Position numbers and translations under genes: made by a program. A stretch of 64,000 nucleotides of DNA, from positions 62,001 to 126,000 of the forward strand of contig NZ_CP026530.1 of the NCBI RefSeq assembly GCF_004006315.1, read 5' to 3'. The notes beneath the pieces were generated by a model. It did no database searches. It was given only the letters and a program-made list of their open reading frames with translations, and was not told where the DNA came from. Below are positions 1-64,000 of this stretch, one piece after another; positions within the stretch are counted from its first letter, which is position 1; every line of letters starts with the position of its first letter. The DNA comes from Nautilia sp. PV-1 (GTDB lineage: Bacteria; Campylobacterota; Campylobacteria; Campylobacterales; Nautiliaceae).

Positions 1-542
1 TCGTAAACTTCAAAATCGAAATCGTCTAACGCAAAAAACGGTTTATCGGCAGGAAGTTTGCACTCCGGTTTTCTTTCACTTTTGCCGTTAACTCTTTTAC
101 ATACGCCTCTGTTTGCTATAGCTGCGAACGCAACTACTTCGGCGCCTCTTGTTTCGACTTCCCTTGCGGCTTCCATTGCGCTTCCGCCGGTTGTAATGAT
201 GTCTTCACAGATTAAAATTTTTTCGCCTTTGCTTACTTCAAATCCTCTTCTTAAAGTCATTAACCCCTTAACTCTTTCGGTAAAGATAAATCTGACTCCA
301 AGAGCCCGTGCAAGCTCGTATCCGGCAAGAAGTCCTCCGATTGCCGGAGAACATACGGTGTCTACTTCTATTCCAGCTTCTTTTATCTGTTTTGCAAGTT
401 CATCCGCAAGTTTTTGGGCAATTTCCGGATGTTCAAGCACTCTTGCGCTTTGAAGATAATATTCGCTGTGTTTACCGCTGCTGAGTAAAAAATGGCCTTT
501 TAAAAGGGCTCCCTGGTTTTCATATATTTCTCTTACGTTCAT
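1..542 (-). CDS. pyrE: Orotate phosphoribosyltransferase, 3' end cut by window
   Basis: Transfers phosphoribosyl from PRPP to orotate to make OMP in cytosolic pyrimidine synthesis. About 180 residues are visible from the ATG at 542; the end lies beyond base 1, and the family is normally about 200 residues. The PRPP-binding motif [12 protein letters not shown] is at about residues 111-122, and the SSGKHSEYY segment near residue 21 is typical of the family. It is the last visible gene of a minus-strand run secG, deacetylase, frr, pyrE, with 12 bases between frr and pyrE, so it is probably cotranscribed. The pyrE-frr-secG order is, from memory, shared with Campylobacter. Confidence 0.95.
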
Positions 543-554
543 TTTAGCTCTTTA

Positions 555-1109
555 TTAAACTTTCATAACGTCATCGATTTTTTTGTTAACTATTTCGTCA
601 ACTTTTTCAACATATGAATCCGTAATTTCCTGAACTTTGTCAAGTCCTCTTTTTTGATCGTCTTCTGTTATTTCTTTATCTTTAAACATTTTTTTAATAT
701 CGTCATTTGCTTCTCGTCTGATATTTCTGATTGCTATTTTTGCTTTTTCTGCAAATTCTTTAGCTTTTTTAGCCTGTTTTTTTCTCTCTTCTTCAGTCAT
801 TGGAGGGAAATAAAGCTTAATTACATCACCGTCATTATTCGGATTTGCACCGACGTTTGCTTCCTGGATAGCTCTTTCGATATCGTTGATAATTGATTTG
901 TCCCATGGACTGACTACGATGGTAGTAGCGTCTACGGCGTTTACGTTAGCCACCTGATTAAGCGGAGTCGGCGCTCCGTAATATTCCACTTTTACACCGT
1001 CAAGAACGTGAATTGAAACTTTTCCTGTTCTAAGAGTGTTTAAATCTTTTTTAAGCACTTCTATACTCTTTTCCATATGCTCTTTGGCAAACTCGAATAC
1101 TTCTTCCAT
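555..1109 (-). CDS. frr: Ribosome recycling factor
   Basis: Splits post-termination ribosomes together with EF-G. The 184 residues match the family's usual length. The pattern is typical: helical N-terminus with LNTLRTGK near residue 24, then YYGAPTPLNQVA, the NPNNDGDVIKLYFPP stretch near residue 90, and a charged coiled-coil C-terminal half (EERKKQAKKAKEFAEKAK). The ATG at 1109 has a GGAGG ribosome binding site. Its start touches the end of the deacetylase gene, so translation is probably coupled within the secG-pyrE run. Confidence 0.97.
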   Translation of the reverse strand: MEEVFEFAKEHMEKSIEVLKKDLNTLRTGKVSIHVLDGVKVEYYGAPTPLNQVANVNAVDATTIVVSPWDKSIINDIERAIQEANVGANPNNDGDVIKLYFPPMTEEERKKQAKKAKEFAEKAKIAIRNIRREANDDIKKMFKDKEITEDDQKRGLDKVQEITDSYVEKVDEIVNKKIDDVMKV

Positions 1110-2032
1110 TATTCCTCCTTTAAGATTAATTTTGAAACTATTTTATAATTATATCTTATGATAACCCTGTTTCTGTATTTTTTTAGTGTGAAATTAGGTT
1201 TATATTCAAAATATCCTTTTTTGACTTTTACGCCTTTCCACCCGAGTTTGGTAATGTATATGTTTACGTAGGGTTTGTCTGTATAGCCGCTTATTTTAGT
1301 AATTGTGTTTTTGTTTCTTTCTATTTTTAGATTTTTAATGTGAAGTATTTTCAGTTTCAGTTTATCCGCTATATTTACTTTTCCGGTAAGGGCAATTCTG
1401 TCGATATCGTTTACAGGTGAAGTTAAACCGAACGCACCTGCGTTTTGATTGGCTATAACAGGGAAAAAAGAATTAATAACTTTTTTAACCCTTTCGTTGT
1501 ATTCTCCATACGGGTAAGCGTACATGTCGGGAACGTATCCGATGTATTTTTTAAATGCGTTTATCGCTTTATTGGTGTCTGCAATTATCTGTTTATTGTT
1601 CAGCATCGCCAAATGCGGGTGTGCCCAGCTGTGAACCCCGAGTTCCCCGTATTTCGCACATTCTTTAACTTCTTTCCAGCTCATAAAGTCGCCCCAGTGT
1701 TCGGTGGTTGCTTTGCCGTAAACAAAAAGTGTAAAAGGAATATGGTATTTAATAAACAGCGGAAGTCCGTTTTTATAAAAACTTTTATAAGAGTCGTCAA
1801 TGGTGAAAACAACGATTTTATCTATATTTTCGTGTTTTTCTTTCATTTTTATAAGTGTTGAAAGTTTGACCGCTTTGTATCCGTGGGAGTGTATGTATTT
1901 AAAATATTTAACTAATTCCTGCGACGATGTATTAGTATAAGGATGGCGGTTATCGTCTATTCTGTGCAGAACGAACAGATGCGCTTCGGCAAAAAGCCAA
2001 AGCGGCAGAAAAAATAAAAACAGATATTTCAT
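1109..2032 (-). CDS. Exported polysaccharide deacetylase (NodB fold)
   Basis: A 307-residue protein with an N-terminal signal sequence (hydrophobic to about residue 16) and a NodB-type deacetylase domain. The metal and catalytic motif TIDD is at residues 77-80 and the metal histidines are in HSWAHPH (H134, H138). A YPYGEYN segment near residue 173 is also family-typical. The C-terminal third (after about residue 225) looks like a small beta-rich add-on with no motif I know. The substrate is unknown; cell-wall or surface glycan N- or O-deacetylation is likely. Its start overlaps the secG stop and its end overlaps the frr start, so it is embedded in a housekeeping operon. Confidence 0.85.
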   Translation of the reverse strand: MKYLFLFFLPLWLFAEAHLFVLHRIDDNRHPYTNTSSQELVKYFKYIHSHGYKAVKLSTLIKMKEKHENIDKIVVFTIDDSYKSFYKNGLPLFIKYHIPFTLFVYGKATTEHWGDFMSWKEVKECAKYGELGVHSWAHPHLAMLNNKQIIADTNKAINAFKKYIGYVPDMYAYPYGEYNERVKKVINSFFPVIANQNAGAFGLTSPVNDIDRIALTGKVNIADKLKLKILHIKNLKIERNKNTITKISGYTDKPYVNIYITKLGWKGVKVKKGYFEYKPNFTLKKYRNRVIIRYNYKIVSKLILKEE

Positions 2033-2358
2033 TATTTAGTCGGAGCCTGAGGTACGCTCGGAACCGCAGGAGTAGTTTTAGGAGCCTGCTTTGTAGTTTT
2101 GATTTTTACTTCGTCAAGAGCAGAAGTATTTGCCTGTTTGTTATATAAATAAACTAAAGTAAGAGTGTTTAAAACAAACAGAAGTCCAAGCACCATAGTG
2201 GCTTTTGTTAAAAAGTTCATAGGCCCTTTTGCCCCGAAGACAGTGTTGTTAGAGCTTGAATATGCGCCAAGCCCCATAGATTCAGATTTTTGAAGTAACA
2301 CTAAAATAACTATAGCTACAACAATTATAATCTGGATTGTGAATAATATACCGGTCAT
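2032..2358 (-). CDS. secG: Preprotein translocase subunit SecG
   Basis: Small membrane subunit of the SecYEG export channel. The 108 residues hold two hydrophobic helices (about 3-22 and 51-71) around the conserved loop LLQKSESMGLGAYSSSNNTVFG, followed by a Pro/Thr/Val-rich low-complexity tail (about residues 88-108) as is common in SecG. It is the first gene of the minus-strand run leading to pyrE, with a TATAAT hexamer about 21 bases upstream of the ATG. Confidence 0.93.
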   Translation of the reverse strand: MTGILFTIQIIIVVAIVILVLLQKSESMGLGAYSSSNNTVFGAKGPMNFLTKATMVLGLLFVLNTLTLVYLYNKQANTSALDEVKIKTTKQAPKTTPAVPSVPQAPTK

Positions 2359-2379
2359 TTTATACCTTTTTTGGGTAGA

Positions 2380-2385
2380 ATTATA
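2380..2385 (-). promoter_or_regulatory. Candidate -10 box for secG operon
   Basis: TATAAT on the minus strand, 21 bases before the secG ATG at 2358. No matching -35 hexamer is evident, which is usual for the main sigma factor of Campylobacterota. Confidence 0.55.
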
Positions 2386-2411
2386 TCACAATTTAAAATG
2401 GAAAATAAAAA

Positions 2412-3068
2412 ATGGAAAACGGAACATTGAAAAGCTTTGACAGGTTTGCTCATACATACGGAGAATACAACGTAATACAGAAAAGAATAATAAAAAAATA
2501 TCTTTCTTTAGTAAAAGACAGGATAGTTGATCTTGGATGCGGCAGTGAAGGACTGTGCAAATATAAAAATTTTGAATTTTATCTTGGAATCGATTCTTCG
2601 GAAGAGATGTTAAAAAGAAATCCATGCAATTCATTAAAAGCCGATTTTAATACAAAAGAGTGTTTTGAACTTATAAAGAAATACAAATTTGATCAGATTG
2701 TTTCATTTTCCGCACTTCAGTGGTCTAAAGATTTAAATTTTGTATTTGGAGAAATCAGAAAATTAAATAGGGATTTTCTGCTTGCTGTTTTTACTTCAAA
2801 TACTTTTAAAACGCTTCATCGTTTTCTTAATATAAAATCTCCGATTTTTTCAAAAGAAGACATACTCAAAAGCGCAGGCATACTGAATCCTAAAGAAGTG
2901 GAAATTTTAAATTACGAAATGACTTTCACTAATCCTAAAGAACTTTTGGAGTATATAAAATATTCGGGTGTCGGAGGCAATGTAAAGGCAAATCCCGTAA
3001 AAATAAAAAACTTTTTAAAACAGTTTCCGGTTAATTATTTGGAGTTTGAGGTGATTGTAATCAGGTAA
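2412..3068 (+). CDS. SAM-dependent methyltransferase, BioC-like
   Basis: A 218-residue class I methyltransferase. The SAM-binding motif VDLGCGSEG is at residues 39-47, an acidic residue follows in LGIDSSEEML, and a post-motif FSALQW appears near residue 97. The opening SFDRFAHTYGEYN and the WSKDL / YIKYSGVGG segments resemble malonyl-ACP O-methyltransferase BioC, which primes pimelate synthesis for biotin. bioB and bioF occur elsewhere in this window, so a biotin role is plausible but not proven. The ribosome binding site is weak. It stands alone, divergent from secG and facing the minus-strand tRNA-Ala. Confidence 0.7.
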   Translation: MENGTLKSFDRFAHTYGEYNVIQKRIIKKYLSLVKDRIVDLGCGSEGLCKYKNFEFYLGIDSSEEMLKRNPCNSLKADFNTKECFELIKKYKFDQIVSFSALQWSKDLNFVFGEIRKLNRDFLLAVFTSNTFKTLHRFLNIKSPIFSKEDILKSAGILNPKEVEILNYEMTFTNPKELLEYIKYSGVGGNVKANPVKIKNFLKQFPVNYLEFEVIVIR

Positions 3069-3069
3069 A

Positions 3070-3145
3070 TGGTGGAGACAACGGGACTCGAACCCGTGAC
3101 CACCACGCTGCCAGCGTGGTGCTCTACCAGCTGAGCTATGTCCCC
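3070..3145 (-). tRNA. tRNA-Ala (anticodon GGC)
   Basis: Complete cloverleaf on the minus strand. The acceptor stem GGGGACA/TGTCTCC, D-arm TAGCTCAGCTGGTAGAGC, anticodon stem CCACG/CGTGG with loop CTGGCAG, T-arm GGGTTCGAGTCCC and an encoded CCA are all readable. The anticodon GGC reads alanine GCC/GCU codons. Its 5' end overlaps the last codons of the upstream thiD2-like gene, and no separate promoter is evident, so it is probably cut from the same transcript. Confidence 0.97.
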
Positions 3146-3534
3146 AGAAGTTTGAGTATTTCTTTTTCCAGATTATAAAGGCTATATCTGGCGGTTTTGA
3201 ATTTTTCAGATGTTATTATATCAAAAAGTTTAAAACTTTCTTCCAAAACCCTTGCACTTTCTTGAGATCTTTTTAAATTTGCTATAACTATTTCTTTTAT
3301 TGAGCTTCTTTGCTGTTCGCTTTTTGTGGACGGTTTAAGTATGTCGTTTATTGAATCTCTGTAATCGACATATTTTTCATAATCCGGGATATTAATATGT
3401 CTTAGTTTTTTTAATTCTTTGGCTAAAGGAGAGTCGAATTCGTATCTTAAAATATCTTCAACTACCCTTATACCTTCTTTGTATCTGTTTATATTGGCGT
3501 CTATAGTGCGGAAAAGAGGAGGATTAGTCGTCAC
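3136..3534 (-). CDS. thiD2: ThiD2-family protein (HMP-phosphate kinase type)
   Basis: A 132-residue protein with the hallmark repeat of the ThiD2 family, which is often fused to the N-terminus of thiamine-phosphate synthase: DANINRYKEGIRVVED at residues 12-27 and IANLKRSQESARVLEES near residues 87-103. Characterised ThiD2 proteins phosphorylate HMP-phosphate in thiamine synthesis; this is family knowledge. Here the domain stands alone. The start is GTG at 3534, overlapping the 3' end of the BI-1 gene by 11 bases. The stop TAG lies inside tRNA-Ala, in its conserved TAGCTCAG. thiG is at 13228. Confidence 0.8.
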   Translation of the reverse strand: MTTNPPLFRTIDANINRYKEGIRVVEDILRYEFDSPLAKELKKLRHINIPDYEKYVDYRDSINDILKPSTKSEQQRSSIKEIVIANLKRSQESARVLEESFKLFDIITSEKFKTARYSLYNLEKEILKLLGT

Positions 3535-4270
3535 TGTTTAAGAATCCTAAGATTTGAAGTAAAGAAATAAATAGGTTTAGAAAATCTAGATATAGCGCAA
3601 CTGCGGCTTCTATTTCGCTTGATACGTTTCCTCTTATTATGTTTTGAGTGTCGTATAGTATAAAAAAGCTGAAAAGTATTGCGCTTACACTTGCTATTGC
3701 AAGCTGCAGCATAGGCAGATGAAGGAAAATATTGGCAATACTTGCTACGATTACTATAATTAATGTAATAAACAGAACCTTACCCATTGTTGAAAAGTCT
3801 CTTTTTGTATTCATTGCAAAGATTGTCAAAGAAGCAAAAGCGACTGCAGTCAGTCCGAACGCTTCACCGATCACGTATCCCATATTAGCGGCAATGTACA
3901 TAGCTAGTGTAGGTGCTAGGGTAAATCCTGTCATAAAAGTAAAGGCAAATAAAAGCACAAGGTTAAGAGGAGTTTTATTTTTAGCCACAAACAGACCGAA
4001 CAGAAGAATAAATTCTAATATTACAGCACCCCAGTAAGTAAATGTTAAAGAACCCGTGGCATAATTTACCATATTACCGACGAAGCCCATTCCAACATAT
4101 GCGCCTACCGCTCCCGCTATTAATGAACCTGCAAGTAGCTGGTAAGTTCTTTTAACAAATGCGTTTATATCCGTAATCTCGTGTGTATGAGTATAATTAT
4201 TTACTGTTTTTTCTGTTTGCAAATCTACATTTTTTGGGTTGCCGCCAAAGTCATTAGAGCTGAATTTCAT
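3524..4270 (-). CDS. BAX inhibitor-1 / YccA family membrane protein
   Basis: A 248-residue integral membrane protein with about seven hydrophobic segments and the family's acidic C-terminal segment (ALYLDFLNLFISLLQILG). Proteins of this family are linked to membrane quality control (YccA modulates FtsH in E. coli) or act as pH-dependent calcium leak channels; the role here is not known. The ATG at 4270 is chosen over an in-frame start 12 codons upstream because AGGAGG sits just before it. It lies upstream of and overlaps the thiD2-like gene. The Campylobacter homologue sits beside secG. Confidence 0.88.
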   Translation of the reverse strand: MKFSSNDFGGNPKNVDLQTEKTVNNYTHTHEITDINAFVKRTYQLLAGSLIAGAVGAYVGMGFVGNMVNYATGSLTFTYWGAVILEFILLFGLFVAKNKTPLNLVLLFAFTFMTGFTLAPTLAMYIAANMGYVIGEAFGLTAVAFASLTIFAMNTKRDFSTMGKVLFITLIIVIVASIANIFLHLPMLQLAIASVSAILFSFFILYDTQNIIRGNVSSEIEAAVALYLDFLNLFISLLQILGFLNSDD

Positions 4271-4294
4271 AAAACCTCCTCTTTTTTTATTGAG

Positions 4295-4300
4295 ATTATA
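4295..4300 (-). promoter_or_regulatory. Candidate -10 box for BI-1/thiD2/tRNA-Ala unit
   Basis: TATAAT on the minus strand, 24 bases before the chosen ATG at 4270. No -35 match at the usual distance. It also argues against the upstream in-frame start, which would leave almost no leader. Confidence 0.5.
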
Positions 4301-4352
4301 CAACAAAAAGGATTAAATTAGTGTTAAAATCGCTTTTGAGGGGTTTTAAGAA

Positions 4353-6575
4353 TTAAAATTGTTGATTGGAAGGAGGCTTGATATTGAAGTCGAAATATCT
4401 ACTTTCAAATCCGTCCGGAATTCTCGAATACTGTATGGATGCCGCTCTTAAATTATTTGCTTCCTGCCATAAAAGTCCAAGTCCGTATCTTGCTTCGTAA
4501 TAGGTAGGGTTTTTAAGTTTTGCCAGTTCCATTAAAGCCACTGCGTTGGCATGATGATTGGCGCCTATTGCGGCTACTGCGGCATGATAAAGAGTATGAG
4601 GGTCCATTACGTTTTTGTTGTTGATTAAGTCGTTGTAAATTACATAAGCTTCTTCAAAATGTTTGGTATACAGATCTGCAAAAGCCACCCTTTTTAATAT
4701 AGGTATAAGATCGAAGTTTTCTTTTTTTGCTTTTTTTATTAAATTTAATCGGACTTTGTTTAGAAGACCTGAAATTTTTGCAAAGGTAAAATACCAGTCT
4801 CTGACTATTTTGGCTCCGTAATAAAAATCGTTCATATCAAAATGCTGTGAAAAAAACAGAGACTGATAATTCAGGGCCTGTTTATATACAGGCAGATTTT
4901 TATTGGTTGCGTAAAAATATAAAAGATTGGCGATGATCTCATTAGGATACATGCTTTTGAGTTTTAACGCTTCATATGTAAAGTCTCTGTCCAATAGAGC
5001 TTTTGAAGTCAGTCTTGCTATTATCCAGGTTGGATTGTTTTTGTCGTTTTTGTCTAAAAACGCCGCCATTTTTACCGTATTGTTTTGAGTAATGGCAAGC
5101 ATGGCTTCTTCTAAAGGAGTATTTGAATTTAAATCTTCTTTGATAGAAGCTATGAGGTAGTCGTTTGTTTTTTTAAGTTTGCCGAGAGCCATAAGCGCGT
5201 AAATACCACTTTTTAAATCGTTAGGATTCAAATGATATGCTCTAAGGAAATGGATATAAGCGTTTTTATAGTCTCCAAGCTGTGCATATGTCAGCGCCAG
5301 GTCGTAATGGAGGATATATGATGTTTCTCTGTGTTTGATAAGTTTTTGAAATTCTTTGTTAGCCAGATAAATATGGCCGTTAAGAGCCAGTTTAAGCGCA
5401 TGGGAAATTTTTATGTTTAATGCTGAATAAGTGGCACTTTTGCTTAAATATGACTGTGATTCTTCAATTGAGCCTATAGGTATTCCGGCAATACCTTTTT
5501 TCAGATAGGAGATAGTCTGATTCATATTAAATACTTTGTAAGGAGCATAGTAGAAAAACAGGTCGTAAAAATCTTCTTTTTGTTTTAAAAATGATTTTTG
5601 AAACTCTTTTTGAGCTGTTTTTGTTTCAAATAAAGAAGGTTTTAAATACACTAAAATCGGATATATGTTATTGTCCTGGAATTTTTTAAATATTCTTGAT
5701 GCTTCTTTAAAATAGGAAAGTTTTAAATCCACCAGTCCCAAAGCAAACTGGGACTCGTTTAAATCGGACATTGAAAGATAGTTTTTGGCCAGGGAGTATT
5801 CGCCTATCCTTGCAAGGGATATTCCTTTGTAGAAAGGATTGTTTTCAATTGCCTGTGCTTTGGTGAAATCCTGGTAGTATTCATATATAGCGCTTAAAAG
5901 TTTTTCAGATTTTTCTTTATATAAGTTTTTTGTTTTTAAAGCCGGAATGGCTTCAAACTCATATCCCATATAATACATAACAACCGCATAATAGTAAGGG
6001 TAGCTTTTTAATTTGGCAATTTCAGGAAGGAACGTATATGCCAGATTCCTGTAGTAGTTAAAAAGTTTTTTATTGCCCATCATCAAGGCGGCATATGTGG
6101 CGTTAATGGCGCTTAAAGTTCTGTTGTCTTTGTTCTTAATGGCTTTTTGGAAGTATTCAAGAGCTTTTTTATAGTTTTTTTCTTCCAGTTTTATAACTCC
6201 TAAATTGTAATAGGAAAGTGCTTCTGAATAACTGGAAAGTTTGTTAAGAAGCTGAAGGGCTTTTATTTTATTGCCCTTTTCATAAAGAATTGTCGCTTTT
6301 TTGATAAGCTGTTTTATTTCGTCTTTTTGTATAATGTGCCGTTTTTCAAGTTTTTTGGTTATCTGTGCAATTTCCTGCGGCTGAGCCGGTGTTTCGGCTT
6401 CACGTTTTTTCTTAATGATTATAACGGCGGCCAGAACCAAAACCAATATAATGGTAACCAAAAGAAGAATAATAATTATGTATATTAATTTGTTTTTCTT
6501 TTTTTCTTCTTTTTCCCCTTCTTCAATTACGATGACGTTTTCGTCTTGAGAATTGGTTTTGTTCTCTTCAGCCAC
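4353..6575 (-). CDS. Membrane-anchored TPR-repeat protein
   Basis: A 740-residue protein with a short acidic, then lysine-rich cytoplasmic N-terminus, one strong transmembrane helix (about residues 29-54), then a long helical body with tetratricopeptide-like repeats. Clear examples are the SYYNLGVIKLEEKNYKKALEYFQKAI stretch near residue 120 and ILHYDLALTYAQLGDYKNAYIHF near 425. Most of it should be periplasmic. The start is GTG at 6575 with AAGG ahead; an ATG two bases upstream is in a different frame. It follows serS by 8 bases, an arrangement I recall from Campylobacter (serS next to a TPR membrane protein). Function unknown; a scaffold for envelope complexes is a guess. Confidence 0.85.
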   Translation of the reverse strand: MAEENKTNSQDENVIVIEEGEKEEKKKNKLIYIIIILLLVTIILVLVLAAVIIIKKKREAETPAQPQEIAQITKKLEKRHIIQKDEIKQLIKKATILYEKGNKIKALQLLNKLSSYSEALSYYNLGVIKLEEKNYKKALEYFQKAIKNKDNRTLSAINATYAALMMGNKKLFNYYRNLAYTFLPEIAKLKSYPYYYAVVMYYMGYEFEAIPALKTKNLYKEKSEKLLSAIYEYYQDFTKAQAIENNPFYKGISLARIGEYSLAKNYLSMSDLNESQFALGLVDLKLSYFKEASRIFKKFQDNNIYPILVYLKPSLFETKTAQKEFQKSFLKQKEDFYDLFFYYAPYKVFNMNQTISYLKKGIAGIPIGSIEESQSYLSKSATYSALNIKISHALKLALNGHIYLANKEFQKLIKHRETSYILHYDLALTYAQLGDYKNAYIHFLRAYHLNPNDLKSGIYALMALGKLKKTNDYLIASIKEDLNSNTPLEEAMLAITQNNTVKMAAFLDKNDKNNPTWIIARLTSKALLDRDFTYEALKLKSMYPNEIIANLLYFYATNKNLPVYKQALNYQSLFFSQHFDMNDFYYGAKIVRDWYFTFAKISGLLNKVRLNLIKKAKKENFDLIPILKRVAFADLYTKHFEEAYVIYNDLINNKNVMDPHTLYHAAVAAIGANHHANAVALMELAKLKNPTYYEARYGLGLLWQEANNLRAASIQYSRIPDGFESRYFDFNIKPPSNQQF

Positions 6576-6583
6576 ATTTTACC

Positions 6584-7834
6584 TTATAAGTATTTTTTTA
6601 AAACTTTGGGTATTTCGATATTTCCGTCTTTTGTCTGGTAATTTTCCATAATTGCCACGAGTGTTCTTCCGACGGCCAGCGAACTTCCGTTTAATGTATG
6701 AACGAGTCTGTTTTTCTTGCCGTCTTTATATCTGATTTTTGCCCTTCTGGCCTGAAAATCTCTTGTATTTGAAACGGAACTTATTTCCCTGTATCTGTTT
6801 TGGGAAGGAATCCATACTTCCAGATCTATTGTTTTTGCCGCGCTGAATCCCAGATCTCCGGTACAGAGCATCAGTTTCCTATACGGAAGACCCAGTTTTT
6901 CTAAAGCGCTTCCGGCACATTTTACCATTTCTTCAAACATTTTATCGCTCTCTTCAGGGCGGGTGATGGCTACGAGCTCCACTTTGTCAAACTGATGCTG
7001 TCTTATGATTCCTTTGGTGTCTTTTCCATAACTTCCGGCTTCTTTTCTGAAACACGGCGTATAAGCCGTCAGTTTGATAGGCTCGTTTAAATCAGGAATT
7101 ATTTCGTCTCTAAAAAGATTGGTTAAAGGCACCTCAGCTGTAGGAATGAGATATAAATCCTCATTGTCAATTTTAAACAGGTCCTCTTCAAATTTCGGAA
7201 GCTGTCCTGTGCCTGTCATTGTTTCTTTATTAACCATAAAAGGAACATATACCTCTTCAAACCCCCATTCTCTGTTGTGGTCTAAAAAGAAGCTTATTAA
7301 TGCCCTCTCAAGTCTTGCGGCGTCTTTTTTCATAACCGTAAAACGGCTTTTTGCGAGTTTTACTCCTCTGACAAAATCAAGCCAGTCCAGCTTTTCTCCG
7401 AGTTCATCGTGAGGTTTCGGTTCAAAGTCGAACTTTCTCGGCTCTCCGATTCTTTCAATTTCAACATTTTCGTCTTCGTCTTTTCCTACCGGTACGTCTT
7501 CATCCGGAATATTCGGAATGACGAGGGCTTTTTGCATTAATTTATCATCTATGGATTTTAGTTTTTCTTCCAGTTCGGAAATATGCTGTTTTAAGTCGGA
7601 AACTTCTTTTTTAATGTTTTCAGCTTCTTCTTTTTTTCCGTCTTTCATAAGGGCACCGATCTGTTTTGAAAGAGAGTTTCTTTTTTCAAGAAGTTTATCA
7701 AGAGCTGTTTTTATCTCTTTTTTTTCTTTAAAAAGGTTTTTAATCTCTTCAAGGCTTTTTTCATCTACACCTTTTAACTGCAGGCGTTTAGCTGTTTCGT
7801 CAAAATTTTTCTCAAGCAGCTTCAAATCTATCAT
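6584..7834 (-). CDS. serS: Seryl-tRNA synthetase
   Basis: Charges tRNA-Ser with serine in the cytosol. The 416 residues carry the long N-terminal antiparallel coiled coil that grips the tRNA (about residues 27-100) and a class II catalytic core with [14 protein letters not shown], the motif-2 region [22 protein letters not shown] and motif 3 [20 protein letters not shown]. The ATG at 7834 is preferred; a TTG directly before it is in frame but spoils the spacing to AAGGA. It heads a two-gene unit with the TPR protein and is divergent from the binding-protein gene at 7910. Confidence 0.97.
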
Positions 7835-7871
7835 CAAATTCCTTTATTCTTTATAGTAATTTCATTTTTGG

Positions 7872-7877
7872 TATAAT
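7872..7877 (+). promoter_or_regulatory. -10 box for the binding-protein gene
   Basis: TATAAT preceded by TGG (extended -10 style), 32 bases before the ATG at 7910, which has AAAGGAG. Upstream is T-rich without a -35 match. Confidence 0.65.
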
Positions 7878-7909
7878 ACTTGGGTAATTTTAACATAAAA
7901 GGAGCGTGA

Positions 7910-9049
7910 ATGAAAAAGAAATTATTAGCATTGGGGCTTAGCGCATTAGTTGCAAGTACTTTAATGGCGAAAGATATTAAAGTTGGTGTTTTACAACCAT
8001 TAACAGGACCTATTGCGTCATTTGGTCAAAAAACACTTGACGGTATTAAACTTGTACATGAAAAATACAACAAACTTCCAAACGGTGATAAAATCGTATT
8101 GGTTGTAGTTGACAATCAGTTTGACAAAGTACAGACTGTTAACGGTTATAAAAGATTAGCTAGCGGTGAAAACGTAGTTGCAATTGAAGGGCCTCTTGCA
8201 AGTTCAATGGCATTAGCTGTAAAAAGATTCGCAGGAGCTACTAAAACTCCTACAGTTACACAGATTGCTACAAACCCAAGAGTTACAAAAGGTAGCAAAT
8301 ATCTAACAAGGGCATGTTTTACAGATGATTTCCAAGGTACTGTGGCTGCTAAATACGCACTTAAACACAATCTTAAAAATGCAGTAGTTGTATTCGATAT
8401 GAAACAGGATTATTCTGTAGGTCTTGCCAGAGCTTTTGAAAAAGCATATAAACAAGGCGGAGGAAAAATTCTTAAAAAACTGTTTATCAATACTGGTGAT
8501 AAAGACTTCAACGCACAGGTTGCACAGATTAAAAAACTTCATCCTCAGTTTATCTATACTCCGATTTATGCACCTGAAGAAGGACTGTTCTTAAGACAGT
8601 TAAGAGCGGCTGGAGTTAAAGCGCCTGTAATGGGTGGTGACGGTATTGCGGATCCTGGACTACTTAAAAAACTTGCAGGAAAAGCTGCAAACGGCGTAAT
8701 GTATACTGACCATTTTGACCCTGCAAAAGCGCCTACTCCGTTATCAAAACAGTTTATTAAAGATTTCAAAGCTAAATACGGAAGACTTCCAAGTGCGTTC
8801 GCGGCAACTGGAGCTGACGGATATTTATTAATTTATAACGCAATTAAACAATGCGATACTAAAGCAAACAAAACAAATCTTCAATTCAAACAGTGTATTA
8901 ACGATGCTTTAAGACATACTAAAAACCTTGAAGCTGTTACAGGTTATTTAACAATTGATCCTAAAACTGGAAACCCAGTTGACAAACCGGCTGTTATTGA
9001 AGCAATTAAAGACGGTAAAGTTGTATTTAAAGAGCTAATTAAGCCTTAA
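7910..9049 (+). CDS. Periplasmic branched-chain amino-acid-type binding protein
   Basis: A 379-residue ABC-transporter substrate-binding protein of the LivJ/LivK type I periplasmic fold. It has a cleavable signal peptide (MKKKLLALGLSALVASTLMA, cleavage before KD), then VGVLQPLTGPIASFGQKTLDG and the family segment EGPLASSMALAV near residue 91. The ligand may be Leu/Ile/Val or another amino acid or amide; sequence reading cannot decide. It has its own promoter and is followed by a strong terminator, as expected for a binding protein made in excess. The permeases livH and livM lie 2.2 kb downstream. Confidence 0.88.
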   Translation: MKKKLLALGLSALVASTLMAKDIKVGVLQPLTGPIASFGQKTLDGIKLVHEKYNKLPNGDKIVLVVVDNQFDKVQTVNGYKRLASGENVVAIEGPLASSMALAVKRFAGATKTPTVTQIATNPRVTKGSKYLTRACFTDDFQGTVAAKYALKHNLKNAVVVFDMKQDYSVGLARAFEKAYKQGGGKILKKLFINTGDKDFNAQVAQIKKLHPQFIYTPIYAPEEGLFLRQLRAAGVKAPVMGGDGIADPGLLKKLAGKAANGVMYTDHFDPAKAPTPLSKQFIKDFKAKYGRLPSAFAATGADGYLLIYNAIKQCDTKANKTNLQFKQCINDALRHTKNLEAVTGYLTIDPKTGNPVDKPAVIEAIKDGKVVFKELIKP

Positions 9050-9075
9050 TTACAGTTTTTCTCCCTTTTGGGAGT

Positions 9076-9118
9076 AAAAACACTAAAATGCATTATAAAA
9101 ATGCTGTTTAGTGTTTTT
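9076..9118 (+). terminator. Rho-independent terminator after the binding-protein gene
   Basis: Inverted repeat AAAAACACTAAA / TTTAGTGTTTTT with an inner GCATT/AATGC stem, ending in a T-run. A smaller CTCCC-TTTT-GGGAG hairpin precedes it at 9061-9074. It separates the binding protein from the signalling genes. Confidence 0.8.
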
Positions 9119-9141
9119 ATGAAGATATAAAAAGAGGAAAA

Positions 9142-10809
9142 ATGGATTTTAGTAAACCGATAGAAATAGCACATGATGTGTTTTGGGTAGGGTATGTTAT
9201 ACCCAACGATCCTTTTCAGTGCCATGTTTATTTAATTAAAAACGGAGAAGAGTCTATACTTATAGACCCGGGCAGTATGATAACTTTTCCTGTAGTTTTG
9301 GAAAAAGTGACATCTCTGGTAGATTTGAAAAATATCAAATATATAATAATGCATCATCAGGATCCTGATATAGTGGGATGTTATTCTACATTTGAAAAAA
9401 TAATGCCGAAAGCCGAAAGATATATCGTTACACACTGGCGTACCGAAATGCTTCTTAAACATTATATGTGGGATACGCCGTTTTATCTTATAGACCAGCA
9501 TAACTGGAAACTCAAAGCCGGCAAGAGGGAATTGGAGTTCGTATTTACTCCGTATGCGCATTTTCCGGGAGCTTTTTGTACTTATGACAAAAAAACCGGG
9601 ATTCTTTTTTCAAGCGATCTTTTCGGCGGATTGACGGAGGAGTTTTCTTTGTTTGCGAAGAATGTGGACGATTATTTTGAAGCGGCAAAACCTTTTCATA
9701 AACATTACATGCCGAGTCAGGAAGTACTCCATCATGCGTTAAAACAGGTGCAGAAAAAACATCCTTTAATGATAGCACCTCAACATGGGTCGATTATAAA
9801 AAAAGATTTGATAAATCCGTTAATAGAAAAATTAAAAGATCTGGAATGTGGGCTTTACCTTTTAGACGATTATGAGAGTGATCTGTATATTTTAAATAAA
9901 ACTGATGAGGTTTTAAAACAGTTTTTTAAAGACACGGTTTCTCTAAGTTCTTTTAATCTAGTGCTTAGAAATCTTTTTGACAATATTAAAAAAGTTATAC
10001 CGTCTATACAAAAAATAGAAATCTGCGGTATTTCCCCTTTATCGGAGGCAGAGCACTGTTTTTCTTTCGGGGAGGACCATAAAATCGTAGAAATTGACAA
10101 GATGGATGAAAATTACTCGTTCAAAAAAGAGCTTAAACAAAATGATAAAAAAATAGGCGATATCTATATTATAATCAATAAAAATATGAATAAAAGAGAA
10201 AAAAAACTTCTTGAAATGCTTTTAAATAAAATTGCGGTGCCTGTGGCCATTTCATTGGAAAAAGAGCTGATATTAAGAGAATTGGAAGACAACAATAAAA
10301 AACTTTACGAAAAATCTATTACGGATCCTTTGACTAAACTTTACAACAGAGAATATATGAAAGAATTTTTAAACAAAAAAATAGAAGAAGCCAAACGTTA
10401 TAATTTTCCTTTAAGCGTTGCTATGATAGATATAGATTTTTTCAAAAAAATAAACGATACATACGGACATTTGATAGGAGACTGTGTTTTAAAAGAGCTT
10501 TCAGAGCTTCTTAAAAATAATTTCAGAGGTTCAGATATTGTTTCGAGATACGGCGGGGAAGAAATATTTATTATTATGCCTTTTACGGATTGTGAAAATG
10601 CATGTAAAAAACTGGAATATTTCAGAAGTCTGGTAGAAGAATATACATTCTGCGACAAAAAAAGCGTTAAAATAACCATAAGCGCTGGTGTATGCGAATT
10701 TGACAAAGAAAATGACGGAATAGAAGATTTAATATTAAAAGTTGACAGAAAGGTTTATTTTGCTAAAAAACAAGGCAGAAATAAAGTAGTCTGCGAAAAG
10801 GGGGGATAA
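9142..10809 (+). CDS. Di-iron MBL-fold (ODP-like) sensor fused to a GGDEF diguanylate cyclase
   Basis: A 555-residue cytosolic protein. Residues 1-230 form a metallo-beta-lactamase domain of the flavodiiron/ODP type: HHQDPD at 71-76 (H72, D74, D76), H140, D159 in SSDLFGG and H215 in APQHGS match the di-iron ligand positions, with Asp for the usual Glu and Ile for the usual second His of that motif. There is no flavodoxin domain. Residues about 230-385 form a GAF-like or helical linker. The GGDEF domain follows, with GGEE at 471-474 and an RxxD inhibitory site (RGSD) five residues before it, so cyclase activity and product inhibition are expected. ODP relatives sense oxygen or iron; here O2 control of c-di-GMP is inferred. 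One base separates it from the PAS gene. Confidence 0.82.
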   Translation: MDFSKPIEIAHDVFWVGYVIPNDPFQCHVYLIKNGEESILIDPGSMITFPVVLEKVTSLVDLKNIKYIIMHHQDPDIVGCYSTFEKIMPKAERYIVTHWRTEMLLKHYMWDTPFYLIDQHNWKLKAGKRELEFVFTPYAHFPGAFCTYDKKTGILFSSDLFGGLTEEFSLFAKNVDDYFEAAKPFHKHYMPSQEVLHHALKQVQKKHPLMIAPQHGSIIKKDLINPLIEKLKDLECGLYLLDDYESDLYILNKTDEVLKQFFKDTVSLSSFNLVLRNLFDNIKKVIPSIQKIEICGISPLSEAEHCFSFGEDHKIVEIDKMDENYSFKKELKQNDKKIGDIYIIINKNMNKREKKLLEMLLNKIAVPVAISLEKELILRELEDNNKKLYEKSITDPLTKLYNREYMKEFLNKKIEEAKRYNFPLSVAMIDIDFFKKINDTYGHLIGDCVLKELSELLKNNFRGSDIVSRYGGEEIFIIMPFTDCENACKKLEYFRSLVEEYTFCDKKSVKITISAGVCEFDKENDGIEDLILKVDRKVYFAKKQGRNKVVCEKGG

Positions 10810-10810
10810 A

Positions 10811-11242
10811 ATGAGCAGAATGGTGAAGGTTGTTGACGAAGAGGTCCGTTTTGAAGATGTCAATAAAGAAAACAGACCGGTTGTTTCAAAAACAGATATC
10901 AGAGGAAAAATCACATATACCAATTCGGTATTCAGAGCATTGTCCGGATATGATAAAGGGGAGATGGAAGGACGTCCTCATAATATTGTAAGACATCCTG
11001 ACATGCCTAAAAAAGTATTTGAAGAGATGTGGGATACCATTTTAAAAGGTGAAGAATGGAGCGGAATTGTAAAAAATTTAAGAAAAGATGGAAAATATTA
11101 CTGGGTAGAAGCCACAATTATGCCTATAAAAGACGAAAATAATGCTATAATCGGTTTTATTTCTGCGAGAAGAAGTATCAGTGACGAAGTGAAAAAAGAG
11201 TACGAAAAAATTTACAAAGAAATGAGAGAAAAGGAAAAGTAG
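10811..11242 (+). CDS. Stand-alone PAS protein, Aer/CetB-like
   Basis: A 143-residue soluble protein that is almost only a PAS domain. The segment NIVRHPDMPKKVFEEMWDTI (residues about 58-77) and the WSGIVKNLRKDGKYYWVEA part are typical of FAD-binding energy-taxis PAS domains such as Aer and Campylobacter CetB. A short charged helix ends the protein and there is no output domain, so it probably works on a partner. It sits one base after the di-iron GGDEF gene and its stop directly abuts the livH start, so all are probably translated from one message. Confidence 0.8.
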   Translation: MSRMVKVVDEEVRFEDVNKENRPVVSKTDIRGKITYTNSVFRALSGYDKGEMEGRPHNIVRHPDMPKKVFEEMWDTILKGEEWSGIVKNLRKDGKYYWVEATIMPIKDENNAIIGFISARRSISDEVKKEYEKIYKEMREKEK

Positions 11243-12157
11243 ATGGATGTTGGATTTGTTTTACAGCAAATTGTAAACGGTTTTTCATTAGGTAGTATGT
11301 ATGCCCTTATCGCTATCGGGTATACATTGGTTTACGGTGTTCTTAGACTAATCAACTTTGCACACGGAGATATTATGATGGTAGGCGCTTTTATGGCGTT
11401 TATCTTTTTTAAAATATTAGGGCTTAACTTTTATGTAGCTGTGCTGTTTGCAATTATTTTTACGGCTGCAGTGGGTATTTTGACATATGCAAGCGCATAT
11501 AAACCTTTGCTTGACAAAGGTGCGCCTAAAATTTCACTTTTAATTACAGCAATCGGTATTTCGTTTTTCCTTGAATCTTTATTTAACGTAATTGCCAACC
11601 AGTATCTAGGAGGTACTTATCAGGCGTTTTATTTTCCAAAATGGTTTTCTCACATTATTCATATAGGTTCATTAACAGTGCCGGTGTTAACTATACTCGT
11701 ACCTATTTTAACGCTTGCTTTGTTGGGACTTGTACTTTTTATTTTATACAGAACAAAAATCGGTATTGCTATTAGGGCTCTTGCATTTGATATCCAGACA
11801 GTAAAGCTTATGGGAGCGGATTCTAATAAAATTATTGCGTTTGTATTCGCATTAGGAAGCGGTCTTGCCGCAATCGGCGGTATAGCTTATGCGATGGCTT
11901 ATCCGAGTATTGACCCGTATATGGGTATGCTTGTTGGTCTTAAAGCATTTGCCGCCGCTGTTGTAGGAGGTATCGGAAGTGTTACAGGTGCGGTTATTGG
12001 TGGATTTATTTTAGGATTTGCTGAAGTTGCCGTTCCGGGATTTTTTCCGGAACTAGGAGGATGGAAAGATGCGTTTGCATTTATATTCCTGATTTTCGTA
12101 CTTTTATTTAAACCTACAGGTATTATGGGAATAGACTTTGAAAGACAAAGGTTTTAA
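11243..12157 (+). CDS. livH: Branched-chain amino-acid ABC transporter permease LivH
   Basis: A 304-residue inner-membrane permease with about eight hydrophobic helices. The opening VNGFSLGSMYALIAIGYTLVYG and LINFAHGDIMMVGAF are hallmarks of LivH, as is the late GGIGSVTGAVIGGFILG motif that contacts the ATPase. It pairs with LivM, two bases downstream, as a heterodimeric channel. No livG or livF ATPase gene follows in this window. Confidence 0.92.
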   Translation: MDVGFVLQQIVNGFSLGSMYALIAIGYTLVYGVLRLINFAHGDIMMVGAFMAFIFFKILGLNFYVAVLFAIIFTAAVGILTYASAYKPLLDKGAPKISLLITAIGISFFLESLFNVIANQYLGGTYQAFYFPKWFSHIIHIGSLTVPVLTILVPILTLALLGLVLFILYRTKIGIAIRALAFDIQTVKLMGADSNKIIAFVFALGSGLAAIGGIAYAMAYPSIDPYMGMLVGLKAFAAAVVGGIGSVTGAVIGGFILGFAEVAVPGFFPELGGWKDAFAFIFLIFVLLFKPTGIMGIDFERQRF

Positions 12158-12159
12158 TA

Positions 12160-13212
12160 ATGGAAAAGGCAAAAGTAAAAATGGCAAACTTAAGCGCGCC
12201 GAAATATTTTGCGATTATTGCGGTAGTAACGGCGCTGTTTTTAGGATTTTTGTATATTTCTCCGAAATGGTTTAACGATTATACCATTACAGTTTTGGGA
12301 AATGTTTATATTTTCATAATATTGGCTGTAAGCTATAACCTGATCAATGGTGTAACAGGCCAGTTTTCACTAGAACCGAACGGATTTGTGGCAATCGGTG
12401 CGTATGTAACCGCTTTACTGATGTTGAGTCCTGATGTAAAGGCGGATATGTATATTATTGCTGATCCGTATCCTTTTATTAAAGATATATTTTTACCTAA
12501 TCCGTTTTTCACACTGATTATCAGCGGTATTGTTTCCTCGCTTGTGGCATTAACGCTTGCTTTCCCTGTATTTAGGGTTAGAGGAGACTATCTTGCTATC
12601 GTTACTTTGGGATTCGGATTTATTATTAGAATCTTTTTAATCAACAACCCGGAAATTTCAAACGGTTCGATGGGGCTTGATTCTATTCCTGGATTTGCGA
12701 GTTATTTTTGGATAGGGTTTAGTGCTCTGGTTACTGTTGTCCTCGTTTATAATATAGTTTATTCTAAATACGGAAGAGGAATGAAAGCCGTAAGAGACGA
12801 TGAGGATGCGGCATTGGCCATGGGTGTTAATACGTTTAAAGTAAAAACAATAGCATTTATGACAAGTGCGTTTTTTGAAGGAGTCGGAGGAGGGCTTCTT
12901 GCAAGTTCTATCGGTTCTATTTCACCGGATCAGTTTACATTTATGCTAACGTTCCAGTTATTGATTATTATTGTTCTTGGCGGTCTTGGAAGTATGAGCG
13001 GAGCGATTTTAGGTACTTTATTATTCCTTGGCGGTATGGAAGTATTGAGACCTTTAGACGATGCGACATGGACGTTAGGACCTGTTCACGGTATTCCTGG
13101 ACTCAGAATGGTTGTATTTAGTCTTATCCTTTTAGGAATAATGCTTTTTGCAAGAAAAGGTCTTTTCGGAGATAAAGAAATCTGGGATTATATAAAATTT
13201 AAAAAGAAATAG
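12160..13212 (+). CDS. livM: Branched-chain amino-acid ABC transporter permease LivM
   Basis: A 350-residue inner-membrane permease. The family marks are YNLINGVTGQFSLEPNGFVAIGAYV near residue 59, FRVRGDYLAIVTLGFG near 131 and AVRDDEDAALAMGVN near 211, followed by GGLGSMSGAILGTLLF, the ATPase-contact loop. It partners with LivH. Its C-terminal end runs straight to thiG with 15 bases between, rather than to livG. Confidence 0.92.
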   Translation: MEKAKVKMANLSAPKYFAIIAVVTALFLGFLYISPKWFNDYTITVLGNVYIFIILAVSYNLINGVTGQFSLEPNGFVAIGAYVTALLMLSPDVKADMYIIADPYPFIKDIFLPNPFFTLIISGIVSSLVALTLAFPVFRVRGDYLAIVTLGFGFIIRIFLINNPEISNGSMGLDSIPGFASYFWIGFSALVTVVLVYNIVYSKYGRGMKAVRDDEDAALAMGVNTFKVKTIAFMTSAFFEGVGGGLLASSIGSISPDQFTFMLTFQLLIIIVLGGLGSMSGAILGTLLFLGGMEVLRPLDDATWTLGPVHGIPGLRMVVFSLILLGIMLFARKGLFGDKEIWDYIKFKKK

Positions 13213-13227
13213 TTTTAAGGAGATTTA

Positions 13228-14007
13228 ATGAGCGATATTTTAAAAATTGGCAAATATGAATTTACAAGCAGACTTATAGTCGGAAGCGGAAAATATCCTG
13301 ATTTTCAGACCACGAGAGACGCCACTCTAGCCAGCGGTGCGGAAATGATTACCGTTGCCGTAAGACGTGTAAATATTATGGATCCCAATGAAGAGAATTT
13401 AATGGATTATTTTAAAGATACTGATGTCAAAATTCTTCCAAACTCTGCGGGATGTACAACTGCGGAAGAAGCTATTACATTATTCAGACTCGTAAGAGAA
13501 GCAACGGGAATTGACATTATTAAACTTGAAGTAATAGGAGATACGGCAAAAACTTTATATCCTGATGTAATGGAAACGTTAAAAGCATGTGAAGTTTTAG
13601 CCAAAGAAGATTTTACTATTATGGCTTATACAAACGACGATCCGATTATGGCTAAAAGACTTGAAAATGCCGGCGCTCATGCAGTAATGCCTCTTGCCGC
13701 TCCTATCGGAAGCGGACTGGGCGTTCAAAACAGATACAATGTTGTGTTTGTTAAAGATGCTGTAAATGTTCCTGTGATTGTAGACGCGGGTATAGGTACT
13801 GCAAGCGACGCTGCGGTTGCCATGGAGCTTGGAGCGGACGGTGTGCTTACGAATACAGCCATTGCACAGGCTAAAAATCCTATTGCAATGGCGGAAGCCA
13901 TGAAACATGCCGTAATAGCCGGAAGAATGGCTTATAAAGCAGGAAGAATACCTAAAAAACCTTATGCGACGGCCAGTTCACCGTTAGAAGGTCTAATTGA
14001 ATTTTAA
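13228..14007 (+). CDS. thiG: Thiazole synthase ThiG
   Basis: A 259-residue TIM-barrel enzyme that joins deoxyxylulose phosphate, dehydroglycine and ThiS-thiocarboxylate sulfur into the thiazole phosphate of thiamine. Visible marks are [15 protein letters not shown], the Schiff-base lysine segment IIKLEVIGD near residue 95, and the phosphate-binding [29 protein letters not shown] region near residue 180. AAGGAG lies before the ATG. thiS and other partners are not next to it; it appears to be the last gene of the di-iron GGDEF/PAS/livHM unit and is followed by a terminator. Confidence 0.96.
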
Positions 14008-14030
14008 CGGGCTTTTCCCCGTTTGTTTTT
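14006..14030 (+). terminator. Rho-independent terminator after thiG
   Basis: Stem AACGGG / CCCGTT with a short loop, then TTTGTTTTT. It begins in the thiG stop region. Confidence 0.75.
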
Positions 14031-14031
14031 G

Positions 14032-14037
14032 TATAAT
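14032..14037 (+). promoter_or_regulatory. -10 box for the hydrolase gene
   Basis: TATAAT immediately after the thiG terminator, 25 bases before the ATG at 14063. The repeat GTGACAGACACT lies just downstream, within the predicted leader. Confidence 0.55.
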
Positions 14038-14040
14038 TGA

Positions 14041-14052
14041 GTGACAGACACT
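14041..14052 (+). repeat. Dispersed GTGACAGACACT repeat, copy 1
   Basis: One of three identical 12-base copies in this window (others at 17395 and 30568). It is imperfectly palindromic and similar in style to the GTGTCAGACAC-type REP sequences found near Y1 (RAYT) transposases in many bacteria. It sits between the -10 box and the AGGAG of the hydrolase gene. Confidence 0.5.
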
Positions 14053-14062
14053 AGGAGTTTTT

Positions 14063-14824
14063 ATGAAAATAATAATCGGTTTGGCGGCTTTAGCCTTTTT
14101 TATATATATCGGTGCTGCTTTATATTTATATTTAACACAGGACAGTAAAATTTTTAACCGTAAATGGGCAAAACCGTATGAACCCGCCGTTGCCGAAAAA
14201 ATATATTTTATCACTAGTGACGGGATAAAGCTGGAAGGAGCATATACTAAAAACGGCGAAAAATTGCCTCTTGTTCTGTATTTCAGCGGTAACGCAAATA
14301 ATGTTATAGAGTTTTTGGATAAGATCGCGCCTAAAATTAAAAATTATAATTTTATAGGGTTTAATTATCCCGGATATGCCGGAAGCGAGGGTAAACCGTG
14401 TGAAAAATGTATACTTAAATACGCTTTGGAAATATATGATAAATATAAACCTCAAGTAGTAATAGGCAGGAGTCTCGGAACGGCCGTAGCTTCATACGTC
14501 GCATATAAAAGGCCTGTGAAAAAACTAGTTTTGATTACCCCTTTTGATTCTATATTGAATATTGCAAAAAACAAATACCCTTTATTGCCCGTGGAAGTGC
14601 TTGTAAAATATAAATTTAACGAGTATTTATGGGTTAAAGAATTAAATATACCTGTAAGCGTTCTGCTAGTCAAAGACGATGATATTATTCCTGAAGAAAA
14701 TATAAATAATTTATTAACGCATATAAAACATCTTGATAAGAAAATAACTGTTTCAGGTGTAAAACACGGAAATGTATATGAATATGAGAATATTACAGAA
14801 GTTTTAAAACAGCTTTTGGATTAA
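14063..14824 (+). CDS. Alpha/beta hydrolase, BEM46/YqkD-like
   Basis: A 253-residue protein with one N-terminal transmembrane helix (about residues 2-24) anchoring a serine-hydrolase domain. The oxyanion region is LYFSGNANNV near residue 74, the nucleophile elbow is GRSLGTAVA (serine near residue 136), and an acid (VKDDDIIPEE) and a histidine (GVKHGNVYEY) complete a likely triad. The substrate is unknown; an esterase or peptidase-type activity on the membrane face is all that can be said. It converges with the GGDEF gene on the minus strand, ending in the same bases. Confidence 0.82.
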   Translation: MKIIIGLAALAFFIYIGAALYLYLTQDSKIFNRKWAKPYEPAVAEKIYFITSDGIKLEGAYTKNGEKLPLVLYFSGNANNVIEFLDKIAPKIKNYNFIGFNYPGYAGSEGKPCEKCILKYALEIYDKYKPQVVIGRSLGTAVASYVAYKRPVKKLVLITPFDSILNIAKNKYPLLPVEVLVKYKFNEYLWVKELNIPVSVLLVKDDDIIPEENINNLLTHIKHLDKKITVSGVKHGNVYEYENITEVLKQLLD

Positions 14825-15861
14825 TAATAAACTACACGGTTTCTTCCGGTTTTTTTCGCTACGTATAACGCTTTGTCTGCATTAATAAGAGCCTGTTGAA
14901 TTTCAGATTTTTCTTCGGGTTTGAATGTATAAACTCCCATACTTGCCGTTATCTGTAAATTTTTTCCGTTTTCAAGAGGAATCTGCAGTGTTCTGATTCT
15001 GTTTAATATTTTATTGATTAATGTATCTGTCTCTTTAAGGTTAACATCATACAGAAGTAAAACGAATTCTTCACCGCCTATTCTTGCAAGAAAGTCATTT
15101 TCCCTGATTATCTGTTTTATTGCATTTACAAACTCTTTTAAAACTATATCTCCCGTTTTGTGGCCGTATGTGTCATTTACTTTTTTAAAGTGGTCTATAT
15201 CCATCATGATAATACTTATAACTTTTCCTTCCCTTACAGCCTGTTTTAACAGTTTGTGGCCTATTTTAAAAAATGCGCGCCTGTTAAAAGTATCCGTTAA
15301 CTCGTCAACAAGGGCGAGACGTTCAAGTTTTTTACTTTGTTCGATATTCTCTTTATTATATCTTTCGAGTTGAACGGCTACCAAAAAACCTAAAATAGAA
15401 AATGCGATTATACTCATTATTAACGTAACGTATGAATATAAATCTATATTGTAATGGCCGGTAATTCTTATTAAAAGCAGGGTAAGGAGAGAATATACAG
15501 AAATATATACCGCTATTCTTTTATTTGTAACGATATAAGCCGTCATTAACGTAAAATCCAGCCATATAGGTATAAATATATCTCTTGTGGATAAAACGGT
15601 CTGTGCGCTAATAAAAGTAACTAATACGAAATATGTTATCAGCTGAATTAATTTAAGTTTTTCTTTGCACTTTAAAAGACATATATACATAGAGATTAAA
15701 AACAGCAATAAACCTGTAGTATTTAGTGTGGCTAATACGTTTTCCGGAATAAAGTCTATCGTTCTTAATACAAAAAAAGTAAATGTAATAACAATAGCCA
15801 GAAAAAGACTTATCTTAGTAACGTTATATTTAAAATATTTTAAATAATTTATATCGTTCAT
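14821..15861 (-). CDS. Membrane diguanylate cyclase (GGDEF)
   Basis: Makes cyclic di-GMP from two GTP. The 346 residues hold about five to six hydrophobic helices (about 15-165), a short coiled coil, and a GGDEF domain with LVDELTDTFNRRAFF, DIDHFKKVNDTYGH and the active-site GGEEF at 262-266. An RxxD inhibitory site is at 253-256. The membrane region resembles no named sensor that I can identify. The -10 box lies only about 8 bases before the ATG and no ribosome binding site is visible, so the mRNA may be leaderless. Confidence 0.93.
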   Translation of the reverse strand: MNDINYLKYFKYNVTKISLFLAIVITFTFFVLRTIDFIPENVLATLNTTGLLLFLISMYICLLKCKEKLKLIQLITYFVLVTFISAQTVLSTRDIFIPIWLDFTLMTAYIVTNKRIAVYISVYSLLTLLLIRITGHYNIDLYSYVTLIMSIIAFSILGFLVAVQLERYNKENIEQSKKLERLALVDELTDTFNRRAFFKIGHKLLKQAVREGKVISIIMMDIDHFKKVNDTYGHKTGDIVLKEFVNAIKQIIRENDFLARIGGEEFVLLLYDVNLKETDTLINKILNRIRTLQIPLENGKNLQITASMGVYTFKPEEKSEIQQALINADKALYVAKKTGRNRVVYY

Positions 15862-16093
15862 ACTTAATATTATACCTTATATTGCTTAAATTTACATAAG
15901 TTTTTCTTTAATTTGTATTTTGAGTGTGGGACATTTTATTAGCAAGTGTATTTTGGTTACGTTTTTTTGTTTTTAAGAATATAAAGTGCTACTTTTTGAT
16001 ACATTTATAAAACTTTAGCTTTTTATGCATTTTAAATTAATAAAAAAATCTTTATAAGAGTTACAATTATACACATGTATTAAAGGATGAAAA
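15862..16093. other. AT-rich intergenic region between divergent genes
   Basis: A 232-base region separating the minus-strand GGDEF gene from the first LysE-type gene. It is very AT-rich with runs of T and A. Apart from the -10 box at 15869 and a weak AAAGGA ribosome binding site before 16094, I see no gene, stable hairpin or known RNA. Confidence 0.6.
15869..15874 (-). promoter_or_regulatory. -10 box almost at the GGDEF start codon
   Basis: TATAAT on the minus strand ending 7 bases before the ATG at 15861. Transcription would start at or within a base or two of the A of ATG, and no Shine-Dalgarno sequence is present between them. Confidence 0.5.
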
Positions 16094-16723
16094 ATGGATT
16101 TGCATAATTACCTGGGGTATTTAATCGTTTCGGTTTTAACTATTACGAGTCCAGGAGCGGCTATTTTGCTTGCCATTAATAATTCAATGAAATATGATTT
16201 AAGAGCAGTTGTTTTTTCAAGTTTTGGAAATATTTTAGGGCTTTTTATATTGTCACTTATTGCAATGTTTGGTGTCGGAATACTTATCAAAACATCCGAT
16301 ACTTTTTTCTGGATTTTAAAAATTGTAGGAGCGGTATATCTTATTTATCTCGGAATTAAACATATGATGAGTGGACATAAAGAATTTCACTTAAGTAAAA
16401 GCTGCGAACATTTAAGAAATTACAGTCCTAAAAAAGTTTTTGTTAAAGGATTCCTTGTAGCCGCTACAAATCCGAAACCTATACTTTTCTTTACGGCGAT
16501 TTTTCCGCTTTTTTTATCTCAGAACCATTCCGTTGTTTTGCAGTTTTTTATAATGACGTTTACTTTTATGGCTATATCTTTTATTTCTCTTATGAGTTAT
16601 GGTCTTATTTCTAAACATGCAAAAGCCTGGTTTTTCGATGATAAAAGTTTGGAGCTGTTTTATAAAATATCCGGGGCGATATTTGTTTTAATGGGAATCG
16701 GTATGCTGTTTATAAAAAAATAA
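16094..16723 (+). CDS. LysE/RhtB family amino-acid exporter
   Basis: A 209-residue inner-membrane protein with about six helices. The N-terminal TITSPGAAILLAINNSMKYDLRA and the middle LKIVGAVYLIYLGIKHM are typical of the LysE/RhtB exporters, as is FVKGFLVAATNPKPILFFTAIFPLF. It probably exports an amino acid or derivative; substrate cannot be assigned. A second family member follows 15 bases downstream, so the two are likely cotranscribed. Confidence 0.9.
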   Translation: MDLHNYLGYLIVSVLTITSPGAAILLAINNSMKYDLRAVVFSSFGNILGLFILSLIAMFGVGILIKTSDTFFWILKIVGAVYLIYLGIKHMMSGHKEFHLSKSCEHLRNYSPKKVFVKGFLVAATNPKPILFFTAIFPLFLSQNHSVVLQFFIMTFTFMAISFISLMSYGLISKHAKAWFFDDKSLELFYKISGAIFVLMGIGMLFIKK

Positions 16724-16738
16724 TTCGGAAGGTAAGAT

Positions 16739-17329
16739 ATGTTTTGGTTTATTCCTCTTGTAATATTTTTATCAGCAGCTATTTTTTCTCCGGGACCTAA
16801 TAATGTTATAGCAATGAGTGTAGGGTTTAATTACGGTTTTAAAAAGGTGATTCCTCATCTTTTAGCGGTCGTCGTAGGATTTTCAATTATGCTTTTTGTT
16901 GTCGGTATAGGTATAAAAGAGATTATTTTAAAATATCATAACGCGTTTGAAATAATGAAATATCTTTGCAGCTTATATCTTTTGTATTTAGCTTATAAAA
17001 TAGCTACCTCTAAAGCTGAATTTAATTCAACAGAGGTTAACCCAATTACTTTTAAAGAATCCCTGATGTTTCAAGTAATTAATCCTAAATCATGGATAGC
17101 GGCATTATCAGTTATTACTATTTATCTGCCTAAAGAAAACTTTATGACTGCATTATTTGTTACGATATTAATTTCCGATGTTTTAATAATAATGGCAATT
17201 TCTGCATGGGCTGTACTTGGTAAAAGTTTTAATAAATTATTCAATAATGAAAAAACTGCAAGGATTTTCAATTATTCTATGGCGATGCTTCTTGTGATTT
17301 CAGTATTGATGATATTGTTTGCTGAGTAG
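16739..17329 (+). CDS. LysE/RhtB family amino-acid exporter
   Basis: A 196-residue paralogue-type partner of the preceding exporter, with the family start SPGPNNVIAMSVGFNYGFKK and the middle NPKSWIAALSVITIYLP. About six helices are visible. The two proteins are related but clearly diverged, so this is not a recent duplication. An AAGGT ribosome binding site precedes the ATG. It is followed by AT-rich sequence, a GTGACAGACACT repeat and the minus-strand tRNA cluster. Confidence 0.9.
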   Translation: MFWFIPLVIFLSAAIFSPGPNNVIAMSVGFNYGFKKVIPHLLAVVVGFSIMLFVVGIGIKEIILKYHNAFEIMKYLCSLYLLYLAYKIATSKAEFNSTEVNPITFKESLMFQVINPKSWIAALSVITIYLPKENFMTALFVTILISDVLIIMAISAWAVLGKSFNKLFNNEKTARIFNYSMAMLLVISVLMILFAE

Positions 17330-17394
17330 GATTATTGTAAAATAATGTATTAAAAAATTTTAATAAGAAAAAAAAGTATAAAATATTAATAATT

Positions 17395-17406
17395 GTGACA
17401 GACACT
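17395..17406 (+). repeat. Dispersed GTGACAGACACT repeat, copy 2
   Basis: Exact 12-base match to copies at 14041 and 30568. It sits in the AT-rich spacer between the exporter gene and the 3' end of tRNA-Ser. Confidence 0.5.
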
Positions 17407-17422
17407 TTTATTGTTTAAAAAG

Positions 17423-17512
17423 TGGCGGAGAGGGCGGGATTCGAACCCGCGGAGGCCTTGCGACCTCAACGGCTTTCAAGGCCGCCGGTTTCAACCACTC
17501 ACCCACCTCTCC
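17423..17512 (-). tRNA. tRNA-Ser (anticodon TGA)
   Basis: Minus-strand tRNA of 90 bases with acceptor stem GGAGAGG/CCTCTCC, anticodon loop CTTGAAA (TGA, reading UCA/UCG-type codons), a long variable arm as expected for serine, T-arm GGGTTCGAATCCC and encoded GCCA end. It is the last of four tRNAs in this transcription unit. Confidence 0.96.
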
Positions 17513-17545
17513 ATTAAAAACTTAAATTTAAGTTTTACAAGTGGA

Positions 17546-17633
17546 TGGTGCCCGGGGCCGGACTCGAACCGGCACGGGAAAAGCTCCCGAGGGATTTTAA
17601 GTCCCTTGCGTCTACCAATTCCGCCACCCGGGC
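17546..17633 (-). tRNA. tRNA-Leu (anticodon TAA)
   Basis: Minus-strand tRNA of 88 bases: acceptor stem GCCCGGG/CCCGGGC, anticodon loop CTTAAAA (TAA, reading UUA/UUG), long variable arm, T-arm CGGTTCGAGTCCG and encoded ACCA end. Third gene of the cluster. Confidence 0.96.
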
Positions 17634-17679
17634 ATTGTGAAGTGAAAGTTTATCTAAAATTGCTTAAACTTCCCTTAAA

Positions 17680-17754
17680 TGGAGGCGCCACCCGGATTCG
17701 AACCGGGGATCAGGGCTTTGCAGGCCCCTGCCTTAGCCACTTGGCTATGGCGCC
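17680..17754 (-). tRNA. tRNA-Cys (anticodon GCA)
   Basis: Minus-strand tRNA of 75 bases: acceptor stem GGCGCCA/TGGCGCC, anticodon loop CTGCAAA (GCA), T-arm CGGTTCGAATCCG and encoded TCCA end. Second gene of the cluster. Confidence 0.96.
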
Positions 17755-17779
17755 AGATAAATCCAAAGCTTTGAATTTA

Positions 17780-17856
17780 TGGAGCGGGCTACGGGATTCG
17801 AACCCGCGACCTCCACCTTGGCAAGGTGGCGCTCTAGCCAGCTGAGCTAAGCCCGC
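17780..17856 (-). tRNA. tRNA-Gly (anticodon GCC)
   Basis: Minus-strand tRNA of 77 bases: acceptor stem GCGGGCT/AGCCCGC, anticodon loop TTGCCAA (GCC), T-arm GGGTTCGAATCCC and encoded TCCA end. First gene of the cluster, just downstream of a good promoter. Confidence 0.96.
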
Positions 17857-17870
17857 ATATCAGGACTAGA

Positions 17871-17899
17871 ATTATATAAAAAAACTAACTAAAATGCAA
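17871..17899 (-). promoter_or_regulatory. Promoter of the Gly-Cys-Leu-Ser tRNA cluster
   Basis: On the minus strand TTGCAT, 17 bases, then TATAAT, ending 14 bases before the 5' end of tRNA-Gly. The spacing and near-consensus -35 fit a strong stable-RNA promoter. Confidence 0.7.
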
Positions 17900-17934
17900 T
17901 ACTTAAGATAAAAGGAAAAGAAAAAAAGTATAAA

Positions 17935-19512
17935 TTATATTTTTGGACCTGCTTTTTCGAACTCTTTTCCTTCAGGTACGTCTTCGTATCTTTTGAAGTT
18001 TTCTACAAACATACTTGCAAGTTTTTTAAGCTGAGCATCGTATTCGTCTTTATTTTCCCATGTATTTCTCGGATTTAATACTTTTGTATTTACACCCGGC
18101 AGTTCTTTTGGAATTTGCAGATCAAATACCGGAAGCACTTCAAATTCCGCATCATTTATGCTTCCGTCAAGAATCGCATTAATACACGCTCTTGTGTCTT
18201 TAATGCTCATTCTGTGGCCAATTCCGTAAGGACCTCCTGTCCACCCGGTATTTACAAGATAAACGTTAACTTCGTGTTTGTCTATTTTTTCTCCCAGAAG
18301 TTTTGCATAAGCAGTAGGGTGTAACGGTAAGAAAGGCTCGCCAAAACATGCGCTGAATGTTGCTACAGGCTCGGTAATACCTCTTTCAGTTCCTGCAACT
18401 TTTGCAGTATAACCGCTTAGAAAATAATACATTGCCTGTTCTTTTGTAAGTTTGCTTACAGGAGGTAAAACACCGAATGCGTCTGCACTTAAGAATATAA
18501 TATTTTTCGGGTGTCCTCCCTGTAAGGTGCATTCATGGTTTTCAATATGTTCTATAGGATATGATACTCTTGTATTTTCCGTTTTGCTTCCGTCTGTATA
18601 GTCTACTTCTCCGTTTTCGTTAATAACAACGTTTTCAAGCAATGCACCTTTTCTAATCGCACCGTAAATTTCAGGCTCGCTGTCTTTATCAAGGTTGATT
18701 ACTTTTGCGTAGCATCCGCCTTCAAAGTTAAATACGCCTTTATCGTCCCATCCGTGTTCGTCATCACCTATAAGTTTTCTTTTCGGATCTGTTGATAAAG
18801 TAGTTTTTCCTGTGCCGCTTAGTCCGAAGAAAAGAGCGACATCTCCTTTTTCACCAACGTTTGCAGAACAGTGCATTGAAAGTTTCCCTTCAAGCGGCAG
18901 CCAGTAATTCATCATAGTAAATATACCTTTTTTAAGTTCGCCACCATATAATGTTCCGCTCATTACGGCAAGATTTTCCTCTATATTAAAAGCAACGAAA
19001 ATATCGCTGTTAAGACCTTCTTCTTTCCATTCAGGATATCTGGCTTTTCCGGCAACCAAGAAGGTGAAATCAGGTTTAAAGTTTGCTTTTTCCTCTTCAG
19101 AAGGCAATATAAACATATTCATAACAAAATGTGCCTGCCATGCTATAGGTGTTACGAATCTGATGCCTCTTCTGCTTTCTTTGCTTGCTCCTACGAAAAC
19201 GTCAACAACATATAATTCGTCTTTTTTTGAAAGTTCATCTTTTGTGAATGCTTCTAATTTTTTAAATGTATCTAGAGAGATCGGCTGATTTATGCTTCCC
19301 CACGCTATATATTGATCACTTGGAGCCTGTTTTACAAAATATTTATCTTTTGGGCTTCTTCCTGTAAATTCTCCAGTATCAACAGCTGTAGCACCGCTTG
19401 CGGTTAACTCTACTTCACCTTTTTTAAGTGTGTCTTCAATAATTTTTTCATAGCTTGGATTGTGTATTATTTTATTTGCTTTAATACCAATCTTATCTAA
19501 TTCGGTTATCAT
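17935..19512 (-). CDS. pckA: Phosphoenolpyruvate carboxykinase (ATP)
   Basis: Interconverts oxaloacetate + ATP and PEP + CO2 + ADP. The 525 residues match the ATP-type family, with [11 protein letters not shown] near residue 50, the kinase P-loop [11 protein letters not shown] near residue 230, the metal-binding [22 protein letters not shown] region and [12 protein letters not shown]-type segments. In an autotroph it would link C4 acids to gluconeogenesis. AGGAG precedes the ATG. It is a single-gene unit with its own -10 box, downstream of the cytochrome bd operon. Confidence 0.97.
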
Positions 19513-19548
19513 AAAATTCTCCTAATAAGTGTGGTTGTATGGATTAAA

Positions 19549-19554
19549 ATTATA
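19549..19554 (-). promoter_or_regulatory. -10 box for pckA
   Basis: TATAAT on the minus strand, 36 bases before the pckA ATG at 19512. No -35 match at 17 bases. Confidence 0.55.
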
Positions 19555-19639
19555 ACAAAAAAATGTTAACACAAATAGTTGAAAGTGAAATTAAATATAT
19601 GAAGATTTGCAGAAAAAAATGAAAGAAAAAGAGGGAAGA

Positions 19640-19852
19640 TTAAAGATCTTTTTCAACCCCGCTTTTTTTAAGTGTAAATTCAACGAATTTGTAGCATATT
19701 ACTATTAAAATAGGCCACATAAAAAATAGAATTAATCCCCATGTGGTATTAATATGCTGTGCTTCCGGATTAATTCCGTTTGGTAAAAGCTGTTCAGAAG
19801 CGAAAAGAAAGCTTCCGAAAAACAGTGTTATTAATGCTAAAAATTTTCTCAT
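19640..19852 (-). CDS. Small membrane protein at the end of the cytochrome bd operon
   Basis: A 70-residue protein with an N-terminal signal-like helix (FLALITLFFGSFLFA) followed by a short periplasmic stretch, a second helix (TWGLILFFMWPILIVICYKFVEF) and a charged C-terminus. It starts 9 bases after cydB. I do not recognise a named family. Position and topology suggest an accessory subunit of the oxidase, analogous to but not obviously homologous with the 37-residue CydX. The ATG at 19852 is chosen over a GTG two codons upstream because AAGGAG is then spaced correctly. Confidence 0.75.
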   Translation of the reverse strand: MRKFLALITLFFGSFLFASEQLLPNGINPEAQHINTTWGLILFFMWPILIVICYKFVEFTLKKSGVEKDL

Positions 19853-19861
19853 AGCCACTCC

Positions 19862-21058
19862 TTAATATGCATGGTCATCAGTTAAGATTTCTTCTTTTGT
19901 AATAGGACCAGCTTTTTTCATTTGATACCAAACGTAAATAATGTATCCTAAAACAAAAGGAACAGCAACACTAACCCATGCCATAACCATTAGTGTATAT
20001 TTAGAACCAGATGCGTTTTGAATAGTTAAACTGCTTTGTAAGTCAGCATAGCTTGGATAAAACGCTGTACCGTTAAGACCGGCTAATGTAAATACGATAA
20101 TTCCGATTAATACTGTACCTAAACCTGCAGCCCAGATACCTTTTTTAGAACTACCGAATCCGCTTTGGAATACACCAAGAACAAATAAAACAACACCTAC
20201 TAGGAATACGATTAACTGAATAGCACCGAATGCTAATAGGTTTTGTAAATATTTACCTGCAACTAATGAAACAGTACCTTTTGGATCATGAATATTGTAT
20301 GCATAACCTTTCATGGTAATTAAACCGTAAAGAACAATTACTAAAGCTACAAGTAAAACGATGAAACATCTTTTTACTACCGCTCTTAGTCTTGCGATTA
20401 CATCTGCAAAATCATTATCGTCAAGGTCGTTAATTAGCCATAACGCTCCTAAAATTCTAGCTACTGCAAAAACTAATACACCCATTGCAAGGTTAAACCA
20501 TGCACCGTGTCTGAAGTCGATAGCAGCTTCAAGACCTCTTAGGTTGAATCCGTTTGCAGCAGTTCCCCATTCTAAAACTCTTGTAGCAGGATCGTAAGTA
20601 AAGTTTGAACCTGTAAAGAATGTACCAACAGCTGCACCGATTAAAACGATACCAACTAAACCGTTGAAATATAGGAAAAATTTATATGCGCCTTTACCGA
20701 TAAGGTTGTTGCTTCTGTTCATATATTCATATGATACCGCCTGAAGTACGAATGCGAAAAGAATTAACATCCATACCCAGTAAGCACCACCGAATGATAC
20801 TGAGTAAAATAGTGGGAATGCCGCGTATAACGCACCACCGAACATAACTAATGTTGTAAATGTAAGTTCCCATTTTCTACCAAGTGAATTTAAGATACCT
20901 CTCTCTTCCACTTCAGTTTTAGCTACGTGAAATAGTGTTTGTCCACCTTGAACAAATGTCATAAATAAGAATAGTCCTCCAAGAACCGCAACGATTATCC
21001 ACCAGTAAAACTGTAGATAAAAATGCGTTGCGTCCACTGTAATTGGTGCCCAAGTCAT
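19862..21058 (-). CDS. cydB: Cytochrome bd oxidase subunit II
   Basis: The 398-residue structural partner of CydA in the inner-membrane quinol oxidase that reduces O2 to water. It is strongly hydrophobic with about nine helices. LNSLGRKWELTFTTLVMFGGALYAAFPLF near residue 55 aligns with the conserved N-terminal region, although the DGFDLG motif of E. coli CydB is replaced by VQGGQT, a divergence I associate with the Campylobacterota/Bacteroidota branch. It is directly downstream of cydA and upstream of the small membrane protein. Confidence 0.9.
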   Translation of the reverse strand: MTWAPITVDATHFYLQFYWWIIVAVLGGLFLFMTFVQGGQTLFHVAKTEVEERGILNSLGRKWELTFTTLVMFGGALYAAFPLFYSVSFGGAYWVWMLILFAFVLQAVSYEYMNRSNNLIGKGAYKFFLYFNGLVGIVLIGAAVGTFFTGSNFTYDPATRVLEWGTAANGFNLRGLEAAIDFRHGAWFNLAMGVLVFAVARILGALWLINDLDDNDFADVIARLRAVVKRCFIVLLVALVIVLYGLITMKGYAYNIHDPKGTVSLVAGKYLQNLLAFGAIQLIVFLVGVVLFVLGVFQSGFGSSKKGIWAAGLGTVLIGIIVFTLAGLNGTAFYPSYADLQSSLTIQNASGSKYTLMVMAWVSVAVPFVLGYIIYVWYQMKKAGPITKEEILTDDHAY

Positions 21059-22632
21059 TAGTGCGCTCCTTTTGGTCCGTTTTTAACGACCGTAAATAGG
21101 ATTTTAAGCTCTGCAATACCAAGGATTACGAATGCTGTTAAGAACATAAAGAATGTTGCTTGCACATTTGTTAAGGCGATTGGTGTAACAGATTCGCTTG
21201 TCGGTAAAATACCGAATACTGTCCAAGGCTGTCTTCCGATTTCTGCAGTCATCCATCCGAAACTTGTACCGATCCATGGTAACGGAACTGAAAGTACCGC
21301 AAGTTTTTGAACAAGTGTATTGTTTTCGAAAGTACCTTTTATGATTGCAACGTAAGCTAAAATGAATAGTAAAATGAACCAGAATCCAAGTGCAACCATG
21401 ATATGGAATGAATAGAATACTGGTGCTACAGGCGGATACAGTTTAGTAGGGTCAGTTAAATATCCGTATCCCATTAAGTCTGCTCTTGTAACAGTTACAC
21501 CGTCAACTGTCGCAACTGGTGCATAGAATTTAGCTTTTGCAGCTTCCATTCCGGCTTTGTCTCCTCTTGCTTTAGCAATATGGTATGCTTTAAGTGCTTC
21601 AATTGCGATAGCACCTTCTTCATGTAATTTTTCAAACGGCCAGATTCCGTATTTAGGATTTCCGTTTACTAAATCTTTTAAACCTGGCACAAATGCATTG
21701 ATATTTCTTTTCCCAAGAAGTGACAACATTCCAGGAAGTTCGATTTTAAATGCAAATGCCTGATCATTGCTAGCAGTAGTTCTAGGATCTACTGTTTTAG
21801 GAATACCGATCGCTACTATTGGTGCACCTTTTTCACCTACGATCAGACCTTCTGCCGAAGCAATTTTAGTAGGCTGTGTGTTCGCTACTTCATATGCGTG
21901 TTCGTCACCGATTACCGCTGTAAAGATTGATGCGATTAAACCGAATGCTGCTGCAACTGTTGCAGATTTTTTTGCAAATTCTTTATGTTTGCCTCTAAGC
22001 AGATATAAAGATGAAATACCAAGAACGAATACAGCTGCCAATGTATATGCGCTGCTCACAACGTGTAAGAACTTAACCTGTGCAACAGGCTGAGTAATCA
22101 TTGCAAAAAAGTTTGTCATTTCAAGTCTAGCGTTGTCTATATTGTATCTGTAGAATTCGCTGCTTGGATGCTGCATAAATCCGTTTGCAATAAGAATCCA
22201 TAATGCAGAAAGATTTGAACCTATTGCAAGCAGCCAAGATGCAGTTAAGTGAACTCCTTTGCTAACTCTTTTCCATCCGAAGAATGCGATAGCCGCAAAT
22301 GTCGCTTCTAAGAAGAACGCAACAATGCCTTCAACCGCTAATGGTGCTCCGAATAAGTCACCAACAACCCATGAGTATGTAGACCAGTTTGTTCCAAACT
22401 CAAATTCGTGAATAATACCTGTAGATAAACCGATTGCAAAGTTAATACCGAAGATTAACTGCCAAAATTGCGTAATTTCTTTCCATTCAGCTTTTCCAGT
22501 TTTTACGTAAATCGTTTCAAAAAACGCTACTATAAACGACATACCGAGAGTAAACGGTACGAAGAAAAAGTGGAAAAGTGCCGTCATAGCAAACTGGGCT
22601 CTCGCCCATTCAAGCATGCTGTAATCTACCAT
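21058..22632 (-). CDS. cydA: Cytochrome bd oxidase subunit I
   Basis: The 524-residue heme-bearing subunit that oxidises quinol and reduces O2. Heme ligands are placed at His21 in FHFFFVPFTLGMS, a histidine in QVKFLHVVSS and the methionine in GWMTAEIGRQPW. GDEHAYEVANTQPTKIASAEG marks the start of a long Q-loop (long-loop subfamily, like E. coli). In a vent anaerobe this high-affinity oxidase would remove O2 or support microaerobic respiration. It sits between a DUF4492 protein and cydB. Confidence 0.96.
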   Translation of the reverse strand: MVDYSMLEWARAQFAMTALFHFFFVPFTLGMSFIVAFFETIYVKTGKAEWKEITQFWQLIFGINFAIGLSTGIIHEFEFGTNWSTYSWVVGDLFGAPLAVEGIVAFFLEATFAAIAFFGWKRVSKGVHLTASWLLAIGSNLSALWILIANGFMQHPSSEFYRYNIDNARLEMTNFFAMITQPVAQVKFLHVVSSAYTLAAVFVLGISSLYLLRGKHKEFAKKSATVAAAFGLIASIFTAVIGDEHAYEVANTQPTKIASAEGLIVGEKGAPIVAIGIPKTVDPRTTASNDQAFAFKIELPGMLSLLGKRNINAFVPGLKDLVNGNPKYGIWPFEKLHEEGAIAIEALKAYHIAKARGDKAGMEAAKAKFYAPVATVDGVTVTRADLMGYGYLTDPTKLYPPVAPVFYSFHIMVALGFWFILLFILAYVAIIKGTFENNTLVQKLAVLSVPLPWIGTSFGWMTAEIGRQPWTVFGILPTSESVTPIALTNVQATFFMFLTAFVILGIAELKILFTVVKNGPKGAH

Positions 22633-22633
22633 G

Positions 22634-22864
22634 CTATTCCTCCTTTTTTTGTTTGTCGGCTGTGATTTTAGTCAATTGATTGATGTAAAGCGCTTTTTGA
22701 GCTTCTTTCCCTTTTACTTTAGAGTTTAAAGTAGGAAAGAAAAAAACTTTAAGCACTACAAAAATCACAACCAACTTAATAATGATTATCAGCCAAAGTC
22801 TTTGACCGATGCTTGACATGTTTTTAAAACCGTCAATGTAAAAAAACAGAATGCGTTTAATCAT
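22634..22864 (-). CDS. DUF4492 small membrane protein, first gene of the cyd operon
   Basis: A 76-residue protein starting MIKRILFFYIDGFKNM, with one strong transmembrane helix (about residues 20-42), a FFFP motif and a lysine-rich tail. This matches my memory of DUF4492, a family that recurs next to cydAB in Bacteroidota and Campylobacterota; its function is unknown. The ATG at 22864 with AAGGAGGG is preferred over an in-frame start 12 codons earlier, which would fall inside the promoter region. It ends one base before cydA. Confidence 0.8.
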   Translation of the reverse strand: MIKRILFFYIDGFKNMSSIGQRLWLIIIIKLVVIFVVLKVFFFPTLNSKVKGKEAQKALYINQLTKITADKQKKEE

Positions 22865-22888
22865 AAGCCCTCCTTCGAGGCTACGGAA

Positions 22889-22917
22889 ATTATATATCAA
22901 AAAAAAGGGGGTGTCAA
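22889..22917 (-). promoter_or_regulatory. Perfect consensus promoter of the cyd operon
   Basis: On the minus strand TTGACA, exactly 17 bases, TATAAT, located 24 bases before the DUF4492 ATG. A full -35/-10 match is unusual for this phylum. Confidence 0.8.
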
Positions 22918-23006
22918 TAAATTTTAATTTATATTTAATAGAAAAATAGTCTTTTTATACATATGAATATTCATTTAGTTTAATTAATGTAAAATTTTTG
23001 TCAGAC

Positions 23007-23023
23007 TGCCCTAAAAAAGGGCA
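23007..23023 (-). terminator. Possible terminator after superoxide reductase gene
   Basis: Small stem TGCCC / GGGCA with an A/T loop, followed on the minus strand by GTCTGACAAAAATTTT. The T-run is poor, so this is tentative. Confidence 0.3.
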
Positions 23024-23042
23024 TTTCGGAGAAAAGTATCTT

Positions 23043-23429
23043 TTATTCTGATATGGTAACTTCTTTAACTTCGCTTTCCCATAAACCGTGTTTAGTACAG
23101 TAAGCCATAGCAGTAAGTTTTAGTTTGTTTGAAGTAGGAACAATGTAGAAGTCAACTTCAACGTGGTCTTTTTGATTACCAAGTGTTCCAGGTGTAAATG
23201 TCGCCTGTCCCAACAGTGTTTCACCGTTCCATAATTGAACATATGCGATGTAATGATCAAAATCGTCCGGATGAGAGTATTCGTTTCCGACTTTAACTTT
23301 AACTTTAAATTTTTCACCTTTTTTAGCTGTGTCTTCACAGTGTACGAATGGTGAATGTCTGTCGATGTAGTCTTTTTTTGCTTCTCTGTCTATTTGAGAA
23401 ATGTCTTGATATCTGTTAATTTTTGGCAT
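23043..23429 (-). CDS. Superoxide reductase (neelaredoxin type, 1Fe)
   Basis: Reduces superoxide to peroxide without making O2, a defence typical of anaerobes. The 128 residues hold one iron centre: His25, His53, His59, Cys111 and His114 fit the His4-Cys site in DRHSPF, EYSHPDDFDHYI and AYCTKHGLWES. There is no N-terminal rubredoxin-like Cys4 domain, so it is the 1Fe type. The usual Glu-Lys before the first histidine is Asp23-Arg24 here. It has a single-gene promoter with TATAAT and an AGGAGG ribosome binding site. Confidence 0.92.
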   Translation of the reverse strand: MPKINRYQDISQIDREAKKDYIDRHSPFVHCEDTAKKGEKFKVKVKVGNEYSHPDDFDHYIAYVQLWNGETLLGQATFTPGTLGNQKDHVEVDFYIVPTSNKLKLTAMAYCTKHGLWESEVKEVTISE

Positions 23430-23459
23430 TTTTGCCTCCTTTTGTTAAAATTTTTAAGT

Positions 23460-23465
23460 ATTATA
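23460..23465 (-). promoter_or_regulatory. -10 box for superoxide reductase
   Basis: TATAAT on the minus strand, 30 bases before the ATG at 23429, with an A/T-rich upstream region and no -35 match. Confidence 0.55.
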
Positions 23466-23542
23466 ACAGAAAAAAATAAAAAAGACAAATTTTATCTTTT
23501 TACTTAAATACTCAATTAATAAAAAATATTAAAAAGGCGACA

Positions 23543-23965
23543 ATGAAAAGTATAGAAATTTTTACGGACGGAAGCTCCCTGGGGAATCCCGGACCCGGCG
23601 GATGGTGTGCTATTTTGAGATATAAAGGACATGAAAAAATTTTAAAAGGCGGAGAAGATCATACTACAAACAACAGAATGGAACTGACAGCTGTAATTGA
23701 AGCTCTCAAGGCATTAAAAGAGCCCTGTGAAATTAATCTTTATTCCGATTCCACTTATGTGCTTAAAGGGCTTAGCGAATGGCTTGAGGGATGGATAAAA
23801 AAAGATTTTAAAAACGTAAAAAACCCGGATTTGTGGAAAGAGTTTATAAATGTAAGCAAAAAGCATAAAATTAATGTGAACTGGGTGAAAGGGCATTCCG
23901 GACACAAGGAAAATGAAATTTGTGATAAAATTGCAAAAGAGGAAGCTGAAAAAAGGAAAAAATAA
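23543..23965 (+). CDS. rnhA: Ribonuclease HI
   Basis: Cuts RNA in RNA-DNA hybrids. The 140 residues carry the catalytic acids in [16 protein letters not shown] (Asp near residue 9), [13 protein letters not shown] (Glu), LYSDSTYV (Asp) and the C-terminal [11 protein letters not shown] (Asp). The basic handle region [20 protein letters not shown] is present. It starts a run with the HDOD protein and rnc; rnhA next to rnc and aroC is, from memory, also seen in Campylobacter. Confidence 0.96.
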
Positions 23966-24741
23966 TGCTTATTTCCCAGGAAGATATTAAAAAATACCTT
24001 TCACAGGTGCCGCCTATTCCAGAAAATGCAATGAAAGCGTTAAAATATTTAAAAGAAGGCGATTTGAAAAAAGCGGCACAGGAAGCCGAAAACGATCTTG
24101 TATTAAAAAAGCAGATTGAACATGTTGTTAATTCCGCATATTTTTCTCTGCCTAACAAAGTTGAAGATACTGTGCAGCTGTTTACAATGATAGGTATTGA
24201 AATGGCCAAAAGCCTAGTATACAGTTATATTGTTTCACTTTTAGAGCCAAAGGAATGGAAAATATTCAATATTAATTTTAAAGATTTTCAGGCTCAGTTT
24301 CTTGCTTCGTATGAAGAATATATGATTTTGGAATTTGGAAAAGAGACATATAAAAAATATCCGGAAATAGGAGCAATTATACCTGTGGCGGTGTGCGTAT
24401 GCGATATGCTGCTCGGAGACAAAAAAGATAAACTTGATTTAATATTGGAATCTTCCCCTCTGGAAATCGGAACTCTTCTTAAAAGAATGACTGGAGTAAC
24501 GCTTTTTGGTATTGCGGCTGAAATAGCGAAAATCTGGGAACTTGAAGAGGAAAAATGCGAAATAATCAAAAACAGCGAATGTATTAAATGTGAAAATCCG
24601 ATCAGCGCTCTTACGCATTTTCTGTTTTTTTACATGGCCAGTAAGCCTCAGTTTATGGATTTAAACTCTTTAATAGAATTTAATCCTAAATGTATGGATT
24701 TAATACCTAAAACAACACAAAGGATAATGAATGCAGATTAA
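23965..24741 (+). CDS. HDOD-domain protein
   Basis: A 258-residue all-helical soluble protein whose first part ([16 protein letters not shown], then [43 protein letters not shown]) matches the HDOD domain, a non-catalytic relative of HD phosphohydrolases often tied to signalling. No output domain is fused. The start overlaps the rnhA stop and the end overlaps the rnc start, so translation is probably coupled. Role unknown. Confidence 0.82.
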
Positions 24742-25411
24742 GGAATTAGAAAAGAGCTTGGGGTATCAGTTTAAGAATGAGAAATTGATAACCGAGGCTC
24801 TGACACACAGAAGTTATAAAAAAGAGGTAAACAACGAAAGGCTTGAATTTTTAGGCGATGCGGTTATGGATCTGATTGTAGGGGAATATCTTTTTCATCT
24901 TTTTCCAAAAGCAGAAGAAGGGACACTTTCGAAATTAAGAGCCGCTCTTGTAAATGAGGATTCTTTTACTAGGCTTGCAAAAAGACTTAATTTAGGAAAA
25001 TTTTTATATCTCTCTCCTGCCGAAGAGAATAATAACGGAAGGGAAAAGCCGTCTATTCTTTCAAGCGCTTTTGAAGCGGTAATAGGTGCTATTTATCTTG
25101 AGTCCGGGTTTGAAAAAGCAAAAGACGTGGCTCTTAAACTGTTAAAAGAAGAATTTCCTATTATTACGCCTGAAGAGCTTCTTAAAGATTATAAAACCAC
25201 TCTTCAGGAGATTACACAGGCACATTTCGGGGTTGTTCCCGAGTACAGGCTTATAAGTGCGAGCGGACCTGATCACAAAAAAGAGTTTGAAATCGGAGTG
25301 TTTATTCAAGACAAAGAGTATGCCAGAGCAAAAGGTAAAAGTAAAAAAACCGCACAGCAGGAAGGTGCAAGGCTTACTATCGATATGCTGAAAAAAGAGC
25401 TTAATTTATAA
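24731..25411 (+). CDS. rnc: Ribonuclease III
   Basis: Cuts double-stranded RNA in rRNA and mRNA processing. The 226 residues hold the signature [20 protein letters not shown] near residue 37, the second acidic cluster in [16 protein letters not shown] near 113, and a C-terminal double-stranded-RNA-binding domain from about residue 152 ([15 protein letters not shown] to [13 protein letters not shown]). It overlaps the HDOD gene by 11 bases. Confidence 0.97.
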
Positions 25412-25455
25412 GTGGTTAAGTTGTGAAGTAGATAAGTGGTGAAGAGGTGTAGGAA
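25411..25455 (+). repeat. Degenerate AAGTKGTTAAGTTGTGAAG-type repeat
   Basis: A short purine/T-rich stretch between rnc and aroC with reiterated GTTAAG, GTGAAG and GATAAG words. A closely similar stretch occurs at 30590-30650. It looks like a dispersed non-coding repeat family. Confidence 0.45.
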
Positions 25456-25493
25456 AGAAAAGATGGGGATAGATACGGACAAAAAGGAAAATA

Positions 25494-26567
25494 ATGTTTA
25501 ACAGTTTCGGAGAGATATTCAGATTTACGACATTCGGCGAATCTCACGGTAAAGCCATAGGTGTTATAGTTGACGGGGTTCCTGCCGGGCTTGATTTTGA
25601 CGGAGAATTTTTGCAAAACGAGCTTGACAGAAGAAAACCCGGCAAAAACAGATTTGCCACACAAAGAAAAGAAAGTGACACCGCAGAGGTGTTAAGCGGG
25701 GTGTTTGAAGGCAAAACGACCGGTACTCCTATTGCAATCGCTATTTTTAATAAAGATCAAAAAAGCAAAGACTATTCAAACATAAAAGACCTGTTCCGTC
25801 CGGGACATGCGGATTTTACTTACTGGCATAAATACGGAATCAGAGACTACAGAGGCGGCGGAAGAAGCTCAGCCCGTGAAACGGCCGCAAGGGTTGCAGC
25901 CGGAGCTGTTGCCAAAATGATTCTTAAAGAGCTTAATATAGAAGTAAAAGCCGGAGTTATCGAAATAGGCGGAGTAAGAGCCGAAAAAGAAAATTATGAA
26001 TACGCTAAAACCTCTCCGCTTTTTGCCCTTGATGAAAAAACTGAAGAGAAATGGATAGAGCTTATAGATGAAAAAAGAAACGAGCATAATTCTTTAGGAG
26101 GGGTTGTTAAGTTAAAGATAGAAGGTCTGCCTGCGGGGCTTGGAGAGCCGGTATATTACAAACTGGATAATATTCTGGCAAGCGCAATGGTAAGTATAAA
26201 TGCCGTAAAAGGCATCTATATAGGCAACAGCGAGGCACATAAACTCACAGGTCTGGAAAACAACGACGAAATCTCAAAAGAAGGGTTTTTGAGTAATAAC
26301 GCAGGAGGGGTTTTAGGCGGTATAAGCAACGGAGAAAGCGTTGAAGCGGAAATTTATTTCAAACCAACACCTTCTATTTTCAAAACCCAAAAAACAGTTG
26401 ATATATACGGAAATGAGGTTGAGGTTGATTTGAAAGGAAGGCATGATCCGATTGTTGCAATCAGGGGAAGTGTTGTTGCCGAATCAATGGCGGCGTGTGT
26501 AATAGCCGATATGCTTATGCTTAATATGACCAGAAAAATGGAATATATAAAAAAAATATATCAGTAA
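25494..26567 (+). CDS. aroC: Chorismate synthase
   Basis: Converts EPSP to chorismate using reduced FMN, the last step of the shikimate route. The 357 residues show TFGESHGKAIGVIVDG at the start, RPGHADFTYWHKYGIRDYRGGGRSSARETAARVAAGA in the middle and GRHDPIVAIRGSVVAESM near the end, all family signatures. An AAAGGAAA ribosome binding site precedes the ATG. mqnA, which consumes chorismate, lies just downstream on the other strand. Its 3' end overlaps the cupin gene by 7 bases. Confidence 0.97.
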   Translation: MFNSFGEIFRFTTFGESHGKAIGVIVDGVPAGLDFDGEFLQNELDRRKPGKNRFATQRKESDTAEVLSGVFEGKTTGTPIAIAIFNKDQKSKDYSNIKDLFRPGHADFTYWHKYGIRDYRGGGRSSARETAARVAAGAVAKMILKELNIEVKAGVIEIGGVRAEKENYEYAKTSPLFALDEKTEEKWIELIDEKRNEHNSLGGVVKLKIEGLPAGLGEPVYYKLDNILASAMVSINAVKGIYIGNSEAHKLTGLENNDEISKEGFLSNNAGGVLGGISNGESVEAEIYFKPTPSIFKTQKTVDIYGNEVEVDLKGRHDPIVAIRGSVVAESMAACVIADMLMLNMTRKMEYIKKIYQ

Positions 26568-26869
26568 ATATGAACGGCAAGCCAAACGGCCGTTTTTTTT
26601 GTTTTGAGCAGTGTATGAGGCGTATTTGCGGGTATAAACAGCCAGTCTCCCGATTTTAGTTTTTTTACATCACCGTTTATTTCTATTTTTGCACAGCCTT
26701 TTAAAAGCACTACGAATTCGTCTTCTTTTTGTATAAAAGTCTGAGGAGTTTTCAGGGTATTTGAAACAATTTTTTTTATTTCTATATTTTTGTGTTTTAA
26801 AAGAGTATAAAACAGTTCACTGTCGATTTCAGGCAGTTTGTTTATTTCAAATAAATTTTCTTTTTTCAT
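26561..26869 (-). CDS. Small cupin-domain protein
   Basis: A 102-residue protein whose C-terminal two-thirds form a cupin barrel: FIQKEDEFVVLLKGCAKIEINGDVKKLKSGDWLFIPANTPHTLLKT has the two cupin motifs, with His near residue 87 and a Glu near 53, but the first motif lacks the usual His pair. The first 35 residues (NKLPEIDSELFYTLLKHKNIEIKKI) are family-typical for a sensor-like small cupin. Its start overlaps the mqnA stop. No substrate can be named. Confidence 0.8.
   Translation of the reverse strand: MKKENLFEINKLPEIDSELFYTLLKHKNIEIKKIVSNTLKTPQTFIQKEDEFVVLLKGCAKIEINGDVKKLKSGDWLFIPANTPHTLLKTKKTAVWLAVHIY
26573..26600 (+). terminator. aroC terminator inside the cupin 3' end
   Basis: Stem AACGGC / GCCGTT followed by eight T. 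It lies 6 bases after the aroC stop, inside the coding end of the convergent cupin gene. Confidence 0.75.
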
Positions 26870-27480
26870 TTTATTTTTTTTGAAAGTTCCCAGAATTTTT
26901 TAAGCGCCCTTTTTTCCTGCCAGCCTATTTTGTAGTAAATGATGTTGTCAAGATAATCTTTTGCCTCTTTTGCCGAAATTCCGGTTTTGTCAGCATATTT
27001 TTTAAGTGTAAGATAAGGTATTTTCTGTTTTTTTCTTAAAAATTCGTTTATAAGTTTTTTGTATTTATCATGGCTGCGGTTTGTGCAAAACAAGGCAAAT
27101 ACAAAAGGCAGTTTATATTTTTCATACCAGACTTTTGCCAGGTCCGTGCAGTTTTTTTCTTTAAACGCTTTGTCTCCGATGACCACTTTTCCGTTTGCAT
27201 GAAGAACTTTTGCCAGAACGTTTGAAGTGGCTGATTCTATATCGGATCCTTCCCCCGGGCAGACTAAAACGGTTTTAACTCTTTTTTTTGCAGCAATGCC
27301 TGCATTTAAGCATTTTTTGTTTTGTGCTTTTATAGAAGAGATAAAGGCTGCGTCGATTATACCTTTTTCAAACCAGCCGTTTACTATTGAAGGATATGCT
27401 TTTTTTGTTTTTATCCCTTTTTGTTTTAAAAATTGATAAAATGGCAAAAGGTTTAAATAATCGATATGACCTATTAGCAT
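26866..27480 (-). CDS. mqnA: Chorismate dehydratase MqnA (menaquinone, futalosine route)
   Basis: Removes water from chorismate as the first step of the futalosine menaquinone pathway used by Campylobacterota. The 204 residues start MLIGHIDYLNLLPFYQF, which is diagnostic, with FEKGIIDAAFISSI near residue 37 and GEGSDIESATSNVLAKVL near 74. The reading frame stays open 59 codons upstream, but the ATG at 27480 has AAAGG and the upstream part would cover the divergent moaD promoter with unrelated sequence. It is followed by the overlapping cupin gene. Confidence 0.88.
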   Translation of the reverse strand: MLIGHIDYLNLLPFYQFLKQKGIKTKKAYPSIVNGWFEKGIIDAAFISSIKAQNKKCLNAGIAAKKRVKTVLVCPGEGSDIESATSNVLAKVLHANGKVVIGDKAFKEKNCTDLAKVWYEKYKLPFVFALFCTNRSHDKYKKLINEFLRKKQKIPYLTLKKYADKTGISAKEAKDYLDNIIYYKIGWQEKRALKKFWELSKKIK

Positions 27481-27509
27481 ATTAACCTTTTTTGGGTAAT
27501 ATTTTATCA

Positions 27510-27515
27510 TATAAT
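27510..27515 (+). promoter_or_regulatory. -10 box for moaD-moaE-moeA
   Basis: TATAAT 32 bases before the moaD ATG at 27548. Confidence 0.5.
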
Positions 27516-27547
27516 ATGCTGTTGATATAGCAAAGAAGGAGTTTTTG

Positions 27548-27769
27548 ATGGTAAAAGTAGAATTTTTGGGCCCTATTGGAAAAGAAAGCATTGAACTGGA
27601 CGTGAAAAATCTGAAAGAATTAAAAGAAGTTTTAAATAAAGACGAGGAGCTTTCCAAATGGCTGGAAAACAGCGCTGTCGCAATTAATGATAAAATAGTA
27701 AAAGAAATCGACGCTGTTTTAAACGATGGAGACAGAGTAGCGATACTTCCGCCTGTATGCGGAGGATAA
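27548..27769 (+). CDS. moaD: Molybdopterin synthase sulfur carrier MoaD
   Basis: A 73-residue ubiquitin-like protein that ends in the functional Gly-Gly tail (ILPPVCGG). The C-terminal glycine is loaded as a thiocarboxylate and gives sulfur to precursor Z with MoaE. The ATG at 27548 follows AAGGAG and is preceded by a spurious in-frame TTG. moaE starts 43 bases downstream. Confidence 0.93.
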   Translation: MVKVEFLGPIGKESIELDVKNLKELKEVLNKDEELSKWLENSAVAINDKIVKEIDAVLNDGDRVAILPPVCGG

Positions 27770-27812
27770 ACTTTAATGAAAAATAAACAGTGAAAATTAA
27801 TAAGGAGAGCCG

Positions 27813-28244
27813 ATGTTAGAAGTTTTTAAAGGAGGAGTTCCCGTAATTCCGACACTGGAAAGATGGTATGAAGAATTTAAACTTGAAGGATACGGAGCTA
27901 TGATACCGTTTATCGGAATAGTAAGACCCGATAACGGAATTGAAGGGCTCAGTTTTGATCTTTATCTTCCGATGCTTAACGACTGGTTTAAAAAATGGCA
28001 AAATCTTGAAGACTGTAAAATAACCATGGCGCACAGTTTCGGCGATGTTATGGTAGGCGAGACAAGTTTTTTATGCGCTATTTTTACAAGACACAGGACG
28101 GAAGGTTTTAAGTATCTTGAAGAGTTTGTAGAAGATTTTAAAGCAAACGCGCCGATTTGGAAATACGATTTGATAGACGGAAAAAGAATTTTTGCCGAAG
28201 ACAGGGCGAAAGACCTTCCCGGAGCCGGTTTGTTAAGCGAATAA
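27813..28244 (+). CDS. moaE: Molybdopterin synthase catalytic subunit MoaE
   Basis: The large subunit of molybdopterin synthase. The 143 residues include YGAMIPFIGIVRPDN, MAHSFGDVMVGETSFLCAIFTRHRTEGFKYLEEFVEDFKANAPIWKYD and a closing lysine/arginine region, all MoaE-like. It lies between moaD and moeA in the same direction, consistent with one molybdenum-cofactor operon serving enzymes such as nitrate reductase or formate dehydrogenase encoded elsewhere. Confidence 0.92.
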   Translation: MLEVFKGGVPVIPTLERWYEEFKLEGYGAMIPFIGIVRPDNGIEGLSFDLYLPMLNDWFKKWQNLEDCKITMAHSFGDVMVGETSFLCAIFTRHRTEGFKYLEEFVEDFKANAPIWKYDLIDGKRIFAEDRAKDLPGAGLLSE

Positions 28245-28261
28245 AAACATAAGGAGAAGTA

Positions 28262-29449
28262 ATGGCACATATAAGTTTTGATGATTCAATAAAAATTTTA
28301 AAAGAAAACCTTCCGGATACAAAAGAAAGCGAGAGAGTTTTTTTGGAAAATGCCTTAAACAGGGTGTTGGCGGATGATATTAAAGCAAAATACGATAATC
28401 CGTATATGCCGACCGCTTCAATGGACGGATTTGCGGTTAGACATGATGATATTGACGAAGAAATAAAAATAATAGGAAGAAATCCGGCCGGAACTTTTGA
28501 ATATACAAAAATTAAAAAAGGTGAAGCGGTTAAGACGTATACCGGCAGTTTTATGCCTGAAAACAGCGATACGCTTGTGCCTATAGAAAATGTAGAAGTC
28601 ATGGGAGACAGACTAATAATAAAAGAAAAAGTCCAAAAGGGTTATTCCGTAAGACCTGTAGGGGAAGATTTTAAAAAGGGAGAAGTCCTTCTTAAAAAAG
28701 GCACTTTAATCAAAGCCGGAGAAATCGGCGTTCTTGCTTCTCTAGGCATACCTGTCGTAAGCGTTGTCAAAAAGCCCGTTGTATCTGTTATAGCGACTGG
28801 GGAAGAAGTGGTTGACCTTGATGAAGAGTACAAAATGGGGCAGATAAGAAGTTCAAATAATTATACACTTGCCGCACTAGGTAAAAGCCTGGGATATGAA
28901 ACCCATAATCTGGGAATAGCGGGAGACAACAAAGAAGATATAAAAAGAAAAATAACATCGGCTCTTAAAAACAGCGATATTGTTGTGACAACGGGAGGCG
29001 TAAGCGTCGGGGATTTTGATTTTGTAAAGGAAATCACAGGTGAATTTGAAGTTCTCTTTCACGGAGTAAACATCAAACCTGGACAGTGGATTATGATTGC
29101 GCGTGCAGGAGACAAATATATTGTTTCTCTTCCGGGATTTCCGTACAGTAGTTTCGTAACGTTTTTATTATACGTAGTTCCTATAGCCGACAGTTTTGAA
29201 AATAAAACCTCGTTGAAAACAGTAGAGGCAAAACTGAGAGACGAGTTTGTGAAAAAATTTAAAAAAACCCAGTTTGTAGCGGTTAATATTTCTTTTGAAA
29301 ACGGTGAATACGTTGTAGATGTAAGAGGCAAAAAACAGGGAAGCAGCGGAATTCTTACGAACCTGATAGGCAATGAAGCTCTTATGATGCTTCAAGAAGG
29401 ACTGTATACGTTAAAAGCCGGGGAAAAAGTAAAAGTGATTCTCTATTAG
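28262..29449 (+). CDS. moeA: Molybdopterin molybdenumtransferase MoeA
   Basis: Inserts molybdate into adenylylated molybdopterin. The 395 residues show ALNRVLADDIKAKYDNPYMPTASMDGFAVRHDD near residue 29, VRPVGEDFKKGEVLLKKG, and the MoCF-binding signature VVTTGGVSVGDFDFVKE near residue 241, plus a final domain IV. AAGGAG precedes the ATG at 28262, 17 bases after moaE. Confidence 0.95.
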   Translation: MAHISFDDSIKILKENLPDTKESERVFLENALNRVLADDIKAKYDNPYMPTASMDGFAVRHDDIDEEIKIIGRNPAGTFEYTKIKKGEAVKTYTGSFMPENSDTLVPIENVEVMGDRLIIKEKVQKGYSVRPVGEDFKKGEVLLKKGTLIKAGEIGVLASLGIPVVSVVKKPVVSVIATGEEVVDLDEEYKMGQIRSSNNYTLAALGKSLGYETHNLGIAGDNKEDIKRKITSALKNSDIVVTTGGVSVGDFDFVKEITGEFEVLFHGVNIKPGQWIMIARAGDKYIVSLPGFPYSSFVTFLLYVVPIADSFENKTSLKTVEAKLRDEFVKKFKKTQFVAVNISFENGEYVVDVRGKKQGSSGILTNLIGNEALMMLQEGLYTLKAGEKVKVILY

Positions 29450-29450
29450 A

Positions 29451-29456
29451 TATAAT
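29451..29456 (+). promoter_or_regulatory. -10 box for the outer-membrane protein gene
   Basis: TATAAT right after the moeA stop, 26 bases before the ATG at 29483. Confidence 0.55.
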
Positions 29457-29482
29457 TTTAAAAAAATACAAAAGGATGTGAA

Positions 29483-30004
29483 ATGAAAAAATTGGTATTA
29501 AGCGCATTGGCGGCGGCAAGCCTTTTTGCGGGTAATTTTATTAATCTGCAGGTTAGTAGTGACAATGTAATGGTAGAAGGTCAGGCAAAAGTTACTTATC
29601 AACAGCCTTTTTATGTAAGAGGCGGATATCTGATTCATTCTGATAAATCAAATTTCTTTTATGCGGGAGTTAAAAGCGAAGGTCAGGCGATAGGACTTGA
29701 TCTGCCTGTTAAGTTTTCACTGTTTATGGATTTTGTTCATACTGATCACAACTCTGCTCTTCCTATAGGTTTAGGTGCGTCAGGATATATTCAGCAGTTT
29801 TCTCTTCCGGTGTTTGTAAGAGGAGAGTTTGAATATGCTCCGAATATTTTAAGTTTTGACGAAGCTGATAAATTTATGAAATTTAAAGTGGAAACGGGAA
29901 CACAGTTTATTGAAAACGGAGAGGTTTTTGCAGGTTACAGGGATATAAAATTTAATCACACTTATGACAGCAGTTTATATGTGGGAGTGGGCTTTACATT
30001 TTAA
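29483..30004 (+). CDS. Small outer-membrane beta-barrel protein, YfaZ-like
   Basis: A 173-residue protein with a signal peptide (MKKLVLSALAAASLFAGN) and alternating hydrophobic/polar strands ending in an aromatic FTF, the recognition signal for the BAM machinery. It should form an eight-stranded barrel. The pattern resembles the YfaZ family; function unknown. It has its own -10 box and an AAGGAT ribosome binding site. Confidence 0.75.
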   Translation: MKKLVLSALAAASLFAGNFINLQVSSDNVMVEGQAKVTYQQPFYVRGGYLIHSDKSNFFYAGVKSEGQAIGLDLPVKFSLFMDFVHTDHNSALPIGLGASGYIQQFSLPVFVRGEFEYAPNILSFDEADKFMKFKVETGTQFIENGEVFAGYRDIKFNHTYDSSLYVGVGFTF

Positions 30005-30028
30005 TTGAGCCTATTTCACTAATACTAC

Positions 30029-30057
30029 TTGACATTTAGATGATAAAGTTTTATAAT
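30029..30057 (+). promoter_or_regulatory. Perfect consensus promoter of the DUF1931 gene
   Basis: TTGACA, exactly 17 bases, TATAAT, located 23 bases before the ATG at 30081. Together with the AAGGAGAG ribosome binding site this predicts strong constitutive expression. Confidence 0.82.
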
Positions 30058-30080
30058 TATAAAAAACTTAAGGAGAGAAA

Positions 30081-30530
30081 ATGTCAAGAGTAGTAGGATT
30101 CAAAAAAATAGAAGCTGTATTTAAAAAAGCGGCAAGTTTAGAACTGGATAAATCTAAAGCAGACAGAATTATCGATATTGTTGAAAAAAAATTTCATGAT
30201 TTGCTGTTAGTTGCAGTGGAAAAAACAGGATTTAACGGCAGAGATATTATTATGCCGGCTGACATGCCTTTAACAAAAGGTTTTGAAGAAAGCATCAGAG
30301 AATTTAAAAAACTTGAAGAAGAAGTTGATTTGAAAGACGTGTTATTATATTTAGAGCAGATTCCGCCTCTAAAATATCCGATTTCAAAAGAGCTTGAAGA
30401 AGTGCTTCCGGAATATATCGGAGCTTTAATGTTAATTGTGGCAAGAGTTCTTAAACAGCTTGGAGCTCATAAAAAACCTAGTGTAGAAGATATTGAAAAA
30501 GCTGAAAGAATTTTAGACCTGACTTTATAA
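30081..30530 (+). CDS. DUF1931 histone-fold protein
   Basis: A 149-residue soluble, all-helical protein. The halves look like two histone folds in one chain: helix-strap-helix around FKKIEAVFKKAASLELDKSKADRIIDIVEKKF (residues about 7-38) and again around DLKDVLLYLEQIPPLKYPISKELEEVLPEYIGALM (about 83-117), ending SVEDIEKAERILDL. From memory, structures of Aquifex and Thermus members of DUF1931 show such a histone-fold doublet. DNA binding is not established. It is a single-gene unit with an unusually strong promoter and a terminator that overlaps its stop codon. Confidence 0.85.
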   Translation: MSRVVGFKKIEAVFKKAASLELDKSKADRIIDIVEKKFHDLLLVAVEKTGFNGRDIIMPADMPLTKGFEESIREFKKLEEEVDLKDVLLYLEQIPPLKYPISKELEEVLPEYIGALMLIVARVLKQLGAHKKPSVEDIEKAERILDLTL

Positions 30531-30555
30531 TCGGGTCTTTTATTCTTTTTTATTT
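30515..30555 (+). terminator. Terminator overlapping the DUF1931 stop codon
   Basis: Eight-base-pair stem AGACCTGA / TCGGGTCT (one G-U pair) with the stop TAA in the loop, followed by TTTATTCTTTTTT. Confidence 0.8.
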
Positions 30556-30567
30556 TATTACTGATTG

Positions 30568-30579
30568 GTGACAGACACT
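30568..30579 (+). repeat. Dispersed GTGACAGACACT repeat, copy 3
   Basis: Exact match to copies at 14041 and 17395. A diverged relative, AGTGTCAGACGCT, lies at 30739-30751, so the two bracket about 170 bases of repeat-rich sequence. Confidence 0.5.
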
Positions 30580-30800
30580 GATAAAATTGTGGAGTGGATA
30601 GGTGGTGAAGTAGTTAAGTTGTGAAGCAGTTAACTTGTGAAGGCTGAAGGGTAAGAATTGAGAATTAAAAAATCGGGGTCCCTGAAAGTCGTAAGACTTT
30701 TTGAGGTGAAGAGAGAATGGAGAATTAAGAATTATTTTAGTGTCAGACGCTTATAAATTCAAAATAGATAATAAAGTTAATCAGTTTGATGATGTATTTA
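30580..30800. repeat. Repeat-rich intergenic region before nspC
   Basis: Part of the longest gene-free stretch in the window (296 bases). It contains GTGAAGTAGTTAAGTTGTGAAG-type repeats (30590-30650, like 25411-25455), GAGAATT-type words (30655-30735, like 56911-56938) and a perfect hairpin AAAGTC-GTAA-GACTTT at 30685-30700. No open reading frame or known RNA is evident. Confidence 0.5.
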
Positions 30801-30801
30801 G

Positions 30802-30807
30802 TATAAT
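30802..30807 (+). promoter_or_regulatory. -10 box for nspC
   Basis: TATAAT 19 bases before the ATG at 30827, so the leader is very short. Confidence 0.55.
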
Positions 30808-30826
30808 TTCATAAAAAAGGCTGTTA

Positions 30827-31942
30827 ATGGAAATTAAAACACCCGCATATGTTATAGAAGAAAACCTGCTTGAAAAAAACCTTAAAATTCTTGACAGGGT
30901 GCAAAAAGAAGCCAATGCCAAAATTCTTGTGGCTTTAAAAGGTTACGCTACTTGGTCCACTTTTGATTTGCTTGAAAAATATCTCAGTGGAGCTACCGCA
31001 AGCGGTTTATGGGAAGCGAAACTTGCCAATATGAAACCATGGGAAGTGCATACATACTGTCCGGCATTTAAAGAAAGCGAAATTGACGAAGTGGCTGATA
31101 TTTCACATACTGTGGTATTTAACAGTTTTAATCAGCTTGAAAGATTTGAAGACAGGGTAAAAGAAAAATCTTTAATAGGACTTAGGGTAAATCCCGGAGT
31201 GTCAAGTTCTCCGGTACCGTTATACGATCCCTGCGCTCCGTTTAGCCGTCTTGGTGTTCCAAAAGCCAATTTCAAAGCAGATAAACTTAAAAACGTAAGC
31301 GGGCTGCATTTTCATGCGCTTTGCGAACAGTTGGACACGGCGCTGGAAAAAACTCTGGAAGGGTTTGAAAAGCTTTACGGAGAGTATCTTAAAGACATGC
31401 AGTGGGTGAATTTCGGCGGAGGGCATCATATTACGAGAGAAGGATACGATGTCGATCATCTGATAGAAATGATAAAAGAATTCAGAAACAGATATCCGAA
31501 TATAAAAGACGTTTATTTAGAACCTGGCGAAGCGGTGGGGCTTAACGCCGGATATCTGATGGCGGAGGTGCTCGATATTATTGACAACGGGATGAAAATA
31601 GCCATACTCGATACATCTGCCGAGGCTCATATGCCAGATGTATTAGCCATGCCTTACAGACCTGTAGTAAGGGGAGCGGGAGAGCCTAATGAGAAAAAAT
31701 ACACTTACAGACTCGGGGGAGTTACATGTCTTGCCGGGGACGTCATAGGGGATTACAGTTTCGATGAGCCTTTACAGATAGGAGATAAAATTATATTTGA
31801 AGATATGGCAATTTATACAATGGTTAAAAATACGGCGTTTAACGGTATAAAACTTCCTGATATAATTATAAAAAGAAAAGACGGATCAGTTTATAAAGCA
31901 AGAGAATTTCATTATGAGGATTTTAAAAACCGTTTAAGTTAA
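30827..31942 (+). CDS. nspC: Carboxynorspermidine/carboxyspermidine decarboxylase
   Basis: A PLP fold-III decarboxylase that makes spermidine (or norspermidine) from the carboxy form; Campylobacterota use this route. The 371 residues show the PLP lysine segment ILVALKGYATWS near residue 28, HFHALCEQ near 163, NFGGGHHIT near 195, LEPGEAVG near 228 and CLAGDVIGDYSF near 302. The start is the ATG at 30827 with AAAAGG. Its last 20 bases overlap the convergent EIIC-EAL gene. Confidence 0.93.
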   Translation: MEIKTPAYVIEENLLEKNLKILDRVQKEANAKILVALKGYATWSTFDLLEKYLSGATASGLWEAKLANMKPWEVHTYCPAFKESEIDEVADISHTVVFNSFNQLERFEDRVKEKSLIGLRVNPGVSSSPVPLYDPCAPFSRLGVPKANFKADKLKNVSGLHFHALCEQLDTALEKTLEGFEKLYGEYLKDMQWVNFGGGHHITREGYDVDHLIEMIKEFRNRYPNIKDVYLEPGEAVGLNAGYLMAEVLDIIDNGMKIAILDTSAEAHMPDVLAMPYRPVVRGAGEPNEKKYTYRLGGVTCLAGDVIGDYSFDEPLQIGDKIIFEDMAIYTMVKNTAFNGIKLPDIIIKRKDGSVYKAREFHYEDFKNRLS

Positions 31943-33902
31943 AGTTCTCGCTGAATTCTTTTACTTTTCTAAACGGTATGGCAGGAGAGAATATATATCC
32001 CTGTATATAGTCTATTCCCATTTCTTGTAATAAATTTAACTGTGATTTTTTTTCCACCCCTTCCGCCACTACTTTTATATTTAAATCTTTACAGAGGTTT
32101 ATTGTGTTTTTACAGACCAAATAGCCTTTTTTGTCTTCTATTTCGTCAATGAGGGATTTGTCCAGTTTCAGCTCTTCTATTGTATATTTAATAAGCGTTT
32201 CGAGAGATGAATAGCCTACTCCAAAGTCGTCTACTGAGATAGGGAAATTTTTGCTTTTGAGTTTTTGAATGTTTTTTTGCGCATCTTTATTTATAAAACT
32301 TCTTTCAATAATTTCAAACATTATATTTTCATTTTCGAATATTGATATGATTTTTTCCATAGCATCGCTGCTTTTTAACGTATCTGGATGGAGATTAACG
32401 CTTATTTGAGGGTAAAAATTTTCATTCTTCCATTTCTGCAGGTCTTTTTTTACTTCTTTGCACACCCAGACGTCTATAATGGGAGCCAGTCCAGATTTTT
32501 CTATGATATCCAAAAAGAAAGGGCCTTTTATCTGACCGTTGTCGTTGTATCTTATAAGCGCTTCGTATTTTAACGCTTTATTGTTTTTAATGTCTATTTT
32601 CGGCTGGTAATAGATTAATAAATTGTCCTGGTTTAAATTGTTTATAAGTTCGTTTAATTTTGTATTCGCCTCTATTACTTCCTGATTTGCCAAAAAAGCT
32701 TTAATGTCTTTTTTAGCTCTGATTTCTTCTTCAATTTCCAGGTTTGTCTGAAGTATGTGTTTTTTGTTTTCGAGTGACTGTATTTTGAAATATTTTTTAA
32801 TGAAATACGAATATACGGCCGTATCTACAGCCAGTAAGAATATTTGAAATAAAGGTATGGAAAATGAATTGCTTTTAAGAAAACCGTCAAATAAAATAGG
32901 AGTGGACCAGACTACGTGGTAAGAGGTAAAATGTACAGGCACCGTATGTACAAATATATATGCGGCTGCAAGATTAAAAAGAGGCAGCAGCACAAACGGC
33001 AGAAACAGAAATCTGTTAAATACAACGATTAAGAAAATCAGAATATCGTTTATATTAAATATCACGAAAGGGGACGCTATTTTGGCTACCGTTTTAACGG
33101 TAGAGTTTTTAGCGTTAATTAAAATAGCAATAAGAAGACTGGCGCCTATTCCGGCTCCTCCGATATTGATAAAAATCCTGTGAAATTCTCCGTAGGTAAG
33201 ATTTGGAAACATATGTTTAAAAAGTATTTCTTTTCCGAAAAGTGCATTTACCATATGTTCCCCGTGTATTCCGAAAAACCAGAAAAGCTGTACGAAAAAA
33301 TCTCTTATTGCGAGAATTACAATATCCGGAAGATTGAGTTTTAAAGGATTGTATTTATCGATAATTATGTCCATAACCGCGTCTATGGCTATATATGCCG
33401 CCATAGCCGCAATGTATGCAGCAAAAAATACGAAGATATAATTAAAAAATCTGTATATATGATAGTTTCCGTCTGTTACGTTTATATGCAGTGAAAATTT
33501 TGGGTAAAGTATTTTTAAAAAGTATGTACTTACAATCGGTGCAAAAATCGTAGCAGCCGTAAAACCGTACGGCAAAACCAGTTTTGAGTGAGGGTGCTCA
33601 TATATCAGAATGGACAGAAATGTAACCATTGAAAGAATAATGGCTATTATTTCGGAAACTTTTATCCTTTTCGCCACAAAAAATGCAATTGACACTATAG
33701 CTACGAGAGAAGTGAATGAAAGAACGGATCTTTCAAAACGGAAAACTATATCCGTAGGTATAATGTTTATGTGAAAGTATGATACGAAAATATTAAAAAG
33801 AGCAAGAAAAGCGCTAAAAATAATAAAAGGTATTACAGCTATAAAAGCCTCTTGAAGAGTTATAATAAATGCAATGATTTTTTTATTCAAAAAAAATTTC
33901 AA
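31923..33902 (-). CDS. PTS EIIC-like membrane domain fused to an EAL c-di-GMP phosphodiesterase (copy 2 of tandem)
   Basis: A 659-residue protein. Residues 1-375 form a polytopic domain of the lactose/cellobiose EIIC fold: PYGFTAA (111-117), GIHGEH with His213, the loop INIGGAGIGASLL, and FVIFNIND (279-286) before a second helix bundle. The acidic residue of the family's NEP motif is Asp286 here. A helical linker precedes an EAL domain with EAL at 448-450, the SVNLHPDT asparagine, EIIERS, VDDFG, KLDKS, VAEGVE and QGY, so it should cleave c-di-GMP. No EIIA or EIIB gene is nearby. A sensory role for the EIIC part is inferred. Start codon TTG at 33902. Confidence 0.88.
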   Translation of the reverse strand: MKFFLNKKIIAFIITLQEAFIAVIPFIIFSAFLALFNIFVSYFHINIIPTDIVFRFERSVLSFTSLVAIVSIAFFVAKRIKVSEIIAIILSMVTFLSILIYEHPHSKLVLPYGFTAATIFAPIVSTYFLKILYPKFSLHINVTDGNYHIYRFFNYIFVFFAAYIAAMAAYIAIDAVMDIIIDKYNPLKLNLPDIVILAIRDFFVQLFWFFGIHGEHMVNALFGKEILFKHMFPNLTYGEFHRIFINIGGAGIGASLLIAILINAKNSTVKTVAKIASPFVIFNINDILIFLIVVFNRFLFLPFVLLPLFNLAAAYIFVHTVPVHFTSYHVVWSTPILFDGFLKSNSFSIPLFQIFLLAVDTAVYSYFIKKYFKIQSLENKKHILQTNLEIEEEIRAKKDIKAFLANQEVIEANTKLNELINNLNQDNLLIYYQPKIDIKNNKALKYEALIRYNDNGQIKGPFFLDIIEKSGLAPIIDVWVCKEVKKDLQKWKNENFYPQISVNLHPDTLKSSDAMEKIISIFENENIMFEIIERSFINKDAQKNIQKLKSKNFPISVDDFGVGYSSLETLIKYTIEELKLDKSLIDEIEDKKGYLVCKNTINLCKDLNIKVVAEGVEKKSQLNLLQEMGIDYIQGYIFSPAIPFRKVKEFSENFNLNGF

Positions 33903-33954
33903 GTCCCGCCTTTTTTAAATTTTTGGAATTATATCAGATGTTTTGTGTCTAAAT

Positions 33955-36000
33955 TTAAACACTGAACGACTCTGCATACCGTTTGACCTTGTTAAAAGGT
34001 ATTGCAGGAGAAAAGTAATATCCCTGTACCAGATCGACATCTATAAATTTTACGCTGTTAAACTGCTGTTTGGTTTCAACTCCTTCTGCGACTACCGTGC
34101 ATTCCAGATCGTGACACAGACTTACTATATGTTTACAAACAACGTAGCCTTTGTGCGTGTCTATTATATCAATCAGGGATTTGTCGATTTTTAACTCATA
34201 AATATTTAATTTTGTAATTACCTCCAGGCTCGAATATCCTATGCCGTAATCGTCTATGGCAATTTTGAAGCCGTGTTTTTGAAGGTTTTTAATGTTTTGT
34301 TCGGCATTTTTACCGTAAAGAAAGCTTCTTTCAATTATTTCAAACACCACTTTTTTATCTTTAAAAATCTGAATTATTTTTTCAACAGCATCTTTGCTGC
34401 TGAGGGTGTCCGGATGAAGGTTAACGCTTATTTCGGGGTAAAAACTTTCATTTTGCCATTTTTCAATATCTTTTTTTACTTCTTTGCACACCCATATGTC
34501 TATAATAGGAGCCAGTCCCGCTTCTTCGATTATAGGCAGAAATGAGGGGCCGGTTATTTTGCCGTTGTCGTTATATCTTATTAACGCTTCGAATTTATTG
34601 CATTTGTTGTGTTTAATGTCTATTTTTGGCTGATAATATATTTTTAAATTATGTTTATTGAGTGAACTGATTGTCTCATCCAGTTTTGCCTGTGCGGCTA
34701 TTAGCTGTTTTTGGGCTTTAAAAGCGTATACACCTTCTTTTGATTTTATTTCTTCCGAAATATCGAGGTTGTGCTGAAGGATTTCTTTATGGGACGAATA
34801 TGATTTGGAGTTTACGAATTTTTTGGTGAAATAAATATAAACGGAAGTATCTATAACGAGCAAAAACAGCTGCAGAGCCGTGACCCATAAATTGCCTCCG
34901 GTTTTTAAATACGTATCTATAAATACGGGTGTCGTCCACGCAACATAATAATCGGTAAAATTTATATGTACGAAATGTAAAAAAGAATAGGCTATTACGA
35001 TATTTAAAATCGGAAGGAATACAAAAGGTATTAAAAAGAATCTGTTTAAAACGATTACGGAATATATCAGCAGGGTGTTAATGTTAAAAAACACAAAAGG
35101 AGTCGAAATTTTTGTTATGTACATTAAAGCTTTTTCTTTAAAATAGATCCAAAAAGAGATCAGCATACCGAGTCCTACACCGGCTCCTCCTATAAGAACG
35201 AACATTCTGTTGAATTCTCCAAACGTAAGGTTCGGGAAAGCTTCTTTAAAAAGTATGGCCTTTCCGAAAAGACCGTTTACGGTGTGGCTGCCGTGTATTC
35301 CGACAAACCACAGTATCTGTACCAGAAAGTCTCTAATTATCAGGGTTAATATATCAGGAATGTTTAATTTCAAAGGATTGAAGTTATGTAAGAAGTAACT
35401 GACTATCACTGCAAAGAATATATATAAATTAACGGCTGCAATATAGGCGGCAAAAAATACAAATAGATAATTAAAAAGTTTATAAATGTGATAATTCCCG
35501 TCTTCTATATTGATATTTAAGGTTAGTTTCGGATAAAACAGTTTCAAAAGGTAGGTTGAGAGCACCGGGGATATCAGCGTGGCCGGGGTAAAGCCGTAAG
35601 GAAGAACAATGGGGATAGATATGTCGTCTATAAGTTTAATTGTGGAGGTATCACCCTGGATATTGAAAATATATATTGACGAATTTTCTATAAGTACGAG
35701 TGTGACAAATACGCTGACGGATAAAATAACGGCGATTATCTGTGAAACTTTTAACCTCTGTGCAAAAAAATAGGATATTGCTATTACAGATACGATAGAT
35801 GAAAACGACTGAAGTATTTTTGAAAGATACAGAATGTTTTTTTGGGAAATAAAAAAAAGATCCGTATTAAAATAAAGCAAGAAAGAAAACAGCAGGGTAA
35901 TAACCGACGTTAACAGAAAAAAAGGAACAATTGCCGTAAATGCTTCTTGTAATGTAATAATAAAAAGCAATATTTTTTTATTTTTTATAATTTCGTTCAA
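33955..36000 (-). CDS. PTS EIIC-like membrane domain fused to an EAL c-di-GMP phosphodiesterase (copy 1 of tandem)
   Basis: A 681-residue paralogue of the next gene, 52 bases upstream of it. It has the same EIIC-type domain (PYGFTPA at 134-140, GIHGSH with His236, GGAGVGLG, FFNINT) followed by an EAL domain with EAL at 471-473, SVNLHPDT, EIIERS, IDDYG, KIDKS and VAEGVE, all catalytic positions intact. The NEP glutamate position is Thr309. A loop around residues 104-130 is about 20 residues longer than in the partner. The TTG at 36000 is chosen because AAGAAGG precedes it and it aligns with the partner's start; an ATG 20 codons upstream (36060) has no ribosome binding site. Confidence 0.87.
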   Translation of the reverse strand: MNEIIKNKKILLFIITLQEAFTAIVPFFLLTSVITLLFSFLLYFNTDLFFISQKNILYLSKILQSFSSIVSVIAISYFFAQRLKVSQIIAVILSVSVFVTLVLIENSSIYIFNIQGDTSTIKLIDDISIPIVLPYGFTPATLISPVLSTYLLKLFYPKLTLNINIEDGNYHIYKLFNYLFVFFAAYIAAVNLYIFFAVIVSYFLHNFNPLKLNIPDILTLIIRDFLVQILWFVGIHGSHTVNGLFGKAILFKEAFPNLTFGEFNRMFVLIGGAGVGLGMLISFWIYFKEKALMYITKISTPFVFFNINTLLIYSVIVLNRFFLIPFVFLPILNIVIAYSFLHFVHINFTDYYVAWTTPVFIDTYLKTGGNLWVTALQLFLLVIDTSVYIYFTKKFVNSKSYSSHKEILQHNLDISEEIKSKEGVYAFKAQKQLIAAQAKLDETISSLNKHNLKIYYQPKIDIKHNKCNKFEALIRYNDNGKITGPSFLPIIEEAGLAPIIDIWVCKEVKKDIEKWQNESFYPEISVNLHPDTLSSKDAVEKIIQIFKDKKVVFEIIERSFLYGKNAEQNIKNLQKHGFKIAIDDYGIGYSSLEVITKLNIYELKIDKSLIDIIDTHKGYVVCKHIVSLCHDLECTVVAEGVETKQQFNSVKFIDVDLVQGYYFSPAIPFNKVKRYAESFSV

Positions 36001-36142
36001 AAAAGGCCTTCTTTGAAAAGAGATACTGCTTATATACATATTATCAAATAAAAGTGACATAAAAGTGAAAAAACATATTAATGTATATGCAGTTTGTTAC
36101 GGGTGTGTAAATTCGTTTAATAATGCATAATTTCATCTTTGG

Positions 36143-36148
36143 TATAAT
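36143..36148 (+). promoter_or_regulatory. -10 box for topA
   Basis: TATAAT preceded by TGG, 24 bases before the TTG start at 36173. Confidence 0.55.
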
Positions 36149-36172
36149 ACCGCCAAAAAAAAGGCATATGTT

Positions 36173-38356
36173 TTGGCAAAAAAACTTATAATTGTCGAAT
36201 CACCGGCAAAAGCAAAAACGATTAAAAATTTTTTGGGTAAAGATTATGAAGTAGTGGCGAGCAAAGGGCACATAAGAGATTTGCCTAAAACTTCTTTCGG
36301 GATTAAGATTGAAGACGATTCTTTTATACCTCAGTACAGAGTGACAAAAGACCATCAGGCGATTGCCAAAGAACTGAAAGAAAAAGCAAAAAAAGCCGAC
36401 ACGGTTTATATAGCGACGGATGAGGACAGGGAAGGAGAGGCTATCGGCTATCATATTGCCCACGTAATAGGTAAAAAGCCGGAAGAACTTCCAAGAATAG
36501 TGTTTCATGAAATTACCAAAACAGCTATAAAAAAAGCCCTTGAAAACCCGAGAACCATTGATTTGAACAGGGTAAACGCCCAGCAGGCCAGAAGACTTCT
36601 TGACAGAATAGTGGGATATAAACTTTCCCCTCTTCTCAATAAAAAAATTCAAAAGGGTCTTAGTGCAGGTAGGGTTCAAAGTGCAGCCCTTAAACTCGTA
36701 GTGGACCGTGAAAGGGAAATTAAGGCCTTTAAACCTCAGGAATATTGGAGTATTGAAGGGATTTTTAAAAAAATAGAGGGTTCTTTAATTAAATATAACG
36801 GTAAAAAACTTGATAAATTCGATATTAAAACCAAAGACGAAGCTCATAAAATAGTAGACGAGTTAAAACCTCTCGAATATACCGTAAGAGAAATAGAAAC
36901 CAAAACAACTACCGTAAAATCCCCGGCGCCGTTTATGACTTCGACACTTCAGCAGGTAGCCAGCAGCGAGCTCGGGTTCAGTCCGAGAAAAACAATGCAG
37001 ATTGCGCAGAAACTTTATGAAGGTGTTAAAACGCCTGTGGGTGAAACGGGTATTATTACATATATGAGAACGGACAGTCTTAACATTGCCAAAGAAGCTC
37101 AAAAAGCGGCATTGGAATTTATTAAACAAAATATAGGCGAAGAGTATGCCCAGCCTAAAACATACCATACGAAAAACCAGACCGCACAGGAAGCGCATGA
37201 AGCTATAAGACCTGTTGATGTAAGGCTGACGCCGGATGATCTTAAAAACTATTTAAAGCCTGACGAGCTTAAACTTTACACTCTGATTTTTAACAGATTT
37301 TTGGCAACCCAGATGAAAGACGCCAAATTTGAAACTCAGAATATTTACATATCAAACGATAAGGGCGAATTTAAAATAAGCGGAAGAAAACTGATATTTG
37401 ACGGATTTTATAAAGTATACGGAAAACCTAGCGCAAATACACTGCTTCCTGAATTTGAAAAAGGCGAGAAATTAAAACCCGAAGAGGTTAAAGCAACCCA
37501 GCATTTCACCAAACCGCCTGAAAGATATACCGAAGCCAGCCTTATTAAAAAACTGGAATCACTCGGAATCGGAAGACCTTCGACATACGCTCCTACGATT
37601 ACGCTTTTGCAAAACAGAAACTATGTTGAGGTAAAAGAGAAAAAACTCCATCCTACGGAAATAGCTTTCAGTGTAATTGAAACGCTTGAAAAACATTTTC
37701 CGGATATTGTGGACGCCAACTTTACGGCAAATATGGAAGAGATGCTTGACAGCGTAGCCGAAGCGAAAAAAGACTGGCAGGAGGTGTTAAAAGAATTTTA
37801 TAATCCGTTTATGGAGCTTGTAAACAAAGGATACAAAGAGATCCCTTCTCAGAAAATTGCAAAACCGATTGACGAAACGTGTCCTCTTTGCGGCTCTCCT
37901 CTTGTAATAAGAAAAGGAAGATTCGGCGAGTTTATTGCATGCAGCAGTTATCCTAAATGTAAATATACAAGGCCTCTCGAAGAAAAAGAAGAGAAAAAAG
38001 CCGATGTTAAATGTGACAAATGCGGTGCCGATATGGTTGTGAAAAGAGGTAAAAGCGGAGAATTCCTGGCGTGCAGCAATTATCCTGAGTGTAAAAACAC
38101 AAAACCTCTAAACGAACCTGAAATTTTAGACGATGTAAAGTGTCCGGAATGCGGAGGCGATATCGTAAAAAGAAAGTCAAGAAGAGGGGAATTTTACGGA
38201 TGTGCAAATTATCCTAAATGTACGTTTATTTCAAAATACAGACCGGTTAACAAACAGTGTCCGGAATGCGGATATCTGATGGCAAAAAGAACATACAGAA
38301 AAAAAGAGATTTACGAATGTATTAAATGTAAACATAGAGAAGACGCTGCAGATTAA
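36173..38356 (+). CDS. topA: DNA topoisomerase I
   Basis: Type IA enzyme that relaxes negative supercoils. The 727 residues hold the Toprim domain (LIIVESPAKAKTIKNFLG at the start, DEDREGEAIGYH near 85), the active-site tyrosine in GIITYMRTDSLNIA near 297, and four C-terminal zinc-ribbon-like units (CPLCGSPL...CSSYPKC, CDKCGAD...CSNYPEC, CPECGGD...CANYPKC, CPECGYL...CIKCK). The start is TTG; the ATG at 36168 is out of frame. Confidence 0.97.
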   Translation: MAKKLIIVESPAKAKTIKNFLGKDYEVVASKGHIRDLPKTSFGIKIEDDSFIPQYRVTKDHQAIAKELKEKAKKADTVYIATDEDREGEAIGYHIAHVIGKKPEELPRIVFHEITKTAIKKALENPRTIDLNRVNAQQARRLLDRIVGYKLSPLLNKKIQKGLSAGRVQSAALKLVVDREREIKAFKPQEYWSIEGIFKKIEGSLIKYNGKKLDKFDIKTKDEAHKIVDELKPLEYTVREIETKTTTVKSPAPFMTSTLQQVASSELGFSPRKTMQIAQKLYEGVKTPVGETGIITYMRTDSLNIAKEAQKAALEFIKQNIGEEYAQPKTYHTKNQTAQEAHEAIRPVDVRLTPDDLKNYLKPDELKLYTLIFNRFLATQMKDAKFETQNIYISNDKGEFKISGRKLIFDGFYKVYGKPSANTLLPEFEKGEKLKPEEVKATQHFTKPPERYTEASLIKKLESLGIGRPSTYAPTITLLQNRNYVEVKEKKLHPTEIAFSVIETLEKHFPDIVDANFTANMEEMLDSVAEAKKDWQEVLKEFYNPFMELVNKGYKEIPSQKIAKPIDETCPLCGSPLVIRKGRFGEFIACSSYPKCKYTRPLEEKEEKKADVKCDKCGADMVVKRGKSGEFLACSNYPECKNTKPLNEPEILDDVKCPECGGDIVKRKSRRGEFYGCANYPKCTFISKYRPVNKQCPECGYLMAKRTYRKKEIYECIKCKHREDAAD

Positions 38357-38387
38357 GCAAAGAAAATTTTTTATTTAAGGATAGGAT

Positions 38388-38912
38388 TTGAAAATAGGAA
38401 TAATGTCCGATACTCACAGAAAGACCGGAAGGGCAAAAAAAGCTATAGATTTATTGATAAATGAAGGGGCGGAGTTTATACTTCACGCCGGAGACATTGT
38501 TCAGGAAGAAGTGCTTGAATATCTGGAAAAAGCTCCTGTGAGATATGCGGCGGTGCTTGGAAACAACGATTTTCATCTGTATAAAGTGGTAGACAAATAC
38601 AATCTTACAACAGAGCCTCATTATTTTAAACTGGCGGGTAAAACATGGAAACTTATGCACTATCCCAAATATATGTTTCCTTTGGATACTGATATTATCG
38701 TATACGGGCATACTCATGACGTGGATATAACATTCAACGGTAAAAACCTGATATTAAATCCGGGAGAGGTTTGTGCCAGGGATCACGGGTTCAGCACCTG
38801 TATGACACTTGATATTACGGATGAGAAGTATATTGTTACGCTGTTTTACAGGAAAATAAAAACGGATGAATGGAAAACTAAAGTAAAAGAGTTTACTCTG
38901 CCAAAGGTATAA
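38388..38912 (+). CDS. YfcE/MJ0936-type metallophosphoesterase
   Basis: A 174-residue calcineurin-like phosphoesterase with the metal motifs SDTHR near residue 7, HAGDIVQ near 38, GNND near 62, and GHTHD near 106, followed by LNPGEV. The family cleaves phosphodiesters, sometimes cyclic nucleotides; the natural substrate is unknown. The start is TTG with AAGGATAGGA ahead. It precedes bioB by one base. Confidence 0.88.
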   Translation: MKIGIMSDTHRKTGRAKKAIDLLINEGAEFILHAGDIVQEEVLEYLEKAPVRYAAVLGNNDFHLYKVVDKYNLTTEPHYFKLAGKTWKLMHYPKYMFPLDTDIIVYGHTHDVDITFNGKNLILNPGEVCARDHGFSTCMTLDITDEKYIVTLFYRKIKTDEWKTKVKEFTLPKV

Positions 38913-38913
38913 T

Positions 38914-39744
38914 ATGAAAAAAATATTTTTGTGTGCGATCAGCAATATAAGAAGCGGCGCATGCAATGAAGACTGCAGATTCTGCACGCAAAGCGTGAAA
39001 TGGGGAGCGGATATAAACCGTTTCAGACAAAAAGAGATTTCCCAGATTGTAAATGAAGCAAAACTGGCCAAACAAAACAGAGCCGCCGGTTTTTGTCTTG
39101 TAACCAGCGGCAGGGGACTTGATGAAAAAACGCTTGAATATGTCTGCCGCGCGGCTGAAGCTGTTTCCAAAGAGGTGGATATTTCCATAATCGCGTGTAA
39201 CGGCACCGCCGATAAAGACTCTCTTAAAGAGCTTAAAAAATCCGGAGTAAAAATATATAACCACAATCTTGAGACAAGCCGGGAATATTATCCCGAAATA
39301 TGTTCAACCCATACATGGGATGAGAGGTTTGAGACATGTGAGAACATTAAGTCAGCAGGACTTCAGCTCTGCTGCGGAGGGATATTCGGAATGGGAGAAA
39401 GCAAAAGCGATATTGAAAGTTTTATAAAATCGTTAAAAATGCTAGACCCGGAAGGAATACCTCTGAATTTTTTTATTGAAAACGAAAAGCTTCCTTTAAA
39501 AGCTACACATGATAGAGAGTTTGCGTTAAATCTTGTAAAGAGATTTGCAAATGAGTTTAAAGAAGCTATAATAATGCTGGCAGGGGGAAGAGAGATCGTC
39601 TTTGGTGAGAGATGGACCGAAGCTCTGAAATCCGGTGCTAACTCCATAGTTATAGGCGATTATCTTACCACAAAAGGCGAAAGACCCGACAGGGATCTTA
39701 AAATTTTAATTGACGAAGGGTTTGAAATAGCCAATGAGTGCTGA
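38914..39744 (+). CDS. bioB: Biotin synthase
   Basis: Radical-SAM enzyme that inserts sulfur into dethiobiotin. The 276 residues are short but match the Campylobacter-type BioB. The cluster motif CNEDCRFC is at about residues 17-24, followed by TQSVKWGADINRFRQK. NHNLETSREYYPEICSTHTWDER near 109 holds the conserved Asn and Glu, and LCCGGIFGMGES near 153 the second-cluster region. It lies between the phosphoesterase and the antiporter; bioF is at 49223 and a bioC-like gene at 2412, so the pathway is scattered. Confidence 0.95.
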   Translation: MKKIFLCAISNIRSGACNEDCRFCTQSVKWGADINRFRQKEISQIVNEAKLAKQNRAAGFCLVTSGRGLDEKTLEYVCRAAEAVSKEVDISIIACNGTADKDSLKELKKSGVKIYNHNLETSREYYPEICSTHTWDERFETCENIKSAGLQLCCGGIFGMGESKSDIESFIKSLKMLDPEGIPLNFFIENEKLPLKATHDREFALNLVKRFANEFKEAIIMLAGGREIVFGERWTEALKSGANSIVIGDYLTTKGERPDRDLKILIDEGFEIANEC

Positions 39745-40867
39745 ATTTTTAATAATTTCATTATCGGTAATACTGTTAATATCACCTTTTTTAAGCAATA
39801 TATTAAAACTTCCTATTTCCATGGTTGAAATAACTCTTGGAGCGGTATTCAGCGCAGTCGGGCTTATACATCATAACGAAATGTTCAATTTGCTGGCGGA
39901 AGTGGGATTTTTGTATTTAATGCTTTTAGCCGGAATGGAGGTAAATTTAAAAGATCTGTTAAAAATGGAGAAATCCCTTTTTAAAAAAGGCGTTCTTTTT
40001 TTATTTATTTTAGTTGTGTCGAGTTTTATTTTTGTGTTTTTATTCAGCTATTCAAAAGTGTTTTTGGTAATTATGCCACTGATTTCCATAGGTCTTATGA
40101 TATCAATTCAGCAGGAAATAGGTAAAAAAGAGTGGCTGGATCTGGCAATTAAAATAGGCGTGCTGGGAGAACTTATTTCTATCCTTATTTTAACGGTCGT
40201 AAGCGGATATTTTGAGTTCGGCTTTGATAAAAAACTTTTAATCAATATAGGCATACTGTTTTTGTTCTTAATTTTTCTTGTTTTGGCGTTTTTTCTTATC
40301 AGAGCAATTTTTTGGTGGTTTCCGAAACTTAAACATTATCTGATGCCGGGGGTGGATAAATATCATCAGGATGTAAGAATAGCAATCAGTTTTTTCTTTA
40401 TTATGATCGCTTTTTTAATGAAAATACATCTTGACGTTGTACTCGGCGCTTTTGTTGTAGGGGTGTTTATTGCAACGTTTTTTGAGCACAATAAAGACCT
40501 TGAACACAAACTTGCGCCTTTTGGATTCGGGTTTTTGATTACTATATTTTTCGTGCATGTCGGAAGCTCGCTAAATCTTTCTTTGATTTCTATGCAGATG
40601 CTGAAAGATTCTTTAATGATAGTGGGAGTTATGATTCTTGTGAGAATTTTTGCTTCTGCTGTTTTTTATACGATGCTGGGTATTAAAAAAACGCTTCTTT
40701 TTGCGTTGTCGCTTTCTATGCCTTTAACGTTATTGATTGCAACCGCAACCCTTGCGCATCAAAACGGGACTATAAGCGATTACTGGTACAATGTGCTTGT
40801 TTTTACGGCTGTTCTTGAAGTAATAATCGTTATGATAAGTGTGAAAATAATAGAGAAAAAATTTTAG
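39734..40867 (+). CDS. Cation:proton antiporter, KefB/CPA2-type membrane domain
   Basis: A 377-residue membrane protein with about 11-12 helices and no cytoplasmic RCK domain. The pattern SNILKLPISMVEITLGAVFSAVGL near the start, GFLYLMLLAGMEVNL, and KIHLDVVLGAFVVGVFIATFFEHN near residue 236 are CPA2-like. It probably exchanges Na+ or K+ for H+; direction and ion are not readable. It overlaps the bioB stop by 11 bases and ends at a terminator. Confidence 0.82.
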   Translation: MSAEFLIISLSVILLISPFLSNILKLPISMVEITLGAVFSAVGLIHHNEMFNLLAEVGFLYLMLLAGMEVNLKDLLKMEKSLFKKGVLFLFILVVSSFIFVFLFSYSKVFLVIMPLISIGLMISIQQEIGKKEWLDLAIKIGVLGELISILILTVVSGYFEFGFDKKLLINIGILFLFLIFLVLAFFLIRAIFWWFPKLKHYLMPGVDKYHQDVRIAISFFFIMIAFLMKIHLDVVLGAFVVGVFIATFFEHNKDLEHKLAPFGFGFLITIFFVHVGSSLNLSLISMQMLKDSLMIVGVMILVRIFASAVFYTMLGIKKTLLFALSLSMPLTLLIATATLAHQNGTISDYWYNVLVFTAVLEVIIVMISVKIIEKKF

Positions 40868-41316
40868 CTGTAAAGCGTATACAGCTCTTTTTCTTCAAAC
40901 TCGACCCTTGCTTTAAGGGCTTTTCCGAGTTTTTCAAGTTCGTTTTTAAACTGTTCTGATTCAATTTTTTTAACGTTGTCAAATCTGTTTATAAATCCTG
41001 AAATTGCTTTTGAGATCGATTTCATTTCTTCCTGTTTCTGATTTATAAAATTTAAGATTTTTTCGTTGTATTTATATTTGCTTTTCATATACGTGTAAAA
41101 GTAGTTATCCTCATAAATTATGTGCAGTCTGTATTCGTAATGAAACTTTTTAAGTATTTCCGGGATTTTTTCAAAATTCTGTTTTTGAAGGTGTTTTTCG
41201 ATTTTGTTAAAAAGTGAAAAAAGTGTTTGATGATCGTCTTTTAATTCAATGATCAGTTTGTCTTCATAAGTATAAATTTTTCTGAGTTTTGCCAGTATGT
41301 TTTTTAGTATGCCCAT
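40864..41316 (-). CDS. Hemerythrin-like (HHE) protein
   Basis: A 150-residue helical protein with the HHE pattern: DDHQTLF (His29), FHYEYRLHIIYEDN (His59, His65, Glu69) and a late RVEFEEKELY. These would bind a di-iron site, though the final histidine expected in hemerythrin is replaced by acidic residues. The first 20 residues are an added basic amphipathic stretch (MGILKNILAKLRKIY). Oxygen or iron binding is possible but unproven. It faces the antiporter gene. Confidence 0.75.
   Translation of the reverse strand: MGILKNILAKLRKIYTYEDKLIIELKDDHQTLFSLFNKIEKHLQKQNFEKIPEILKKFHYEYRLHIIYEDNYFYTYMKSKYKYNEKILNFINQKQEEMKSISKAISGFINRFDNVKKIESEQFKNELEKLGKALKARVEFEEKELYTLYS
40866..40892 (+). terminator. 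Terminator of bioB/antiporter unit, in the hemerythrin-like 3' end
   Basis: Stem AGCTGTA / TACAGCT with loop AAGCGTA and then CTTTTTCTT. It starts inside the antiporter stop codon and lies within the end of the convergent gene. Confidence 0.7.
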
Positions 41317-41407
41317 TGTCTGTCCTTTCCGAACTTTTTATATTATAGCTTATATTAAATGAAAATTAATTGATCATAATCAATAAAACTCTAAAAGTCT
41401 TATTTGA

Positions 41408-41413
41408 TATAAT
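41408..41413 (+). promoter_or_regulatory. -10 box for gltX
   Basis: TATAAT in the string GATATAATTTCATC, 19 bases before the ATG at 41433. Confidence 0.6.
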
Positions 41414-41432
41414 TTCATCAAAAAGGACATTA

Positions 41433-42818
41433 ATGGTAGTTACCAGATTTGCACCCTCACCTACGGGATATTTACATATAGGAGGACTCAGAACCGCACT
41501 TTTTAACTGGCTTTGGGCGAAAAAAAACGAGGGAAAATTCAGACTCAGAATCGAAGATACGGATTTAAGCCGTAACAAACAAGAAGCGGTAGACGCGATA
41601 CTTGAAGCATTTAACTGGACAGGGCTTCACTGGGACGATGAAGTAGTGTTCCAAAGCGAAAGATTTGATAAATATAAAGAATACGTAAACGAGCTTTTAG
41701 AAAAAGGCATGGCCTATAAATGCTACCTTACAAAAGAAGAGCTTGAAACTATCAGGGAAGCCAGAATGAAAGGCGAAGAGCCTCCTATTGATATCAGAAA
41801 ATACAGAGATTTCGAAGGCGAGCTTGATCAGCCTTACGTTATCAGATTTAAAGCGCCTTTAAGCGGGACAGTCGGCTTTGAAGACGGAGTAAAAGGAAAA
41901 GCCCAAATCGACGCAAGCCAGGTTGACGATTTCGTAATCGCAAGAAGCGACGGAACACCTACTTATAACTTCGTAGTGGTAATAGACGACCACGAAATGG
42001 GAATGACGGATATAATAAGAGGGGACGACCACTTTACGAATACATTTAAACAGGTGCTTGTATATAAAGCGTTCGGGTGGGACGTGCCGAAATTCTACCA
42101 CGTGCCTATGATTCACAACGAAAAAGGCTCTAAAATGTCCAAAAGGGACGGAGCCGTTGACGTTATGGAATATAAAAGAGAAGGTTATCTTCCGGAAGCT
42201 CTTTTAAACTTCCTTGTAAGACTTGGATGGAGTCACGGCGATCAGGAAATATTTTCAATAGATGAGATGATTAGACTTTTTGATCCGAAAGACATAAACA
42301 AGGCTCCTAGCAGATACAACAAAGAAAAACTCGACTGGCTGAACCAGCACTATATTAAAAATTCTCCAAATGTTAGAATCGTAAAACTTCTTAAAGAAGA
42401 TTTCGGTGTGGATATCGAAGATCATGATAAAAAAGAAATATTAATTGATGAACTTAAAGACAGGGTAAAAACACTTAAAGAAATGGCCGAAGAAATTAAG
42501 AAGATCCTTTCAGAACCTAAAGAATACAACGAAAAAGCGGTAAAAAAATTTTTAAAAGACGAAGTTATTGCAAATCTCAGGGAATTTTTAGTGTTTTTAA
42601 ACGATAAAGACCCTAAAACACCGGTTGACTGGCATGATATAATGAATGAATTTTTAGAACTTAAAGGTATAAAACCAAAATTCCTTATGCCGCCTTTGCG
42701 TATTGCGATGGTGGGGGATACCAAAGGTATAGACCTCTCTGCTATGTTAAGTATTCTCGGCAAAGAAGAAGTTAAAAAAAGAATCTCTTCTCTTCTTGCA
42801 AAATTTGAGGTTTTTTAA
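41433..42818 (+). CDS. gltX: Glutamyl-tRNA synthetase
   Basis: Class I synthetase. The 461 residues begin MVVTRFAPSPTGYLHIGG (HIGH-type motif), with GSKMSKRDG (KMSKS-type loop) near residue 232 and the C-terminal anticodon-binding domain. Campylobacterota often carry two GltX enzymes, one of which charges tRNA-Gln; which this is cannot be told. The ATG at 41433 with AAAAGGAC is preferred over an in-frame upstream ATG at 41370 that precedes the promoter. Confidence 0.95.
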   Translation: MVVTRFAPSPTGYLHIGGLRTALFNWLWAKKNEGKFRLRIEDTDLSRNKQEAVDAILEAFNWTGLHWDDEVVFQSERFDKYKEYVNELLEKGMAYKCYLTKEELETIREARMKGEEPPIDIRKYRDFEGELDQPYVIRFKAPLSGTVGFEDGVKGKAQIDASQVDDFVIARSDGTPTYNFVVVIDDHEMGMTDIIRGDDHFTNTFKQVLVYKAFGWDVPKFYHVPMIHNEKGSKMSKRDGAVDVMEYKREGYLPEALLNFLVRLGWSHGDQEIFSIDEMIRLFDPKDINKAPSRYNKEKLDWLNQHYIKNSPNVRIVKLLKEDFGVDIEDHDKKEILIDELKDRVKTLKEMAEEIKKILSEPKEYNEKAVKKFLKDEVIANLREFLVFLNDKDPKTPVDWHDIMNEFLELKGIKPKFLMPPLRIAMVGDTKGIDLSAMLSILGKEEVKKRISSLLAKFEVF

Positions 42819-42827
42819 ACCTCTTTT
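42807..42827. terminator. Bidirectional terminator over both stop codons of gltX and the APC permease
   Basis: Perfect stem GAGGTTT / AAACCTC with a TTT loop and then TTTTGCTTTT on plus; on minus AAATTTT follows. The convergent stop codons lie inside the hairpin. Confidence 0.75.
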
Positions 42828-43954
42828 GCTTTTGAAAACAATAAAAATAAAGCATACATAACTGCGGCATAAACCATATCAAATCCTAAAATCACAATAA
42901 TTACACCCATTGTAACAACAGCCGAAAGGGCTGTTTTGGTTTTAAGCAGTTTAAGTGCCGATAAAGATACCAGAAAGTAGATTAAAACAAACACGCCGTT
43001 TGAATATGTTATTAAAAGATCCACTTTAAAGTTGAATATAAATTTTAAAATACTGATTGCCAGAATAATTCCCATAATAACAAAAAGAGCCTTTTTAAAC
43101 CCGATATTCAGGGTGGTGGCAAGGCGTGTAAGGGAAGCGACGTAAAGATTAAGAGCCATTATGCATATGATAAACGCGACAACGGCCATAATTTTATCGG
43201 CATAAGGCATAATATGCGAAGCTACAATAACCAATGAACGCAGGTTTTTGCTCTCATTCCCGTAAGCGTTAAAGGCAAGAAGGGAAAAAGTTACCGCCAT
43301 ATACATAAACGCCACAGTAATTATCCCTATTACAACCGCTTTGAAAAAGTCGTTTTCGTTTTTAAATTCGTGCGAAATATGGCTCATGGCTTCAATACCG
43401 ACAAAACACCAGAAAATTATCCCAAGTGTTTTTATGATGTGAATTTCATGCGGCGTTATTTTGTAACTGTGAAAAAGCGAAACTAAAAAAAATGCAGAAA
43501 TTATGGTAATTATCGTAATTGTGATCAATATATTGATATTAGACGAAACTCTAAGGCTTAACAGGTTTAGAATAAGAATAATTAAGCTTGCAAGAATTAT
43601 GAATTCTATAAGATAGCCGTTTCCGAATGCACCGGCGAGATATGACGCAGCAGTTATAATTACGACAGGAGGGCCTATGGGTATTATTGAAAGATACAAA
43701 AGTTTTGTTGCAAATCCCGTCTTTTTGCCGAAAGCCTCTTCCACAAATGTGGCGCTGCCGCCGGCGCTCGGATACAGATTACCTAATTTTCCGAAAATAA
43801 ACGCCACCGGCAGTATCATCAAAGCCATAATAAACCAGAGTATAAGTGCCGCCCATCCGCTGTATGTCGCACTCAGGGCCGGAACTATAAAAACACCGCT
43901 ACCAAGAAGCGTAATTACAATCGTAGCCGTGCCTTGTGAAAGGGAGAGTTTCAT
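42815..43954 (-). CDS. APC-family amino-acid permease (YjeH-like)
   Basis: A 379-residue membrane protein with about 11-12 helices. SQGTATIVITLLGSGVFIVPALSATYSGWAALILW at the start includes the APC unwound helix 1 (GSGVF), and GGSATFVEEAFGKK near residue 65 is also typical. FWCFVGIEAMSHISHEFKNENDFFKAV near 180 matches YjeH-type amino-acid exporters/permeases. The substrate is unknown. It is divergent from the XRE-cupin regulator and may be controlled by it. Confidence 0.88.
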   Translation of the reverse strand: MKLSLSQGTATIVITLLGSGVFIVPALSATYSGWAALILWFIMALMILPVAFIFGKLGNLYPSAGGSATFVEEAFGKKTGFATKLLYLSIIPIGPPVVIITAASYLAGAFGNGYLIEFIILASLIILILNLLSLRVSSNINILITITIITIISAFFLVSLFHSYKITPHEIHIIKTLGIIFWCFVGIEAMSHISHEFKNENDFFKAVVIGIITVAFMYMAVTFSLLAFNAYGNESKNLRSLVIVASHIMPYADKIMAVVAFIICIMALNLYVASLTRLATTLNIGFKKALFVIMGIILAISILKFIFNFKVDLLITYSNGVFVLIYFLVSLSALKLLKTKTALSAVVTMGVIIVILGFDMVYAAVMYALFLLFSKAKEV

Positions 43955-43989
43955 AAACCGCCTTTTTTAAAATTATAGCAACTTTTAAA

Positions 43990-44020
43990 TAAGAAACAAG
44001 TATTATGATATAATTTCTTA
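43990..44020 (+). promoter_or_regulatory. Candidate operator flanking the XRE-cupin promoter
   Basis: Inverted repeat TAAGAAA (43990-43996) and TTTCTTA (44014-44020) with a 17-base spacer that contains the -10 box. A direct repeat AAGAAACAA also occurs at 43991 and 44022. This fits autoregulation by the adjacent HTH protein, an inference. Confidence 0.4.
44009..44014 (+). promoter_or_regulatory. -10 box for the XRE-cupin operon
   Basis: TATAAT 27 bases before the ATG at 44042, within the inverted repeat. Confidence 0.5.
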
Positions 44021-44041
44021 AAAGAAACAAAAAGGCAAAAT

Positions 44042-44884
44042 ATGACGTTGGGCGATAAGATTAAGTTTCTAAGAGAGAACAAGGGGCTGAATTTAAGCGA
44101 ATTGGCCAAAAAAGCCGGAGTCGCCAAATCCACGCTTTTTAAAATAGAAGAGAATAAAACAAACCCGACAATCAATACCATATGGGCCATTGCGGATGTG
44201 TTGGGGGTGGCTTTCGGAGAGCTTGTCGGAGAAGGGGAAATTAAAAGTGACGGGGTAAGTGTGGTTTTGATAGAAAAAACCGACAGATTTGAAAGTTATA
44301 AAATGACTTTAAAAGAAGGGGCCGAATATATTGCAAAACCTCATTTTCCGGGAAGCAAAGAAAAAATATACGTATTAAAAGGCGGCGTTATGGCAGGAAG
44401 CATAGATAATCCTGAAAAAGCCGAAGAGGGGGATTTAATCGAGTTTGGCGCGGACAAAACGCATATTTATAAAGCCGCAGTTAAATCCACGCTTATCGTA
44501 ACCATTTTTTATCCTGAAAAACGCTATTTTAAAGAAGACGTTTTTATTGATGTTTTTGATGAAAAAGAATATAAACGCTTAAACGGGCTTGTCAGTTCAG
44601 GCGTAGCCATAATAAGGGTTATTGCAAAAGAGGATAAATATGACGCCGGTAATGTAATAAAAAACGAAAACGGAATTTTTATTTTTAACAAGAATATGAA
44701 AACGGATGTTTCAGGCACATTGAGCATACGGGAATATGAAAGAAAAGTGATTTTGAAACATTTCAGAAAAGAACTTGTATACGCCGCATATCTTGCGCTG
44801 ATAGGTGAGGTGGAAGCCGCAAAAGCCCTGGTTTTAAACAGTGAATTTACAGATATTAAAAAGGCTTTAAATGGAAAAAACTAA
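44042..44884 (+). CDS. XRE-family regulator with cupin sensor and extra C-terminal domain
   Basis: A 280-residue DNA-binding regulator. Residues 1-60 are an XRE helix-turn-helix (KIKFLRENKGLNLSELAKKAGVAKSTLFKIEENKTNPTINT), residues about 75-165 a cupin ligand domain (PHFPGSKEKIYVLKGGVMAGS), and residues about 170-280 an extra helical region that is not part of the usual 180-190-residue family; I cannot place it. It heads an overlapping operon with an EamA transporter and PxpB/PxpC, so it likely senses an amino acid or 5-oxoproline-type ligand. Confidence 0.85.
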   Translation: MTLGDKIKFLRENKGLNLSELAKKAGVAKSTLFKIEENKTNPTINTIWAIADVLGVAFGELVGEGEIKSDGVSVVLIEKTDRFESYKMTLKEGAEYIAKPHFPGSKEKIYVLKGGVMAGSIDNPEKAEEGDLIEFGADKTHIYKAAVKSTLIVTIFYPEKRYFKEDVFIDVFDEKEYKRLNGLVSSGVAIIRVIAKEDKYDAGNVIKNENGIFIFNKNMKTDVSGTLSIREYERKVILKHFRKELVYAAYLALIGEVEAAKALVLNSEFTDIKKALNGKN

Positions 44885-45740
44885 AAAAGGTCTGTTGGAA
44901 ATGCTCGGAGCGACCTTCATATGGGGATCAACGCCTCTTATGAGTATTTATTCCTCTCTTCCAAGCGGGGTGTTTGTATTTTTCAGGGTTTTGTTTGCGT
45001 TTCCGTTTATACTTTATTTTGCCGTCAGAAAAAGCGGTATAAGAGAATTTTTAAAACTGCGTCCGTTTTGGCCTCTTCTAATCAGCGGGATAGCTCTCAG
45101 TGTAAACTGGATATTTTTTTTCTGGGCGTTTAATTATGCCGATGTGGCGACTGTCGTTACGATATATTATGCCGGACCTATAATATCCCTGATTCTTGCC
45201 GGCGTGTTTTTAAAAGAGAGCTTAAACCGTTTTATTATTTTTTCCGCAGTTTTGGCTTTTGCAGGGGTAATAATAAGCAGCGGAGGGGTGAATTTTTCAA
45301 AAGGCGCGGTAATTGCATTGTTTGCGGCAATTAGTTACGGGGCGCTCGGATTTTTTTCAAAAATTGCCACAATGCATCACAGGGCTGCTGCAGTAACCGC
45401 CTGGCAGATTATTGTTTCGGTATTTATAACGGCTCCTTTTTTGTTTGTGTCCCGCTGGGAATTTAGCGTAACTTCTTTACTGATAGCGTTTATTACCGGT
45501 GTTGTGCATACGGCGCTTGCATTGTTTTTATGGTATGACGCGCTTAATTACATTAAAGTGTCGATTGCGTCCGTTTTGCAGTATCTTGATATTGTGTTTG
45601 CAATGATTCTTGCATATGTTTTTCTGGGGCAGATTCCTTACATTAATCAGCTTACAGGTGCGGTTTTGATTATTTCAGCAGGCGTTGTAAGCAGTTTGCA
45701 TGAAATAAAATGTTATAATAAAACAAAAAATGGAAATTAA
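44871..45740 (+). CDS. EamA/DMT-family transporter
   Basis: A 289-residue membrane protein of ten helices in two repeated EamA units: FIWGSTPLMSIYSSLPSGVFVFFRVLFAFP near the start and GAVIALFAAISYGALGFFSKIA near residue 145. Family members export amino acids or related metabolites. It overlaps the regulator gene by 14 bases and pxpB by 11, so it is translationally coupled within the operon. Confidence 0.88.
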   Translation: MEKTKKGLLEMLGATFIWGSTPLMSIYSSLPSGVFVFFRVLFAFPFILYFAVRKSGIREFLKLRPFWPLLISGIALSVNWIFFFWAFNYADVATVVTIYYAGPIISLILAGVFLKESLNRFIIFSAVLAFAGVIISSGGVNFSKGAVIALFAAISYGALGFFSKIATMHHRAAAVTAWQIIVSVFITAPFLFVSRWEFSVTSLLIAFITGVVHTALALFLWYDALNYIKVSIASVLQYLDIVFAMILAYVFLGQIPYINQLTGAVLIISAGVVSSLHEIKCYNKTKNGN

Positions 45741-46398
45741 ATTTAAACAGGCCGGTATCGATAGTTTATTAATAGAATTTGGAATTGCAATTGATCAGGA
45801 TTTGCATAAAATCGTAATATTAAACAGTGAAATTTTAAAACCGTATTTTTTGGAAGTTACAGTGTCGTATACAACCATACTTGTAAAATACGGAATTGAT
45901 CAGACTTTTGAAGCCACTGTTGAAAAAATAAAAGAAATGCTGGTTTTTAATGGCGAATTCAACGTTAATAAAGGTAAAATAATTACAATAGGCGCTTATT
46001 ACGGGGAGGAAACAGGCTTTGATTTGAAAAGAGTCGCTTATTATCATAAAACAAGTGTTAAAAATATAATAAAAATCCATTCTTCAAAAATATATCATGT
46101 TTATGCTTTGGGTTTTTTACCCGGTTTTGCATATATGGCAGCCACGGATATTTATCTCCCAATGAAAAAAAATTTTATTAATGTGCCTAAAGGGTCAATA
46201 GGTGTTGCAGGTGTGCAGACAGGTATATATCCTTTGGAAAGTTTAAGCGGATGGAATATAATAGCAAGAACATATGAAAAACTTTTTGATGAAAATATTG
46301 ACGGTTTTTCTCTGCTGAAAGTCGGAGACAGGGTAAAATTCGAACCTGTAACAAAAGAAGAGTTTATTAACAGAGGCGGTCAAATTGAGGGTGATTAA
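45730..46398 (+). CDS. pxpB: 5-oxoprolinase subunit B (KipI-like)
   Basis: A 222-residue protein of the KipI/allophanate hydrolase subunit 1 family, which with PxpC and PxpA hydrolyses 5-oxoproline to glutamate using ATP. The conserved parts are VSYTTILVKYG near residue 43, IIKIHSSKIYHVYALGFLPGFAYM near 113 and VPKGSIGVAGVQTGIYPLESLSGWNIIART near 155. It overlaps both neighbours. Confidence 0.9.
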   Translation: MEIKFKQAGIDSLLIEFGIAIDQDLHKIVILNSEILKPYFLEVTVSYTTILVKYGIDQTFEATVEKIKEMLVFNGEFNVNKGKIITIGAYYGEETGFDLKRVAYYHKTSVKNIIKIHSSKIYHVYALGFLPGFAYMAATDIYLPMKKNFINVPKGSIGVAGVQTGIYPLESLSGWNIIARTYEKLFDENIDGFSLLKVGDRVKFEPVTKEEFINRGGQIEGD

Positions 46399-47293
46399 AG
46401 TATTAAACAGCGGATTTTTAAGCACGTTTCAGGATATGGGCAGAGCCGGGTATACGGATATAGGTCTTACCCACAGCGGCGTAATGGATGAATTTTCCTA
46501 TCTTTTGGCAAACGCTTTATTGGGAGACAGGGAGAAAGCCTGTATAGAAGTTGCTTTTGGAAAATTTGAATTTGAGGTTTTAAGCGATGTTTCCGCGGCT
46601 GTATGCGCTCCTGAAGGTGAAATCGAAATAAATGGAGAAGTATTTAAAATAAACCGCAGTTTTAAGCTGAAAAAAGGCGATAAGGTTAAAATAAAATCCT
46701 TAAAAAAAGGCAATTTTTTATATCTGTGTATTAAAGGAGGATTTGACGCTCCGAAAAAATATTCCAGCGCCAGTGTGAGTATAAGAGAAAAAATACTCTC
46801 TCCTATAGAAAACGGGGATGTGTTAAAAGCAAACACACCTGATGTTGTACCTGTCAGATATTCCACTATTGCGCAGGAATCCGGGGAATTCTTAAATTTA
46901 AGAATAATATTCGGTCATCAAAAAGAACTGTTTGATACGGATGAGTTTTTGAAAAAAGATTTTGAACTGTTAAGGATTAACAGACAGGGAGCTGTTTTAA
47001 AAGGAGATATAAAGCCTAAAAAAGGCGATATTATATCCGAAGGTATAAGCTTCGGAACGGTTCAGATATCGGGCGGGGGCAATCCTATCGTGCTTCTTAA
47101 AGAACATCAGACCATAGGAGGCTATCCTAAAATAGGTAACGTATTGCCTATAGACTGTTTTAAACTTTCCCAGTTCAGAGGTAAAAAAATTAAATTTCAG
47201 GAAATAAAACTTGAAGAGGCAAAAAAAGAAGTAATAGATTTTTATGCTTTTTTTAAAAAACTGAATTTCAGTTTTTATGAAATGTATCATTAA
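46385..47293 (+). CDS. pxpC: 5-oxoprolinase subunit C (KipA-like)
   Basis: A 302-residue protein of the KipA/allophanate hydrolase subunit 2 family, partner of PxpB. Marks are LSTFQDMGRAGYTDIGLTHSGVMD near residue 12, ANALLGDREKACIEVAF near 42, and GGGNPIVLLKEHQTIGGYPKIGNV near 234. It begins with GTG/TTG-type or unclear context at 46385 inside the pxpB end. No pxpA gene follows in this window. It faces the PBP1A gene. Confidence 0.9.
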   Translation: MRVIKVLNSGFLSTFQDMGRAGYTDIGLTHSGVMDEFSYLLANALLGDREKACIEVAFGKFEFEVLSDVSAAVCAPEGEIEINGEVFKINRSFKLKKGDKVKIKSLKKGNFLYLCIKGGFDAPKKYSSASVSIREKILSPIENGDVLKANTPDVVPVRYSTIAQESGEFLNLRIIFGHQKELFDTDEFLKKDFELLRINRQGAVLKGDIKPKKGDIISEGISFGTVQISGGGNPIVLLKEHQTIGGYPKIGNVLPIDCFKLSQFRGKKIKFQEIKLEEAKKEVIDFYAFFKKLNFSFYEMYH

Positions 47294-49221
47294 AAAACAG
47301 GAACGTAAGTTTCCTGTTTCGGAGGAGGAGACTGTTTGGTAAACAGCTCTTTGTGTCCGTTTATAAAGTAGTAATGAACACCTTTTGGTATTTTGAATTT
47401 TCTTATAAGCTCAGGGTGTATTTCAAGCAGATGTCTGTAAAAATATGCAAAAGCCGGAGCTGAAACACGTCCGCCCGACATACTTTTGCCAAGTGTAGTC
47501 GAGTCGTCGTTTCCAAACCAGACCAGTGTTTCCGTATCAGGAGTGTAGCCGCAGAACCATGCATCTCTGAAATCATTGGTAGTACCGGTTTTACCGGCTA
47601 TTTGAATACCTTTTACTTTTGCTTTTCTACCCGTTCCTTTTTTTACTACGTCTTCAAGGATATTCGTTATAAGATAAGCCTGGCATTCGGGTTCTATATA
47701 TTCGTATTTAGGTTCCGTTGTTATTGTTACGTTTTCTCTTGGAATAACTATTTTTTTGATTATGTGAACTTTGCTTTTTGTTCCGTAGTTGCTGAATATC
47801 GTATACAGTTCGCTGAATTTCCACATGCTTTCACCCACACTTCCAAGGGCTATACTTAAATTGTCAGGCAGTTTGTCAAATCCGAACGTATACATTTCTT
47901 TAAGCACCGTGTCCAGTCCCATAGACATCACCAGGTTAATCGTTGCCAGGTTTCTTGAGTGGACAAGAGCTTCTCTGAGGGTAATCAGTCCTAATGTGTT
48001 TTTTTCATAGTTTTTAGGTTTCCAGTATTTGTCCTCATCGGGCACGTCGCTTGGAATTTTGAATGTTCTGCTTATATCCGGAACAAGACTCGCGGGATTG
48101 TATCCTATGTTTAAAGCGATCTGGTAGATAAAAGGTTTAATGGAGCTTCCCACGCTTCTTCTTGACTGGACGGCGCGGTTGAATTTGCTTTTCTGGTAAT
48201 CCGCTCCTCCGACCAGGGCAAGCACTTCGCCAGTTTGAGGTCTTACGGTTATCATGGCTCCGTTAAGCTGTGTGCCGTTAAGGTCCGGATTCATGTTTAG
48301 AAGCCTCTGTTTATTCCATTTGACGGTTTCCTGCGCCAGTTTTTGCGTAGGCAGGTCGATTGTAAGGTAAATATCGTAGCCTTTGGTAAACAAGTCCGGA
48401 TATTTCGGAAGCAGTCTCATAATAGCTGTATCTACTGCATAAGGGGCTTTTTCTTCAAGCATTTTTTTATAAACTTTAGGTCTTGCGAGAATGGCCTGTT
48501 TATATTCCTGCGGGGATATCCATCCCAAAATATACATTCTTTTGATAATTCTGTCTGCTCTTTTGATATTCAGTTCGTAATTTCTTGTAGGGTCGTATAA
48601 AGAAGGCCCTTTCGGAAGTGCGATAAGCATAGCGATTTCTTTAAGAGTGAGGTCTTTAAGGCTTTTATGGAAATATCCGTAAGCCGCAGTGGCGATTCCG
48701 TAATAGCCGTGACCTAAATAGATCTGGTTCAGGTATCTTTCAAGTATCTGTTCTTTTGTCAGGAAATGTTCCACTTTAAGAGAAATAATCATTTCTTTGA
48801 GTTTTCTCTGGATGGTTTTTTTACGGTTAAGATAGATGTTTCTTACAAGCTGCTGGGTTATTGTAGACGCACCTTCTACTTTTTTACCGGCTTTTATGTC
48901 TTTAACTAAAGCTCTGAGTATGGCATTGAAATTTATACCTTCATGTTCGAAAAATGACGTGTCTTCCGTTGCTATAAGCGTTTCTATGACTCTTCCGGGG
49001 ATGTCTTTGTATTTTACGTAAAAGCGGTTTTGGTTTTTGTATTTTACGGCCAGCAGATTTCCGTTTCTGTCGTAAAATCTTGCACTAAGAGGTGGGTTGT
49101 AATATATGATTTTTTCGCTTGCGAATCTGATTGAGTTATATAAATATAAAAAATAGCCTAAAACGCCCAGTGTTATAATAAATCCCAATATAAGAAAAAA
49201 TGTGAATATTTTTTTGAACAA
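47290..49221 (-). CDS. Penicillin-binding protein 1A (bifunctional)
   Basis: A 643-residue inner-membrane enzyme that polymerises and cross-links peptidoglycan. After a signal-anchor helix (about residues 5-27) comes the glycosyltransferase domain with the catalytic Glu in EDTSFFEHEGI and EGASTITQQLVRN near residue 115, then the transpeptidase domain with the SxxK serine in RSVGSSIKPF near 355, SRNLATINL and KTGTTNDFRDAWFCG near 548. The start is TTG at 49221 with AAAGGA; bioF ends one base upstream. PBP1A-alaS-maf clustering is shared, from memory, with Campylobacter. Confidence 0.95.
   Translation of the reverse strand: MFKKIFTFFLILGFIITLGVLGYFLYLYNSIRFASEKIIYYNPPLSARFYDRNGNLLAVKYKNQNRFYVKYKDIPGRVIETLIATEDTSFFEHEGINFNAILRALVKDIKAGKKVEGASTITQQLVRNIYLNRKKTIQRKLKEMIISLKVEHFLTKEQILERYLNQIYLGHGYYGIATAAYGYFHKSLKDLTLKEIAMLIALPKGPSLYDPTRNYELNIKRADRIIKRMYILGWISPQEYKQAILARPKVYKKMLEEKAPYAVDTAIMRLLPKYPDLFTKGYDIYLTIDLPTQKLAQETVKWNKQRLLNMNPDLNGTQLNGAMITVRPQTGEVLALVGGADYQKSKFNRAVQSRRSVGSSIKPFIYQIALNIGYNPASLVPDISRTFKIPSDVPDEDKYWKPKNYEKNTLGLITLREALVHSRNLATINLVMSMGLDTVLKEMYTFGFDKLPDNLSIALGSVGESMWKFSELYTIFSNYGTKSKVHIIKKIVIPRENVTITTEPKYEYIEPECQAYLITNILEDVVKKGTGRKAKVKGIQIAGKTGTTNDFRDAWFCGYTPDTETLVWFGNDDSTTLGKSMSGGRVSAPAFAYFYRHLLEIHPELIRKFKIPKGVHYYFINGHKELFTKQSPPPKQETYVPVF
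47291..47319 (-). terminator. Terminator of the bioF/PBP1A unit
   Basis: Stem AAACAGGAA / TTCCTGTTT with a 7-base loop, followed on the minus strand by a run of T that contains the PBP1A stop codon. Confidence 0.7.
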
Positions 49222-49222
49222 A

Positions 49223-50281
49223 TTATTCCTTTAAAAAATCAATTGTATTTTGAATTATATCAATTTCGACGTCAAGGCGTCCAATAATTCTAAAAATAGG
49301 CGTTTTTACGGTCGGGGGCCTTATGGCCCCTATCAGTATGTTGCGGTTAAATAAATGCTTTTGCTTTAAAAGGAGTGCTTTATTGTCTTGGGCAGGTAGA
49401 ATTTTAATTAAAGAATCTGAATTTAAGATTAATTTTCTCTTATTTATTTCTCTTTTATAAAAATTTATGTTTTTTTCTATCTCTTCAAGCGAATAGTAGG
49501 CCGTCAAAGTATCCATAGGACTGAGAGCCGTAGTGTAAATAACGCTTTTTGCCCTGTTCAGAAGAAACTGTATTATTTCTTTATTTGCGAGAATGTAAGC
49601 TCCGTAGCTTCCTAAAGCTTTTCCCAAAGTCCCCATTTTAACTGTTTTTTCCGGATTAAGATTATATTCGTCCGTAATTCCCATCAGGTTGTCGCCCAGC
49701 ACTCCCACACTGTGTGCTTCATCTATTATAAGAATGCCTATTTCCTGTGCAAAGTCGGTAATTTCTTTTAAAACCTTGTCTCCCTCCATCGAATATACGC
49801 CTTCCACGACTACAAATACTCTTTTATAATTTTTATAATTTTCGGCTTTTGCAGCTAAATCTTCAATGTCATTGTGGGCAAAAAATTTTACTTCGGCGCC
49901 TGTCAGCCTGCTTCCTATGATTCCGCTTGCATGGTATTCTTCATCCACTATAAACAAATCGCCTTTTCTTCCAAGCTCAAAAAGTGCCAAATTGGCCAAA
50001 AATCCGCTTCCGAGTATTAAAGCGTCTTCAAAATTATTGAGTTTTTTCAGCTTTTCTTCAAGCAGCTGATGTGAAGGGTGATATCCGTTTACAAGCATTG
50101 AAGCTTTTGCCGCATGGGATCGGTATTTTTTTGCGTGAGTGTATGCTTTGTCCAGGATTTGACCGTTGTGGGCAAGCCCTAAATAATCGTTGCTGGCAAG
50201 GTCTATTATGTTTTCGTCATATAATTTTCTTTCTCTTAATCTGTTTTTTTGCTTTAAAACGGCTAATTCTTTTTCATACAT
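49223..50281 (-). CDS. bioF: 8-Amino-7-oxononanoate synthase
   Basis: PLP enzyme joining pimeloyl-ACP/CoA and alanine in biotin synthesis. The 352 residues have [16 protein letters not shown] near the start, [12 protein letters not shown] near 93, [15 protein letters not shown] near 189 and the PLP lysine in [16 protein letters not shown] near 220. It overlaps no neighbour but is followed immediately by PBP1A. Divergent from alaS, with the two promoters in about 50 bases. Confidence 0.93.
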
Positions 50282-50304
50282 TATTAATTTAATGCCTTTT
50301 TTGT

Positions 50305-50310
50305 TAAAAT
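50305..50310 (+). promoter_or_regulatory. -10 box for alaS
   Basis: TAAAAT 20 bases before the alaS ATG at 50331. The predicted leader is only about 14 bases. Confidence 0.45.
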
Positions 50311-50330
50311 TTTATCAAAAAAGGCCTTTT

Positions 50331-52868
50331 ATGGATATAAGAAAAAAGTTTTTGGAATTTTTTGAAAGCAAGGGGCATAAAGTTTATCCTTCGGCTCCTT
50401 TGGTTCCGGAAGATCCTACCCTTCTTTTTACAAACGCGGGAATGGTCCCTTTTAAGCCTATTTTTACGGGTGAAAAACCGGCTCCTACACCGCCTAGAGC
50501 ATGTTCTTCCCAGCTTTGTATGAGAGCGGGCGGAAAGCACAACGACCTTGAAAACGTAGGTTATACCAACAGACACCACACTCTTTTTGAAATGCTCGGA
50601 AATTTCAGCTTCGGTGATTATTTTAAAGAAGAAGCCATAGCTTATGCGTGGGAATTCGTAACCGAAGTGCTTGAGCTTCCAAAAGAGAGATTATGGATTA
50701 CTATTCACGACAGCGACGACGAAGCCGGCAAAATATGGGAAAAATACGTTCCAAAAGAGAGAATAGTAAAAATGGGAGATAAAGACAACTTCTGGCAGAT
50801 GGGTGACACGGGGCCTTGCGGACCTTGCAGCGAAATACATTTTGACCAGGGTGCGGATAAATTTAATTCTCCTGAAGATTATTTAGGGGGAGACGGAGAC
50901 AGATTTCTTGAAATATGGAACCTTGTATTTATGCAGTATAACCGTGATGAAAACGGAAAACTGACTCCCCTTCCGAAACCTAGTATCGATACGGGGATGG
51001 GCTTAGAGAGAATTACGGCGATTAAAGAAGGCGTGACAAGCAACTACGACAGTTCTATTTTCAGACCGTTACTTGAAAAAATCGTAGAAATTACGGGCAA
51101 AGAATACCACACTGATAAAAGAGGCGCGAGCCACAGGGTAATTGCCGATCATATCAGGGCTGTTACGTTCCTGACGGCTCAGGGCGTGCAGTTCAGCAGG
51201 GAAGGAAGAGGTTACGTTCTTAGAAGAATTTTAAGAAGAGGCGTTAGACACGGATATCTTCTTGGACAAAGAGCTCCGTTTATGTACAAAATCGTAGATA
51301 CTTTAGCTGAACAGATGGGAGAACAGTATCCGTATCTTCTTGAAAAGAAAGAATCGGTAAAAGATACTATAAAACTTGAAGAAGAGAGATTTTTCGAAAC
51401 GATTGACAAAGGAATGCAGCTTTTCGAAGAAGAGCTTAAAAAAACAACAGGTGACACGTTCAGCGGCGAAGTTGCGTTTAAACTTTACGACACATACGGA
51501 TTCCCGCTTGATTTAACTCAGGATATGCTTAGAGAAGTAAACAAACAGGTTGATATGAAAACGTTTAACACTCTTATGCAGGAACAAAAAGACAGAGCCC
51601 GTGCAAACTGGAAAGGAAGCGGGGACGTTAAGATTAACCTAAAAGATCTTGAAAAAGTGGAAAACAACAAATTCGTTGGATATGAGCATACGGAATATAA
51701 AACTAAAGTAAAAGCTCTTTTTGATGAAAATATGAATATGGTTGATTCGCTTAACGGCAGCGGATGGGTTATGCTTGAAGAGACTCCTTTTTACTCAGAA
51801 AGCGGTGGACAGGTAGGAGACAAGGGTGAACTTGTTAAAGACGGTAAAGCAGTCGCAAAAGTTGTGGATACTAAAAAGTTTGATGATAAGAACTTAAGCA
51901 AAGTAGTTGAAGCCGAGCTTAAAACAGGCGATGAGGTGTTGGCTAAGGTTGATGAAAGCAGAAGCGAAATTACCAAAAACCATACGGCTACACACCTTCT
52001 TCACGCGGCACTTAGAAAAGTATTAGGTGAGCATGTAACACAGGCAGGATCTTTAGTTGAAGCCAATAGACTCAGATTTGACTTCACGCATCCAAAAGCG
52101 CTTACAAAAGAAGAGCTTGAGAGTATAGAAGAGATGGTAAACAGGGTGATTGCCAAATCAATTCCTGGCGAAGTTAAGGAAATGAGTATTGACGAAGCAA
52201 AAAAAATGGGTGCTATGGCGCTTTTCGGAGAAAAATACGGAGATGTTGTAAGGGTTGTGAAATTCGGAGATTTCAGCGTAGAGCTTTGCGGTGGAACGCA
52301 CGTAAACAACACGGCTGAGGTTAACAGCTTTTATATAATTAAAGAAAGCGGTGTAAGCGCGGGAGTCAGAAGAATTGAAGCCGTTGCGGGATTCGGTGCT
52401 TATAAATATGCTAAAGGATTCAGAGATCTTGTAGAAGAGATTAAGTCTGAAAACAAAGCAAAAGATCTAAAAGTGTTTGTAGAAAAACAAAAAGAAGAAA
52501 TTAAAAAATTAAAAACCGAAATAAAAGAGCTTGAAAAAGCGGCTGTTAAAGAAATTAAACCGGTTAGTAAAGACGGAATCAATTACATTATAGAAAGAAT
52601 CGACAATGCAAACCTAAGAGAAATCGCAACAGACCTTAAAGGAAGGGTTGATAATTTAGTGGCGTTTTTAGCGGGTGAGAACAAAGGCAAAGTTACGCTT
52701 GTGGCTGTTTCTACCATTGACAGCGTAAAAGCCGGAGATTTAATTAAAAACTACGCTCCTATCGTAGGAGGAAAAGGCGGAGGAAAACCTGATTTTGCAC
52801 AGGGCGGCGGTAAAGATGCAGGTAAAATCGACGAGCTTATTGCAAAAGTAAAAGAAGATTTGATTTAG
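50331..52868 (+). CDS. alaS: Alanyl-tRNA synthetase
   Basis: The 845 residues start [18 protein letters not shown]. Class II motifs appear early ([24 protein letters not shown] near 56, [10 protein letters not shown] near 200), the editing domain has [16 protein letters not shown] near 550 and CGGTH near 650 for zinc, and a glycine-rich C-terminal ([16 protein letters not shown]) closes it. The ATG at 50331 with AAAAGG is preferred to an open frame reaching back to 50190, which is on the far side of the promoter. The response regulator follows after 24 bases. Confidence 0.96.
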
Positions 52869-52892
52869 TAAATATAAATAAAGGAAGAAAGG

Positions 52893-53576
52893 ATGAAAAT
52901 ATTATTAGTCGAGGATGATAAACAGTTAGGGCGTGCACTTAAAAAAACACTTGAAGCTAAAGGGTATGAAGTTAATCATATTGAAGACGGGGAGGATGCT
53001 TTTAACGATATACTGATTAACGAATACGATGTTTATCTTTTAGATATAAACCTGCCTAAAATAGACGGACTTAAACTTATAAAACTTATAAGACATAAAA
53101 ACAGCGAAGCAATAATCATAATGATTACCGCTTCCGCGGAAATTGAGGATATGGAAAAAGCATACGGCGAAAACCACGACGGATGCGATGAATATATAAA
53201 AAAACCTTTTCACAGCGAAGAACTTCTTCTTAGAATCAATCACTGGCTTAAAGTAAAAAAAGAACAATTTGTAAAAAGTGCGGAAGATCTTCAAAAAATT
53301 ACAATTGACAATATGGATTTTTATTTTGACACGCTTGATCTGTATATAGACGGCGTATTGGCAAATCTTAGAAAAAAAGAAAAAAGACTTCTTGCAATAC
53401 TGCTTAAAAATATAGGCAAAACTGTTTCTAAAGAAGAGATAGTGAGTTATGTGTGGGAAAATGAAAACAGAAAAGAATATCCTTTAAGACAACTAGTAAG
53501 CGAACTTAAAAACAAACTGCCTAAAGACTATATAACCTCCGTAGTCGGAATAGGATACAGATTTGATAAAAAATAA
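52893..53576 (+). CDS. OmpR-family response regulator
   Basis: A 227-residue transcriptional regulator. The receiver domain has ILLVEDDKQLG at the start, phospho-acceptor Asp51 in LLDINLPKIDG and the Lys in IKKPFHSEELL near 104. The winged-helix domain (about residues 130-227) has LRKKEKRLLAILLKNIGKTVSKEEI and VGIGYRF at the end. Its last bases overlap the histidine kinase start, forming a two-component pair. An AAAGGATG ribosome binding site precedes the ATG. Confidence 0.93.
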   Translation: MKILLVEDDKQLGRALKKTLEAKGYEVNHIEDGEDAFNDILINEYDVYLLDINLPKIDGLKLIKLIRHKNSEAIIIMITASAEIEDMEKAYGENHDGCDEYIKKPFHSEELLLRINHWLKVKKEQFVKSAEDLQKITIDNMDFYFDTLDLYIDGVLANLRKKEKRLLAILLKNIGKTVSKEEIVSYVWENENRKEYPLRQLVSELKNKLPKDYITSVVGIGYRFDKK

Positions 53577-55431
53577 AAAGATAACACTTAACAGAGTTAT
53601 TTTTATCTTTTTTATAATAGTTACTATAGTTACTTTTATATTTATATATATACAGTATAACAGTTCTAAAAAAATTTTGGTTCAGAGTTATATAAATAAA
53701 TTTGCTTTTCAGTCTCTTCAGATTAAAGAAAAATTTAAAAATGTTTTTGACAGAGCTTTGTATATTTTCAAAACGCATGAAGAAACAGATGTAGGAAAGC
53801 TTTATTTACTGCCGTTTTTTTATGAAAACGGATATATGGATTTGGATAATGTTGCTAAAGTACTTAATTCGGATATAAAAAAAGGGCATTATGAAATTTT
53901 TATGATAAACAGAAAATATAAAGTTGTCAAAGCCACATATAAACCTGATATCGGTTATGATTTAGGCAAACTTCCTGCTTTTAGAAAAGTTTTAAATGAT
54001 GTTTTTGATGGAAAAGAGGAAATAAATATTTCTAATATTTTTTTAGACATTGCCTCGATGAATCTTAAAAAATATTATCTTATACGTTCTCCGGATAAAA
54101 AATATCTTCTTCAGCTTGCATATGTTGTTGATATTTATAATGACCTTAAGAAAATATATGATTTTGTAAGACCGAGTGTCAAGGATTTGGATATATATTT
54201 TGTAAACAAATATCTGATATATAAAATAAATATGAAAAAAAGATATCAGAAAAAAGCCCCATTGCTTACACTTTATAAAAATTCATATAAAATATTAAAT
54301 GAAATAATCAAATGTGACGAAAGCGGAGAGAATAAAAAGCTTCAGCTTCAGTTTGGAGATAAAAACGCTTTTCTTTTTAAAAAAGTTGTTGATTTGTTTA
54401 AGAAAAACAACAATATCATAAAAAAATTTAATTATGATAAAAACGAACTGGTTATGTATACGTTAATAAATTCCGTTTTTGACCAGACTGACAACAGGGT
54501 TATAATTAAAACCGTTTATGATATAGGAAGTATGAAAAAAGATTTGGATAAACTTTTAAACAATTTGTTTTTGACATTTGCATTCTTAATTTTAATATTT
54601 ATAATGTTATATATACTTATTATTCATCGTGCATCACAGACGATTATCAAACTAGTTAACTATATGAAAAAAAACGAGCCTTGTGAGGACTGCAGTTCTT
54701 TTATTAAAGAAATAGACGAGTTAAAAGAAAGTTATAACTCTTTACATTACAAACTGAATATGGAAATAGAAAAAAATAAAAACCTGCTTGATTTAAACAG
54801 GAGATTTATCGTAGATACCATTCACCAGATAAGAACCCCTCTTAATGTTATTATGCTTAATATGGATTTATTAAAACTTGAAATTCAGAACAAAAACGTT
54901 CAGGATATTATTGAAGAAATAGACGCAGCCGTAGCCATGCTGAACAACTCTTATGAGGATTTGGCTTATTTGTCGTCAAACAATACCGCTATTACTTATA
55001 AACCTTCACATATAAATATTTCACAGGTGTTAAAAGAAAGAGTGCATTTTTTCAATACAATCGCAAAAGTTAACGATAAAAAGCTTATAACGGATATCGA
55101 TGACGACATAGAATATTATATAAACAGAATAGAATTTGAAAGAATAGTGGACAATAATATTTCAAATGCAATTAAATATTCTACGGATGAGGATATATTT
55201 ATAGAATTAAAAAAATATAAAGACAAAATAATTTTAAGATTCAGATCTTATGGAGAGCCGATAAAAGATCCTGAAAAAATATTTGAAAAAAATTACAGGG
55301 AACAGACTCATAAAAGAGGACTTGGCCTGGGACTTAACATTGTTAAAAACATATGCGATAAATATTCAATAAGATATAAAGTTTATTATGAAAATGAAAT
55401 GAATGTATTCGAATACCGGTTTAAAGTTTAA
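53563..55431 (+). CDS. Sensor histidine kinase
   Basis: A 622-residue membrane kinase. A helix at about residues 8-28, a periplasmic sensor region of about 300 residues (likely dCache-type, no motif I can name), a second helix at about 327-352, then a HisKA domain with His421 in DTIHQIRTPLNVI and an ATPase domain with NNISNAIKYS (N-box) and KRGLGLGLNIVKNICDKY (G-box). The start is TTG at 53563 with AGGA, inside the end of the response regulator gene. The signal is unknown. Confidence 0.9.
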   Translation: MIKNKKITLNRVIFIFFIIVTIVTFIFIYIQYNSSKKILVQSYINKFAFQSLQIKEKFKNVFDRALYIFKTHEETDVGKLYLLPFFYENGYMDLDNVAKVLNSDIKKGHYEIFMINRKYKVVKATYKPDIGYDLGKLPAFRKVLNDVFDGKEEINISNIFLDIASMNLKKYYLIRSPDKKYLLQLAYVVDIYNDLKKIYDFVRPSVKDLDIYFVNKYLIYKINMKKRYQKKAPLLTLYKNSYKILNEIIKCDESGENKKLQLQFGDKNAFLFKKVVDLFKKNNNIIKKFNYDKNELVMYTLINSVFDQTDNRVIIKTVYDIGSMKKDLDKLLNNLFLTFAFLILIFIMLYILIIHRASQTIIKLVNYMKKNEPCEDCSSFIKEIDELKESYNSLHYKLNMEIEKNKNLLDLNRRFIVDTIHQIRTPLNVIMLNMDLLKLEIQNKNVQDIIEEIDAAVAMLNNSYEDLAYLSSNNTAITYKPSHINISQVLKERVHFFNTIAKVNDKKLITDIDDDIEYYINRIEFERIVDNNISNAIKYSTDEDIFIELKKYKDKIILRFRSYGEPIKDPEKIFEKNYREQTHKRGLGLGLNIVKNICDKYSIRYKVYYENEMNVFEYRFKV

Positions 55432-55445
55432 TATGTTAATTTTGA

Positions 55446-55451
55446 TACAAT
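55446..55451 (+). promoter_or_regulatory. -10 box for maf
   Basis: TACAAT 19 bases before the maf ATG at 55471. Confidence 0.45.
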
Positions 55452-55470
55452 TTCAATAAAAAAGGTTCAT

Positions 55471-56025
55471 ATGATACTATGCAGTTCTTCTCCGACAAGA
55501 GCAAAATTATTAAAACGCGCAGGTGTGAAATTTATACAAAAAAGCTGCAGTTTTGACGAGGAAAGCATAGTTAGCGAAGATCCTTATGAGTTTGTGTCTG
55601 TAGCAAGTTTAGGAAAATTTAAAGCATGTATAGAATGCTTTAAAAATGAAGATATTGTAGCGGCTGACACCGTGGTTACGGGCAGTAAAGAGATTTTAAG
55701 AAAAGCTAAATCCCGTGAAGACGCTAAAAATATTTTATTAAAACAAAGCGGCAGAGAAATAAGAATAGTAACTTCTATGTGGGTTAAATATAACGGAAGA
55801 ATTTTTTCGAGACTTGATGAAACTGTTTATGAATTTGAAGAGTTTGACCAAAAAGACCTGGAGAAATATCTTGATTCCGGAGAATGGCAGGGGAAAGCGG
55901 GAGCCTGTATGGTAGAAGGATTTTGTAAAAAGTATATTAAAAACGTTAAAGGTTATGAATCAACGGCTATGGGGCTTTGCGTAGAGGAATTATTAAAAAT
56001 TATAGGAGTGGAAAATGTTAATTAG
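55471..56025 (+). CDS. maf: Maf-family nucleotide pyrophosphatase
   Basis: A 184-residue housecleaning nucleotidase that hydrolyses non-canonical dTTP/UTP-type nucleotides. It opens MILCSSSPTRAKLLKRAGVKF, with the acidic DIVAADTVVTGS near residue 67 and SGEWQGKAGACMVEGFCKKYIKNVKGYESTAMGL near 131. Some Maf proteins affect septum formation. It overlaps the following gene by 11 bases. Confidence 0.92.
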   Translation: MILCSSSPTRAKLLKRAGVKFIQKSCSFDEESIVSEDPYEFVSVASLGKFKACIECFKNEDIVAADTVVTGSKEILRKAKSREDAKNILLKQSGREIRIVTSMWVKYNGRIFSRLDETVYEFEEFDQKDLEKYLDSGEWQGKAGACMVEGFCKKYIKNVKGYESTAMGLCVEELLKIIGVENVN

Positions 56026-56911
56026 GGAAATTCAGGAATTTCAAAAAATAAGAAAAGATGCAAGGGCGTATTTTTGTTATCTGTTTCAGAGAAATCTTCC
56101 AAACAGACTTCCGAATATAGGAATTGACGTTGTATATGAAGGGCTTGAAAGAATAGTTCACGAACTTCCTGGGGCAAATGCGGCATATATTTTGGATGCG
56201 GCAGGAAAACAGATCAGTAAAATGATTACTGTGAAAGAAAAATATAAAGATTTTCAGGTTGAATTTAATCAGTCCAACAGAACATATTTTTATAAAGCCG
56301 TAAAAGAAAAAAAATGTATTTTGACTGATCCGTACCCTAGTCTTATCGGCGGAGAAATGGTTGTAAGTGCGGCAATGCCTATTTTTAATGATAAAGGCGA
56401 GCTTTTATATGTGGCTGTAATAGATCTTCCTATTGAAGAGATACTTAAATTTGTGCATCATGAAAAGGGTGATACATGGGCGCATAATTTTAATAGGGTT
56501 GTTTACGGTATTTTTGCAGGGGCGTTATTTGCTATTTGTGTACTTTTATTTATAGACGGAATTAAAATGTTTTTTACGTATACGATTAACAATATAGACG
56601 TAAAAAAAATGTTTGAATCTACTATTTTAATTACTCTGTCGCTTGCACTTTTCGATTTGGTCAAAACGCTTCTTTTTGAAGAAGTTATAGGAGAAAAAGA
56701 GGACCATCCGTTTGCAATACACAAAACTATGATTAAGTTTTTGGGAAGCATTGTAATCGCGCTTGCTATTGAAGGTTTGATGCTGGTATTTAAATTTGCG
56801 ATGATAGCGCCTCAAAAATTAATGTACGCAGCTATGCTTTTAGCTGCTGTAACATTTTTATTAATAGGATTGGCATATTATATGAAGAACGTGGGTAAAG
56901 ACATTAAATAA
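56015..56911 (+). CDS. PDC/Cache-like sensory membrane protein without an output domain
   Basis: A 298-residue protein. Residues about 20-150 resemble a PDC/Cache-type sensory domain (GANAAYILDAAGKQISKM and MPIFNDKGELLYVAVIDLP), then four hydrophobic helices follow (about 162-182, 210-226, 240-262, 270-290). There is no signal peptide, so the sensor part may be cytoplasmic. No catalytic domain is present. It is coupled to maf and may work with a partner; function unknown. Confidence 0.7.
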   Translation: MLIREIQEFQKIRKDARAYFCYLFQRNLPNRLPNIGIDVVYEGLERIVHELPGANAAYILDAAGKQISKMITVKEKYKDFQVEFNQSNRTYFYKAVKEKKCILTDPYPSLIGGEMVVSAAMPIFNDKGELLYVAVIDLPIEEILKFVHHEKGDTWAHNFNRVVYGIFAGALFAICVLLFIDGIKMFFTYTINNIDVKKMFESTILITLSLALFDLVKTLLFEEVIGEKEDHPFAIHKTMIKFLGSIVIALAIEGLMLVFKFAMIAPQKLMYAAMLLAAVTFLLIGLAYYMKNVGKDIK

Positions 56912-56938
56912 TTGAGAATTGAGAATGGAGAATTGATA
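56911..56938 (+). repeat. Tandem heptamer repeat supplying the hisH ribosome binding site
   Basis: Four 7-base units, ATTGAGA, ATTGAGA, ATGGAGA, ATTGATA, ending directly at the hisH ATG. The third unit gives GGAG 8 bases before the start. Similar GAGAATT words occur at 30655-30735. Confidence 0.6.
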
Positions 56939-57547
56939 ATGAAGATTGGTATTGTTGATTACAATATGGGTAATCTTGCAAGTGTAAGCAACGCTTTTCA
57001 AAAAATAGGCGCCGATGCTGAAATTGTAAAAGATGCAGATAAATTAAAAAATTACGATAAACTTGTTTTTCCGGGTGTCGGAGCGTTTGGAGACGCAATG
57101 GAGCATTTAAGGAATACTAATCTTGATGAAGCTATGAAAGAATTTGTTAAAAGCGGGAAGTATGTTATAGGAGTGTGCCTAGGGATGCAGCTTCTGTTTG
57201 AAAGCAGTGAAGAATTTGGTACGCATGAAGGGTTGGGAATCATACCCGGAAGCGTTGTCAGGTTTGATAAAAAAATAGAAAGCACACATAAAGTTCCGCA
57301 TATGGGCTGGAATAAAATGTTTTTTGCAAAAAAAACTCCCCTTTTTGAAACTTTGAATAATCCTTATTTGTATTTTGTCCATTCATATCATGCTGTGTGT
57401 GATGAAAAGTATATAATAGGCAAAACATTATACGGTTATGAATTTGTCAGTGCGGTTAACAAGGACAATGTTTTCGGTTTTCAGCCGCATCCTGAAAAAA
57501 GCCATAGCGCAGGGCTTAAAATTTTAGAAAATTTTGTAAAACTATAA
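56939..57547 (+). CDS. hisH: Imidazole glycerol phosphate synthase, glutaminase subunit
   Basis: Supplies ammonia to HisF in histidine synthesis. The 202 residues have the class I glutaminase triad: Cys in GVCLGMQLLF near residue 80, His and Glu in FQPHPEKSHSAG near 181-183, and an oxyanion segment GVGAFGDAM. The ATG at 56939 is chosen over an in-frame ATG 9 codons upstream, which sits inside the tandem repeat. hisA follows after 9 bases; hisF is not nearby. Confidence 0.95.
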   Translation: MKIGIVDYNMGNLASVSNAFQKIGADAEIVKDADKLKNYDKLVFPGVGAFGDAMEHLRNTNLDEAMKEFVKSGKYVIGVCLGMQLLFESSEEFGTHEGLGIIPGSVVRFDKKIESTHKVPHMGWNKMFFAKKTPLFETLNNPYLYFVHSYHAVCDEKYIIGKTLYGYEFVSAVNKDNVFGFQPHPEKSHSAGLKILENFVKL

Positions 57548-57556
57548 GGAGAATAA

Positions 57557-58261
57557 ATGACAATATTTCCGGCGATAGATTTAAAAGACGGTCAGGCGGT
57601 CAGACTGACAAAAGGTTTAATGGACAGTGCAAAAGTATACAGCAGCGAACCTTATGAACTTGCAAAAAGATTTGAAGAAATGGGGGCAGAGTGGCTTCAT
57701 ATCGTAGATTTAAACGGTGCGTTTGCGGGAGAGCCGAAAAATATCGAACAGATAGAAAAAATAAGAAAAAATACTAATCTTAAAATTCAGCTTGGCGGCG
57801 GAATCAGAGATGAAAAAACTATAAAAAGATATCTTGATCTTGGAATAAACAGACTGATTTTAGGAAGTATAGCGGCAAAAAATCCTCAATTAGTTTCCGA
57901 ACTTGCCGATAATTATCCAATAGCCGTAGGAATAGACGCAAAAGACGGATTTGTTGCTATAGACGGATGGGACAAGACGGAGGGTATAAAAGCTGTCGAA
58001 CTTGCCAAAATGTATGAAAATTCTAAAATAGAGTGTATAATTGCAACAGATATTTCTAAAGACGGCACGCTAAGCGGTCTTAATATCGATTTTATACTTG
58101 ATATAGGTAAAGCCAGTAAAAAGCCCGTAATTGCGAGCGGAGGAGTTGCAAGCGAAGACGATATAAAAAAAGTAAAAGAGAATAATATATACGGTGTTAT
58201 AATAGGAAAAGCTTTTTATGAAGGCAAGATAGATTTAGAAAAAATTTTAAAGGAGTATTAA
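57557..58261 (+). CDS. hisA: Phosphoribosylformimino-5-aminoimidazole carboxamide ribotide isomerase
   Basis: TIM-barrel isomerase of histidine synthesis. The 234 residues begin [17 protein letters not shown] with the catalytic Asp, and have [11 protein letters not shown] near 77 and [12 protein letters not shown] near 162 with the second Asp, then [19 protein letters not shown] precedes the ATG. The stop overlaps the cheY start. Confidence 0.95.
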
Positions 58262-58632
58262 TGGGAAAAATATTAGTAGTTGACGACTCTTCAACAATGA
58301 GAAGAATAATAGTAAATACTCTGGCCAGACTTGGGTTTAAAGACACTATCCAAGCGGCTGACGGAGTTGAGGCATGGGAAGCATATCAGAAAGAAAAAGA
58401 CAACATAGACGCAATTATTACCGACTGGAATATGCCTAATATGAACGGACTGGAGTTTGTAATTAAAGTAAGAGAAGTTGATAAAGAAACTCCTATTATT
58501 ATGGTTACTACAGAAGGCGGTAAAAAAGAAGTTATTACTGCTCTTAAAGCCGGAGTGAACAACTATATTGTTAAACCTTTTACACCTCAGGTATTAAAAG
58601 AAAAACTTGAAGCGGTACTTGGAAGCAAATGA
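58261..58632 (+). CDS. cheY: Chemotaxis response regulator CheY
   Basis: A 123-residue single-domain receiver that binds the flagellar switch when phosphorylated. Asp8 and Asp9 in VVDDSSTMRR, the phospho-acceptor Asp55 in ITDWNMPNMNG, Thr83/84 and Lys105 in IVKPFTPQ are all in place. It overlaps hisA before it and prmA after it (ATGA). The order cheY-prmA-ftsH is, from memory, conserved in Campylobacter. Confidence 0.94.
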   Translation: MGKILVVDDSSTMRRIIVNTLARLGFKDTIQAADGVEAWEAYQKEKDNIDAIITDWNMPNMNGLEFVIKVREVDKETPIIMVTTEGGKKEVITALKAGVNNYIVKPFTPQVLKEKLEAVLGSK

Positions 58633-59453
58633 CAGATAAATATTATGAATTAAGTGTCAATGTTTCATCTTTTAAAGATGAAATAGAAAATTTTTTAATG
58701 GAAAGATTTTTTAACGGGATTGAAGAAAGAAACAATACTCTTATATTAAGAAGCGAAGATAAATTTGAAGATTTAATTAAAGAACTTGAAGAATACGTAA
58801 AAGCTTTGGAAGAAATATTTAATACCAAAATAGATTTAAAAATAGATATTAAAGAAAAATCAAATCAGGACTGGATTAAAACATATCAGGAATCGGTAAA
58901 ACCTGTTGAAATAGAAGAATTTTATATACATCCTAGCTGGTATGAACCGAAAAAAGACAAAATAAATATTTTGATAGATCCCGCACTGGCTTTTGGCAGC
59001 GGACATCATGAGACTACAAGAAGCTGTGTAAAAGCTATAAAAAGATATGTTAAAAACGGGGACACCCTGCTTGATGTAGGATGCGGAAGCGGTATATTAG
59101 GAATCGTGGCAAGCAAGCTCGGAGCAAAAGTTGACGCGTGCGACACCGACCCTCTGGCAGTGGAGAGCACAAAAGAAAATTTTGAACTGAATAATGCCGA
59201 ATATAAGAACATATGGCAGGGAAGTGCTGGTAATACGGATAAAAAATATGATGTGGTAGTGGCAAATATTATAGCGGATGTATTAATATTTATTGCAAAA
59301 GAGTTAAAAGAAAAAGTTAATAGTTATTTAATTTTATCGGGTATAATAGACAAATATAAAGATAAAGTGCTTAAAAAATATTTAGATGAATTTGCACTAG
59401 TTGAAGAAATCCCTGAAAACGAATGGGTAACATTAATTTTAAAAAGGAAATAG
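58629..59453 (+). CDS. prmA: Ribosomal protein L11 methyltransferase
   Basis: Trimethylates ribosomal protein L11. The 274 residues contain an N-terminal substrate domain and a class I methyltransferase with DPALAFGSGHHETTRSCVKAI near residue 118 and the SAM motif LLDVGCGSGILGI near 143, then CDTDPLAVE and the NPPY-like VVANIIADVL near 211. ftsH starts right after its stop. Confidence 0.94.
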   Translation: MTDKYYELSVNVSSFKDEIENFLMERFFNGIEERNNTLILRSEDKFEDLIKELEEYVKALEEIFNTKIDLKIDIKEKSNQDWIKTYQESVKPVEIEEFYIHPSWYEPKKDKINILIDPALAFGSGHHETTRSCVKAIKRYVKNGDTLLDVGCGSGILGIVASKLGAKVDACDTDPLAVESTKENFELNNAEYKNIWQGSAGNTDKKYDVVVANIIADVLIFIAKELKEKVNSYLILSGIIDKYKDKVLKKYLDEFALVEEIPENEWVTLILKRK

Positions 59454-61364
59454 ATGGCAAATAAAAAGAACGACGATAATAATTTTTTTAATAAAAACCC
59501 CTTAATACTGTTTATTATTTTTGCTTTGGTTATTGTAGTTATATTTAGAAGCATAGCTCCTAGTGCAACAGGCGAAGTAAGTGCGATAGTTAACGGTAAT
59601 CAGCCGGTAATGCATCTGACGTATTCGGATATTAAAAAACTGGCAAAAGAAAAAAAACTTGAATATGTAGCGATAGGCAAAACTATAATTAAAGCAAAAC
59701 TGAAAGACGGAGCGGTTGTAACTGTTCAAAAAGTTCCGGGTGACACTACATTGATTCCGATTTTGGATAAAAACAATATACCATACGGGGCAATTAACGA
59801 GAGCAACTGGCTTAACGATCTGATATTCGGATGGATTATTCCTATATTCATATTTTTTGCAATATGGATGTTTCTGGCAAGCCGTATGCAAAAAGGTATG
59901 GGAGGAGTTTTAGGAGTCGGAAGCGCTAAAGGACTTATAAAAAGTGAAAAACCAAATGTAAAATTCAGCGATGTGGCAGGAAACGACGAAGCAAAAGAAG
60001 AAGTAGTCGAAATCGTCGATTTTCTAAAAAATCCGGAAAGATATATAGAACTCGGTGCAAAAATTCCCAAGGGTGTGTTATTAGTAGGGCCTCCTGGTAC
60101 TGGTAAAACACTTCTTGCAAAAGCGGTTGCTGGGGAAGCGGATGTTCCGTTTTTTGCGGTAAGCGGGAGCAGTTTTATAGAAATGTTTGTCGGTGTCGGT
60201 GCGGCAAGGGTTAGAGACCTGTTTAACCAGGCTAAAAAAGAAGCGCCTAGTATTATATTTATAGATGAAATAGATGCTATAGGTAAAAGTAGAGCCGCAG
60301 GCGGTATGATGGGCGGAAATGACGAAAGAGAACAGACCCTCAATCAGCTGTTGGCGGAAATGGACGGATTTGATTCAAACGAGCCTGTAATAGTACTTGC
60401 AGCTACAAACAGACCAGAAGTTTTGGATCCTGCACTTCTCAGACCAGGAAGATTCGACAGACAGGTGCTGGTAGATAAGCCTGATTTTGAAGGAAGAGTG
60501 CAGATTCTTGAAGTGCATATCAAAAAAATCAAAGCCGGAAAAGACGTTGATTTAAAAGAAATAGCAAAAATGACTGCGGGACTTGCGGGTGCGGATTTGG
60601 CTAATATTGTTAACGAAGCTGCGCTTCTTGCCGGTAGAAAAGGAAAAAAAGAAGTAAACCAGGAAGAATTTGTAGAAGCCGTTGAAAGACAGATAGCCGG
60701 ACTTGAGAAAAAAAGCAGACGTCTAAACGAAAAAGACAAAAAAATTGTCGCATATCATGAAAGCGGCCATGCCGTTATTGCGGAGATTACACCGAAAGCC
60801 AGAAAAGTAAAAAAAGTTTCAATAGTGCCAAGAGGTCTTGCGGCTTTAGGTTATACACTGAATCTGCCGGAAGAAGACAAATATTTAATGCAAAAAAGCG
60901 AGCTTTTGGCGGAAGTAGATACACTGCTCGGAGGACGTGCGGCCGAAGAAGTGTTTATAGGTGAAATTTCTACCGGTGCCGGAAACGACCTTGAAAGAGC
61001 TACAGATATATTAAAATCAATGGTTATGATATACGGTATGACGGAAGTGGCCGGACTTATGGTGCTTGAAAAACAGTCAAACAAATTTTTAGGCGGAGGA
61101 TTTGCGCAAAACAGGGACTATTCTGAAAAAATGCAGGAAGAAGTCGACAGTTTTATTAAAAAAACACTTGAAGAGAGATATACTCACGTTAAAAACAAAC
61201 TGAAAGAATATAAGCCGGTAATAGAAAAAATGGTTAAAGAGCTTTATGAAAAAGAAGTTATAGAAGGCAGTGTGGTAAGAGAATTTATAAAAGAGTTTGA
61301 AAATCCTGAAAAACAGGATGAAGAACCTAACAGGGAGGAAAATGAAAACGGAAATAATTCTTAA
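59454..61364 (+). CDS. ftsH: ATP-dependent zinc metalloprotease FtsH
   Basis: Membrane-bound AAA+ protease for quality control. The 636 residues have two N-terminal helices (about 15-31 and 125-143) around a periplasmic segment, an AAA+ domain with GPPGTGKT near 211, [11 protein letters not shown] near 263 and the second region of homology [17 protein letters not shown] near 321, and a zinc site HESGH at 435-439. It lies between prmA and psd; the psd start is inside its 3' end. Confidence 0.97.
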
Positions 61365-61980
61365 AGAAGGTTATCCGTTTATATTTGTAAGCGGAGGGCT
61401 TTTTTTTATCTCTTTAGTTTTTAAATTCGCTCTGTTCTGGCAGATACTTTTTTTTGTCTTTTTTGCTTTTTTTGTATTTTTTTTCAGGAATCCGGAAAGA
61501 GTTCCCGAAGATACCAGCAAAGGCGCCGTAATATCTCCAAGTGACGGTGAAATCATTGAAATTGTGGAAACAAAAGCGCCTTTAACAGGTGAAAATATGA
61601 TAAAAATATCAATAAAACTTTCACTCTTTGACGTACATGTTCAAAGAAGCCCGATTGAGGGTGAGATTACTGCAAAAGAGTATATTCACGGGCTGTTTTT
61701 GTCTTTAAGTGATAAAAAGGCAAGCGAGCTTAATGAACAAAACAGAGTGCTTTTTTCAAACGCATCAAAAGTCGTAGTCAATCAGATTGCTGGATTTATA
61801 ACAAGAAGAATAGTGGATTTCGGCAAATTCGGGAGAGTTTCTTTAGGTGAAAGATACGGAATGATAATGTTCGGAAGCCAGGTTGATTTATATCTGCCTA
61901 AAAATACAAAAATAAAAGTTACCGAATTTCAAAAAGTAAAAGCCGGAGAAAGTTTAATAGGATTTTTGAATGAAAGTTAA
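61342..61980 (+). CDS. psd: Phosphatidylserine decarboxylase
   Basis: Converts phosphatidylserine to phosphatidylethanolamine at the membrane. The 212 residues have two hydrophobic helices near the N-terminus, the [10 protein letters not shown] motif near 71, [13 protein letters not shown] near 99 with its His, and the self-cleavage site GSQVD near 180 that yields the pyruvoyl group. The ATG at 61342 with GGGAGG is chosen over an open frame 15 codons upstream that lies fully inside ftsH. pssA follows, overlapping its end. Confidence 0.93.
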
Positions 61981-62677
61981 GTTTGCATATTTAATACCTA
62001 ATTTTTTTACCGCGTTAAGCGTATTTTTCGGGATAATGAGCATTATTGCCTCATCACAAGGAAAATTTGAAAAAGCGTTTATTTATATTGTTTTCAGTCT
62101 TATTGCGGACGGTCTTGACGGAAGAGTCGCGAGACTTACAAACACGACGAGTAAATTCGGAGTGGAATTTGATTCTTTAGCAGATATTGTTGCGTTCGGA
62201 ACGGCTCCTGCAATGTTTTTATTTTTTGCTATAGGCGAGCATTATGGAAGATTCGGAGCATTAGTGAGCGGGCTTTATGTTGTTTTCGGAGCTATAAGAC
62301 TTGCAAGGTTTAACGTTACCACAAACGAAAATGACCCGAGATATTTTATCGGACTGCCGATTCCTACGGCTGCAGTTGTTTTGGGCAGCTGGATAATGCT
62401 TGATGTTAAATATCAAAGCAATTTCGATATTGCTATTTTGATAGGCGCTCTGTTTTTGAGCTTTTTGATGGTAAGCAATTTCAGATATCCTAGTTTTAAA
62501 AAAATAGATTTAAATAAAAACGTTGCATTAAAAGTACTGATAATAATCATAATATTAGCGTCATTTATTTACCTATATCCGGTAGAAGCGTTATCCGCTA
62601 TATTAACGGTATATGCATTTTACGGTTTTTTCAGGGGAATAAGAGGATATATAAAAGTGATGAAATCTAAACGATAA
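61970..62677 (+). CDS. pssA: CDP-diacylglycerol-serine O-phosphatidyltransferase
   Basis: Makes phosphatidylserine, the substrate of Psd. The 235 residues form a CDP-alcohol phosphotransferase with the motif DGLDGRVARLTNTTSKFGVEFDSLAD near residue 44, carrying the DG-AR-G-D-D spacing, and about six to eight helices. It overlaps psd, so the two consecutive steps of phosphatidylethanolamine synthesis are coupled. Confidence 0.95.
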   Translation: MKVKFAYLIPNFFTALSVFFGIMSIIASSQGKFEKAFIYIVFSLIADGLDGRVARLTNTTSKFGVEFDSLADIVAFGTAPAMFLFFAIGEHYGRFGALVSGLYVVFGAIRLARFNVTTNENDPRYFIGLPIPTAAVVLGSWIMLDVKYQSNFDIAILIGALFLSFLMVSNFRYPSFKKIDLNKNVALKVLIIIIILASFIYLYPVEALSAILTVYAFYGFFRGIRGYIKVMKSKR

Positions 62678-62687
62678 TTTTTTTCCA

Positions 62688-62716
62688 TTGACAAAAAATT
62701 AAATTTAAAGTACAAT
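62688..62716 (+). promoter_or_regulatory. Near-consensus promoter upstream of leuA
   Basis: TTGACA, 17 bases, TACAAT. It would give a leader of about 75 bases. A second, closer -10 box lies at 62766. Confidence 0.65.
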
Positions 62717-62765
62717 ACCAAACAGGTTATACACGGTTAATTAAGTAATTATTACTGCAAATTGG

Positions 62766-62771
62766 TATAAT
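62766..62771 (+). promoter_or_regulatory. Proximal -10 box for leuA
   Basis: TATAAT preceded by TGG, 26 bases before the ATG at 62798. leuA thus appears to have two possible start sites. Confidence 0.5.
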
Positions 62772-62797
62772 TTCATATTATTTATAAAGGATATTTT

Positions 62798-64000
62798 ATG
62801 GAAATGGTAAAAATTTTTGATACCACATTAAGAGACGGAGAGCAGAGTCCCGGGGCATCAATGACTATTGAAGAAAAAATAAAAGTTGCCCGCCAGCTTG
62901 AAAAACTTAAAGTAGATATTATAGAAGCAGGATTTGCGGCTGCGAGTCCCGGTGATTTTGAAGCTATTAACAATATTGCAAAAGAAGTAAGCGAAAGCAC
63001 GGTATGTTCGCTTGCAAGAGCTGTGGAAAAAGACATTAAAGCGGCTGCAGACGCTATAGCTCCGGCAAAACTTAAAAGAATACATACGTTTATTGCGACA
63101 AGTCCTATTCATATGGAATATAAACTAAGAATGAGTCCTGACGAAGTTATAAAAAGAGCAGTGGACGCCGTGAAATATGCAAGAAGCTTTGTGGAAGACG
63201 TAGAATTTTCATGTGAAGACGCAGGCAGAAGCGAAATGAGCTTTTTAAAAGAAATAATTGCGGCGGTTATTGAAGCGGGAGCTACGACTATAAATATCCC
63301 GGATACCGTAGGTTACAGATTTCCTACCGAAATGGGGGCTATGATTAAAGAGCTTACCGATTATTTTCCAAAAAACGTGATTTTCAGTGTTCACTGTCAT
63401 AACGATTTGGGTCTTGCGACGGCAAACTCGCTTTACAGCGTTTTAAACGGGGCAAGACAGGTGGAATGTACTATAAACGGGCTTGGCGAGAGAGCCGGAA
63501 ACGCAGCTCTTGAGGAAATAGTAATGGCTATAAAAGTAAGACGTGATCTGTTTGACGGAATTGATACCAGAATAGAAACAAAAGAGATATACCCTACAAG
63601 CAGACTTGTGTCAAGTGTTACGGGCATAGAACCGCAGCCGAATAAAGCAATTGTAGGTAAAAATGCGTTTGCTCATGAGAGCGGTATCCACCAGGACGGT
63701 GTTCTTAAACATAAAGAAACATATGAAATTATGAGTGCCGAAAGTATCGGGCTTGACGTTAAAGATACGATTGTGCTTGGAAAACACAGCGGAAGACACG
63801 CATTTTCCAAAAAACTTGAAGCTTTAGGTTTTAAATTAAACGACGAAGAATTAAACGAAGCGTTTATGAAATTTAAAAAACTGGCTGACAGGAAAAAAGA
63901 AATTTATGACGAAGACATTATAGCTATATTAAACGACACTATGGATTCTACGCCTAAGACGTATGAACTTGTTTCTCTTCAGCTCAGCGACTGCAGCGAC
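62798..64000 (+). CDS. leuA: 2-Isopropylmalate synthase, 3' end cut by window
   Basis: First committed step of leucine synthesis: 2-oxoisovalerate plus acetyl-CoA. 401 residues are visible of about 510 expected. It opens [19 protein letters not shown], then [13 protein letters not shown] near residue 198 (metal histidines), [18 protein letters not shown] near 227, and [18 protein letters not shown] near 292. The regulatory C-terminal domain begins just at the window end. AAAGGA precedes the ATG. Confidence 0.96.

Follow-up and report, generated by a model that had tools for sequence, protein, structure and literature searches.

A probable ODP-controlled diguanylate cyclase encoded in the liv locus of Nautilia sp. 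PV-1

Introduction

This study investigated which signal might be passed to a diguanylate cyclase by the metallo-beta-lactamase (MBL) domain to which it is fused in Nautilia sp. PV-1, a hydrothermal-vent bacterium. The gene lies in a 64,000-nucleotide stretch of the genome (contig NZ_CP026530.1, positions 62,001 to 126,000; hereafter the window), and a first-pass annotation of the window, made from the sequence alone, had proposed a flavodiiron-like MBL half joined to an active-looking GGDEF domain. The oxygen- and redox-sensing enzymes of c-di-GMP metabolism that are already known employ heme (globin, PAS), hemerythrin, flavin, or disulfide sensors (PMC8846402). The related Nautilia profundicola has been described as strictly anaerobic and in need of a means to detect oxygen, and for this species a PAS protein was named as a candidate oxygen sensor and cytochrome bd as an O2 defence (PMC2628731).

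Architecture of the protein

Domains were assigned by using Pfam and NCBIfam profiles, an AlphaFold model, Foldseek, and DSSP. The open reading frame occupies exactly positions 9142-10809 on the forward strand, begins with ATG, comprises 555 codons, and is preceded by an AGAGG ribosome-binding-like sequence (Table 1). Pfam identified an ODP domain and a GGDEF domain, and the GGDEF model was the only NCBIfam model above its cut-off. The absence of a flavodoxin domain, as proposed by the first-pass annotation, was confirmed among the Pfam matches of the 555-aa protein, which also contained neither a rubredoxin nor a hemerythrin domain (PF01814). The ODP and GGDEF parts were thus both recovered, but the two-part architecture was not, because the AlphaFold model of the full protein (mean pLDDT 84.6) revealed a GAF-like domain and a long helix between them. 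Among 16 full-length relatives, the mean pairwise identity was 66% in the ODP domain, 53% in the GGDEF domain, and 28% in residues 241-390, the least conserved part. We refer to the protein as ODP-DGC.

Table 1. Coordinates of the ODP-DGC gene, its domains and motifs, and the surrounding liv genes in the window
Feature	Position	Strand	Basis
ODP-GAF-GGDEF protein, 555 aa	9142..10809	+	ORF list; Pfam ODP and GGDEF
N-terminal ODP (di-iron MBL fold) domain, residues 1-240	9142..9861	+	PF19583; Foldseek; conservation
HQDPD motif, predicted metal ligands H72, D74, D76, then I77	9355..9369	+	aligned with TmODP/TdODP HQDPDV and flavodiiron HxExDH
H140, predicted metal ligand	9559..9561	+	alignments
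D159, predicted bridging metal ligand	9616..9618	+	alignments
H215, predicted metal ligand, within PQHGSI	9784..9786	+	alignments
GAF-like middle domain with N-terminal helix, residues 241-350	9862..10191	+	AlphaFold models; Foldseek
Long helix 351-393 into GGDEF, likely coiled coil	10192..10320	+	DSSP on model
GGDEF diguanylate cyclase domain, residues 393-548	10318..10785	+	PF00990 144.7 bits; TIGR00254 171 bits
Inhibitory site RxxD, R462-G-S-D465	10525..10536	+	alignment
Active-site GGEE, G471-E474	10552..10563	+	invariant in 16 relatives
livK-type substrate-binding protein, upstream	7910..9049	+	PF13458; synteny in 18 Nautiliaceae genomes examined
Strong hairpin, U-rich 3' arm, between livK and ODP-DGC	9075..9119	+	folding z-score -5.0
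Single PAS-domain protein, 143 aa, occasional neighbour	10811..11242	+	PF08447 PAS_3
livH permease, downstream	11243..12157	+	PF02653; synteny
livM permease, downstream	12160..13212	+	PF02653; synteny

The ODP domain and its predicted metal site

The Pfam ODP profile PF19583 matched residues 25-216 over its entire length (1-194 of 194) with 214 bits (cut-off 27.2; E 2e-63), whereas the generic Lactamase_B profile reached 51.5 bits on the same protein. The nearest PDB relatives of the N-terminal domain by sequence were the ODPs of Thermotoga maritima (TmODP; 6qrq, E 2e-30) and Treponema denticola (TdODP; 6qnm, E 7e-24), with flavodiiron proteins behind both at 1e-13 and weaker, and every PDB sequence match belonged to one of these two groups. 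A Foldseek search with the AlphaFold model retrieved the ODP chains of 6qrq, 6qwo, and 6r9n with target-normalised TM values of 0.82-0.88, the matched structures comprising apo, zinc-bound, and peroxy-diiron forms. These results agree with the proposed ODP/flavodiiron-like nature of this half; no clustering with unrelated MBL enzymes was found, and an unrelated MBL hydrolase is ruled out by the PDB sequence matches.

The six residues that had been named as ligands (H72, D74, D76, H140, D159, and H215) were present at those positions and invariant in 16 of 16 aligned full-length relatives, and the same six were invariant in histidine-kinase-fused and stand-alone ODPs. The H-x-D-x-D...H...D...H set of TmODP and TdODP is therefore complete in ODP-DGC, and residues 1-240 are its most conserved part (69 of 240 columns invariant among 16 relatives). 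The motif reads HQDPDI in this protein, HQDPDV in TmODP and TdODP, and HxExDH in flavodiiron proteins. The first-pass annotation had considered Asp for Glu and Ile for His as changes that might tune this particular protein toward sensing; however, HQDPD is followed by I, V, or L in each of the 53 stand-alone ODPs examined and in every intact fused one, and a special meaning of the two changes is ruled out by their occurrence throughout the family.

A flavodiiron enzyme is ruled out by the missing flavodoxin domain, the ODP-type motif, and the better ODP match. We also considered an active oxidoreductase, whether an O2/NO reductase or a hydrolase, that is merely fused to a GGDEF domain. Such a reading would account for the complete set of catalytic di-iron ligands, but the protein has neither a flavodoxin nor a rubredoxin domain to supply electrons, its ligation is of the ODP type, and the fusion partners of related proteins are all signalling outputs; such an enzyme is hardly credible. 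A sensor of NO or nitrogen oxides, in which a site derived from flavodiiron NO reductases reports nitrate or nitrite reduction stress, is improbable. The sequence similarity to flavorubredoxin and FprA and the growth of N. profundicola by nitrate ammonification (PMC3701875) are in its favor, but the clade has ODP-type HQDPD rather than flavodiiron HxExDH ligation and its nearest characterised relatives bind O2.

The cyclase and middle domains

The Pfam GGDEF match at residues 393-548 (E 3e-42) contains GGEE(I) at 471-475 and an I-site, RGSD, at 462-465. Both had been described as intact, and the alignment upheld this: GGEE and D465 were found in 16 of 16 full-length relatives and R462 in 15 of 16. 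The further cyclase motifs DxLT (as DPLT), IDIDFF with a metal-binding Asp, and GHxxGD were also present, and the spacing from RxxD to GGEE matches that in PleD. On the basis of these intact-looking motifs, the domain is predicted to be an active cyclase.

In the AlphaFold models of residues 241-390, the GAF-like domain is preceded by a helix and followed by another of 43 residues, which enters the GGDEF domain; the models showing the middle domain had mean pLDDT values of 84-85. Foldseek with this part alone returned mostly GAF domains (PDE5A, NlhI, and phytochromes) with a best E of only 1.4e-3, and Pfam GAF had no match in the 555-aa protein. The middle domain is thus probably, although not certainly, GAF-like. 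Because it is so weakly conserved, with zero invariant columns in the 16 relatives, a role in transmission and dimerisation is a better fit than one as a specific ligand site.

Distribution and phylogeny

Searches for relatives detected the fusion in other Nautiliaceae and far beyond the family. The ODP-GAF-GGDEF architecture was found in other families of Campylobacterota, in Desulfurobacteriaceae and other Aquificota, and in Thermodesulfatator, and it spans three phyla (Campylobacterota, Aquificota, and Thermodesulfobacteriota). Aquificota abound in stand-alone ODPs: of 121 genomes, 105 had an ODP match with an E-value of 1e-40 or lower, and most of these matches lay in frames of approximately 260 aa. 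About half of the strong ODP matches in Campylobacterota lay in frames of at least 450 aa, and those that were read were either GGDEF fusions or ODP-HisKA-HATPase histidine kinases. The kinases comprised L002, L008, L027, L212, L217, and L218, and L027 carries an extra PAS domain. Since ODP is also fused to histidine kinases, it behaves as an interchangeable signal-input module.

We then compared the ODP domains in a tree. The GGDEF fusions formed one clade (support 92/91; 93/90 in a second build), which includes ODP-DGC, and the kinase fusions formed a second clade adjoining the cyclases (99/95; 97/88). Stand-alone ODPs, including TmODP and TdODP, formed a third and distant clade (100/99), and the branch between the fused-sensor and chemotaxis ODPs amounted to 1.7-2.7 changes per column. 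Two Nautiliaceae copies (L015 and L012) were nested among Aquificota sequences, suggesting that the gene has moved between vent bacteria, as it appears.

Both fused clades share Q-C-H at 26-28, H98, and R100, and position 188 is H in the cyclases, E in the kinases, and R in stand-alone ODPs; a few deep-branching cyclases depart from these patterns. These clade-specific residues could underlie differences in the chemistry of the site or in the signal that is sent. Given these systematic differences, the separate clade, and the long branch, the O2 chemistry of ODP-DGC may differ from that of the chemotaxis ODPs.

The liv locus in Nautiliaceae

The ODP-DGC gene lies within a branched-chain amino-acid transporter operon, after livK and ahead of livH-livM, and is followed by the PAS gene. 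The region upstream of the gene (9050-9141) folded with a z-score of -5.0 and contains a 45-nt, AU-rich hairpin, which was not called by a GC-based terminator scan. This hairpin is a candidate attenuator or partial terminator. Because it separates the gene from livK, ODP-DGC may be expressed by read-through, and it is possible that the hairpin is an attenuator that sets high livK expression apart from low downstream expression.

The slot between the liv genes varied considerably among Nautiliaceae. It held an intact ODP-DGC in five genomes (G000, G001, G002, G009, and G017), a degenerate copy in four (G003, G007, G014, and G016), a fossil in G008, and only the PAS gene in G010, and it was empty in eight (G004, G005, G011, G012, G013, G015, G019, and G020). 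The orthologue in G002 was about 91% identical. The fossil, a 208-aa frame between livK and livH (L162 4357-4980, -), has two internal deletions that join residues 1-29, 235-307, and 434-551 of the 555-aa protein in frame. Having been lost from many Nautiliaceae, the gene is not essential. No linkage to liv genes was seen by synteny outside Nautiliaceae; with the linkage confined to this family and the gene often lost there, a conserved function shared with the Liv transporter is weakly founded and we do not infer one. A conserved partnership with the PAS protein is ruled out by L139, L140, and L141, which lack the PAS gene, and by L171, which has it without ODP-DGC. The PAS protein occurs as tandem copies in L151.

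The degenerate copies belong to a sister genus (L016 622-2124, -; L017 1417-2943, +; L029 655-2154, -; L030 628-2142, -), and their orthology rests on position, their branch in the tree being long (1.7). In all four species, H72 is changed to N, H140 to Y, and H215 to Y, and GGEE and GHxxGD are lost, whereas the RxxD I-site is kept. The frames are free of stops over about 500 aa and evolve under purifying selection (w about 0.13-0.30, with dS saturated), which disfavors their being pseudogenes. The joint loss of the three His ligands and the catalytic motif is expected if the sensor serves to control the cyclase, and it supports the view that the two act as one device. The persistence of the frame and the I-site suggests a c-di-GMP-binding role for the degenerate protein, which may be a metal-free c-di-GMP receptor.

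These copies also bear on the possibility that the ODP domain survives as a relic with a structural or dimerisation role and that the real input enters through the GAF-like domain or through a partner, for example the PAS protein or components of Liv. Four species retain, at this same locus, a copy that lacks three His ligands, so the scaffold can be useful without metal. Nevertheless, no intact member departs from the ligand set, conservation is far higher in the ODP domain than in the GAF-like domain, and neither the PAS neighbour nor the liv linkage is conserved; we therefore give the relic little credence.

Proposed function

On the basis of the sequence evidence, ODP-DGC is probably a diguanylate cyclase of the cytoplasm that is under the control of a non-heme di-iron sensor of the ODP type; its metal, O2 binding, cyclase activity, sign of regulation, and physiological output are inferred in the following scheme. 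In an anoxic cell, the ODP domain would carry a diferrous centre, and O2 would bind to it to yield a peroxo-diferric state, as in TdODP and TmODP. A resulting change in ODP dimer packing might be relayed by the GAF-like domain and the long helix to the two GGDEF domains and alter how these meet, thereby changing the output of c-di-GMP, with product feedback at the I-site. Our best guess at the sign is that the cyclase would be active when reduced and inhibited by O2, by analogy with Bhr-DGC of Vibrio cholerae. Exposure to O2 would then lower c-di-GMP and release motility in the anaerobe. That O2 turns the enzyme off is a guess and the weakest step of the scheme.

The genome encodes cytochrome bd, and no heme-copper oxidase was found in the genome searches; together with the need of the strictly anaerobic N. 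profundicola to detect oxygen, this finding supports a role for ODP-DGC as an O2 sensor. The genome also has 29 GGDEF matches and one PilZ match. From ODP-DGC, an oxygen-sensitive cell probably takes its cue to settle or to move. For strict anaerobes, the signal sensed could equally be Fe(II) or NO.

The fluids of hydrothermal vents are rich in Fe(II). If ODP-DGC were chiefly a sensor of metal availability, the occupancy of the di-iron site by Fe(II), and not O2, would change the dimer and hence c-di-GMP synthesis. The Fe(II)-rich setting and the published title on the T. denticola ODP, which names it a sensor of Fe[II] and oxygen (Muok et al. 2019, cited in PMC7666581), agree with this explanation. 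However, the neighbours are amino-acid transport genes and no linkage to iron-uptake genes was found, and the Fe(II) and O2 signals are inseparable from sequence; we regard a chiefly Fe(II)-sensing role as rather unlikely and retain the O2-responsive cyclase as the preferred reading.

A wider picture can be offered tentatively, as a possibility rather than an expectation. ODP may be a general modular gas/iron input domain of vent and subsurface bacteria that serves c-di-GMP (ODP-GAF-GGDEF), two-component (ODP-histidine kinase), and chemotaxis outputs. The Nautiliaceae ODP-DGC would have entered the liv operon and, in one genus, have become metal-free and cyclase-dead with its I-site kept, maybe as a transporter-tied c-di-GMP receptor.

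Comparison with known systems

The ODPs of T. denticola (6qnm and 6r9n) and T. maritima (6qrq and 6qwo) have PF19583, the ligands, HQDPD, and the fold in common with ODP-DGC. However, they act as stand-alone proteins, with a cytoplasmic chemoreceptor and CheA as the recipients of their signal, whereas ODP-DGC is a covalent fusion with GAF-like and GGDEF domains, belongs to a separate clade, and has H rather than R at 188 and Q-C-H at 26-28. The closest ODP clade is that of the Campylobacterota ODP-histidine kinases, which share the FQCH and THxR signature but differ in their HisKA-HATPase output, in E at 188, and in that no GAF-like domain was found in them. Flavodiiron proteins (FprA, ROO, and the flavorubredoxin NorV) share the MBL di-iron fold and most of the ligands, but they are catalytic O2/NO reductases with a flavodoxin domain and the HxExDH motif.

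Among cyclases, Bhr-DGC of V. cholerae, a hemerythrin-GGDEF protein, is likewise governed by a non-heme di-iron sensor; it is redox-regulated and acts in low oxygen, but its four-helix hemerythrin fold is unrelated, and it autoxidises and forms no stable oxy adduct (PMC9388753). It has also been described as O2-repressed (PMC8846402). DgcO/DosC, PdeO/DosP, and BpeGReg (globin-coupled or heme-PAS) similarly connect an O2 input to a c-di-GMP output (PMC8846402), but their sensors are heme-based and differ in fold. Diguanylate cyclases that respond to oxygen or redox state are already known, and ODP as the sensor of one would be the new part. A 2022 census of c-di-GMP sensory inputs made no mention of an ODP or MBL sensor (PMC8846402), and no report of an ODP-GGDEF or ODP-diguanylate cyclase fusion was found in the searchable, openly accessible literature. 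The domain combination is presumably already in databases, and we would expect automated annotation to label the protein an MBL-fold diguanylate cyclase.

If true, an ODP-controlled cyclase would add a sensor chemistry in which chemotaxis relatives form a stable peroxo adduct, and it would provide the strict anaerobes of vents with a direct switch from O2 or Fe(II) to biofilm. The cyclase and kinase branches, together with a naturally metal-dead version, would allow the signalling mechanism to be compared between related proteins.

Other genes in the window

The window contains several further genes related to c-di-GMP or oxygen. A second GGDEF protein of 346 aa, with no domain assigned to its N-terminal half, is encoded at 14821-15861 (-), the third gene beyond livM and on the opposite strand. 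The neighbouring genes at 31923-33902 (-) and 33955-36060 (-) each encode an EAL protein whose N-terminal membrane domain resembles PTS EIIC (Pfam PTS_EIIC and EAL). Subunit I of the cytochrome bd oxidase lies at 21058-22632 (-; genome 83073-84608), and a stand-alone hemerythrin is encoded at 40864-41316 (-; genome 102873-103247).

Follow-up and report, generated by a model that had tools for sequence, protein, structure and literature searches.

The genome of Nautilia sp. PV-1, a hot-vent bacterium, carries two adjacent genes, here called N1 and N2, each of which joins an EIIC membrane domain to an EAL domain. Their products are interpreted, with a probability of roughly 0.55, as membrane-bound c-di-GMP phosphodiesterases in which a former lactose/cellobiose-type EIIC, no longer competent for phosphorylation, would act as a ligand receptor and provide the input. 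The first-pass annotation had proposed that a sugar-transporter fold became the sensory input for c-di-GMP breakdown. This is the best-supported reading, based on the EIIC match, the lack of the PTS components searched for, and the loss of the residue corresponding to E334 of B. cereus ChbC; from these we infer the sensing itself.

Structure and location of the gene pair

The window, a stretch of 64,000 nucleotides, contains N1 (31923..33902, 659 aa, TTG start) and N2 (33955..36000) head to tail on the minus strand, with 52 bases between them and N2 upstream. The pair is flanked by a convergent nspC-like carboxynorspermidine decarboxylase gene (30827..31942, plus strand) and by the divergent topA (36173..38356, plus strand). 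The former was named from its sequence and from the nspC in the passages found of the N. profundicola genome paper (PMC2628731). topA shows 95% and 89% identity to its counterparts in two other Nautiliaceae genomes, G038 and G039, respectively. N1 and nspC share 20 bases at their 3' ends (window 31923-31942), and the same arrangement is seen in G038.

The longest ORF of N2 extends to an ATG at 36060 (701 aa). The start is probably the TTG at 36000 (681 aa), because the orthologue in G038 begins with TTG at the same residue. About half of the residues are identical between N1 and N2. N2 has a longer N-terminus and, in the alignment, ~27 additional residues spread over two loops. Its EIIC domain carries a ~20-aa loop insertion relative to N1. 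The linkers between EIIC and EAL are equal in length and align without a gap. Thus, the paralogues differ in loop length, as the first-pass annotation had noted; its statement that the linkers also differ in length is wrong. Its description of two tandem genes with EIIC and EAL domains and all catalytic positions was confirmed at this place and on this strand by profiles and alignment.

The EAL half

The EAL domains of N1 (aa 418-640; 31983..32651, minus strand) and N2 (aa 467-685 of the long ORF; 34006..34662, minus strand) matched the EAL profile with 196 and 186 bits, respectively. Both have the full set of ten catalytic positions that were checked, and so does every fusion aligned. Fold and structure matches of this half were EAL phosphodiesterases, including 4Q6J (1e-31 for N1), BifA, and MorA. 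The genome of Nautilia sp. PV-1 contains 15 EAL domains.

The EIIC half

The EIIC membrane domains of N1 (aa 1-387; 32742..33902, minus strand) and N2 (aa 30-425 of the long ORF; 34786..35973, minus strand) were detected with the PTS_EIIC and lacE profiles. The PTS_EIIC profile PF02378 gave 33.3 bits for N1, above the Pfam cut-off of 30.7, and 26.6 bits, just under it, for N2. The match covered positions 2-319 of 319, indicating EIIC homology across the whole domain. The lacE model TIGR00410 matched N1 at 3e-30 and N2 at 9e-26, both under the cut-off of the model itself; among EIIC models, this NCBI lactose/cellobiose model was the best fit. The only solved structure matched by the N1/N2 EIIC profile was ChbC of B. 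cereus (PDB 3QNQ), at 7e-20 and over nearly its whole length. The N-terminal halves therefore match EIIC by profile, as had been expected of them.

The EIIC half was predicted from an alignment of 14 sequences with a pLDDT of 82 and a pTM of 0.75. A fold search with this model gave seven matches below 0.001, all of them PTS EIIC proteins: ChbC came first (2.5e-10, for N1), and PtsG, V. cholerae IIC, and MalT were also found. The TM-scores were 0.40-0.60, with 0.42 for ChbC and the best value, 0.60, for a PtsG model. These modest scores may reflect the conformational state or an error of the model. The N-terminal half thus matches EIIC by fold as well. The full-length model had a pTM of 0.54 and a linker of low confidence. 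The loose superposition on ChbC and the low confidence of the linker count against the EIIC half as a receptor.

Substrate-site residues

N1 and N2 were aligned with ChbC, the other fusions, and the stand-alone EIICs described below. W245 and W382 of ChbC, which we take to line its pocket as stacking residues, and H250 are kept in all five Nautiliaceae copies, the histidine being His213 in N1 (33264..33266, minus strand) and His256 in N2 (35293..35295, minus strand). In ChbC, according to a paper on PtsG, the substrate is hydrogen-bonded by E334 and H250 (PMC8193941). The E334 position is replaced by Asp286 in N1 (33045..33047, minus strand) and by Thr329 in N2 (35074..35076, minus strand). 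The orthologues in G038 likewise have D and T, and the G039 copy has N. In contrast, E is found in all 13 comparison proteins, which are twelve fusions outside Nautiliaceae (one of them, from G341, broken) and ChbC, and in 3/3 stand-alone EIICs. The FGxP motif near this position is also altered in Nautiliaceae. Among the five Nautiliaceae copies, 135 of 379 EIIC positions are invariant.

The fold, both tryptophans, and the histidine are thus common to ChbC and N1/N2. The differences are the replacement of E334, the missing 11-residue loop after the histidine, the addition of EAL, and the partner proteins, which were not found in the genome. Loss of the E334 equivalent in both paralogues strengthens the reading of a repurposed transporter. 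On the other side, the replacement could weaken sugar binding itself, besides phosphorylation, which counts against a sugar receptor.

PTS components

The genome (1.79 Mb, one contig) is rated 100% complete. No match to HPr (PF00381), the EI N-domain (PF05524), PTS_IIB (PF02302), or PTS_EIIA_2 (PF00359), the one EIIA family covered, was found genome-wide; control genomes did give matches with the PTS-component profiles. N1 and N2 are the only EIIC matches in the genome. The absence of PTS partners, at first noted for the window, therefore extends to the whole genome for these four profiles, and a complete PTS elsewhere was not found. In the class Campylobacteria, HPr is present in 24 of 397 genomes, and in one of the 12 that bear EIIC.

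Distribution and evolutionary history

EIIC matches were observed in 12 of 397 Campylobacteria genomes: Nautilia sp. PV-1 and G038 with a pair each, G039 with one fusion, five genomes of another family, G166, and three genomes with stand-alone EIICs. One of the five, G341, has an EIIC-EAL gene (L036:6116-8106) that is broken by stop codons and is apparently a pseudogene. In Nautiliaceae, 3 of 21 genomes have a match. The orthologues of N1 and N2 in G038 show 77% and 75% identity in unchanged gene order, and the fusions of G038 and G039 lie at the same locus with conserved flanks. The moaE-like gene of G039 is followed by a MoeA-like one on the opposite strand (L034:2331-3518) that is only 30% identical to that of the window, which suggests local rearrangement or replacement. 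In several relatives nspC and topA are adjacent, 31-139 bases apart, with no fusions between them; one of these genomes is incomplete and belongs to the genus of Nautilia sp. PV-1. A functional tie to nspC and norspermidine was considered from the adjacency, which looks incidental because these relatives have nspC beside topA without the fusions.

In the tree the single copy of G039 groups with N1 (96/97). On this grouping, the duplication is probably older than the split of the two genera, with the subsequent loss of one copy; a recent duplication specific to Nautilia is not supported. In the EIIC tree the short-loop fusions, namely those of Campylobacterota except G166 and those of Tritonibacter and Pseudoalteromonas, cluster with fair support (95/87). 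The Nautiliaceae stem branch is long. The short-loop subgroup (L034-L039, L049, L051) lacks ~11 loop residues after the position of ChbC H250.

EIIC-EAL fusions were also found in records of Acetoanaerobium, C. difficile, Tritonibacter, Photobacterium, Pseudoalteromonas, and Vibrio, with a Pfam check on three. An oddity of Nautilia alone is therefore rejected: eight further Campylobacteria genomes have fusions, one of them broken, and so do Bacillota, Alphaproteobacteria, and Gammaproteobacteria. The fusions that were to be surveyed across Campylobacterota do occur there, but are not confined to it, being present in at least two other phyla. A tblastn search of plasmids with the EIIC half of N1 gave no match, and a scan of the genome collection gave one EAL relative only.

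In three genomes the end of the stand-alone EIIC gene overlaps a gene for a GH95-type glycoside hydrolase (L041:4965-7764, L042:6893-10499, and L043:493-4178). HPr and EI are absent from these genomes, the histidine of the GIHG motif is replaced by N, and E334 is kept. These pairs may represent PTS-free sugar uptake.

Selection on the pair

Between Nautilia sp. PV-1 and G038, each gene had a dN of 0.15-0.20 in its EIIC as well as its EAL domain, and synonymous sites were saturated. N1 and N2 are therefore under purifying selection, although their rate of evolution exceeds that of each of the six neighbours tested (dN 0.035-0.13). The idea of decaying genes is not supported, given this selection and the retention of every catalytic residue. 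Fast evolution, together with absence from most relatives, implies a dispensable function, and this counts against the explanation as receptors.

Possible function of the EIIC half

If the EIIC half is a receptor, a small ligand would enter the EIIC pocket between the kept tryptophans and the histidine; it would probably be a mono- or disaccharide. The EIIC fold is most likely dimeric, like ChbC. Entry of the ligand would not be followed by phosphorylation, as the missing PTS and the replacement of E334 suggest. Ligand-dependent movement of the EIIC core would then be relayed by the helical linker to the pair of EAL domains, in line with the architecture and with known EAL dimers. The complete catalytic residues suggest that c-di-GMP hydrolysis, and hence the level of c-di-GMP, would be altered; the effect could be activation or inhibition. 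N1 and N2 probably differ in ligand or in sensitivity, because their replacements of E334 (D and T) and their loops differ. It is conceivable, as a tentative proposal, that the pair arose by conversion of a transporter to a receptor in a PTS-free bacterium: the aromatic and histidine contacts for sugar binding would have been kept, the glutamate for phosphorylation-coupled transport lost, and two receptors of differing specificity formed.

The long stem branch, the loss of E334, and the altered neighbouring motif would also fit a former transporter that is a mere membrane anchor or that responds to a non-sugar signal, for instance temperature, ions, the state of the membrane, or a lipid-soluble compound. 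Sugar is a less obvious cue for a chemolithoautotroph of vents. This explanation is nevertheless doubtful, as the tryptophans and the histidine of the pocket are found in all copies and more than a third of the aligned EIIC positions are invariant. The preserved EIIC core, tryptophans, and histidine are likewise compatible with sugar passing through EIIC without phosphorylation, where passage or binding would set the EAL activity. The stand-alone EIICs beside GH95 genes, in genomes with neither HPr nor EI, suggest that PTS-free transport by EIIC may exist. Such a transporter-receptor is rather improbable for N1 and N2, since E334 and the adjoining FGxP motif are altered in Nautiliaceae and no sugar-use genes were found among the neighbours of the pair.

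In the PTS, EIIC itself is not phosphorylated, which counts against control of the enzyme by the PTS. A 2022 review lists PTS_EIIC among the rare domains of c-di-GMP proteins and terms it a phosphoreceiver, and it cites the control of PdeS by EIIAGlc in V. cholerae (PMC8846402). A role of the EIIC half as phosphoreceiver or working PTS permease, with the phosphorylation state of the PTS setting phosphodiesterase activity, is very improbable despite that usage, the V. cholerae case, and the HPr/EI protein of the related fusion genome G291: the loss of E334 together with the PTS components not found argues against phosphorylation-coupled transport and against a phosphoreceiver, which is rejected as EI, HPr, EIIB, and EIIA_2 were not found in the genome, and 11 of the 12 EIIC-bearing Campylobacteria have no HPr.

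Relation to known proteins

The EIIC-EAL architecture is already known and is not new. N1 and N2 fit the class, with N-terminal EIIC, C-terminal EAL, and about 650-700 aa, and they resemble the proteins of C. difficile (WP_003435700.1) and Tritonibacter (WP_005630632.1) in domain order, length, and EAL catalytic positions. As in N1 and N2, W245 is found in all compared PTS_EIIC-EAL proteins and H250 in most. The Nautiliaceae fusions differ from the others in the tandem pair, present in two genomes, and in the E334 position; in addition, the genome of Nautilia sp. PV-1 lacks the PTS components that were searched. In 2009, the genome paper on N. profundicola described EAL or GGDEF domains associated with carbohydrate-binding regions ('CelB domain') (PMC2628731), apparently the counterparts of N1 and N2 in the sister species. 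It does so in one sentence, and the passages found mention neither a missing PTS nor the tandem copies nor a changed active site. What appears to be new is that the searched PTS components are absent genome-wide and that the Nautiliaceae form has lost E334, along with the evolutionary history of the two genes. The V. cholerae EIIAGlc-PdeS system, like N1 and N2, links a PTS-type protein to a c-di-GMP phosphodiesterase. There, however, EIIA is a protein of its own whose action depends on its phosphorylation state, whereas in N1 and N2 the EIIC fold is inside the enzyme and the searched phosphorelay proteins are absent.

Earlier listings class the EIIC inputs of c-di-GMP enzymes as phosphoreceivers, and the literature search found no experimental study of any EIIC-EAL protein. 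Because no PTS was found and the EIIC active site is altered, a transporter fold serving as a receptor becomes directly testable in N1 and N2. The interpretation of their EIIC halves as receptors could give the first known signal for the EIIC-EAL class and, if true, would add to the few cases in which transporter and receptor functions are found in one fold.
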